A stretch of 34,505 nucleotides of DNA from Thermoplasmatales archaeon. Its GTDB lineage: Archaea > Thermoplasmatota > Thermoplasmata > Thermoplasmatales > Thermoplasmataceae. Both the position numbers and the translations under genes were made by a program. Positions 1 through 34,505 of the stretch are shown here, piece after piece (the stretch's first letter is position 1; each line of letters starts with the position of its first letter). The notes under the pieces were generated by a model. The model did not search any database, had not been told where the DNA came from, and saw only the letters and a program-made list of their open reading frames with translations. Location of the stretch: assembly GCA_014874365.1 (NCBI GenBank), contig JACWAH010000003.1:1-34505 (forward strand). Direction: 5' to 3'.

Positions 1-15
1 ATATTTCCCTGAGTG

Positions 16-78
16 TTTCGCCATAAAGTGTGCTCATACATTAACATGGCAGGTTCATGAATAAATCTTACTGTTACC
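16..78. repeat. Decayed insertion-element end, copy A
   Basis: This stretch aligns without gaps to 2741-2803. Over the last 37 bases (42-78 against 2767-2803) 28 positions match by eye, including shared CATGAATAA and CTGTTACC blocks; the preceding part matches more weakly. Translated on the minus strand both copies give a similar peptide (LFMNLPC against LFMExPC) followed by acidic-ended residues, so both look like the tail of the same transposase family. Neither is open. Inference: two decayed copies of one element end bracket the first 2.8 kb. The family is not identified. Confidence 0.4.
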
Positions 79-145
79 GGTAAGGTGATCAGAGGGAGGT
101 TTTTCGGAATTCTCTTTAAAGTATAATAGAGGGAGCAAAATAGTC

Positions 146-1159
146 ATGGTCGCTGATGACGAGAATGTTTTAAGGGATATTGCAATAAAACATGAGAAAT
201 CAAAAAATTACCCTCAAGCATTGGAAGAGTACAAAAAACTGACGACTTTGAATGACTCCAATTTTTTTTATCCATATAGGGTCGGATATTGCCTGTATAA
301 AATGGAAAAATTCAGCGAAGCAATCCAATTTTATGAACGTTCATTACAGACTATTATTAAAGCAGATAATCCCAATAAACATGATATTGCCTCAATTCAC
401 CTTCTCATAGGAGACTGTTACAAAGAGTTGAAAGACACTGAAAAAGCAAAGAAGGAATATGACACATATCTATCGATTGAATCCGGTCCGAAGGCTAAAT
501 ACTTTTATAATGATAGAATGAAACTGTTAAAGAAAAATAGGGGGAAGGGAACGGTTAATAACTCTTCACCATACTTAAAACCTTTAGTTTCCATTATTCT
601 TGAAGTAGTTGCCTTTGTTATAATTGCTATTGCATCCTTTGTACCTTTAGTTGGTTTCACAGTTACCCTTGTTTCAGTTTCCGCTAGCGTTAATGCATCA
701 ATCTTTACAGTCACAACCATTGACTCTTCCGGAACTTCCAGCACCGGTGGTTATAACGGTGCAAACGCCTTATGGCCTAGCTCTTCAATTATTATATCTC
801 AAATTATAGTTTTACTTATACTATTGTCAACTATAATTTTGCTGGTCTTGGATGCCATGGTCATCCTATATATGAAAAAACCCGTTATTCCTAATTTTAT
901 CCGCCACTACAAAGGTTCTGGATTGAGACCTTCTGCACTTGTTACAGCAACATTTGTTTGTCTAGTATCCGCGCTATATGGGATCCTAGTGGGTGGTCTA
1001 CTGAGTAATTTTATTGTAACGAGTTCCGAACATATAGAGTCTGGGCTTTATCTGTTCATAGCAGGCATTATTATCTACATAATTCGTGGTTTCTTTAAAA
1101 CTAATCCTAATTATGTAAAACGTAGGACCATAAAGAAGTCCACAATCAAAAGCAGTTAA
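146..1159 (+). CDS. TPR-domain membrane protein of unknown function
   Basis: 337 residues. Residues about 5-120 form tetratricopeptide-type helical repeats (for example YPQALEEYKKL followed by a second block KFSEAIQFYERSL and a third DTEKAKKEYDTYL), a protein-interaction scaffold. A basic linker (KKNRGKG) leads into a C-terminal membrane half with about four hydrophobic segments (roughly 147-180, 213-245, 258-290, 298-318), with a Ser/Thr/Gly-rich loop between the first two. The layout suggests an integral membrane protein presenting a cytoplasmic TPR domain. A TATA-like TTTAAAGTATAA at about 115-127 and a GAGGGAG purine run precede the ATG. It stands alone between insertion-sequence remnants. 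No enzymatic motif is visible and no specific function is proposed. Confidence 0.75.
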   Translation: MVADDENVLRDIAIKHEKSKNYPQALEEYKKLTTLNDSNFFYPYRVGYCLYKMEKFSEAIQFYERSLQTIIKADNPNKHDIASIHLLIGDCYKELKDTEKAKKEYDTYLSIESGPKAKYFYNDRMKLLKKNRGKGTVNNSSPYLKPLVSIILEVVAFVIIAIASFVPLVGFTVTLVSVSASVNASIFTVTTIDSSGTSSTGGYNGANALWPSSSIIISQIIVLLILLSTIILLVLDAMVILYMKKPVIPNFIRHYKGSGLRPSALVTATFVCLVSALYGILVGGLLSNFIVTSSEHIESGLYLFIAGIIIYIIRGFFKTNPNYVKRRTIKKSTIKSS

Positions 1160-1259
1160 GTTACATTTTCCATAAGTTCTATAATTTTCGTCCTTCCACA
1201 GAATTCATTGTAAACTTAAGTATACCTCTGCATAACTTGTCTTTGGTAAGTTTCTTGCC

Positions 1260-1500
1260 TGCATATTGTAATATTATGTGAGGCCATTTCTTTGATCAAA
1301 CTTGAGTTCCGCACCACATTGTTTGAGAGACCGTTCACTGAGCCTGCAGTTTAGCCTCTCACCTCAGTCTTTCAGGATATTTTTTCCCCGTACACCATCT
1401 AAGTGTAGTTTTTTAAAGAAGTATTTGAGGTGCCGTATTAACACCTCTCTAGATCCCAAGATCCAGCGCATGCTGCCCGGTAAGCATCAATGTCAATAAT
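1260..1500 (-). pseudogene. Transposase scrap (family uncertain)
   Basis: On the minus strand about 40 codons are open between about 1363 and 1485 and contain LHLDGVRGK, which resembles the C-terminal region of several DDE transposases where an LxLDxxRVRG block precedes the end of the protein. The frame is closed on both sides by stops and the sequence beyond, down to about 1260, can only be read with frame changes. I take it as a decayed transposase fragment. The plus-strand open frame across 1302-1499 is probably spurious. Family assignment is weak. Confidence 0.35.
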
Positions 1501-1939
1501 AATGGGTAATCCTTGCATTCACTGAAAATGTTCTTGCACCGGTCTTCTCAAATGTATCAGGTTTAACTCTGAAGTTATTGTCTAAATCATTACTCCTCTG
1601 AGCATTTTCATTGTCGATATAGCTTTCATTTAAACTGGGGGAAGGAGATCCACATTTTGCAATAATACTCCCTGATACATAGCCATTTACAATCACTAAC
1701 ACTTTCGGGTCAAGTAAGCTGGCTGCTTCTGCGAAAACAGATAAGTTTTCTTTAACCAAGGATTTATACTTCCTTTCAGGTTGAACAGTTTTACCTTGTC
1801 TAACCCAAGATCACGAATGAGATCGGGTTGATTTTTTTCTCTTATGGGTAGAATGTCCAGATTTCTCTATATTTGCGATTTATGTCCTCTAAGGCCATGA
1901 AACCGCAGCTTCTTGGTAAGCTTACTCTCCTTTACTTTA
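1501..1939. other. Gap between insertion-sequence remnants
   Basis: No gene can be supported here. A minus-strand open frame (1493-1759, TTG start, 88 codons) has no recognisable motif and biased low-complexity composition; it may be chance or another decayed insertion-sequence piece. Confidence 0.4.
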
Positions 1940-2580
1940 TTAATTTCCCACAGTTGATGGCAATGGTAAACTGGTTTCCCTTATGATTTTCCTCATGCTT
2001 TCAGGATCTGAATTAAGCATGTTCATGGTTAATTCGACCCCCTCATACAGTTCATCGTATCCTTTAGGGCAGAAATTGGATAATTTCTGGTATTTTAGTG
2101 CATTCCATACAAGTTCATCAGGATTGAGATCGGGTGAGTATGGCGGTATGCGCCTTGTAATCAGCCTGTCATTGTGGTTTCCAAGGAATTCTTTCACCTT
2201 CCTGCTCCTGTGAATCATGATATTATCCCAGAAAATGTACAGGAAACCCTCTATTTCTGTGAGCAACTGCTCCAGGAATGAGATGATGTCATTTCCATTC
2301 ATGCTCTCCTTCCTGATCATGAAATACAGATAACCGTCTTCCATAACAGCAGATGTCAGGGATATTCGATCCCTTCTTACCCCGGATTCCCCTCGCCTCG
2401 ATCTGCCTCTGCAGTTCCGGCCGGATGATCCTGTCCCTGCCAGTCTTTGATAACTGCTCCCGGCACATCCAGCTCATTTAGATCCTGACAACCTCCTTAG
2501 TTGTTGGTGAGAGTTTAAAGTCAGAGATAACTCGACATTCTTCCATTCGCCCATGTTCCAGGATATTATGTCGAGACAAA
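1940..2580 (-). pseudogene. IS630-family transposase, degenerate
   Basis: The downstream part (1940-2344) reads as the catalytic C-terminus of an IS630/Tc1-mariner-type transposase: the hallmark block RIPPYSPDLNPDELVWNALK follows WDNIMIHRSRKVKEF, giving the second Asp and the terminal acidic residue of the DDE triad. The frame continues upstream of the apparent start at 2344 (GVRRDRISLTSAVMEDGYLYF), until a stop around 2390. Another frame (2289-2477) and then a third are needed to continue towards 2580, so the gene has at least two frameshifts and cannot make full-length transposase. IS630 transposases are normally about 340 residues. No intact terminal inverted repeats were found. Confidence 0.8.
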
Positions 2581-2969
2581 GGGCAACCTACCTACAGGGC
2601 AACCTCGCGGGTAATAGCACACGTCGGCTGCATATCCGGCTCCCGCGTTAACACCGTCATGCAGGCGTGGACAAAAGAACTTTTTCCATTGACATCTGGA
2701 AAATCATGAATCGCATTGAGCCTGTATTTCTACTTCAAAGCCTCGTCAAATAAGCTCCTCACACAGTAGCATGGCTATTCCATGAATAAGTGTGCCTGTT
2801 ACCAATACATTACCAGGTCGGGTAAAGCGCGGGGTTATCCAGAATCCTCAATGGTTTACTTTTGGGATTGCAGAGAAGAAGAGGATCGTTAACTTGGTAA
2901 ACCTCCAGGCCTTATTTTTGGGGCCCCCGGTTCTTCTTGAGATTTTTCGCCATCGTTTGAGTGAGACCC
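2581..2969. mobile_element. Decayed insertion-sequence DNA, includes element end copy B (2741-2803)
   Basis: No intact gene. The minus strand holds short transposase-like pieces broken by stops, and 2741-2803 matches the element end at 16-78 (28 of 37 bases in the core). With the IS630 pseudogene and the scrap at 1.3-1.5 kb this makes a continuous insertion-sequence graveyard from about 1.2 to 2.9 kb. The plus-strand open frame at 2792-3067 runs antisense into the M61 peptidase gene and is rejected. Confidence 0.45.
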
Positions 2970-4706
2970 TCAGCCGTTTAGTAATTTTTCAAGTTTCTTC
3001 AACTTGCTTTCTTCAATCCCTTCCTTCTGAAGAATCTCCATTGTCTTTCCGTAAACTTTCGGGGTAAATTCGGTTGTCATGAGTTCGCTTCTCCTGAAAT
3101 AAGCCAATTTGACCCGTTCTGGGAAATGTTTTGCCAGAGAGTCGGTTACACCTTCCTGCCATCTGGATTCACTGTTCACGAACTTATCGCAGAACTTTAT
3201 TCCGTTCACTGCAACGATTTCGTCATCCGCAGTAAGATCTGCATTCCAGGCACTTGATCCCTCAACTATCGATGCTACCTTGTAGCCGGTGTTATCCTTT
3301 TTGAGGATTAACCCCGAGAATCCATCTTCAGGTTCTTTTATCTTCAGGTCAAGCCCGATATCTCCAAGGAGTTCACCCAAAGGTATCTCCTCATTTCCCT
3401 TTATGTATGAGTCAAAGAAACCTGACATGTCCTGCCCGAAAACTTCCTTCAGCCCGGATAAAAGTTCCTTGTCCGTGTAACCTTTTCCGTCTTTCCTGTA
3501 TTTCTCAAATAATAACCGCATCAGGTCGTCAAGGCTCTTCTGTCCGTTGCTGAGATCACATACCTTGATGTCAAGCCCAAGTCCCGTTACCATTCCCCCC
3601 AAGTAATAACTCTGTGTGCTGTTTATGGCATCTGGAGTGGGCTGGTAAAACTTTATCCAGGTGTCGTAAGATGCCTCGTACAAGGATTGTTTCTTTCTCC
3701 CTGGCCTTTCGGAATAGCTTCCTATGAACTTGGCAAGTTCCTTAAGGAGGTCCTGTTTTTCGATCAGTCCAGCCCTTAAAAGTAATTTCATTGCATAATA
3801 ATCGGTGATTCCCTCAGCAAACCAGAGCATATGGGTATAATTTTCGATCTTGTAGTTGAAAGGCCCGAGTTCAATTGGCCTGACCCGTTTAACGTTCCAC
3901 AGATGAAAATACTCATGCGCTACGACTGCGAGCGCATGTATGTACTTTACAGGGTCCAGGAACATCAGACGGTCAAGCACGATTACCGTAGAATTCATGT
4001 GCTCGAGTCCTCCTCCCGCTTTTGAATCTGTAAGATCAATTATGAAGCAATATTTCTTGGGGGGTATCCCCTTCATCAGGGTAGAAGCTGCAGTTACGAT
4101 TTTTTCAATATCTCCGACGAATTTCCTGGAATCCACCGGAAGAGTACCGAAGATCGCCACTTCATGCTCCTTTCCATCCACCTTGAATTGAAAAACGGCA
4201 TGTGTTCCCACTTCGATGGGGGAGTCTGCCATGATGTCATAATTCGTTGACCTGAACTTATTATCGGAAATTTTCTCCAGGCCGGTGCTTATTTTCCAGT
4301 TTTCCGGAACGATTAAGGTGAGTTCTGAGGTCTGCTCCTTGTATCCTTCCACATAGAAAAGGAGCCCGGAAGGGTTGATAAGCGCATGCGTTGAATCCAG
4401 GTGGTTGGTTCTGGGTGTAAGCTCGTTCGCGTAGACTTCGTAGCTTACCTTTACGCCAGGAGAGTCATTCTTTGTCATCTTCCACGATGACTTATCCACC
4501 TTCCATGCTTTAACAGGTTCCCCGTCAAACCCCGTGAATACGATGCTTCTTATTTTACCGGAATAATCCCTTATTTTGTAAGAACCGGGGGTCCAGTTGG
4601 GAAGGGATATCTGAATCTGCTGATCTGCGATTTCCTCTATTTCCATCCTTATTGAGAAAATCTGCTGCGCTCGTTTTTCGAAAGAGACAAAATAGCTTAT
4701 TCTCAT
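2970..4706 (-). CDS. M61-family (glycyl aminopeptidase-like) metallopeptidase with PDZ domain
   Basis: 578 residues, the usual size for M61 peptidases. The zinc site is plain: HEYFH at 264-268 gives the HExxH helix, followed about 30 residues later by WFAEGITDYYA, whose Glu298 is the expected third ligand. The N-terminal third is beta-rich and matches the family N-domain (LPNWTPGSYKIRDY near 35-48). A C-terminal PDZ-like segment lies near 455-525 (GYKVASIVEGSSAW then DDEIVAVNG). Family members remove N-terminal residues, preferring Gly/Ala, from peptides; the PDZ probably positions C-termini. No clear signal peptide, so probably cytoplasmic. Divergent from the XPB helicase gene across an 80-bp A/T-rich gap that must hold both promoters. 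Confidence 0.93.
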   Translation of the reverse strand: MRISYFVSFEKRAQQIFSIRMEIEEIADQQIQISLPNWTPGSYKIRDYSGKIRSIVFTGFDGEPVKAWKVDKSSWKMTKNDSPGVKVSYEVYANELTPRTNHLDSTHALINPSGLLFYVEGYKEQTSELTLIVPENWKISTGLEKISDNKFRSTNYDIMADSPIEVGTHAVFQFKVDGKEHEVAIFGTLPVDSRKFVGDIEKIVTAASTLMKGIPPKKYCFIIDLTDSKAGGGLEHMNSTVIVLDRLMFLDPVKYIHALAVVAHEYFHLWNVKRVRPIELGPFNYKIENYTHMLWFAEGITDYYAMKLLLRAGLIEKQDLLKELAKFIGSYSERPGRKKQSLYEASYDTWIKFYQPTPDAINSTQSYYLGGMVTGLGLDIKVCDLSNGQKSLDDLMRLLFEKYRKDGKGYTDKELLSGLKEVFGQDMSGFFDSYIKGNEEIPLGELLGDIGLDLKIKEPEDGFSGLILKKDNTGYKVASIVEGSSAWNADLTADDEIVAVNGIKFCDKFVNSESRWQEGVTDSLAKHFPERVKLAYFRRSELMTTEFTPKVYGKTMEILQKEGIEESKLKKLEKLLNG

Positions 4707-4786
4707 TTGTTAAAGATGTGATTACGTTTTACTGTTTTAAACTTGTTTAAGACAGGTACCTCTGGAGTGAAATCTTGTCAATTTAA

Positions 4787-6172
4787 ATGATACATTGCAC
4801 TATGCTTGGTGTGGCAGAAACCGTCATCGAATACGTTGGAGGTTCCATTGTAATCCGATCCGGTGTCGACAAAGCACCCCCTTACCTTGTGAAAGATGAC
4901 AGGGTGGGTGTATTCAGGGCTGAAGGTTTTCGCTATCGGGAGTTGAAAAAAAGATATCCTGGCGCGAAAGACAACGTGTTTACTGGCGACGTTACTGTAA
5001 AACTGGAATCTAGCATCGACCTCAGGGATTACCAGAAACTTTCGTTGAAGAGGTGGAAGGATAACGGTTCAAACGGCATAGTCGTGTTGCCGACTGCGGC
5101 TGGAAAGACGCATGTAGGTCTTGCAGCGATGGAGTTGCTCAAGACTTCTGCCATCGTGATAGCACCCACTATTGACCTGATAGAACAGTGGAGAAAGAGG
5201 ATATCGGATGCCTTCGGCATTGAAGTCGGGCAGATTGGTGGTGGAGAGGATGATCTCCGCCCGATTACGGTATGCACTTACGATTCTGCATATCTCAGGG
5301 CTGAATCACTGGGTAACAAGTTCAGGTTCCTCCTTGTCGACGAGGTGCATCACCTGTCGTCCGGGAAGTTTATCGAGATAGCTAGGATGTATGCTGCTCC
5401 ATTCAGGCTGGGCCTGACTGCAACGCTTGAGAGAACTGATGGACTCCACGAACAGCTTGCGCAATACATGGGCGAGAAGGTGTTCGAACTCGGATACGAA
5501 GAGCTGTCGGATTACCTTTCATCCTACAAGATTGTGAGGGTGCCGATCAGGCTCTCAGAAGAGGAGGAGCGGGAATACGCAAAAAACCGGTCCGTGTTTC
5601 TAAATTATGTGAGAAGGCACCGGATGACAATGAACGGCAGTTGGAATTTCGAGAAATTTATACTGAGTTCCTGGAACCCGGAAGGGAGGGAAGCACTCAT
5701 TGCCTGGAGACGCGCGAGGGAAATTGCATTCAGTGCCGGTAAGAAAATCGAGGCGACAAAAGCCATCCTGGAGCGGCATACGTCGGAGAAAACCATAATC
5801 TTCAGCGAAGACACTGAAACGGCATACCTTCTTTCAAGGTCCTTCCTGATTCCCGCATTCACCTATCTTACGCCTGCAAAGGAAAGAAGAGAATACCTTC
5901 AGTGGTTCCGTGAAAATAAGATTAGGGTAATAGCGACGTCAAAGGTCCTGGATGAGGGCGTGGACGTACCGGACGCTTCTGTGGCTATAATCCTGAGCGG
6001 TTCTGGAAGCACCAGGCAATTCAGGCAGAGGCTAGGCAGGATATTGAGGCCCGCTCACGGCAAACAGGCATTTCTATACGAGGTAGTCGCAAGAGGAACC
6101 TCGGAGTTTGGCACTTCAGCGAGGAGGAGAAAGGGTGTTCCAGTGGGATCTGGCCCAGATTCGCAGGATTAA
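4787..6172 (+). CDS. xpb: XPB/Rad25-type DNA helicase
   Basis: 461 residues, typical of archaeal XPB. Superfamily 2 motifs are visible in order: LPTAAGKTH (Walker A, 101-109), APTIDLIEQW (Ia), DEVHH (Walker B/DEAH variant, 185-189), TATLERTDG (III, about 211-219) and RQFRQRLGRILRP (VI, near the C-terminus). XPB is a 3'-5' ATP-dependent translocase that opens DNA in nucleotide excision repair and in TFIIH-like roles. The stop codon lies inside the following bax1 gene (38-bp overlap), the standard archaeal XPB-Bax1 helicase-nuclease pairing. The annotated ATG could be replaced by a second in-frame ATG five codons on (4802); no strong ribosome site distinguishes them. Confidence 0.95.
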   Translation: MIHCTMLGVAETVIEYVGGSIVIRSGVDKAPPYLVKDDRVGVFRAEGFRYRELKKRYPGAKDNVFTGDVTVKLESSIDLRDYQKLSLKRWKDNGSNGIVVLPTAAGKTHVGLAAMELLKTSAIVIAPTIDLIEQWRKRISDAFGIEVGQIGGGEDDLRPITVCTYDSAYLRAESLGNKFRFLLVDEVHHLSSGKFIEIARMYAAPFRLGLTATLERTDGLHEQLAQYMGEKVFELGYEELSDYLSSYKIVRVPIRLSEEEEREYAKNRSVFLNYVRRHRMTMNGSWNFEKFILSSWNPEGREALIAWRRAREIAFSAGKKIEATKAILERHTSEKTIIFSEDTETAYLLSRSFLIPAFTYLTPAKERREYLQWFRENKIRVIATSKVLDEGVDVPDASVAIILSGSGSTRQFRQRLGRILRPAHGKQAFLYEVVARGTSEFGTSARRRKGVPVGSGPDSQD

Positions 6173-7460
6173 GGGAAAGATTATTCCCGCGTTCCTTCCC
6201 GATGACAGCAACGGATATGCGTCGAGCGTCATTGAACTGGTGAGTTCTTCAGTAAACAAGACCCGGAGGGAAGTGGACAAGTCATCAAGAGAGTTGGAGT
6301 TGAAGGTACAGTACCACAAAACGCTCAGAGCCATTTATACGGTATTCATGAGGGAATGCGACTTTGTTGCGCCTTCTGTCCTGAACTCCCAGGAGGTGAG
6401 GGAGGAAGTATTCATCAAGGCGGCAGGGGCAGTTATTGACACAGAAGCCAGAAATCTGTTGCTTCGTGAAGTTGCCGGCAAGTTTGGAAGCGATCCCGGA
6501 GAGGTCGAGGCGGCCCTGCTTGGCGATCTTGAATCGGAGCAGATCCTGGAAAAGGTTCCAGAGATTTCCCCAAATGCTCTTATTAAGAGATACAATTTCG
6601 AACTTTTTGAGACCATTTTGCTGAGATGCAAATCCCTCAAATTTTTTGCTGATAAAGGGTTGAGGAGTTTGATAACCTCGGTCAAGGTACTTGGGCTGAT
6701 ATACAAACCAATTGCCGAGGGATCTTCATTGAAAGGGATAGAGATATCCGGCCCCGTATCCATTCTTGAAGGGACCAGGCGTTATGGATCGCGATTCGCA
6801 AAGCTTGTAAAAATAATGATATCGCTTCCAGACTGGTCTGTTGAGGCACAGATCGCGGACGAGGAGAGAAGGGGCGGGAACACATATTCCCTGACCGTGG
6901 AATCTTCTGTTGCAGGCTATTTCCCGGAGTTTACGCTGGATTTTCAGGTTTCGGGCTTCATCCCGGGCTGGGCATCCGACAGGGAACCAAAGCCTGTTGT
7001 GATCGGGTCAAAAGTGTATTTTCCAGACTTCGCTTTCAGGGCCGGAGATCAGGAAGTCCTGGTGGACGTCAGTTCCCCTATTTATGAAAAGTTCAACAGG
7101 GAGAGGGACCAGCTGATCAGGAGCGCTGGAATCCGGTGGCAGACCATCTATTTATTGTTTGAAGATTCAAAAATGGTTAAAGGTGAACTTTGCTTTTATG
7201 ATCCGATAAACTGGGACAACATCCGTAAGGTTCTGACCGAGAGGAATGCAGGCATGAAGAAAGTGGAAATATCGCCCAGTGTCGACCTGTCTCCTGAGGA
7301 AGCAGAGAGACTGAGGGCCTTTGTGGAAAAGGAGATCAGTAACCCTGAGATGATAGTTGAGTACATTCAGGGCGAGGGTTACAACCCGTCAAGAGTGCTT
7401 CCTGCCCTCGGTTATCGCATAAAGTGGAAGGGCCTGAACCTGGAAATATCCCCCAGGTAA
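6135..7460 (+). CDS. bax1: Bax1 endonuclease, XPB partner
   Basis: About 441 residues. Bax1 binds archaeal XPB, stimulates its unwinding and cuts the DNA fork near the bubble. The start is taken as GTG at 6135 because a strong GGAGGAGAAAGG ribosome site ends just before it and the encoded N-terminus (DLAQIRRIKGKIIPAF) is the conserved Bax1 opening; the open frame itself extends to a TTG at 6108. The C-terminal half has FPDFAFRAGDQEVLVDVSS near residues 300-320, resembling a PD-(D/E)xK-like nuclease core in which the final Lys is not obvious, then WQTIYLLFEDSKM. The overlap with xpb implies translational coupling. Confidence 0.92.
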   Translation: MFQWDLAQIRRIKGKIIPAFLPDDSNGYASSVIELVSSSVNKTRREVDKSSRELELKVQYHKTLRAIYTVFMRECDFVAPSVLNSQEVREEVFIKAAGAVIDTEARNLLLREVAGKFGSDPGEVEAALLGDLESEQILEKVPEISPNALIKRYNFELFETILLRCKSLKFFADKGLRSLITSVKVLGLIYKPIAEGSSLKGIEISGPVSILEGTRRYGSRFAKLVKIMISLPDWSVEAQIADEERRGGNTYSLTVESSVAGYFPEFTLDFQVSGFIPGWASDREPKPVVIGSKVYFPDFAFRAGDQEVLVDVSSPIYEKFNRERDQLIRSAGIRWQTIYLLFEDSKMVKGELCFYDPINWDNIRKVLTERNAGMKKVEISPSVDLSPEEAERLRAFVEKEISNPEMIVEYIQGEGYNPSRVLPALGYRIKWKGLNLEISPR

Positions 7461-7545
7461 ACATTTGGCAAGCCTGGAATTTAGCTGCCTGCCTCTTGTT
7501 GACCTGCCCAACCAGTTATGATCCGTGCAGTCACCTTGCTTCAAA

Positions 7546-8076
7546 TCATGGGTATTCTACAGTCACCCTGTCGCTCGATATACTGCTTTTCCCGGTCTCA
7601 TCCTCGATCACAAGTGTGAAAGGGAATTTCCCTTCCCCCGCGCTTTCAAGCGTTGCTTTCACTTTTTCAAACTCCCCCTCATCGTCATACGGCATAAGGT
7701 GTATGTATTCCTGTAGCCTGCGTATTATGCCTTCCACAGTTGTTATATAACCCGTAGATTTTTCTCCAGGGGAAATTTCTGCCCCTATCTCCGGGATATA
7801 GACAAATGCCGAGGGGGAACGGTACATCATAGTGTTTAGCGATGCTTTGTCGTTTACCTTGAAAGTAAGTTTGGTGCGTTTGCCGGGATCGCTTGGAAAA
7901 ATATTGGATTTCTTGTAAAGGCAACTGTGGCACGTAAAGGTCTGGATCATTATGTGCCCCTCCGACGGGATTTCAGTCTCGTACAGTATAGCGAAAAGAT
8001 TGGCTCCACACGACGGGCATTCTACCGTGGTAGGTTGTTCATCCGGTTCGCTATATTCCTTTCCCTCCTCACTCAT
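7546..8076 (-). CDS. ZPR1 zinc-finger domain protein
   Basis: 176 residues. One CxxC...CxxC zinc finger (C20, C23, C49, C52) with the ZPR1-type context VECPSCGANL and FTCHSCLYKKSNI, followed by the beta-rich half of the ZPR1 domain (IRRLQEYIH and later FTLVIEDETGKSSI). Eukaryotic ZPR1 binds and helps fold eEF1A; archaeal single-domain versions are conserved but less well understood, so a role in EF-1A handling is inference. It is the last gene of a minus-strand operon: its start overlaps the end of the isomerase gene by 8 bp. It converges with bax1 across 85 bp. Confidence 0.9.
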   Translation of the reverse strand: MSEEGKEYSEPDEQPTTVECPSCGANLFAILYETEIPSEGHIMIQTFTCHSCLYKKSNIFPSDPGKRTKLTFKVNDKASLNTMMYRSPSAFVYIPEIGAEISPGEKSTGYITTVEGIIRRLQEYIHLMPYDDEGEFEKVKATLESAGEGKFPFTLVIEDETGKSSISSDRVTVEYP

Positions 8077-9118
8077 ACAGGTCTATCCATGACTTTAGTG
8101 GTTCCAGTATGACTTTCCTGACTTTAACCAGATCCGAAACGGTCCTGCTTCTTGTCAGGAACATTGCAATCTTCAGATCACGGATTATCAGGGAAATTGT
8201 TTTTAGCACAGATTCTTCCGAGGCGTCAGCGCTGTTCAGAAGCGTCCTCGCGAATCCGCCTGCTGTTGCCCCCATAGAAATCGATTTTGCAAGATCGAGG
8301 CCATTCCTGAGTCCCCCGCTTCCTATTACCGGTAATCCAACCTGGGAGTATGTTATGGATGCTGGCGAAGGAATTCCCCAGTTCCAGAAGGTATTGCCTG
8401 AATTCATTTTTTCCTCGTCGTTCACACCCTTTGCCCGGTAATATTCAATGGCAGCAAACGAAGTGCCCCCAAGGCCTCCTACGTCTATTCCTTTGACGCC
8501 TGCATCCCTGAGTTCAAGGGCCGCTTCCCGGGATATTCCGTTACCTGTTTCCTTTACGATTACTGGAAAACTGGACGAAATCTCCGAAATTCGTTTCAGT
8601 ATTCCCTTCGCTCTCCGGTCCCCTTCGGGCTGAACCATCTCCTGGAGAAAGTTAAGGTGGATGTAGATCGCATTTGCTTCGATGAGCGTGATTGCCTTTT
8701 CGATCTGGTTATGCGTAAACGCTTTCCTGGACTGGTCTATGAGCTGGGGAGCGCCTATGTTAGCTATCCGCAGCGGTATCTTGAACTCTGATATGACAGA
8801 AAAAGTATCTGCGAGTTCCGGTTTCTCTATCGCTGCCCTCATGCTTCCGACTCCCATTGCTAACTTCAGTTTCTCCGCTGCGGCAGCGAGATTTCTATTG
8901 ATTTTCTTTGCAAGCTGTGTGCCCCCGGTCATGGATGAGATCACTATCGGGTAGCCCAGTTTCGCTGAAAGCAGGCTTATTGAACAATCTATCAGATCAA
9001 AATCAATTTCCGGAATCGCCTGGTGAACAAGCCTGATGTCATCCCAGAAATTGTGTTCTGATACCACCTTTTCGTTCTCTGCTATTCTTATGTGTTCTTC
9101 CTTTCTCTGTTCGATCAT
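8069..9118 (-). CDS. fni: Isopentenyl-diphosphate delta-isomerase, type 2 (FMN-dependent)
   Basis: 349 residues, the expected size. It interconverts isopentenyl and dimethylallyl diphosphate using reduced FMN, supplying the allylic starter for archaeal isoprenoid lipids. Diagnostic features are the RKEEHI N-terminus, SSMTGGT (61-67, FMN and substrate contact), HLNFLQEMVQPEGDR in the middle, and a phosphate-binding GSGGLRNGLDLAKSISMGA followed by GGFARTLL. The start overlaps the stop of the isopentenyl phosphate kinase gene by 4 bp (ATGA), placing consecutive pathway enzymes in one operon. Type 2 rather than Nudix type 1 is certain from the fold motifs. Confidence 0.96.
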   Translation of the reverse strand: MIEQRKEEHIRIAENEKVVSEHNFWDDIRLVHQAIPEIDFDLIDCSISLLSAKLGYPIVISSMTGGTQLAKKINRNLAAAAEKLKLAMGVGSMRAAIEKPELADTFSVISEFKIPLRIANIGAPQLIDQSRKAFTHNQIEKAITLIEANAIYIHLNFLQEMVQPEGDRRAKGILKRISEISSSFPVIVKETGNGISREAALELRDAGVKGIDVGGLGGTSFAAIEYYRAKGVNDEEKMNSGNTFWNWGIPSPASITYSQVGLPVIGSGGLRNGLDLAKSISMGATAGGFARTLLNSADASEESVLKTISLIIRDLKIAMFLTRSRTVSDLVKVRKVILEPLKSWIDLYE

Positions 9119-9858
9119 TCAATCACTGTTCCCTTAAATTCCTGGCTCTCCGTTTTTCTCATTCTTTCCGGGAATTTCCCGTTGATCAGGTAAACCTTGT
9201 TTGAATATCTTTTCACTTCAAGCAGGGTATCCAGCTTCAATTTCATCCCGCCGGTTGCATCTTTTCCCTTTGCTTTTATCCCTTCTGAGTGCTTCACTCT
9301 TGGTAATAGCTTTGCATCAGGATTTTCTTTAGGATCATCGGTGAATATCCCGTCCACATCGCTAAGGAAAACAACAATCGATGGCCTTAGCAATTTAGAA
9401 AGGTCCAGCATGATCTTGTCGCCGGAATATATCAGCACCTTGTTCCCACTAATGTAGGTATCACCAAACAACAAAGGAACCAGGCCTTTTTTCATATAGG
9501 CGACAGGATCTTTGCAATCCAGGGTGCCTTCTTTCATGAGGGAGGACGTCGAAAATATGTATGGTTTGGCATCCATTGAAAGGAGCAATCCTGCCACGCG
9601 GTTCGAGAGATCAATCATGTCGTTGTGAACGAGGGAGGCCCCGTAAAGCCGGTCAGGTGTAATTTCTCCCGGTATACCGTATTCGAGCGCTTTTACATGA
9701 CCGAAAGAACCGCCTCCATGGACGATAATCTTCTCTCCTTCAAATTTCAAGATTTCATTGACTATCCTGGAAGCTACCTTTTCACGGAAGTATCTGTAGC
9801 TGTTCTTCCTGGTAATGATGCTTCCTCCTATCTTGAAGAGGCTTACTGGTTTCTCCAT
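9115..9858 (-). CDS. Isopentenyl phosphate kinase
   Basis: 247 residues of the amino-acid-kinase fold. It phosphorylates isopentenyl phosphate to isopentenyl diphosphate, the kinase step of the archaeal mevalonate variants (in Thermoplasmatales the route via mevalonate 3,5-bisphosphate). Signature residues: FKIGGSIIT with Lys9; IIVHGGGSFGH (about 44-54) whose His and Gly loop bind the substrate phosphate; LSDVDGIFTDDP and GKDATGGMKLKL for nucleotide and Mg. Operon position directly before the IDI-2 gene supports the assignment over other kinases of this fold. It overlaps the upstream membrane-protein gene by one base (TAATG arrangement). Confidence 0.95.
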   Translation of the reverse strand: MEKPVSLFKIGGSIITRKNSYRYFREKVASRIVNEILKFEGEKIIVHGGGSFGHVKALEYGIPGEITPDRLYGASLVHNDMIDLSNRVAGLLLSMDAKPYIFSTSSLMKEGTLDCKDPVAYMKKGLVPLLFGDTYISGNKVLIYSGDKIMLDLSKLLRPSIVVFLSDVDGIFTDDPKENPDAKLLPRVKHSEGIKAKGKDATGGMKLKLDTLLEVKRYSNKVYLINGKFPERMRKTESQEFKGTVIE

Positions 9859-10259
9859 TACCGGGGTATGCCCCCAAAAGAGGTAAGGCTGCTTAACCCT
9901 ATTGCCAGCCCAACCAGCGCAAAGACTACGGAGATCACTATTATGAAAATAATGGCGATGATTGCCATTACGAATGCGTTGATCCAGTCAATATCGTACA
10001 TGACCCTGAGCACAGCGAGGATTCCGATAAACCCGATGATAAGCCCAAGAATTCCAAGGATCAGACCAAATAGACCCGACAGAACCAGGAACGCAACAAT
10101 TGCAAGAAAAGTGGTTACGATTGCCCGTCCTAACGATGCTTTCCTCCTGGATACCATAATTCTCGAGGCCACATAGATAGGGATCGAGATTATGATCCAC
10201 AAAACAAAAAATAACAGTATGAACCAACCAAGGGTTGCCAGTGTAGGTAAGGTGTACAC
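9858..10259 (-). CDS. Small four-helix membrane protein, first gene of isoprenoid operon
   Basis: 133 residues, nearly all hydrophobic: about four transmembrane segments (roughly 8-30, 45-68, 68-88, 92-118) with one basic loop (SRRKASLGR). I do not recognise a family with a known activity. The start is GTG at 10259; a TATA-like TTATAAAT at about 10278-10285 lies about 20-25 bp upstream, so the operon mRNA is probably leaderless. The gene runs without a gap into the isopentenyl phosphate kinase gene, so a link with lipid synthesis or membrane homeostasis is possible but is inference from context only. Confidence 0.75.
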   Translation of the reverse strand: MYTLPTLATLGWFILLFFVLWIIISIPIYVASRIMVSRRKASLGRAIVTTFLAIVAFLVLSGLFGLILGILGLIIGFIGILAVLRVMYDIDWINAFVMAIIAIIFIIVISVVFALVGLAIGLSSLTSFGGIPR

Positions 10260-10353
10260 AGTGGATAAGTATGTACTTATAAATAATACATGTGAACGGA
10301 TATGTTATCTAAGGCGTGCAGCCATCGTTTTCGATCAACCTTCCGCCTGATAT

Positions 10354-10824
10354 CTATTTGCCCTGGGAGTGCTCCAGCTTTCCGCCTTCTTCAAGTTTCC
10401 ATTTGCAGTATTCGTAAAGTGCATCGTATAGGGGGAACTGAAGTTTCATGTTTTCATGGTCGTCCTTTGCGATTCTCCTGAAGCCCAACGCCGCCGCTTC
10501 CAGTCCTGCTCCTTCCGGCTTTGCATCTGGCGGTTCTGCATCCGCAGATCTGACTATTTTCGCCAGTTCAAGGAGAGCCTTATCTTTCAGGGCATATTTC
10601 CTGATGACTGCATCGAAGCTGACGTACTCATATCCGTTTTCCTCAAAGTGCATAAGTTCTGCGCCTGGCGTGTCGAATGGGGTCGCATTGTTTTCGCTCG
10701 CAAATTTCATTACCTGATCAGATGGGACGAAATGGAATTCCGCTTTCTTGTCGACGAACCTGCTGATTACCCAGGGACAGGCGATCCTGTCCACTTTAGC
10801 TTTTTCTCTTGTTACCCACTTCAT
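10354..10824 (-). CDS. ChrB C-terminal domain protein (chromate-resistance-like)
   Basis: 156 residues. The opening KWVTREKAKVDRIACPWVISRFVD is the characteristic start of the ChrB C-terminal domain (Chrome_Resist family), and HENMKLQFPLYDALYEYCKW closes it. In bacterial ChrB this domain follows a regulatory N-domain that is absent here, and no chromate transporter (ChrA) is nearby. Stand-alone versions are widespread and their biochemical role is unclear; a metal or oxyanion link is inference from the family name. Likely monocistronic, with an A/T-rich TATA-like AATAATTTATTC (minus strand) at about 10841-10852. Confidence 0.85.
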   Translation of the reverse strand: MKWVTREKAKVDRIACPWVISRFVDKKAEFHFVPSDQVMKFASENNATPFDTPGAELMHFEENGYEYVSFDAVIRKYALKDKALLELAKIVRSADAEPPDAKPEGAGLEAAALGFRRIAKDDHENMKLQFPLYDALYEYCKWKLEEGGKLEHSQGK

Positions 10825-10881
10825 GGCAAACTGATGCCGGACGGGAATAAATTATTTTCTGATCAGACAGGATTTCCTGTT

Positions 10882-11958
10882 TCATACCTCAATCAGGAAA
10901 TCAGAAGGCTTGTGCGTTATGCGTTCGTGCCCGTCCTTCTTTACCAGGACGTCATCTTCTATCCTGACCCCTCCAAAACCGGGAATATATATTCCAGGCT
11001 CGTCGGTAATGACCATGTTTTCCCTGAGTACCATGTCTTTGGTGCTGAGAGCGTTGTGATCGTGGACCTCGAGACCGATTCCATGGCCCAGTCCATGCAT
11101 CATTTTGCCTTTGTATTTTGTTGCATCGATGATGTCCAGAGCTTTTTGATTGACGGCTTTTCCATTAACACCTGCTCTGATCATTTCCATGGCCCTGGAT
11201 TGTGCTTCATGGACTGTATTGTAAATTTCCTTCTGTTCCTCTGTAGCCTTTCCAAAAACAACGGTTCTGGTAGTATCTGCGCAGTACCTCTTGTATTGTG
11301 CTCCATAGTCAGTGAGAACAAAGTCTCCTTTTTTCAGTTTCCTGTTTCCCGGAGAGTAATGGGGAATTGCAGAATTTTCTCCAAATCCAACTATTGAGCC
11401 GAAAGCCGGTCCTGAAGCTCCGTTGGACATCATTTTCCATACCAGAAGAGCAGCAACCTCTGTTTCTTTCATTCCCTCCTTGAGTTCGTTCAGGACCGAT
11501 TCATAAATCTCTCCGCTGATATTGGCTGCTTCTTTCAACCTGCTTATCTCATCCGCAGATTTCTGCATCCTGGCGTTCTGGATGCTTTCGGAAACATCCC
11601 TGAATTTTAATTTCCCATTCTCTTCTTTAATTTTGTCAAACATGTTCACTGTCAGCGAAGACAGATTCACACCAACTTCCTTCTCCGATGCAAGCTCTCT
11701 GGAGATGTTGTCTTTCATCTGCGCGAGGCTGGTGGCGCTGACTATCTCGTGCCCTGACTGTTTGGCGATCTCTTCTTCGAGCGGGAAGACAAACATTTTC
11801 AGAGAGTCTCTTGTAGCGACAATGGAGGACCCCTCGAATAACCCCGCCTCCACTCCGGAGAGGTAGAAAAAAGTCTTGTCAATTGCATTCTCGCCGCCGT
11901 TGCTTATAAGAATCTTATTTATGCCTTCATGTCCCTTAAAAATGTCCTTCAAAGCCAT
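10882..11958 (-). CDS. pepQ: M24 Xaa-Pro dipeptidase/aminopeptidase
   Basis: 358 residues, the standard two-domain creatinase/prolidase size. The C-terminal pita-bread domain shows the dinuclear metal ligands: Asp in LTDYGAQYKRYCADTTRT (two Asp), His in MMHGLGHGIGLEVHD, Glu in TDEPGIYIPGFGG and Glu in VRIEDDVLV. The N-terminal part (1-125) is the creatinase N-domain. The enzyme cleaves X-Pro bonds; dipeptidase versus aminopeptidase cannot be decided from sequence alone. A TATA-like CTATATAT at 11978-11986 precedes the start by about 25 bp, indicating a near-leaderless transcript. Confidence 0.93.
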   Translation of the reverse strand: MALKDIFKGHEGINKILISNGGENAIDKTFFYLSGVEAGLFEGSSIVATRDSLKMFVFPLEEEIAKQSGHEIVSATSLAQMKDNISRELASEKEVGVNLSSLTVNMFDKIKEENGKLKFRDVSESIQNARMQKSADEISRLKEAANISGEIYESVLNELKEGMKETEVAALLVWKMMSNGASGPAFGSIVGFGENSAIPHYSPGNRKLKKGDFVLTDYGAQYKRYCADTTRTVVFGKATEEQKEIYNTVHEAQSRAMEMIRAGVNGKAVNQKALDIIDATKYKGKMMHGLGHGIGLEVHDHNALSTKDMVLRENMVITDEPGIYIPGFGGVRIEDDVLVKKDGHERITHKPSDFLIEV

Positions 11959-11985
11959 AGAAGAAGAGTTTAAGCGGCTATATAT

Positions 11986-12507
11986 GATCTGTGGGTTGGA
12001 AGGCGTTTTTTAAGATAAGATTCAGGAGACCCAACTTTTATCAACACTGAAAGTAACTATTACGGGACAGGGAAAAGGAACGATGTTTAGAGTTGTTAGG
12101 TCTGTGAGGTGTATTTTCTTCGGCCTGTAACCCAGGGTCGTGTTACTGGGGAAAGTTCGTGGAAAAATTGTTGATCGTTATTCCTCTTCCAGTCTACCCC
12201 ATGGTTTTTGGTTCTTTTCATGAATCGTATATTTCAACCGCCGACTGTAACCCCTCCTCCCCCCTGCTAATTGCGTAAAAGACAAACTTTTCTTTCTGTT
12301 TTTTCCATATACCTTTATTTAATTCCGAGCAAAGGTAGGAGCGGAGCAGCAGTTTTGAATTGTTACCATGAGAGTATCGTTGCGGTTATATAGTATAAAA
12401 AAATTATAGCTAAGTGACAGAGGAATGCAAAGATTACCACTAATTAAGTGTTATAAGGTGAGCCTTCGCTCCTCAAGCCCAAAGTTCCGGGAAGGGGTGA
12501 ATTGAAC
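11986..12507. other. Gene-free interval with promoters
   Basis: About 520 bp with no supportable gene. It contains the far upstream part of the pepQ promoter and, on the plus strand, A/T-rich TATA-like blocks (GTATAAAAAAATTATAG near 12398-12412 and GTGTTATAAGG near 12447-12457) ahead of the CtaA-like gene. A CCCAG/CTGGG hairpin lies near 12130-12154. No tRNA arms or other RNA signature could be recognised. Confidence 0.5.
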
Positions 12508-12894
12508 TTGGATCGAATCTCGTTGCTTTACGGTCTTACAGCGGTTGTTTTGCTTGTCCAGTTACTACTTGGAGGGCTTGTGACATTCAATTTTATCGGT
12601 GTCCTGTCTCACATTATTGTTGGCTTTATCCTTTTCGCACTCGTTATAATAACGTTGATTTTCACGTTCATCTCCAAACCAGCGTTCAGACCGATCCAGA
12701 GGATGACAATTGTACTGTTTGCCCTGGTGGTAATCCAGATCTTATTGGGGTTCTATACGCTGGACTCTGGAAGCCAGGCAGTCGCCTGGGTACACTTTGT
12801 TAACGCGCTGGCCATTTACGGGCTGGTTATCTCGGGAACATTCATGACGCGGATGATGGGGAAGATGAAAGGCCCCCATCAGGAAGCTACTTGA
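12508..12894 (+). CDS. COX15/CtaA-like four-helix membrane protein (half-size)
   Basis: About 128 residues with four transmembrane helices. The pattern VQLLLGGLVTF then LSHIIVGFILFALVII, RPIQRMTIVLFALVVIQILLGF and VAWVHFVNALA resembles one half of heme A synthase: a Gly-rich first helix and a His at the start of the second and of the fourth helix (H37 and H98 counting from the TTG at 12502). Heme A synthases have eight helices made of two such bundles, but half-size archaeal forms are known, so this could be a heme-binding homodimer. The GGGGTGA ribosome site at 12494-12500 sits one base before TTG 12502 and seven before TTG 12508; I prefer the latter. Function is a family-level guess. Confidence 0.6.
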   Translation: MDRISLLYGLTAVVLLVQLLLGGLVTFNFIGVLSHIIVGFILFALVIITLIFTFISKPAFRPIQRMTIVLFALVVIQILLGFYTLDSGSQAVAWVHFVNALAIYGLVISGTFMTRMMGKMKGPHQEAT

Positions 12895-12906
12895 GCAAAC
12901 GGCGTA

Positions 12907-12940
12907 GGGTGACCGGGTTTAAGGACTGGTCCCGTTACCC
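12907..12940 (+). terminator. Hairpin after CtaA-like gene
   Basis: GGGTGACCGGG (12907-12917) pairs with CCCGTTACCC (12931-12940) with one bulge and one G-T pair. A T-run (CTATTTTTTTGG) follows about 30 bp downstream. Plausible transcription end for the upstream gene, but archaeal termination depends mainly on T-runs, so confidence is modest. Confidence 0.35.
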
Positions 12941-12987
12941 ATCCTTTACCGTGGCTATTATGAAGACTATTTTTTTGGTTTGCTAGA

Positions 12988-13659
12988 ATGGTTATGATTT
13001 CGGGTACAGTGAAAGTGGATGGCGGGGAGATATACTATGAATCCAGAGGATCTGGCATTCCGGTTGTGTTTATTCATGCCGGATATCTTGACAGCAGGAT
13101 GTGGGATGAGCAATTTGATCTTTTTTCCAGGAATTACAATGTTATCAGATATGACGTAAGGGGGTTTGGACGGTCAACCAACCCTGCAGGGCCATACTCT
13201 GATGCCGCCGACCTGAAATCACTTCTCGGTTATCTTAAGATCGAAAAGGGTATGTTAATCGGTGTCTCAAACGGTGGGAGAATATCGTTTGATTTCGCGA
13301 TCGAAAACCCGGGAAGAGTACTTGCGATGGTGCCAATTGATTATGGCATAAGCGGTTTTAAAACGGAAAGTGCAGAAGAGGAGCATATTTGGGACATGGT
13401 GTCTGCCCAGGAAGGGGATTATCAGAATTTTTTAAAGTAAGGAAATTTCAGGGAAGCTGCGTCTATCGATGTTGACCTGTGGACTCATGCAATTTCCGGG
13501 AAAACCCGGGAAAGAATCCTTGAGATAGCAACTGAAAACGCACGCAAATCCAATGAATACTCGCCTAATCTTCAAAAATCTCCAGGTCCCCCTTTCCGGA
13601 AAGGGAATAACGTGCCCACGCCCCGGCTCTGTAAGACATGCTGGAATCAAATTATTTAA
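12988..13659 (+). pseudogene. Alpha/beta hydrolase, N-terminal fragment with in-frame stop
   Basis: Residues 1-150 (to 13440) are the N-terminal two thirds of an alpha/beta hydrolase: oxyanion region PVVFIHAGYLDSRMW, then YDVRGFGRS, and the nucleophile elbow GVSNGG. The TAA at 13438-13440 is premature: the same frame stays open for 72 more codons and gives sensible family sequence (LWTHAISGKTRERILEIA, then LQKSPGPPFR). After about 13600 it degenerates and stops at 13659, before the Asp and His of the triad. A complementary C-terminal fragment sits at 21.0 kb on the other side of the hydrogenase-like operon. Confidence 0.75.
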
Positions 13660-13685
13660 TAGGGGTTTTAATATCGCGCATCGGG

Positions 13686-13729
13686 TGATGACGTCCATCC
13701 ACAACCGCTCACAAGCAGCTGATGACGTC
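13686..13729 (+). promoter_or_regulatory. Direct repeat upstream of hydrogenase-like operon
   Basis: TGATGACGTC occurs twice (13686-13695 and 13720-13729), 34 bp apart and containing palindromic GACGTC, between a TATA-like ATTATTTAATAG (13651-13662) and the operon start. A regulator site is possible; the position in the leader would suit a repressor. Based on two copies only. Confidence 0.3.
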
Positions 13730-13748
13730 TGCTGAACTTGGTGATCGA

Positions 13749-14696
13749 ATGTCGTGGTTGTGGGTAGAAACGGTGATCCAGCTGGTTGGAGTGCTGATCC
13801 TTGCTCCCCTTGTTACGGGGATAATAAACAGGGTGGAGGCTATTTTTGAGTCACGCCGGGGACCAAGTATATTTCAGCCCTATTACGATCTCGCAAAGTA
13901 CCTGAGAAAGGAAATCCTTATTCCGCCCGATTCTACGAGAATCTTCTATCTTGCACCATTCTTCGTATTCGGAACGTACCTCCTGATTTCGCTGGTGATT
14001 CCCGTGATACTTCCGTTTCCTGTGTATGTCTCTCCGACTGTGGACTTCCTAGGCGGCGGACTTCTCTTTGCATTGACTTCCATACTTCTCATACTGGGTG
14101 CCCTCAATTCCGGCAACAACATTTCCGCCATGGGTGCTAGCAGGTCAGCCACATTCTCTGCGTTCGCAGAACCGACCCTCATCATGGTATTCTTTGCGGT
14201 AGCGCTGATCTCAGGTACGAACAATCCGTACGTAACGAATTCTGTCCTTGCAACTTCCTTCAGCAGTTATCTGGGAATCTACCACCTGCTCTCAATGGCC
14301 GCATTCTTCATGCTTCTCCTGTTTGAGACTGGCCAGCTTCCGCTGGAGAGCCAGTCCAACATGGAACTAGGGATGATCGACGAAGCACGAGTATACGAGT
14401 ATTCCGGCCCTCACCTGTTCCTGACGAAATACTCCTCCATGATCAAGCTTTATCTCCTGGGTTCTGTCTTTCTCAACGTATTCGCATTTCCCTGGTTCCT
14501 CAGGACGGGCCTGCCCGGTTCCCTGGAGGATATACCAATAATGCTTGCCAAGTGGGGTATACTCATAGTAGCCCTAGTTATAGTGAACGAATCACTGGGC
14601 AAAGTCCGTCTCTTCAAGATCCAGGACTATCTGTCTGTCTCCTTCGCTCTCTCCATATTCTCCATTCTTACCTTCACGCTTGGGGGGATACAGTGA
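13749..14696 (+). CDS. HyfC/EchB/NuoH-like membrane subunit
   Basis: 315 residues with about eight transmembrane helices. This subunit couples the peripheral electron-transfer arm to the membrane arm in complex I and group 4 hydrogenases. Family features: ESRRGPSIFQPYYDLAKYLRKE near the N-terminus (the RxGPxxxQPxxDLxK block), LPLESQSNMELGMIDEARVYEYSG (acidic loop at the quinone-site or coupling entrance). The start at 13749 is favoured over ATG 13722 because GGTGATC (13740-13746), an exact match to the expected anti-Shine-Dalgarno target, is in the right register. First gene of a six-gene operon with overlapping ends; it overlaps the next gene by GTGA. Confidence 0.92.
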   Translation: MSWLWVETVIQLVGVLILAPLVTGIINRVEAIFESRRGPSIFQPYYDLAKYLRKEILIPPDSTRIFYLAPFFVFGTYLLISLVIPVILPFPVYVSPTVDFLGGGLLFALTSILLILGALNSGNNISAMGASRSATFSAFAEPTLIMVFFAVALISGTNNPYVTNSVLATSFSSYLGIYHLLSMAAFFMLLLFETGQLPLESQSNMELGMIDEARVYEYSGPHLFLTKYSSMIKLYLLGSVFLNVFAFPWFLRTGLPGSLEDIPIMLAKWGILIVALVIVNESLGKVRLFKIQDYLSVSFALSIFSILTFTLGGIQ

Positions 14697-15313
14697 TATT
14701 CAGCGAACTGGAAGGCATCATCGGGGTTCTGATGCTCGCATCCACACTTGTTGTCCAGATACGGTCATATATAAGACCAATGACAAACACCGTTGTTACG
14801 CAGTCCATTCTTCTGGCATCCATAGCGATTATAATCGGGATTAAGGAAAGTTCCATCGACCTGATAATTTTGGCAATACTCATAATAGTCCTGAGGGGCG
14901 TGCTGGTGCGTTATGTTCTAAACAGGAGACTTCCGAAAGCCAGGATGTTTGTGAGAGAATATTCACACGGGGTAACATCTGTAACGCTTGCAAGCGTTAT
15001 CGTTCTCATAGCTTCATTCCTGGTCTTCAGGTATGCATTTTACCCCAGTGTTCATGACCCGCTGGGAGCAATAGGTCTCTCCATACTCTTCCAGGGGCTC
15101 CTCCTGATCTCTACAAGGAGGAACAGTTTTGCCCAGTTCATAGGATATGTCGAGGAGGAAAACGGGATAATATTCCTGAGCCTCGCAATAATCCCGCTTC
15201 CCCTGCTCATAGAGATAAGCGTCCTGCTGGACGTTCTGGCGCTGGTAATAGCAGGGACGGTCCTGGTCACGGATAATGTGGAGCACACCAGGGTGGAGGA
15301 GTTGATGGGATGA
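14693..15313 (+). CDS. HyfE-like membrane subunit (NuoK-related)
   Basis: 206 residues, about six helices, starting at GTG 14693 inside the GTGA overlap with the previous gene and preceded by GGGGGATACA. The open frame extends further upstream but that part lies over the upstream subunit. The first half resembles NuoK (helices around LLASIAIIIGIKESSIDLIILAILIIVLRG), the second is the HyfE-type extension ending in YVEEENGIIFLSL and LLIEISVLLDVLALVIAG, typical of hydrogenase-4 HyfE rather than of true NuoK (about 100 residues). It ends in an ATGA overlap with the next gene. Confidence 0.85.
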   Translation: MIFSELEGIIGVLMLASTLVVQIRSYIRPMTNTVVTQSILLASIAIIIGIKESSIDLIILAILIIVLRGVLVRYVLNRRLPKARMFVREYSHGVTSVTLASVIVLIASFLVFRYAFYPSVHDPLGAIGLSILFQGLLLISTRRNSFAQFIGYVEEENGIIFLSLAIIPLPLLIEISVLLDVLALVIAGTVLVTDNVEHTRVEELMG

Positions 15314-16653
15314 ACTACACACTAATGATCATAATACTGGTGCCTGCCGTTCTTTCCCTTGGCTATTTTTCGCGCCACTTCAGGGAGATTACGGTGGTCT
15401 CAGGAGCTATCACAGTGTTTCTTTCACTGTATATCCTCCTGACCGACATGCGGGATTCCGGGACATTTTTTGTTGATTATCTCTCCAGATACCTCATTGC
15501 GACAATATCCTCGATATACCTTCTTTCAGTCCTGTTCGGACTCGGATATCACCACAAGATCGGGGAGTCCGTAAACATGAAGCTGCACCTTTCCCTCACA
15601 GACCTGTTTGTCTCCACAATGCTCTTCTCCGTCACGATAAACAATTTCGGACTCCTGTGGTTTGGAATCGAGGCAACGACAGTTTCCAGTGCGCTCCTTC
15701 TTGTAATTGAGAAAGAACCGCTGAAGATCGAGGCGGCGTGGAGATATGTGATCATCGTCTCTGCAGGCCTGACCATAAGCCTTGTCTCAGTGGTAACAAT
15801 GTACTATGCCTTCGGGACCCTCACCATAAGCAGGATCATTTCATCCGGAGGTGCTCTTTCGGAACTCACAGAAATAGCTGCAGGTGCCGCTCTGGTGGGA
15901 TATGGCACCAAGGTCGGGCTGTTCCCGATGCATGCATGGCTTCCCGATGCTCACAGCGAAGCCCCATCCGAGGTTAGTGCCATGTTTTCCGGGGTATTGC
16001 TGCCCGTCGCTTTATATGCCCTCTACAGGGTTTATGAGGCAACCGCAGATCCAAGGATAACAACTCTCTACATGGTCGTCGCACTTATCACCATGGTATT
16101 CGCGGCACTGATCCTTCCGTCACAGAGGTTCTACAAGAGGATGTTTGCCTACTCCACCATGGAGAACATGGCAATGATACTTATCGGCCTCCTTGCCGGA
16201 GGAATAGGGGTTACCGGTGCAATCATCCTCATGGTGTCGCATGCCTTTGGAAAAGGAGGTGCCTTCTATTCTTCAGGCAACGTGCTTGAAACGTACGGCA
16301 CAAAGGCCATCTCCGGGATCAGCGGCATGAGGGAGAGGATGCCGTTCACATCGGTATCTCTTATACTGTCGTCCCTTGCAGTGACCGGCGCACCACCATT
16401 CGGGACATTCCTGGGGGAATTCCTGATACTTGCGGCACTGTACGCATCGGGATACGCTATCCCCTTTGTCCTGGCACTGGTGTCGCTTTTCATAGCCTTC
16501 GCAAGCATTAACTTCCACGTATCAAGAATGGTATTCTTCGGGAGATCCGAAAAGAGGAGTGAACCCTCGATCCTGCAGCGTTCTGTGGCAATTTTCTCGG
16601 CCGTTGTTCCTCTGATCATACCGGTGATATTCGTAATGGGGGGTGTAATCTGA
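15310..16653 (+). CDS. HyfF/NuoN-like antiporter-type proton channel subunit
   Basis: 447 residues with about 13-14 helices. It belongs to the Mrp antiporter-like family that forms proton channels in complex I and group 4 hydrogenases. Key residues expected in these channels are present: a Glu in WFGIEATTVSSALLL, and Lys in GTKVGLFPMHAWLPDAHSEA, which also carries the diagnostic HxWLPDAH. It starts in the ATGA overlap with the HyfE-like gene and is directly abutted by the large-subunit gene (TGA then ATG). One of two such channel proteins in the operon. Confidence 0.92.
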   Translation: MNYTLMIIILVPAVLSLGYFSRHFREITVVSGAITVFLSLYILLTDMRDSGTFFVDYLSRYLIATISSIYLLSVLFGLGYHHKIGESVNMKLHLSLTDLFVSTMLFSVTINNFGLLWFGIEATTVSSALLLVIEKEPLKIEAAWRYVIIVSAGLTISLVSVVTMYYAFGTLTISRIISSGGALSELTEIAAGAALVGYGTKVGLFPMHAWLPDAHSEAPSEVSAMFSGVLLPVALYALYRVYEATADPRITTLYMVVALITMVFAALILPSQRFYKRMFAYSTMENMAMILIGLLAGGIGVTGAIILMVSHAFGKGGAFYSSGNVLETYGTKAISGISGMRERMPFTSVSLILSSLAVTGAPPFGTFLGEFLILAALYASGYAIPFVLALVSLFIAFASINFHVSRMVFFGRSEKRSEPSILQRSVAIFSAVVPLIIPVIFVMGGVI

Positions 16654-17871
16654 ATGAACCCTGGAGACCAGATAACTGGCCGAATGAGATCGGGAGAGAA
16701 GCAGTTTGTATTGAGAGGCTACGGGAACCCGTTATGGAGTGAACTCAGGAGCGGGGAGGAAAAACGCGAAGATTTTATGATATGCGACGGCAGATATGGG
16801 GAGATATCTCAGGGATCGGATGTCTTCAACCTTGCTTATGGTCCTTCCACAGGAGGGTTGGAGGAGTCAGTCAGGTTCAACATCTACACTTACGGTGAGA
16901 GAATCCTCTCCATAGTTGCGGAGCCACACTACAAGGATCGCAGGATCGTAATGACCGGTACAGACCCGGTAACTGCACTGCTCAGGATCGAGAGGATAAA
17001 CGGGTCTTATTCTCCATTCTACTCAACACTGTTTCTCACAGCCCTTGAATCCCTCGGTGACGCTGGAAACGATCCGGATCTGGGCTACGCCAGGATCCTG
17101 ATGAACGAGACTGCTAGGATGGTCGATCACCTTCATGTCATCGGAAGACTTGCTGAAGGTGCAGCCCAGAGAGTGGCATCCCACCAGATCTTCGCACTGC
17201 GGGAAGACCTGTTGAGGATAGTGTCAGCGAGGTTCGGGCACCGGTACTTCTTCGGAGTGAACGGATACGCAGGCCTCACCAGGAAGGTTGATTTTAAGGG
17301 GATCTCCGTGGAAATTGAGAGGGTGGCCAGCCAGTTCAGGGAAATATGGCTAAAACTGGAGGAATCCAGGATTTTTGTGGACAGGATCCAGATGACGGCC
17401 ACAGTCAGGAAGCCATGGCTGCTTGGTCCTGCAGCCCGTGGAGCCGGTTACAGAACAGATTCAAGGATAAGCAGTAACGGGCTTCCATATGGGGATCTGG
17501 ATATGCAGATTCCTATCCACGAATCAGGAGATTCCCTGTCCCGGGCCCTGGTCAGGAAGGACGAAATAGCTGAGTCCGCATCCATTATAAGGGCCGTTGA
17601 AGGGCTGATCAGGCAGGTACCGGATGCCAGGGAAATTACTGAAAAGTCATTCGAGGGCGAGTATACCACCAGGACGGAGGCACCCGGCGGTGATGCGGTA
17701 ATGTGGATAGCGGTGGCAAAGTCACGAATGGAGGCCTTTTACCTGAGGCCTCCCTCTATCCAGAATCTTGCGGCATTCTGCAGCGGAATCAGCGGAAACG
17801 TACTCACGGACTTCACGTTCGGGTTTGAAAGCCTTGGAATCCATGTTTCGGAGTTGGGAGGATACCTGTGA
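16654..17871 (+). CDS. HyfG/NuoCD-like large subunit lacking Ni-ligand cysteines
   Basis: 405 residues, shorter than HyfG of E. coli-type hydrogenase-4 (about 550). It aligns with [NiFe]-hydrogenase/complex I catalytic-type large subunits (YGPSTGGLEESVRFNI; NETARMVDHLHVIGRLAE; DFKGISVEIERV; LVRKDEIAESASII). The N-terminal nickel motif RxCGxC is replaced by RINGSYS (114-120; Cys to Asn116 and Tyr119), and the C-terminal DPCxxC by ESLGIH near residues 396-401. It therefore cannot bind a Ni-Fe centre. The HRGIE block of both hydrogenases and complex I is also altered (YKDRRI). This is what defines energy-converting hydrogenase-related (Ehr) complexes, whose substrate is unknown. Confidence 0.88.
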   Translation: MNPGDQITGRMRSGEKQFVLRGYGNPLWSELRSGEEKREDFMICDGRYGEISQGSDVFNLAYGPSTGGLEESVRFNIYTYGERILSIVAEPHYKDRRIVMTGTDPVTALLRIERINGSYSPFYSTLFLTALESLGDAGNDPDLGYARILMNETARMVDHLHVIGRLAEGAAQRVASHQIFALREDLLRIVSARFGHRYFFGVNGYAGLTRKVDFKGISVEIERVASQFREIWLKLEESRIFVDRIQMTATVRKPWLLGPAARGAGYRTDSRISSNGLPYGDLDMQIPIHESGDSLSRALVRKDEIAESASIIRAVEGLIRQVPDAREITEKSFEGEYTTRTEAPGGDAVMWIAVAKSRMEAFYLRPPSIQNLAAFCSGISGNVLTDFTFGFESLGIHVSELGGYL

Positions 17872-18497
17872 GTTCATGGATGTTCCGCGGACTGAGGAAA
17901 GGGAGGGTTACCACAGCATTTCCCTGGAAACCGCCTGAATCGGTACCGGTGTGGACCACCCGGCCCGTATGGAAGGGGGAGGGAGAAGTCTCGTGCCCTG
18001 CGGATGCCATTAAGGAGCACAGGGTCGACATAGGCAGGTGCATATCGTGCGGATACTGTTCCAGCGCATATGAGCCGAACGGATCTGTTGATCTTTCCAT
18101 CGTGAACGGGAAGGAAAGGATCTTTGCAAGATCATATCACGTCTATCTTTTCGATGCAGGAACATGCGGATCATGCAACCTGGAAATAAAGTCCCTGACC
18201 AACCCGGTGTACGATATGAACAGGCTTGGCATTTTTTTTGCGAGCACACCGAAGCATGCTGATGCAATCCTCGTGTCTGGGATAATGGCTGAGGGTATGA
18301 GGGAACCGCTCAAGCGTGCAGTGGAAGCCCTGCCTGAACCAAGACTGGTGTTTGCCATTGGAGCCTGTGCAATATCCGGTGGAATACTTGGAAAAGCAAT
18401 CACGGAAGTGGTAGATGCAGACGTTATAGTTCCCGGGTGCCCTCCAAACCCGTTCACGATCCTGAACGCACTTCTGAAGTCTAGGGGGGACTCATGA
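17868..18497 (+). CDS. Fused ferredoxin (HyfH-like) and small subunit (HyfI/NuoB-like)
   Basis: 209 residues, GTG start in a GTGA overlap. N-terminal part (1-75) is a reduced NuoI/HyfH ferredoxin: Cys43 in SCPADAI plus Cys58, Cys61, Cys64 in RCISCGYC can bind one [4Fe-4S] cluster, while the cysteines for the second usual cluster are missing. The C-terminal part (about 90-209) is the NuoB/HyfI small subunit with all four ligands of the proximal cluster: Cys100 and Cys103 (AGTCGSCNLE), Cys167 (GACAISGG) and Cys191 (PGCPPNP). The AGxCxxCxxE spacing is of hydrogenase type; complex I NuoB has adjacent cysteines (CC). The two subunits are normally separate genes. Confidence 0.88.
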   Translation: MSSWMFRGLRKGRVTTAFPWKPPESVPVWTTRPVWKGEGEVSCPADAIKEHRVDIGRCISCGYCSSAYEPNGSVDLSIVNGKERIFARSYHVYLFDAGTCGSCNLEIKSLTNPVYDMNRLGIFFASTPKHADAILVSGIMAEGMREPLKRAVEALPEPRLVFAIGACAISGGILGKAITEVVDADVIVPGCPPNPFTILNALLKSRGDS

Positions 18498-20374
18498 TAA
18501 TCATACCGTTTCTGCTCTTCCTTTCTCTTGCCCCGGTTATAGCCAACGTGTTTGGTGTAAAGCATTCCTACAGAACCGGGACAATTACCTTCTCGGTGGT
18601 TGCTGTCATGTCCCTTTACCTGATGCTGGACGGCTACATGTCATATCATGCTGTTGGCCAGTACGTCGCCGTAGGCATTGATCCGCTCACTTCCGGGTTC
18701 CTCATGATCCTCTCCACAGTGTGGGCACTGGCCTCCCTCTATTCCACAGAATATGACCAGAACTCAACATCAAACAGCCTGACTTACAACACGGCAATGT
18801 TTGCTATGGTGATCCTCCTGTTTTCAAGGTCATTTCCCGTTTTCCTTTCGGCGTGGGAAACAATGACCATTTCAGGATACTTCCTCATAGGCATGAGGAA
18901 GATAGTCGGTCCGATCCCTCCCTACGTATTCCTCGTCTATGGAGAACTCAGCACACTGTTCATAATTGCCATGGGATCTGCCATATTCTTCCAGACCGGT
19001 TCAATGATCTTTGTTCACGGGCCGTATAACGAAATACTTCTTTTCCTTGGAATAATGGGCTTCTTCATCAAGATGGGGGTGATGCCATTCCATATCACGG
19101 AATGGCTGCCAATTGCACATGGCAACGCTACGACGAACGGCTCCATCCTATTCAGTGCTACCATGACGACTGCAGCGGTTTATTCCATACTCCGCTTCGT
19201 CCTTCTCGCTGAGCCGGGGATATTTCTCGGATCTCTGCTCATGGGCATAGGAGCATTTTCCCTCCTTTTCGCATCGATCTATTCCGCCTCTTCCGAGCAT
19301 GTGAAGATGCTTCCCGCATACAGCACCATTGAGAACGGGGGAGCTATGCTGATCCTCCTTGGAGCTTTTATTATTGCATCTGACTCCGGATTCCCAGATA
19401 TCGCAGCGTTTGCGCTCGCAGGTCTCATGGTTTTCGTCCTCGCACACTCTCTGGCCAAGTGCGGTCTTTTCATGTTCTCAGGCATAATGGAAAAAGCCTC
19501 GGGGAGCCCGGAAATCAAGGATTATCATGGGGGAAGCAATTCCACGTTTTACGGAGCAGGTGGAGTCCTGAATTCATTATCCCTGTCGGGAATGCTTCCA
19601 CTGGGTGGTGGAATCGGTGAGTGGATGCTTCTTGAAACGCTATTCATCCTGTCAATTATCGGAAACTCCCCCCTGTCTCTTCTCTCAACGGTGGTAGGGG
19701 CGGCTGCTGCGCTTGGAGGAGGAATATCAATAATATCCATGACTAAGATATTTGGTTACGGTTCACGGGGTGCCCACGAGGGAAAACGCAGGGAAGGAAC
19801 AATGCGTACTGCACTGTTCCTGGCAGGCATCATGGTGTTTCTGACCGGTATTCTCTCTACGTTCTACATAATGGCTATCAACCCTCTCGTGCAGGAGTTC
19901 ACCGGGGTCGGAACCCTCGGCGTGATTTCAGGGCTTCTCATAATTCCAGATGGATTCCTCGTAACTTCCCACAGTCCGGCGGGTCTGTTTGGCGTGGTAT
20001 CTCCTTTCTTTGTTGCACTGTTCATTGCACTGTTCTCCGGCTTTATGATCCTTATCGGAAGAAAATTCAGGAAGAGAGAAGTCAGTACATGGAATGGCGG
20101 AATACTGGAGGAGACCACCCTTAATTCGTTTGCCTATGCAAACTCGCTCAGGCTGACAATGAAGCGCCTTTATCTGACAAGAGAAGAGAGGGAAGGAAAT
20201 CTGTACTCTGAGAAGACCTTTGATGCGTTCTGGCTGGCCGTGGTATTCCTGTCAAGGAAGACTGTGGAATTTTCCAGGGCTATGGGAAGAGCGGTGATGA
20301 ACAGCAGCCTTGCCGCATATGTGTTCTACATAATGATCGCATTCTTCCTGGTGATGATCTATGTGGTTTCCTGA
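18494..20374 (+). CDS. HyfB/NuoL-like antiporter-type proton channel subunit
   Basis: 626 residues, about 16 helices, the size of HyfB and of NuoL. Channel residues present: Glu in LSAWETMTISGYFL and Lys in KMGVMPFHITEWLPIAHGN. A C-terminal hydrophilic stretch with a final helix (residues about 535-626) resembles the extended end of HyfB/NuoL-class subunits. Starts in an ATGA overlap with the fused ferredoxin-small subunit gene and is the last gene of the operon, ending 26 bp from the convergent cyclophilin gene. With the HyfF-like protein it gives the complex two candidate ion channels. Confidence 0.92.
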   Translation: MIIIPFLLFLSLAPVIANVFGVKHSYRTGTITFSVVAVMSLYLMLDGYMSYHAVGQYVAVGIDPLTSGFLMILSTVWALASLYSTEYDQNSTSNSLTYNTAMFAMVILLFSRSFPVFLSAWETMTISGYFLIGMRKIVGPIPPYVFLVYGELSTLFIIAMGSAIFFQTGSMIFVHGPYNEILLFLGIMGFFIKMGVMPFHITEWLPIAHGNATTNGSILFSATMTTAAVYSILRFVLLAEPGIFLGSLLMGIGAFSLLFASIYSASSEHVKMLPAYSTIENGGAMLILLGAFIIASDSGFPDIAAFALAGLMVFVLAHSLAKCGLFMFSGIMEKASGSPEIKDYHGGSNSTFYGAGGVLNSLSLSGMLPLGGGIGEWMLLETLFILSIIGNSPLSLLSTVVGAAAALGGGISIISMTKIFGYGSRGAHEGKRREGTMRTALFLAGIMVFLTGILSTFYIMAINPLVQEFTGVGTLGVISGLLIIPDGFLVTSHSPAGLFGVVSPFFVALFIALFSGFMILIGRKFRKREVSTWNGGILEETTLNSFAYANSLRLTMKRLYLTREEREGNLYSEKTFDAFWLAVVFLSRKTVEFSRAMGRAVMNSSLAAYVFYIMIAFFLVMIYVVS

Positions 20375-20400
20375 TCTCCGCGGTCATGCACCCGGAAGTT

Positions 20401-20856
20401 TCAGGAGCATGTTGCCTTTCTTATAACGACTTTCTCAAGTGGGCGATCGTTACGGTCCCTCTTCATGTTGCTGATCGCGTCTACAACCTCTATCCCCTCG
20501 GTTACTTTTCCGAACACTGGGTGCTTTGGATCTAGATGCTGGTTATCGACCACGTTTAAGAAGAACTGGCTTCCTCCGGTATTGGGACTGGTATCTGCCA
20601 TGGAGAAAGTTCCCCTGAGGTTCTTATTATTCCTGGTAAACTCGTCTTTTATTACATAACCCGGTCCGTCAGTGCCGGTTCCCTTTGGGTCTCCACCCTG
20701 TATCTTGAATCCAGGAATCACTCTGTGGAAGATCAATCCATCGTAGAACCCTTTCTCTACGAGCTTCCTGAAATTTCCACCTGTTACTGGCATCTCTTTC
20801 TCAAAAAGATCTATGGTCACTGAACCCCTGGAAGTTTCCAACTTTACTCTGGACAT
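20401..20856 (-). CDS. Cyclophilin-type peptidyl-prolyl cis-trans isomerase
   Basis: 151 residues, a single compact cyclophilin domain without signal peptide. Active-site blocks are intact: FHRVIPGFKIQGGDP (catalytic Arg and Gln) and GTFSMADTSPNTGGSQFFLNV, then LDPKHPVFGKV. It accelerates proline isomerisation during protein folding in the cytoplasm. The usual aromatic Trp near the cyclosporin site is absent, as in many prokaryotic forms. Convergent with the hydrogenase-like operon. Confidence 0.95.
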   Translation of the reverse strand: MSRVKLETSRGSVTIDLFEKEMPVTGGNFRKLVEKGFYDGLIFHRVIPGFKIQGGDPKGTGTDGPGYVIKDEFTRNNKNLRGTFSMADTSPNTGGSQFFLNVVDNQHLDPKHPVFGKVTEGIEVVDAISNMKRDRNDRPLEKVVIRKATCS

Positions 20857-21000
20857 TTGGTATTGGGCGGGAATAGATTTGACTGTCTAAAGAATTTCTA
20901 CATCTGGCTAATGGTGCTAACCCAGTTAATGCTTCAGTTCAGAGCAAACGTTATTTCTCTGTGGAGGAGAATACGTCGTGCACAGTCATAGTGCTGGGGC

Positions 21001-21242
21001 CGTCAAAAATCCCCGGATCCCCCGGCGTACGGTCGTCTTGGTACACTTAAAATGCCAATAATGATGGTACTTGGGGAGAAGGATACGCCTGGTCGCTCCT
21101 CGTTGTCAACAGGGTCCATGGTCTCATGCCCGATTCCGAACTGATTATAGTTAAAGGTGCAGACCACATTGCCAGTTTATCCAAACCTGAAGAGTTCAAT
21201 AGAATTTTAGGAAATTTCCTTTCTAAATTGAGTGGAAAATAA
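21001..21242 (+). pseudogene. Alpha/beta hydrolase, C-terminal fragment
   Basis: Reading from about 21002, the frame gives QKSPDPPAYGRLGTLKMPIMMVLGEKD TPG with the triad Asp region, then after a one-base shift near 21105 VNRVHGLMPDSEL, and KGADHIASL with the triad His, ending at TAA 21240-21242. There is no start codon or nucleophile part, so it is a remnant. It complements the N-terminal fragment at 12988-13659: the two share only a short overlap, where 18 of 21 bases match (13572-13592 and 21003-21023). Confidence 0.75.
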
Positions 21243-21280
21243 AAAAGAAAAATAAATTTTTCTTGTTAGTGTTTAAGCGA

Positions 21281-21376
21281 TTACTTCTTGTGGTGCTTCT
21301 GGCCGTGTGCCTGCATCTCTTCCTTGGATGCAAAACTCATGTTGCACGCCTTACACTCAAATTTCTGCATGGGCAT
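21281..21376 (-). CDS. 31-residue C2H2 zinc-finger protein
   Basis: A very short gene that standard length cut-offs miss. The peptide MPMQKFECKACNMSF... contains a perfect classical zinc finger, C-x2-C-x12-H-x3-H, followed by a basic tail ending HHKK. GGTGAC (21380-21385) is a good ribosome site three bases before the ATG, and a TATA-like AGTATATATAG lies at 21404-21413. Single-finger micro-proteins of this kind occur in archaea and may bind nucleic acid or regulate transcription; that function is inference. Located between the hydrolase remnant and the divergent OsmC gene. Confidence 0.8.
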   Translation of the reverse strand: MPMQKFECKACNMSFASKEEMQAHGQKHHKK

Positions 21377-21470
21377 TTTGTCACCGTAAAATCATTGACT
21401 CAGAGTATATATAGCTTGACGGACAACCGTTGACAGCAATGAATTAATAAAGGCCAGGGAATGAGATCAC

Positions 21471-21974
21471 ATGGTGAAATTTGACGATGATTTCAGGAAA
21501 AGGATGAAGGAGAGAATGACCAGGTTCTCCAAGTTTGACGCCCTTGGCAATGTCTCTTCTAAGATCAGAGTTAAGGTTGTAAAGGGAGACAACCTTGTAT
21601 CCGAGGCAAAACCAGACAACCAGGATTTTTCATGGAAATCTGATGAAAGCGGCCCCAGCCCTCTTTCCTATTTCATTTCCAGTCTTGCAATGTGCCAGAT
21701 GATACATTACGGGGAGCATGCAGGATCATTAGGGCTGGAGATAGAGTACATGGAGATCGATGTTGAAGGGGAATTCAGCATAAGTAGACCCAGATCCTTT
21801 TCAAAAATATCTTATTCCGTTAAAATCGATTCCCGTGAAAATGCTGAAAAAATAATGAAATTGGCTAAAAATGCGAGCTCGGATTGCTACATTACCAACA
21901 CGCTTGCAAGGGCATGCGAAGTTTCAGGCACACTGGTTCTCAACGGAGACCAACCCGTGAGAATTGGCTCCTGA
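21471..21974 (+). CDS. OsmC/Ohr-family protein
   Basis: 167 residues. The OsmC fold is marked by SGPSPLSYFISSLAMCQMIHY with Cys75 and ASSDCYITNTL with Cys139, the pair that in active members reduces organic hydroperoxides. A charged N-terminal helix (FDDDFRKRMKERMTR) precedes the domain. Whether it is an Ohr-type peroxidase, OsmC or a YhfA-like protein is uncertain. The upstream region shares the TATA-rich 21404-21413 block with the divergent zinc-finger gene, so the two may be co-regulated. Confidence 0.88.
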   Translation: MVKFDDDFRKRMKERMTRFSKFDALGNVSSKIRVKVVKGDNLVSEAKPDNQDFSWKSDESGPSPLSYFISSLAMCQMIHYGEHAGSLGLEIEYMEIDVEGEFSISRPRSFSKISYSVKIDSRENAEKIMKLAKNASSDCYITNTLARACEVSGTLVLNGDQPVRIGS

Positions 21975-22093
21975 TCCATCTTCTTCAGAGCGTTCTCTGC
22001 TGCTGCACGAAGATATCCTTGGCTAACATAACAAACCGTAATGTGTCAATTAAATGGCCCGAGCGTTAGTTACAGAGATAAGTGTTTATCTTC

Positions 22094-22122
22094 ACAGTGT
22101 CTATAAATATCCTAATCACTGT
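22094..22122 (+). promoter_or_regulatory. TATA box inside an inverted repeat, DUF1801 gene promoter
   Basis: ACAGTG (22094-22099) and CACTGT (22117-22122) form a perfect inverted repeat around CTATAAAT (22101-22108). The TATA lies about 25-30 bp before the ATG at 22133, consistent with a leaderless mRNA, and a protein bound to the palindrome would block TBP. A second small palindrome GATAAGTGTTTATC sits at 22077-22090. Confidence 0.5.
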
Positions 22123-22132
22123 AAGTAAATGT

Positions 22133-22594
22133 ATGAAAAATGAAAAGGACATGAGAAAAACTGTAAAGCAAACTGCCGAAAAAGGGCTCAAGGGATTCAC
22201 TGATGAGGAACGGGACGCGATGAAGGAGCGTGCTAAAGAGATGCGGAAGATCGAAGGCAAATCCGATGGGGAAAGCGACGCGCTTGCCAAGATTGCCGAA
22301 ATGTGGGGAAAGGATCATACTATGGCCGAGCGAATCCACGCCCTCGTCAAAGCCAGTGCTCCCGAACTGTCGGCGAAGACCTGGTATGGTATGCCTGCAT
22401 ATGCCAAGGACGGCAATGTCATCTGCTTCTTCAAACCTGCACAGAAGTTCAAGACCAGGTATGCAACGCTTGAATTCAGCGACAAAGCGAATCTTGACGA
22501 TGGCGCAATTTGGCCTACGGCGTTCGCGCTGAAGGAGTTAACATCTGCCGAAGAGGAGAAGATTGCGACGCTCGTGAAGAAGGCTGTAGGTTAA
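22133..22594 (+). CDS. DUF1801-type protein
   Basis: About 153 residues from ATG 22133, chosen because the TATA box is about 25-30 bp upstream; the frame is open to GTG 22082 but that part overlaps the promoter. The N-terminus is highly charged ([35 protein letters not shown]); the C-terminal half is the DUF1801 fold ([19 protein letters not shown], then [12 protein letters not shown] and [22 protein letters not shown]). The family includes the Bacillus frataxin-like YdhG, but this exact architecture is common in bacteria of diverse kinds and its role is unknown. The near-bacterial character suggests transfer. Paired with a second, broken DUF1801 gene 2 bp downstream. Confidence 0.8.
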
Positions 22595-22596
22595 GG

Positions 22597-23020
22597 ATGA
22601 GGGAAAGTGCCGGGTCTACGCCTGAAGGTGAACCTCCCTCCGAACAGATTGAAGCGATAATCAAGGCGACTGGCGGGTGGCGGGAAAGAAAATTAGCTCA
22701 GTTGCGTGCAATTATTAAGAACGCTGATCCAGCAATAGTTGAAGAAGTGAAGTGGAAGAAACCCAGGCAACCCAATGGGGGTCCCGGTGTGGTCGCACGA
22801 TGGAATGGTCTGCATAGGAGAAGCTCTCAAGAACGCAGTGAGGTTGACTTTCCCCAAAGGTGCTCTGATCCGGGATCCGGTTAAACTCTTCAACAGGCGT
22901 CTAGACAGCAAAACAATCCGGGCAGTGGACTTCCTCGAAAATGACACTGTAGATGAAACTGCTTTAAAGGCGCTTATTCTCGAGGCTATTGAACTGAACG
23001 CATTTAAAGTGCGTTCCTGA
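22597..23020 (+). pseudogene. Second DUF1801-type gene, frameshifted
   Basis: ATG at 22597, two bases after the preceding stop. Frame 1 gives IEAIIKATGGWRERKLAQLR and IVEEVKWKKP; the domain then continues in another frame from about 22772 (MGVPVWSHDGMVCIGEAL, then VRLTFPKGALIRDP and AVDFLENDTVDETALKALI). A one-base indel in AAACCCAGGCAACCCAATGG (about 22758-22777) joins the two: WKKP.NPMGVPVWS is the normal DUF1801 junction. Apart from this the sequence is intact, so the lesion is recent or a sequencing error. Total about 140 residues if repaired. Confidence 0.75.
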
Positions 23021-23133
23021 AGGAAATAGAGAATTGAACCCCAAGCTCTCTGATTAACTTAAATGAAAATATATACCATGTTTTCGGAACCTTCTATGTT
23101 TTGGAGGAATATTATGAAAACATTCAGAACAAT

Positions 23134-24042
23134 TCAAATGTGCCTCATGCCAAGATTCCTCAACCCTTTAGAAATAATTTTGACTAAGTAACGGGCATAT
23201 TTTCCATCCGGGTCGAGATCCGGATCAAAGATGGTCACATCGGCACCAATGGCACCCGGTGCCAGAAGGCTCATCAGTTCAGCAAGATGATCACCCTCAA
23301 AGCCTCCTTCAGCAGGACTATCAACAGCGGGCATTACTCCTGGATCAAGTACATCCAGATCGATATGAAGCCAGTAGGGCAGTGCTCCAGATTCTTTTAA
23401 CGCAGTCATGATGCGTCTGCCGCTTTTAATCATTCCATCCTCAATGGCGTCGCTCGCCGGGATCACCAGTCGAAGTTTCTCTGATACTTCGAAAAGGTGA
23501 TCATCATCGTTTCTGCATCCACAGTGCACAGTCTTTCCGGGTTCAAAATATGGTCCTGAGCTATCTATATTGGATATTCGCGGGTAATGAAGTCCTACAA
23601 CAGCTGCTAAATCCTCGCCAGCCAGGCTCGCACACTTGCTAGAATTACCGGGATGGCGAAAATCAGTATGGCCATCGATGTGGACTAGACCATAACTGCC
23701 CCGTTTCTTGATCGCTAGGCCTACCCCGAGAAGAAGGCTACAGTCTCCACCAATGATAAGAGGAGTATTTCCACTCTCTAATAATCCTGTGATCCGCTCT
23801 TGAACTTTCCTGCAATATTTTAGGATTTCGGCCTCGTTTCGTATCCTTCCGGCCGAAATTTTATCTGTGTATCGGCCTGGGATCGTCGCTCCAGCATCCA
23901 TCGCCCCAATTTCAATGAAGAATCTGTGGAGTCCTGCTTCCCTGAGCGCTTCAGGTGCTTTCGAGCATCCGGGTACACTGGAAACTTCTGGTGGACGCAA
24001 CCCAAGGTTGGTCGGTGCAGACAACAGAGCTATTTTCCCCAT
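23134..24042 (-). CDS. Arginase/agmatinase-family ureohydrolase with Cys at a metal position
   Basis: 302 residues. The dinuclear Mn site of ureohydrolases is visible: DGHTD (Asp123, His125, Asp127) and HIDLDVLDP (Asp228, Asp230). The first ligand, normally His in GGDHS, is Cys101 (IIGGDCSLLLG). This variant is seen in some members annotated only as arginase family, so the substrate (arginine, agmatine, guanidino acids or other) cannot be read from sequence. PAVDSPAEGGF is the usual loop near the substrate side (arginases have SVDTPxxGG). It is immediately left of the repeat-bounded island and transcribed away from it. Confidence 0.88.
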   Translation of the reverse strand: MGKIALLSAPTNLGLRPPEVSSVPGCSKAPEALREAGLHRFFIEIGAMDAGATIPGRYTDKISAGRIRNEAEILKYCRKVQERITGLLESGNTPLIIGGDCSLLLGVGLAIKKRGSYGLVHIDGHTDFRHPGNSSKCASLAGEDLAAVVGLHYPRISNIDSSGPYFEPGKTVHCGCRNDDDHLFEVSEKLRLVIPASDAIEDGMIKSGRRIMTALKESGALPYWLHIDLDVLDPGVMPAVDSPAEGGFEGDHLAELMSLLAPGAIGADVTIFDPDLDPDGKYARYLVKIISKGLRNLGMRHI

Positions 24043-24119
24043 GTGCAGAAAATCCCTTTATCTTAGATGATAAATATCCACCCTCATTAAAATATTTAAT
24101 TACCCGGACCAAATTTAAA

Positions 24120-24160
24120 ATGGACCGGCAAGGATTTGCTTAAAGTTTTAAGCGGATACT
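24120..24160 (+). repeat. 41-bp island repeat, copy 1
   Basis: Left-most copy, bounding the island next to the arginase-family gene. It carries GGACCGGCAAGGATTTG and AGTTTTAAGCGGATAC; encoded mini-frame M-D-R-Q-G-F-A-stop. More divergent than copies 5, 6 and 8. Confidence 0.85.
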
Positions 24161-24206
24161 TTCAAACCTCTTTTATAACCCTTTAGCCGTTCAATTTAGT
24201 GCTTCA

Positions 24207-24952
24207 TCAAATTAGAGGCAACAACCTTTTGATTAGTGTTTTGCCTTCCTCATGAGAAATACGGTCAAAGGTTGAATTGTCAGCTACAATTTCCTGCTCC
24301 AGGAAGTCCCGCAAGAAATCATACCTGGATATGATTGAAGACAACCAATCAAATCTGGCGAACTGAAATTCATCACTCTGAAGTAAAGCAATGATGTCAC
24401 CACAATCCTTGGTGAATTTCTCATTCAAGTAATTCTTGTCCAGAGTGGTTTCAAACGATAAGTCATAATGTCTGTCCCATGCCGCTTTTAACTTTAGCAG
24501 GAGGAGCATTGAGATCTCTGGGACTATGGCCTGAAACTCAGGCTCATAGAAATAGGAAATATTTTTGGAACAGTCTCGTATTCTATTTCCATCAAATTGA
24601 GTAATTTGCCCGTTCCGTGGAAACGATCTTTTTTGGGTAGAAAGTCAAGATAAATCTTTCCAGAGTCCAAACTCTTTAAATACAGCGTGTTTCCTGCAGA
24701 ATCCTTTTCTTTAATGTAATTCCGGGTTGTGTATAGGTGTCTCCTTAATTGGTCTTTGAAACGACCAGTTGCAATCAAATCGATATCGAGTGAATATTTC
24801 CAGGAATTAAATGAGTGGACTGCCCATCCCCCTATGAGAATGATATCGCCCGGCCTATAATTTCTATTGGCGATACTCCAGTCGAAAATGTACCTGAGCT
24901 CTTCGAATGAATCCCGGGCCAGGGTGGTCTCTTCACCTTCTTTACTTACCAC
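24207..24952 (-). pseudogene. AbiEii-like nucleotidyltransferase, frameshifted
   Basis: The 5' part (24524-24952, GTG start) has the nucleotidyltransferase core IILIGGWAVHSF followed by SLDIDLIATG (GG...DxD), as in AbiEii/MNT-type toxins. It is thrown out of frame in a CCAAAAATA run near 24565-24575; the next frame continues without a gap as NISYFYEPEFQAIVPEIS then LLLKLKAAWDRHYDLSFETT and runs to 24207. Repaired length is about 248 residues. It overlaps the end of the upstream regulator gene by 11 bp, the AbiEi-AbiEii order of type IV toxin-antitoxin systems, in which the nucleotidyltransferase is the toxin. The A-run makes programmed or phase-variable slippage possible; simple inactivation or sequencing error equally so. 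Confidence 0.7.
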
Positions 24953-25973
24953 TCTTATTCACCAGATCCTTTGCTGCAATCCGCCCATCCATGCCCAATC
25001 CGGCAAGGTCCAGTATGTTCTGGCACATGTCAACAATTCGAATGCCATTAAACATGATGGAAGATTTCATGATATCTCTTTCAGGTACATACACCTTCAA
25101 GCGGCATCCGCCAGCTTCCCTCTCAGAAAAGGACTTAATGACTTCTCTGTCGGATGGATTTGGAAGGTAGATATATGCGGTATCTTCCCTCATTATGGAT
25201 GAACCATATGAAACGGCAGATGAGTGGGCCGTGAAAGCATAATCAATTCCAAGTTTGTTGAGATTGAGCGCAACCTCATTTATACACTGGGTTGCTGTAT
25301 TGAAATTAGTGTTTATTGTTTCCAATTGCAGGCCCTCAAGGGCTCTTTCCCACGAGACCACATTGAAAAGCTTGTCCACGTCTTTGATTCTTAAACCGTA
25401 ATCTGCAGTTATTATTCCAGAGTCTTCAAGTTTATGAATTATGTAGTTTGTCCATCCATATGAAACACCGGTTTTCTTAGAAACAGAAAGGATATTGGAT
25501 GGCTTGCCAGTCAGTATGGAACAGACAACTTTCCATGCCTTTTCTGAAGTGAGTCTTGACGGGCCTGCTTTTAAGTGTTCGAAAGGGGCATTCACCTTGG
25601 ATGCAGTTGCCCTAGATGACAAGTACTGATACAATTTTGGAGGGATAAGTAAGGTCTCTACACCAAGCTTAGTGGCAAGTTCTTGAGTGCTGTACTTCAG
25701 TAACTTTCCAGCACAAACCAATCTTATCTCTTTCGTACCCACCACTTGTTTGTTTATCAAGTGTGAAAGGGCATATATTCTGTATATTGTATCTTCATTG
25801 ATTCTAGACGTGATTTCAACAAGCGTCATAGTGTCTCTGTACTCAATTGCTAAATCTATCAGTAAATCCCTTTCTCCAACAGATATTGGGTACGACCATT
25901 CTATTTTTGCATCGGGTGAAATCCGGAGTTTCTCAAGTAAAAACCGATAGACTTGTTCTAGATCTTCATTCAT
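24942..25973 (-). CDS. AbiEi-like winged-helix regulator/antitoxin
   Basis: 343 residues. An N-terminal domain (1-110) resembles a nuclease-like or restriction-fold module (SVGERDLLIDLAIEYRD then TLVEITSRINEDTIYRIY), the centre (about 150-205) is a winged helix (WKVVCSILTGKPSNILSVSKKTGVSYGWTNYIIHKLEDSGII), and the C-terminal part (about 230-330) resembles the AbiEi C-terminal fold (YAFTAHSSAVSYG then AYIYLP, RLKVYVPERDI, RIVDMCQNILDLAGLG). The family partner of AbiEii toxins represses its own operon; palindromic sites upstream (25988-26061) fit. Assignment rests on architecture and the adjoining nucleotidyltransferase gene. Confidence 0.7.
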   Translation of the reverse strand: MNEDLEQVYRFLLEKLRISPDAKIEWSYPISVGERDLLIDLAIEYRDTMTLVEITSRINEDTIYRIYALSHLINKQVVGTKEIRLVCAGKLLKYSTQELATKLGVETLLIPPKLYQYLSSRATASKVNAPFEHLKAGPSRLTSEKAWKVVCSILTGKPSNILSVSKKTGVSYGWTNYIIHKLEDSGIITADYGLRIKDVDKLFNVVSWERALEGLQLETINTNFNTATQCINEVALNLNKLGIDYAFTAHSSAVSYGSSIMREDTAYIYLPNPSDREVIKSFSEREAGGCRLKVYVPERDIMKSSIMFNGIRIVDMCQNILDLAGLGMDGRIAAKDLVNKSGK

Positions 25974-25987
25974 CCTTGTATCTGTAT

Positions 25988-26061
25988 TCAGTGATACTCC
26001 ATTAATGTATCACTGATAACTATCAGTTAACAGAGATATTTTAAATACTTATCAGTGATAA
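25988..26061 (-). promoter_or_regulatory. Promoter/operator of the AbiE-like module
   Basis: TCAGTGATAC (25988-25997) and GTATCACTGA (26007-26016) are a perfect 10-bp inverted repeat with 9-bp spacer. TATCACTGATAA (26008-26019) is also an exact reverse complement of TTATCAGTGATA (26049-26060). The A/T-rich TATTTTAAATAC (26036-26047) between them serves as TATA box for the minus-strand gene. Three half-sites around the promoter suggest cooperative autorepression by the winged-helix protein. Confidence 0.7.
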
Positions 26062-26082
26062 AAAATCCATAGATAAAAACCT

Positions 26083-26123
26083 GTGGACCGGCCGGGATTT
26101 GATTAAAGTTTTAAGGGAATACT
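26083..26123 (+). repeat. 41-bp island repeat, copy 2
   Basis: Separates the AbiE-like module from the Fic module. Mini-frame V(GTG)-D-R-P-G-F-D-stop. Differs from copy 6 at only a few positions. The remaining 26124-26344 holds no gene; its end carries the Fic promoter (ACTTATATATG near 26309-26319). Confidence 0.9.
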
Positions 26124-26344
26124 ATGGAAAAGGTTGTATTCACCTTTTAACAAACCTTGTTCTAATGCCGGTCTTACAGAGACTTGTCGAGGACATAATC
26201 TGAAATGTTAGTGGAATCATGATAAGTGATTCGGGAATTGTAGCCGGAGGAGTTCCAAAAAAGGAAATTTTGATATGGGATTTATAACTATTTTAGATTA
26301 TACCATACATACTTATATATGAAATATGTACTGTTGTCTAAATA

Positions 26345-27247
26345 ATGGATAGAAACATATTAAACAAACTCAGAGTGAGAATGTTGGACCGAGGCCCAGT
26401 ACGGAATTTGCCAGAAAAGACGCTTCAAGAATCGTTTATATTGAATACCTGGGGAACCAATGCAATAGAGGGCAACACTCTTACTCTGGATGAAGTGACC
26501 AAAGTAATTGAAAGTGGCATGACTGTACCTAATCGACCTGTCAGAGACCTGCAGGAAACTGTTCAGCATCTATCAGCTCTAGCTGAAGTGGTAAGTGGAA
26601 AAATACATGGAGTCAACATGGAGAGTGCACTGGATTTGCATGACATGATATTTCATGGGATCCTTACTGATGCGGGACAGTGGAGAAAAGTAAATGTCAG
26701 AATCTCTGGATCAAGGTATTCTCCTCCAAGAGTGGAGAAGCTCATTTCTCTCCTGCAGGAATGGGGGAAATATTACATGTCATTGGAAATGAATCGCGAG
26801 GATGTTTTTTCTCAAGCCGCTGCAATGCACTTTGGCTTTGAATCCATCCATCCATTTTCAGACGGAAATGGAAGAGTCGGCAGGCTACTGCTGAATATGC
26901 ACTTCCTTAATCACAACTGGCCACTCATTCACATTCTACCTCATGACAGGGACTCCTACCTGTATGCTCTTGAGTCTGCCCATCTTAATGGCCTGGACAA
27001 ATTGACAGATTTTCTGGAAACATGTATGGCAAGATCGCTCATTTTTGTGCTTGACAAGGTAGGATCCGAGGAGGATATGCTGTTAACCCTGGGCGAGGCA
27101 AAGAAAACCTCCGGTACGGATTACTCGACAAAATACCTGGCACTCAGAATCCAGCAGGGGGAACTTCCTGGAATTAGATTAAACAACAGGTGGAAAACCA
27201 GTCAGGCAGCCATAGGCCTTTATAGCGAAATTAAAGGAAGAGAATAA
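26345..27247 (+). CDS. Fic-family AMP-transferase
   Basis: 300 residues. The Fic active site HPFSDGNGRVGR is at 169-180, with the catalytic His and the phosphate-binding GNGR intact. TNAIEG at 38-43 matches the inhibitory motif (S/T)xxxE(G/N), so it is a class II Fic protein with the autoinhibitory helix at its own N-terminus and needs no separate antitoxin. The C-terminal 55 residues (LTLGEAKKTSGTDYSTKYLALRIQ then GIRLNNRW) look like a small helix-turn-helix. Family members transfer AMP from ATP onto target proteins. TATA-like ACTTATATATG about 30 bp upstream. Convergent with a TPR gene in the same module. Confidence 0.93.
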   Translation: MDRNILNKLRVRMLDRGPVRNLPEKTLQESFILNTWGTNAIEGNTLTLDEVTKVIESGMTVPNRPVRDLQETVQHLSALAEVVSGKIHGVNMESALDLHDMIFHGILTDAGQWRKVNVRISGSRYSPPRVEKLISLLQEWGKYYMSLEMNREDVFSQAAAMHFGFESIHPFSDGNGRVGRLLLNMHFLNHNWPLIHILPHDRDSYLYALESAHLNGLDKLTDFLETCMARSLIFVLDKVGSEEDMLLTLGEAKKTSGTDYSTKYLALRIQQGELPGIRLNNRWKTSQAAIGLYSEIKGRE

Positions 27248-27313
27248 TATTCAATCTTGTCTCACTTACTTACTGGAATTTCCAAGATTGAGTGGTAATA
27301 CGATAATCAGACG

Positions 27314-27784
27314 TCAACAAATTTCTTCAACGTACTGTGAGAGTGCCTCCTTATACTCAGACAATAGGCCTTGCTTTACTGACACGATGATACTAAGGGC
27401 GGTCTTGAGCGACTTCTTAAGTTGTTCATACCTGAACAGAACTATGCACAGAAATGCAAGAGCGGCAGGATCTCCGGTTTCCATATTCACTCTGCTCAGT
27501 ATCTCGATGGCACTTTCATTTTCGCCGGTAATACTGAGTGAACTTCCAAGCTGAATTTCAGCTTGAGTTTTCATTTTTCCTGAAAGCCCTAATTTAATAG
27601 CCATTTGATACAGGGGGATCTCCTCATCCTCCTTCTCCATAAAATCCGAAGCATTGGCATATTCAAACAAGAACACAGCATTACCGCGGTAATCTTCAAA
27701 AACTTCCTGGAATTTCCTCAGCAACACTTCCGGGTTGTCCCGGCACTTCCAGGCTTCCTCTATAATCTTATTCAGATCTCCCAT
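27314..27784 (-). CDS. Small tetratricopeptide-repeat protein
   Basis: 156 residues from ATG 27784 (a TTG three codons earlier is possible). It is entirely helical with TPR-like pairs (FLFEYANASDFMEKEDEEIPLYQMAIKLGL; AEIQLGSSLSITGENESAIEILSRV; LAFLCIVLFRYEQLKKSLKTAL). This resembles a stand-alone TPR family found sporadically in bacteria and archaea and is probably a soluble protein-binding factor. It converges on the Fic gene with 66 bp between them, inside the same repeat-bounded module; a functional link to Fic is only positional. Confidence 0.75.
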   Translation of the reverse strand: MGDLNKIIEEAWKCRDNPEVLLRKFQEVFEDYRGNAVFLFEYANASDFMEKEDEEIPLYQMAIKLGLSGKMKTQAEIQLGSSLSITGENESAIEILSRVNMETGDPAALAFLCIVLFRYEQLKKSLKTALSIIVSVKQGLLSEYKEALSQYVEEIC

Positions 27785-27881
27785 CCAACTCAAGTGAGAT
27801 CAGGAAAGAGATGTTTTAAGGTTTTTCAACCCAATCGTGACATTACAACAACAAATAATTGGAATATGGCTATATTGAATT

Positions 27882-27922
27882 ATGAACCGGTCGGGACTTA
27901 GTTGAAGTCTTGAACGAATACC
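27882..27922 (+). repeat. 41-bp island repeat, copy 3
   Basis: The most diverged copy (GAACCGGTCGGGACTTAG...), yet full length without indel. Its mini-frame M-N-R-S-G-L-S ends in TGA rather than TAA, so the stop is kept despite the change. Confidence 0.8.
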
Positions 27923-27981
27923 ATACTGCAATTTTATAGAATTTCATATTTGTATAATGCTTTCTTCATCTAGGATTGATG

Positions 27982-28353
27982 TCAGAGATAACCAGATCCC
28001 ACTCGCTTAACCCCAAGTTTCTCATATATATGATCTGAGCTTATTATCTCGCCTTCACACAGTGACGCGTGGAACGCATCAAACACACCCACACCTTCGT
28101 GATCGATAAGGTGTGCAGCTGCCAGCGCATTTTGTTTACTAGCCCCTCTCAGTTCAGCTATGGACAGGACGCTGGCAATCATGCCTTCGACGGGTATCCC
28201 TTTCCTGACGCTTACCAGCGCAAGTTCTACCAGAGTAAGTATAGACGTGTAGATTGCACCTTTATATTTTTCCAGTGCGTTGATAGCCCAATTGTTCAGC
28301 CTATCATTCGAATTCGAAATTGCGATGAAGAAATCTGTATCAGCGTATGGCAA
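27982..28353 (-). CDS. vapC: VapC-type PIN-domain toxin
   Basis: 123 residues. PIN ribonuclease acidic residues: Asp in YADTDFFIA, Glu in TLVELALVS, Asp in GVFDAFHASL. VapC toxins cleave RNA, often tRNA or rRNA. The start is TTG at 28353, directly after the stop of the AbrB-type antitoxin gene (TAA then TTG). A short C-terminal end (EKLGVKRVGSGYL) follows ISSDHIY, where the fourth acidic residue is expected. Confidence 0.88.
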   Translation of the reverse strand: MPYADTDFFIAISNSNDRLNNWAINALEKYKGAIYTSILTLVELALVSVRKGIPVEGMIASVLSIAELRGASKQNALAAAHLIDHEGVGVFDAFHASLCEGEIISSDHIYEKLGVKRVGSGYL

Positions 28354-28632
28354 TTATCGCATCTCTTTTTGTCTTCTTTTGACCCTTTCTTCAACCTCTT
28401 TGTTTGCCTCGTCCACGGCCAACATTCTCGTATCTTTTGTCATTTGCTTGTTGAGACCGAGTTTTTTGCCCCACTTACGTAACTCAGTCACAGGATCTTT
28501 GGGCTTAGGAATTAGCAGAATCTCTCCGGACAGTTTGACAACATAAAATCTGTCCCCATATAATGTTCTCGACTCTTGACCTATGTTAATTCGTCCCTTT
28601 TCATCCAATTTTGCTTCTTCAATCATTGCCAT
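28354..28632 (-). CDS. vapB: AbrB/SpoVT-type antitoxin
   Basis: About 92 residues from ATG 28632. The frame is open further to 28680 but that segment contains the operator-like repeats, so the internal Met is preferred. N-terminal swapped-hairpin DNA-binding fold: IEEAKLDEKGRINIGQE then GDRFYVVKLSGEILLIPKP. The charged helical tail (NKEVEERVKRRQKEMR) would bind the adjacent PIN toxin. Same-strand, gap-free pairing with the PIN gene makes a classical VapBC operon. Confidence 0.85.
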   Translation of the reverse strand: MAMIEEAKLDEKGRINIGQESRTLYGDRFYVVKLSGEILLIPKPKDPVTELRKWGKKLGLNKQMTKDTRMLAVDEANKEVEERVKRRQKEMR

Positions 28633-28660
28633 TTGATGATACAAAACAGGGTTATTAAAA

Positions 28661-28689
28661 TTGTGGGAATTACTGTACATTTGTGGGAA
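28661..28689 (-). promoter_or_regulatory. Direct-repeat operator of vapBC module 3
   Basis: TTGTGGGAA occurs at 28661-28669 and 28681-28689 (TTCCCACAA on the coding strand), spaced exactly 20 bp, i.e. two helical turns, just upstream of the antitoxin start. Likely bound by the AbrB-type antitoxin. Confidence 0.45.
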
Positions 28690-28798
28690 CAGTTTTTACA
28701 ATATTCCACCACAATACAAAAAGCAAGTGTAAACCTGTGGAGTTGAACCGGATATTAAGACGCAATGCTGATCTGTCATATGTTGCGTGAATCACACA

Positions 28799-28839
28799 AT
28801 GGGCCGGTCGGGATTTGCTTAAAGTCGTGATCGAATACT
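28799..28839 (+). repeat. 41-bp island repeat, copy 4
   Basis: Left half is close to consensus (GGCCGGTCGGGATTTGCTTAA), right half diverged (AAGTCGTGATCGAATACT). Mini-frame M-G-R-S-G-F-A-stop. Separates two VapBC modules that face away from each other. Confidence 0.88.
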
Positions 28840-28906
28840 AAAGATAGGGTGTGACAAAACAATTTTACCAATGGGAGTACCAAGGTTAAAATAACGTTTA
28901 AACATA

Positions 28907-28916
28907 AACATATGTT
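28907..28916 (+). promoter_or_regulatory. Palindrome abutting antitoxin start
   Basis: AACATATGTT is a perfect palindrome ending one base before the ATG at 28917, with TTTAAA (28898-28903, in GTTTAAACAT) just before it. Position suits autoregulation by the antitoxin or control of start-codon access. Confidence 0.4.
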
Positions 28917-29129
28917 ATGCCAAAAACCATCACCATTAAGAAGTCTGTATACGATGAATTAATAGGATTCAAAAAGGAAAACGAAAGCTTCAGTGACCTT
29001 CTTGACAGGCTGGTCAAATCTCAGAGCAAGAATGAACTCCTTTTGTCCTTGAGAGGGAGCGTCGTATTCGAGAATAAGGAGAAACTTCTCAGAGATAATG
29101 AAAAGAAACGGTGGGAGAAGAGGAATTGA
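28917..29129 (+). CDS. vapB: VapB-type antitoxin (archaeal DUF217-like)
   Basis: 70 residues: an N-terminal ribbon-helix-helix-like segment (KTITIKKSVYDELIGFKKENESFSDLLDRL) and a basic-acidic helical tail (LRDNEKKRWEKRN). The KTITIxxxVYxxL opening is typical of archaeal VapB antitoxins. Its stop overlaps the toxin start as TTGA, preceded by GGGAGAAGAGGA. Directly after copy 4 of the 41-bp repeat. Confidence 0.9.
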   Translation: MPKTITIKKSVYDELIGFKKENESFSDLLDRLVKSQSKNELLLSLRGSVVFENKEKLLRDNEKKRWEKRN

Positions 29130-29503
29130 TTCTTCTCGACACAGACGTCATCATAGAGGTGCTGGACAAGAAGTCAGATAAAGGACAGGCACTTATGCTA
29201 AAAATCATCGAAAGTGGAGAGGGATACTGTACTAGCTCAGTGAACATGCACGAGGTGCTTTACGGCATAGATAAGTATTCCAAAGATTCTCACTTGGTAC
29301 TGCAGATTCCTACACTGGGGTACAATAAGAATGACAGTGAACTTTCTGCTGCTCTTGAATTAAATGCCGAAAGAAAAGGAAAATCTGTTCCGAGAATGGA
29401 TGCGATTGTGGCGTCGATCGCAATTAACAATGGATGTTCACTTTACACTTTGGATGAACATTTTGAGGTTTTCATGGATAATGGTCTAAGACTGTTCAGA
29501 TAG
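29126..29503 (+). CDS. vapC: VapC-type PIN-domain toxin
   Basis: About 125 residues from TTG 29126, which overlaps the antitoxin stop and has an AGAAGAGGA ribosome site; a GTG at 29111 is an alternative. All four PIN acidic positions are present: LLDTDVIIEVLD, SVNMHEVLYG, PRMDAIVASIA, LYTLDEHFE. Stop is only 6 bp before repeat copy 5, so the repeat lies at the very end of the transcription unit. Confidence 0.92.
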   Translation: MILLDTDVIIEVLDKKSDKGQALMLKIIESGEGYCTSSVNMHEVLYGIDKYSKDSHLVLQIPTLGYNKNDSELSAALELNAERKGKSVPRMDAIVASIAINNGCSLYTLDEHFEVFMDNGLRLFR

Positions 29504-29509
29504 GATAGA

Positions 29510-29550
29510 GTGGCCCGGTCGGGATTTGCTTAATGTTTTAAGGGAATACC
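29510..29550 (+). repeat. 41-bp island repeat, copy 5
   Basis: Close to consensus. Mini-frame V(GTG)-A-R-S-G-F-A-stop, preceded in frame by an Arg codon (AGA) as in copies 6 and 7. The following 29551-29707 holds no gene. Confidence 0.92.
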
Positions 29551-29707
29551 ATAATAGCGCCTCAATTAAATCCAATAAACTGGTTTCATTGGATTACCCA
29601 TCGAATCTTTCCTATTTGTAGTGGGGCAGTGGACGCAAAATCTTAAGGTATACAAAGCCCTTTCGATGGGCTGTGTACACCTCCTCAGTGCGAAAACGTG
29701 ATTGTCG

Positions 29708-30148
29708 TTATTTTCTATAATTTTCAATAAAATCCTCTGAAGTCAAAACCTCAACGTCGTCATGGTCTTTTAATTCGTTCTTCATCGAAATCAGATCCTT
29801 ATCATAGGTAATGATGAAATCAGCGTTGATGCTTCTACCTATCGCTATAAGGTACCAGTCATTTCCAATCCTGTTAAGCATTTTCTGATCATGTTCCAAG
29901 TTTTTCATAGGGACGTAGCTAAGCCAACCGTCAATATCATCCATGAATTGCCGAAAGTAAACAGGATCAATTTTACTTAGCTTCGGGTCACTCTTGACTA
30001 TCCTTCCAATTTCTCCCATCAGGGCATCGCAGGTGTACGATGCAACCCTGCCATCTCTGATCAGGTTTATCACCATTTTGCTTGCAGTTCCGGCTTTTCT
30101 GCCAAGGATCGCACGGAAAAATACGTTAGAATCAGTTACGACTTTCAT
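29708..30148 (-). CDS. PIN-domain toxin (COG1569-like)
   Basis: 146 residues from ATG 30148 (the frame is open further upstream over the neighbouring gene). PIN features: VTDSNVFFRAIL with the first Asp, CDALMGEIGRIV with Glu, NDWYLIAIGRSINADFIITYDKDLISM with the last Asp pair. The long insert and DKDLI ending resemble the COG1569 group of putative toxins rather than classic VapC. It overlaps the upstream Panacea-like gene by 17 bp, so the two form one operon. Confidence 0.85.
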   Translation of the reverse strand: MKVVTDSNVFFRAILGRKAGTASKMVINLIRDGRVASYTCDALMGEIGRIVKSDPKLSKIDPVYFRQFMDDIDGWLSYVPMKNLEHDQKMLNRIGNDWYLIAIGRSINADFIITYDKDLISMKNELKDHDDVEVLTSEDFIENYRK

Positions 30149-30686
30149 TTGTTGGATGCCTAATTCTGTTGAATGCACTATCCAAATCATCAATTGTAAT
30201 CTCATTTTCGAGTGCAAAAGCGTCAAAGTAGCCGTAAAGATTTTCGAGTATTACAGCAGACTTTACAGTATATTTCTTATATTTCCCATACACATAGTCT
30301 AAGAGTTCCTCCGAAGTCAACCTGTTATACCTTTCTTTGATTCTTGAAAGTGCCATCTTGTGAGGCTGATCCTGACTGTTCCAGAGTGCTTGAGCCTCTT
30401 TGAAGCCGTCTGGGGTAAGGGTATAACCATCCGCATCATTTACACTACCGTATGCCACCAGCTCAATAAGATCGCTGTCCAATTCGCGGGAAAACGGCCC
30501 ATAATAGTGAGGTACGAATTTGTATCCATCCACCTTTGAGAAAATGGTCTCCTTCAGGAGAAGAAACATTTCTTTCTGTATGTGAGTTTTAGATGGTATG
30601 CCCTCATTATCCCGCATGGTGGACCCTCTGGCGTAAATAAGTAATTTGAGCAAACCCAAGTTCTGCATAAGTGTCATTATCACCAA
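30132..30686 (-). CDS. Panacea/SocA/YwgA-like protein paired with PIN toxin
   Basis: 184 residues. The block KTHIQKEMFLLLKETIF, then YKFVPHYYGPFSRELDSDLIELVAYGSV and YTLTPDGFKEA, has the layout of the SocA/Panacea and YwgA groups: helical start with an IQK(xx)hLL motif, a HYYGPFSREL block and a winged-helix-like end. The second half (LSRIKERYNRLTSEELLDYVYGKY) is helical. Panacea domains neutralise diverse toxins, so this is probably the antitoxin for the overlapping PIN gene, replacing VapB; assignment by motif only. Possible starts at Met1, 4 or 7. Confidence 0.6.
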   Translation of the reverse strand: MVIMTLMQNLGLLKLLIYARGSTMRDNEGIPSKTHIQKEMFLLLKETIFSKVDGYKFVPHYYGPFSRELDSDLIELVAYGSVNDADGYTLTPDGFKEAQALWNSQDQPHKMALSRIKERYNRLTSEELLDYVYGKYKKYTVKSAVILENLYGYFDAFALENEITIDDLDSAFNRIRHPTNESRN

Positions 30687-30812
30687 CGTTTATAATTACT
30701 TCTTTATTCTTCCGCTCCTCTGAAGAGGAGATAGGTTAGGTTCTTCCTCAAAGCGGTAAATATATTCTAACACTATTAAAAAAAATATGGTTCACAAATC
30801 TAATTTGGCAGA

Positions 30813-30853
30813 ATGGACCGGCCGGGATTTGATTAATGTTTTAAGGGAATACA
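30813..30853 (+). repeat. 41-bp island repeat, copy 6
   Basis: Differs from copy 8 at only one base of 41 (GGCC versus GGTC). Mini-frame M-D-R-P-G-F-D-stop. Confidence 0.95.
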
Positions 30854-30950
30854 AAAATTCAAATCTATAAGAGACGTAAAATATTTAGGTTGTCGCCACT
30901 TTATGCCAGTTAACCGTTAAATGTTTATGCGGCAATATAATCATTCTTTC

Positions 30951-31187
30951 ATGGTCAAAACCACAATTAACCTGGATAAAGATATATATGCTGAAATAGT
31001 CAAAGAATCCATAGAGAAGTATGGCAGCACCAAGAATATGTCAAAGATCATTAATCAGCGCCTTAGCAAAAGGAAACCGGGAGCAAAGAAAAGGGGCAAT
31101 CGAGTCGTGTTCAAGGTCAGGGGGGACCTCGCACTGTTGGATGTAGACAAAGAGATAAGAAAAGGTTGGGAAGGGAGAAGCAAATGA
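30951..31187 (+). CDS. vapB: VapB-type antitoxin
   Basis: 78 residues from ATG 30951 (the frame extends to 30921). KTTINLDKDIYAEIVKESIEKYGSTKNMSKIINQRL is a ribbon-helix-helix start, followed by a basic middle (SKRKPGAKKRGNR) and a toxin-binding end (LALLDVDKEIRKGWEGRSK). Overlaps the PIN toxin gene by ATGA. An A/T-rich CAATATAATC is about 15-20 bp upstream. Confidence 0.88.
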   Translation: MVKTTINLDKDIYAEIVKESIEKYGSTKNMSKIINQRLSKRKPGAKKRGNRVVFKVRGDLALLDVDKEIRKGWEGRSK

Positions 31188-31591
31188 CTACACTGGTCGA
31201 TACAAACGTTCTGGTTTATGATGCTATCGAGAACTCCCCACATCATGTCCGTGCAAGCGATATTATCGATGGGTCTGAAGACCCGCTAATAAATTCACTT
31301 TCAATTGTTGAACTTGGCTTTGTTCTTCCAAGGTATGGTATTGAAAATGACGGGGTTAGCGCAAAACTTGACGAATTATTGCATAGTGATTATTTCACAG
31401 TTTCATGGATATCTGAAAGGATGCTTGAGGATGTATCTGCATTCATAGTTGAAAACGGCCTCAGTTTCAGGGATTTCAATGACTGGATAATCGCTTTCGA
31501 TGCACATTCAAGAAATGTGCCTCTGGTTACCTTTGATAAAACCTTATCCAAAAAATGCAAACTAGTAGGTATAGATGTAATTGAGGGATAG
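31184..31591 (+). CDS. vapC: VapC-type PIN-domain toxin
   Basis: 135 residues from ATG 31184 in the ATGA overlap. PIN acidic residues: LVDTNVLVYDAIE, SIVELGFVL, FRDFNDWIIAFDAH, LVTFDKTLSKK. HxxA region (SPHHVRASDII) typical of archaeal VapC. Completes the third VapBC pair in the island; sequence differs clearly from the other two, so these are separate acquisitions rather than duplications. Confidence 0.92.
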   Translation: MTTLVDTNVLVYDAIENSPHHVRASDIIDGSEDPLINSLSIVELGFVLPRYGIENDGVSAKLDELLHSDYFTVSWISERMLEDVSAFIVENGLSFRDFNDWIIAFDAHSRNVPLVTFDKTLSKKCKLVGIDVIEG

Positions 31592-31689
31592 TAAACAATG
31601 TTCACCTGCTTTTTTCGGCATTTAAGTTAGTTGCAGTTTCTCCCATTTTAAAGAAAATGGATCTCCTTGTGAAGGGAAATCCGAAAAGA

Positions 31690-31730
31690 ATGGCCCGGCC
31701 CAGATTCGTTTAATGTTTCAAGGGAATTCC
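31690..31730 (+). repeat. 41-bp island repeat, copy 7
   Basis: Diverged in the middle (CGGCCCAGATTCGTTTAA) and at the end, where GAATTCCTGAATTCCTGAATTCC-type tandem 10-mers follow to about 31750. Mini-frame M-A-R-P-R-F-V-stop remains open. Confidence 0.85.
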
Positions 31731-31814
31731 TGAATTCCTGAATTCCTGTCTTTCCATGCAAAGTTGTTAAATATTTTAATGTGCGCAAGAAATTGACAAA
31801 GGTGGTTGGAAACA

Positions 31815-32101
31815 TGTAAAAAGATATTAAATGCAGGAAATGTGGGGAAATATTCAAAAGGCCCAGATGGGGCCTGAAACCTCTAGAATATAAGGCTGGG
31901 ATGAAGATGCCCGGAGGATTGGTTAGCCTTGGGGCAATTATAGCCTGCCCAAAATGTGGCTTTGAAGGATCCGTTAAGGATTACGATCAAGTTTGGATGA
32001 TACTATCTCAAGCTGGAAATATACCAGACTCCTCTGCTCATCTGATGCTCCATCAAGATTGGACGAGATTCTTCAAAATGGACCGGTCGGGATTTGATTA
32101 A
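31815..32101 (+). pseudogene. Zinc-ribbon protein, decayed, reading into repeat copy 8
   Basis: From ATG 31815 the next codon is TAA, after which the frame is open: KDIKCRKCGEIF, then GGLVSLGAIIACPKCGFEGSVKDY, giving two CxxC knuckles of a zinc ribbon of about 95 residues. The stop immediately after the only suitable Met suggests loss of the start region; an internal Met (31901) would remove the first knuckle. The frame ends inside repeat copy 8 (FFKMDRSGFD-stop), so the true C-terminus may have been replaced when the repeat arrived. Confidence 0.5.
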
Positions 32102-32118
32102 TGTTTTAAGGGAATACA
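32078..32118 (+). repeat. 41-bp island repeat, copy 8
   Basis: Right-most copy, 51 bp before the OLD-type gene. Consensus sequence; 40 of 41 bases equal copy 6. It supplies the stop codon of the zinc-ribbon frame (M-D-R-S-G-F-D-stop). Confidence 0.95.
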
Positions 32119-32168
32119 ATCATTAAGGATAATTCTTAATATTTTAAGTAATCCATCTTAGTGGTACT

Positions 32169-33662
32169 ATGGCACTCGTCAGTAGTATAAGTATTGAAAA
32201 TTTCAGGTCCGTCAAAAGCTTGGATATGAAATTTCATCGTCTTAATGCTTTAATTGGCCCGAATAATGCTGGAAAATCAAATGTTATGCGAGCCTTGGAA
32301 ATAGTTCTAGGAGAGTCTTGGCCATCAAATCGTATTATAAATGATAACGATTATCTCGATAGAGACAGAGCAAATAGAATAAAAATTCAGGTGAGGTTTG
32401 TAACCCCATTTTCTGGGCCTAGGAACTCTGGACAAATCTTTGGATTTAGATTTGAATGTCAGGACGATGACTCCTCTTTTGTTGCGTTGGATTCCGCAGG
32501 AAACCCATTGAAATACCCTGGAAGCAGCACAATTGTCAAAGTTTCTCAGGAGATGAGAGATGAAGTTCCATTGATTTTTGTTGACATAGATAGGCAATCC
32601 TCACAACAAGTCAGAGCGACCCAATGGACTTTGTATGGTAAAATTCTCAAGTTTCTTGGGAGTAGGATACCAGAAGACAAGAAGGAACAGTTCTTGAAGA
32701 CTGTGATAAATGCGTTCAATTCCGAAATATTCAACACATCACCAGGTTCTGATCTCAAATACCTCGAAGAACAGCTAGAGAACTCCATAAAGGACTACAC
32801 TGGATTTGACCTAACATTGGAACTGTCTACTTTAGATCCTGTTGAAGCAATAAAGAATGTCAGGCCATACTTCAGAGAAGGGATCAACCCCAGGAGGTAC
32901 GATCCGGAAGAGATGGGAGCAGGGACACAGAGTGCATTATCTGTGTCAATAGCCAAGGCGTATAGTGAGATTGTTCGAAAAAGCGTTATATTGGCCATAG
33001 AAGAGCCTGAATTACATTTTCATCCTCAAGCATGTAAGAACTTTTATAACAATTTGATGCAGCTTTCTGAAAATGGTCTCCAAATCATATATACCACGCA
33101 TTCGCCATATTTCGTTGATATCTCAAAGTTCGAGAGTCTTCATTTGATTAGGAAAAGAAATTCTTCAACAACAATTGAGTCTGCACTGACTCTGTTGAAT
33201 TCGGGCATTCAACAAAATCGAATTGTCGCCAAATTTAACGAGGGTGTGAACCAGTCTCTTTTCGCTGATCGTGTTGTACTGGTCGAGGGGCCAGATGATG
33301 AAATCGCATGCAGAGCGATGCTTGAGAGAGTAAGTTTTGATATTTACAAGAACAATGTTTCCGTGGTGTCTTGCGGGGGGTTGCAAAATATACCTTCTAT
33401 AGCCAGGATACTACAGGTTTTGAAAATAGACACATATGCATTTGTCGATGAAGACCCAGGAAATTCCAAGACGGCGACTATTGTGGCAGGTATTAAGAGC
33501 ATATTGGGTAGTGATTCGGTGTTTATTCAAGCTCCCGATCTGGAAGGCCTCTTTCAAAAACAAGGCAAATTTAACCAAGCCTCCGCTTTAGCTTTCTTTA
33601 ACAGTTTTCAGGGTAATCCACCTAAAATATATTCTGACCTAAAATCGAAATTGACCACCTGA
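32169..33662 (+). CDS. OLD-family ATPase/TOPRIM nuclease
   Basis: 497 residues. ABC-type ATPase: Walker A GPNNAGKSN (30-38), signature-like MGAGTQSALSVSIA (249-262), Walker B ILAIEEPELHFHPQ (274-287), H-loop TTHSPYF (309-315). A TOPRIM domain follows: LVEGPDDE (371-378, Glu373 metal ligand) and FVDEDP (425-430). Overcoming-lysogenization-defect nucleases of this type act in phage and plasmid defence. No UvrD-like helicase gene follows, so it is a class 1 OLD rather than Gabija GajA. It ends soon after the TOPRIM core (KIYSDLKSKLTT) and is shorter than typical OLD proteins, so the C-terminus may be trimmed. Confidence 0.9.
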   Translation: MALVSSISIENFRSVKSLDMKFHRLNALIGPNNAGKSNVMRALEIVLGESWPSNRIINDNDYLDRDRANRIKIQVRFVTPFSGPRNSGQIFGFRFECQDDDSSFVALDSAGNPLKYPGSSTIVKVSQEMRDEVPLIFVDIDRQSSQQVRATQWTLYGKILKFLGSRIPEDKKEQFLKTVINAFNSEIFNTSPGSDLKYLEEQLENSIKDYTGFDLTLELSTLDPVEAIKNVRPYFREGINPRRYDPEEMGAGTQSALSVSIAKAYSEIVRKSVILAIEEPELHFHPQACKNFYNNLMQLSENGLQIIYTTHSPYFVDISKFESLHLIRKRNSSTTIESALTLLNSGIQQNRIVAKFNEGVNQSLFADRVVLVEGPDDEIACRAMLERVSFDIYKNNVSVVSCGGLQNIPSIARILQVLKIDTYAFVDEDPGNSKTATIVAGIKSILGSDSVFIQAPDLEGLFQKQGKFNQASALAFFNSFQGNPPKIYSDLKSKLTT

Positions 33663-33771
33663 GAATAGAATGCGTTTAGCCTACCTTTTCCAAAAGCTAT
33701 AGTCGCAGTGCCGTGCAGTTTTTCTCCCTTGATTGAGAAGTGACACCGTACGCGAACCCCTCATATTATCC

Positions 33772-34198
33772 CGCACCTAGCGCAACGAGATTGTGCGGTC
33801 AAATATTCCCCTCCCCCTGTTCCCCTCAGATTGCGCTCCGCAGGAGTGAATAATGTGCCCGAAGCGAGCCGGAAGTCTTGCGCAGCAAGACCGAGTGGTG
33901 TAAGCGTTAGCGGTGGGTGGTGTGGAACACCAAGCGAAGCGTAGGTGTGTAGCACCACACATACACCACGAGCGGCGAGCACAGGACACCACCCTGAATG
34001 AGCATGTCGAATGAAGGGCTCTTCGAAGAAGAGTGCGAGACGTAAATCAAAAGAGGGGTTAGGGGTGAATTTTGATTGGAGGCGAAGCATGGCGTCCTGT
34101 GCTCGGCGTGCAGGCGAGCGAAGGGCACATAGTAACTGGCGAAGGCTCAAAGAGGGGTGGCCTTCAGGTCGGGGTGAATTTGAGCCGAAGCCTACCAA
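33772..34198. other. GC-rich hairpin-dense element, candidate structured RNA
   Basis: No convincing gene. The stretch is clearly richer in G+C than its flanks and packed with inverted repeats: GTCTTGC/GCAAGAC (33876-33892), TGGTGT/ACACCA (33919-33933), CTCTTC/GAAGAG (34019-34033), a 19-bp stem with two mismatches pairing CGGCGAGCACAGGACACCA (33973-33991) with 34090-34108, and two hairpins with AATCAAAA/TTTTGATT (34045-34077) and GGCTCAAA/TTTGAGCC (34144-34186). The last two have unrelated stems but the same loop edges GAGGGGT and GGGGTGAA. Open frames on both strands here overlap each other and look like by-products of the composition. Could be a non-coding RNA or a palindromic mobile element. 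Confidence 0.5.
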
Positions 34199-34234
34199 AA
34201 GGTATTAAAATCTAAAAGTATATGAGTATGCATA

Positions 34235-34408
34235 ATGACTACAGCTAAATCCAGACTTGTAAGCATACCCAAATCCGATCTTGATAGCCTTGAGGCTACC
34301 ATCGAAACTCTTGAAAATGAGTATGTCATGGATCAGCTGGAAAGAAGTGAGCAGGACATACTAAAGGGTAAAGTAAGGAATGTAAGAGAGTTTCTCAAGG
34401 AACTCTAA
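34235..34408 (+). CDS. RelB-like antitoxin (57 residues)
   Basis: A short gene: MTTAKSRLVSIPKSDLDSLEAT then TLENEYVMDQLERSEQDILKGK and VREFLKEL. The pattern VSIxKxxxDSLxxTIETLxxxxxMxQLxxSxxDIxxGK is that of RelB/Phd-type antitoxins. A/T-rich TATTAAAATC and AAGTATATGAG upstream can serve as promoter. Its last four bases overlap the end of a RelE-like gene on the opposite strand. Confidence 0.7.
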   Translation: MTTAKSRLVSIPKSDLDSLEATIETLENEYVMDQLERSEQDILKGKVRNVREFLKEL

Positions 34409-34505
34409 TAGTATTTTTGGGCATCATCCTTGTGTAGGATCGCTCGGAGCGTTACCTTCTTCTCGTCTTCATTAATTTCATACCATACTCTGAATGGGCC
34501 AAATC
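34405..34505 (-). CDS. RelE-like toxin, partial (N-terminus outside window)
   Basis: The last 32 codons are visible: FGPFRVWYEINEDEKKVTLR then AILHKDDAQKYY and stop. FRVWYEINEDEKKV-x-L-x-x-I-x-HKDDA is the C-terminal core of RelE/ParE-superfamily toxins, which cut mRNA on the ribosome or block gyrase. It converges on the RelB-like gene and overlaps it by 4 bp, whereas relBE genes are normally on one strand. Confidence 0.7.
   Translation of the reverse strand, partial: FGPFRVWYEINEDEKKVTLRAILHKDDAQKYY

Follow-up and report, generated by a model that had tools for sequence, protein, structure and literature searches.

An operon of a Thermoplasmatales archaeon encoding an Ehr complex without nickel ligands, with reversed subunit conservation and repeated loss of the proximal cluster among Ehr complexes

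The energy-converting hydrogenase-related (Ehr) complexes of Marreiros et al. 2013 are described, in those parts of PMC6728331 and PMC6349859 that relay the work, as free of Ni ligands and as forming a clade apart from complex I and from the group 4 hydrogenases. Their function is treated as unknown in PMC10284858, PMC4378227 and PMC6728331. In Thermoplasmatales from acid mines, a “putative group 4 hydrogenase” lacking both Ni motifs was reported by Yelton et al. in 2013 (PMC3750248), who considered another function possible. In the hydrogenase MBH of Pyrococcus furiosus, Glu21 of MbhL is a proton carrier (PMC11228991), and the mechanism of MBS requires a proximal motif that is three residues shorter, which leaves one Fe without a Cys, while two Ni-type cysteines remain (PMC7684303).

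The window analysed here is the whole 34,505-nucleotide stretch of contig JACWAH010000003.1 (assembly GCA_014874365.1), from an acid-loving Thermoplasmatales archaeon. It contains a compact six-gene operon, HyfC-E-F-G-(H-I fusion)-B, at 13749-20374 (+), whose product derives from hydrogen-making enzymes, having lost the Ni ligands and kept the pump parts. The complex itself is a further example of the already known Ehr class, and the novelty attributed to it in the original prediction was overstated, a “hydrogenase 4” without Ni motifs having been reported from the same archaeal group in 2013 (PMC3750248). That operon and FAD_0579-0584 of Ferroplasma acidiphilum (PMC5473848) are apparently of the same operon type as the one described here and come from the same archaeal group; maturation genes, quinone ligands and cluster cysteines, which are considered here, do not figure in the parts of those two papers that were available. 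What is new here beyond class membership is a reversal of the usual conservation pattern among the subunits and a repeated loss of the proximal cluster. The features of the operon are as follows:

13749..14696 (+): HyfC/NuoH-like membrane anchor, 315 aa; Pfam NADHdh, 1e-30; E-channel and loop-3 residues retained
14693..15313 (+): HyfE-like membrane subunit, 206 aa, GTG start; NCBIfam hydrogenase 4 membrane subunit, 8e-13
15310..16653 (+): HyfF-like proton-channel subunit of antiporter type, 447 aa; NCBIfam HyfF, 1.8e-144; channel Glu/Lys conserved
16654..17871 (+): large subunit of HyfG/NuoD type, 405 aa, Ni ligands absent; Pfam Complex1_49kDa, 3.5e-19
17868..18497 (+): HyfH-HyfI fusion small subunit; Pfam Oxidored_q6, 4.5e-22; N-terminal and proximal [4Fe-4S] sites
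18494..20374 (+): HyfB-like antiporter-type subunit, 626 aa, with a C-terminal extension; NCBIfam HyfB, 7.6e-131; ion-path residues retained

Most neighbouring genes overlap by 4 bp, and all six overlap or abut. The hydrogenase-4-like gene set and order that had been predicted (C-E-F-G-HI-B) are borne out by this layout and by Pfam and NCBIfam matches to a NuoH-type anchor, HyfE, HyfF, a 49-kDa/NuoD-type large subunit, a NuoB-type small subunit and HyfB. The start of HyfC at 13749 agrees with the start in relatives, as does the length of the HyfE-like subunit. Comparison with relatives also shows that the ion-path Glu and Lys are retained in both HyfF and HyfB, in line with the earlier claim that the two proton channels remain.

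The large subunit was aligned with HycE and HyfG from E. coli and with MbhL from P. furiosus, in which the Ni ligands are C68, C71, C374 and C377. In this alignment the RxCGxC position is occupied by R114-I-N116-G-S-Y119 and the DPCxxC position by G395-I-H397-V-S-E400, so the predicted loss of all Ni ligands is confirmed, with four out of four cysteines replaced (N116, Y119, H397 and E400). The HRGIE block reads DRRIV, with only the R invariant in 25 archaeal relatives, and the protein stops five residues past the last ligand position, which means that there is no C-terminal maturation peptide. E71 stands at the position of MbhL Glu21; it is invariant in all 25 of the archaeal relatives and missing from MBS and complex I. 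Compared with the formate hydrogenlyase/hydrogenase 4 of E. coli (HycE/HyfG) and with P. furiosus MBH, the window complex has homologous subunits, the CxxC-type proximal cluster and the proton-carrier Glu in common, but is without the four Ni ligands, the HRGIE block and the C-terminal extension. Residues near the former metal site differ among close relatives (N/C, H/Y/L and W/H/Q/F). An AF2 model of the large subunit (pTM 0.80, with low confidence precisely in the beta1-beta2 loop and in the C-terminal part) has Foldseek matches to the complex I 49 kDa subunit, HycE and MbsL, and the predicted fold is of this type.

The HyfHI fusion carries all of the proximal-cluster cysteines (C100, C103, C167 and C191), which had been expected to remain, and its ferredoxin half has a single full set of [4Fe-4S] cysteines (C43, C58, C61 and C64), not two. 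These eight Fe-S cysteines are conserved in every family member compared (31/31). The proximal motif is of the CxxC type and of full hydrogenase length, with no tandem CC. AF2 modelling of the fusion, from only ten sequences, gave a pLDDT of 54.7, too low for the model to be used. A second, independent assembly (L028) contains the same type of substitutions in a large subunit that is 84% identical at the protein level, and a comparison of five genes between the window operon and L028 gives dN/dS values of 0.02-0.12, which indicates purifying selection. Sequencing error or chance is therefore excluded as the origin of the substitutions.

A single operon holds homologues of HyfB, C, E, F, G and I, as expected of Ehr, and the window complex almost certainly belongs to this non-hydrogenase class. 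In the maximum-likelihood tree all Ehr form one clade (100/99) that excludes the hydrogenases, the MBS-like proteins and complex I, and in it the window sequence groups with actinobacterial, proteobacterial and Deinococcota Ehr (100/99). The original prediction had assigned the locus to Ehr, as a class with an acceptor still to be identified, and the class is upheld by the loss of the Ni ligands together with this separate clade; clustering with complex I, which it had named as counter-evidence, is found neither in the tree nor in the AU test, where a tree uniting Ehr and complex I is rejected (p=0.016). The subunit set, the missing Ni ligands and the separate clade are shared with the Ehr of Marreiros et al. 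2013, to the extent that the secondary accounts describe them. The subclade of Thermoplasmatales and Desulfurella differs from other Ehr in the altered HRGIE block (K/D-x-R) and in an invariant acidic residue at E392, and its archaeal members also differ in having a one-cluster ferredoxin domain fused to HyfI. The window complex is thereby cleanly set apart from hydrogenase, complex I and MBS, which narrows the question of what Ehr does.

The alteration of the HRGIE block was correctly noted in the original prediction, but the argument drawn from it against quinone chemistry is weak, since the block is common to hydrogenases and complex I and has nothing specific to quinones. The positions of the Nqo4 quinone ligands H38 and Y87 correspond to E70 and G117 in the window large subunit, whereas the NuoD of the same genome has H and Y there. 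The missing H38/Y87 pair is better evidence than HRGIE against ordinary complex I quinone chemistry. The host genome encodes an 11-subunit complex I (L067) with no NuoEFG/NADH module and with a tandem-Cys NuoB. Its NuoB, NuoD, NuoH and antiporter-type subunits are homologous to those of the window complex, but it differs in having H38/Y87, the tandem CC and a very different conservation pattern. A complex I paralogue is ruled out by E70/G117 at the quinone-ligand positions, by CxxC instead of tandem CC, and by the AU test already given.

The explanation that we consider best, at a probability of roughly 0.38 for the proposal as a whole, is that of a proton pump linked to ferredoxin, in which a small organic molecule, perhaps a quinone, is reduced where the NiFe site used to be. 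A soluble donor of low potential, probably reduced ferredoxin, would deliver electrons to the N-terminal [4Fe-4S] site of HyfHI, from which they would pass to the proximal [4Fe-4S] cluster. The acceptor, most likely a (mena/thermoplasma-)quinone, would then be reduced in a cavity lined by N116, Y119, H397 and E400 together with E71, the proton-carrier Glu that has been kept. This reduction would shift the beta1-beta2 loop and, via HyfC, drive proton translocation in HyfE, HyfF and HyfB. We infer donor, electron direction, acceptor and pumping alike; the ferredoxin-linked pump is suggested by the retained clusters, the lack of a linked dehydrogenase, the four POR-type 2-oxoacid:ferredoxin oxidoreductase loci found in the host genome and the ion-path residues. 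No conserved neighbour gene that could code for a donor enzyme flanks the operon in the relatives' loci examined, which argues against a dedicated one. That the window complex is redox-active and ferredoxin-linked is probable. That the acceptor is a quinone falls somewhat short of an even chance: it is the simplest candidate, because the host complex I with its H38/Y87 pair requires a quinone pool, but a quinone site, if present, would be of a new type, and both the missing H38/Y87 and the presence of a canonical complex I that serves this pool already speak against it.

Further observations count against the ferredoxin-linked pump with an acceptor in the cavity. The variability around the former metal site exceeds what is expected for a catalytic site, and the large subunits have changed much more rapidly than NuoD from the same genomes (mean identity 0.42 vs 0.76). 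Over 45 genome pairs, which are not independent of each other and in which some Ehr comparisons are possibly between paralogues, the mean identity of Ehr is 0.42 for the large subunit, 0.50 for the small subunit and 0.60 for the anchor, whereas the corresponding values for complex I of these genomes are 0.76, 0.85 and 0.66. In every Ehr pair (45/45) the anchor exceeds the large subunit in identity, compared with 1/45 pairs for complex I. The true hydrogenases resemble complex I (0.72/0.63/0.52 and 0.86/0.88/0.76 for large, small and anchor) and so have the opposite order to Ehr. Comparisons between paralogues would lower every Ehr value but do not account for the reversed order.

Bacterial relatives, moreover, retain the complex without the proximal cluster. 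All four of its cysteines have been lost in Desulfurella/Hippea (L033-L036), in Mycobacterium branderi (L071) and in Allomeiothermus silvanus (L095), which requires three or more changes on the tree. Desulfurella/Hippea are also without the N-terminal cluster/ferredoxin domain, their genomes hold no second Ehr small subunit, and their operons have a dN/dS of 0.02-0.17, as expected under purifying selection. The ion-path residues persist in the relatives that are without the proximal cluster. No description of this loss was found in the Ehr literature searched, a set that lies outside the founding paper (Marreiros 2013), and it may be known already. It is a live possibility that part of the Ehr class is redox-silent. 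These observations favour, as the conserved task of this Ehr clade, ion translocation that requires no electron delivery to the cavity, in which the peripheral arm would bind a ligand or sense the redox state and gate the channels, the clusters being optional or regulatory. This reading is unlikely, and the conservation of the eight cysteines throughout the family of the window complex argues for redox use there. A broader version is tentative and on the doubtful side. In it the class includes machines with a dead electron path to the old active site but with conserved anchor and antiporter subunits (the three lineages above), the task common to the class would be to translocate ions independently of cofactors or under the control of a ligand, and the window complex would be a form that retains its clusters.

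A sulfane-sulfur (polysulfide) reductase similar to MBS, in which the proximal [4Fe-4S] cluster itself would reduce polysulfide, is quite improbable. The sulfur-associated lifestyles of Thermoplasmatales and Desulfurella count in its favour. P. furiosus MBS (6U8Y) is, like the window complex, related to complex I and has lost the Ni ligands and H38/Y87 (PMC7684303), but its shortened proximal motif, two Ni-type cysteines and Mrp-type Na+/H+ module have no counterpart in the window operon. The proximal motif of the window complex is of full length with both Cys, whereas that of the MBS-like L063 and L068 from the same order is shortened, and the Glu21 position missing from MBS is retained. A single clade of Ehr and MBS is rejected by the AU test (p=0.031), which together with the full motif length and the absence of Ni-type cysteines leads us to discard an MBS-type reductase. 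Ehr coexists with an MBS-like complex in one Aciduliprofundum-like genome (G040).

A chain in which a molybdenum formate dehydrogenase serves as the donor, as suggested for other Ehr (PMC6349859), can be given only a slight chance here. The host genome does contain one molybdopterin oxidoreductase, but its gene sits on a different contig, the operon is without a conserved flanking gene in the loci examined, and five genomes with Ehr (G003, G005, G015, G020 and G031) have no PF00384 match. Such a partner is thus not general, and an obligatory one is ruled out.

HypD was found in none of the 37 family genomes searched, including that of the host, and is present in nine genomes from other families of the order. 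As a positive control, L062 and L064 are true group 4 hydrogenases (RVCGIC, DPCMSC and a C-terminal extension) from genomes with HypD. A working [NiFe] hydrogenase or other metal enzyme with substituted ligands has a negligible chance: metal binding by H397 and E400 is possible in principle and the overall fold is predicted to be preserved, but HypD and the maturation peptide are missing, and ligand position C3 is a Trp, incapable of metal binding, in 18 of the 25 archaeal relatives, ruling out a metal site put to new use in this family.

Ehr was found here in Thermoplasmatales, Campylobacterota, Actinomycetota, Deinococcota and Pseudomonadota, and an Ehr-type small subunit occurs in 64 of the 77 family genomes, counted as strong matches. 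The order C-E-F-G-HI-B recurs across the relatives examined. The apparent loss of HyfF in L047, L058 and L059 and of HyfE in L028 is most likely a gene-picking artefact; HyfF was recovered in the genome of L047. The reversed conservation and the repeated cluster loss raise the question of whether redox chemistry in the cavity is required for coupling in this superfamily, and the answer bears on the mechanism of complex I itself. One genus has sequenced members both with the Ehr operon (G026) and without it (G008, G091, G092 and G093), which makes the question testable.

The Ehr small subunits of Desulfurella and Hippea have lost every cysteine of the proximal [4Fe-4S] cluster, the centre beside the former NiFe site, and their ferredoxin domain is missing as well:

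L033:9082-9540, Ehr small subunit
L034:4611-5066, Ehr small subunit
L035:9082-9540, Ehr small subunit
L036:9198-9653, Ehr small subunit

These cluster-less subunits are under purifying selection, and each is the sole copy, no second Ehr small subunit being found in the Desulfurella/Hippea genomes. EtfB-EtfA-FixC-FixX-like genes (L034:7100-10546) lie immediately downstream of the cluster-less operon in L034, and genes of corresponding sizes follow the Ehr operon in L036.

All four proximal-cluster cysteines are also lost from two plasmid-borne HyfH-HyfI fusions, while the N-terminal cluster cysteines are retained in both:

L071:9090-9884, Ehr HI fusion, Mycobacterium branderi plasmid
L095:5815-6687, Ehr HI fusion, Allomeiothermus silvanus pMESIL01

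On a Streptomyces plasmid, the proximal motif of an Ehr-like small subunit (L096:6001-6378) is partly degraded (SRNGC).

As for distribution, Ehr coexists in the Aciduliprofundum-like genome G040 (1,486,778 bp) with a true group 4 hydrogenase, which has HypD nearby, and with an MBS-like complex (loci L059, L062 and L063), so that this genome offers a natural set for comparison. Within one genus, Ehr is present in G026 and absent from the near-complete genomes G008, G091, G092 and G093. The group 4-type cluster on Azospirillum lipoferum plasmid AZO_p2 (L073:1-9074) keeps all four Ni cysteines and adjoins an aldehyde:ferredoxin oxidoreductase gene.

Other genes of the window are as follows:

8069-9858 (-), amino-acid-kinase-family gene adjoining an FMN-dependent dehydrogenase-like gene
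12502-12894 (+), short membrane protein, COX15/CtaA similarity slightly under the Pfam cut-off
28917-29503 (+) and 30921-31591 (+), a small gene pair in each interval
32169-33662 (+), OLD-family nuclease (AAA ATPase with OLD-like TOPRIM domain)

The pair at 8069-9858 likely encodes the isopentenyl phosphate kinase and type 2 IPP isomerase of the mevalonate pathway. The small pairs look like VapB-VapC modules (antitoxin and PIN-like protein), and the nuclease may have a role in phage defence.
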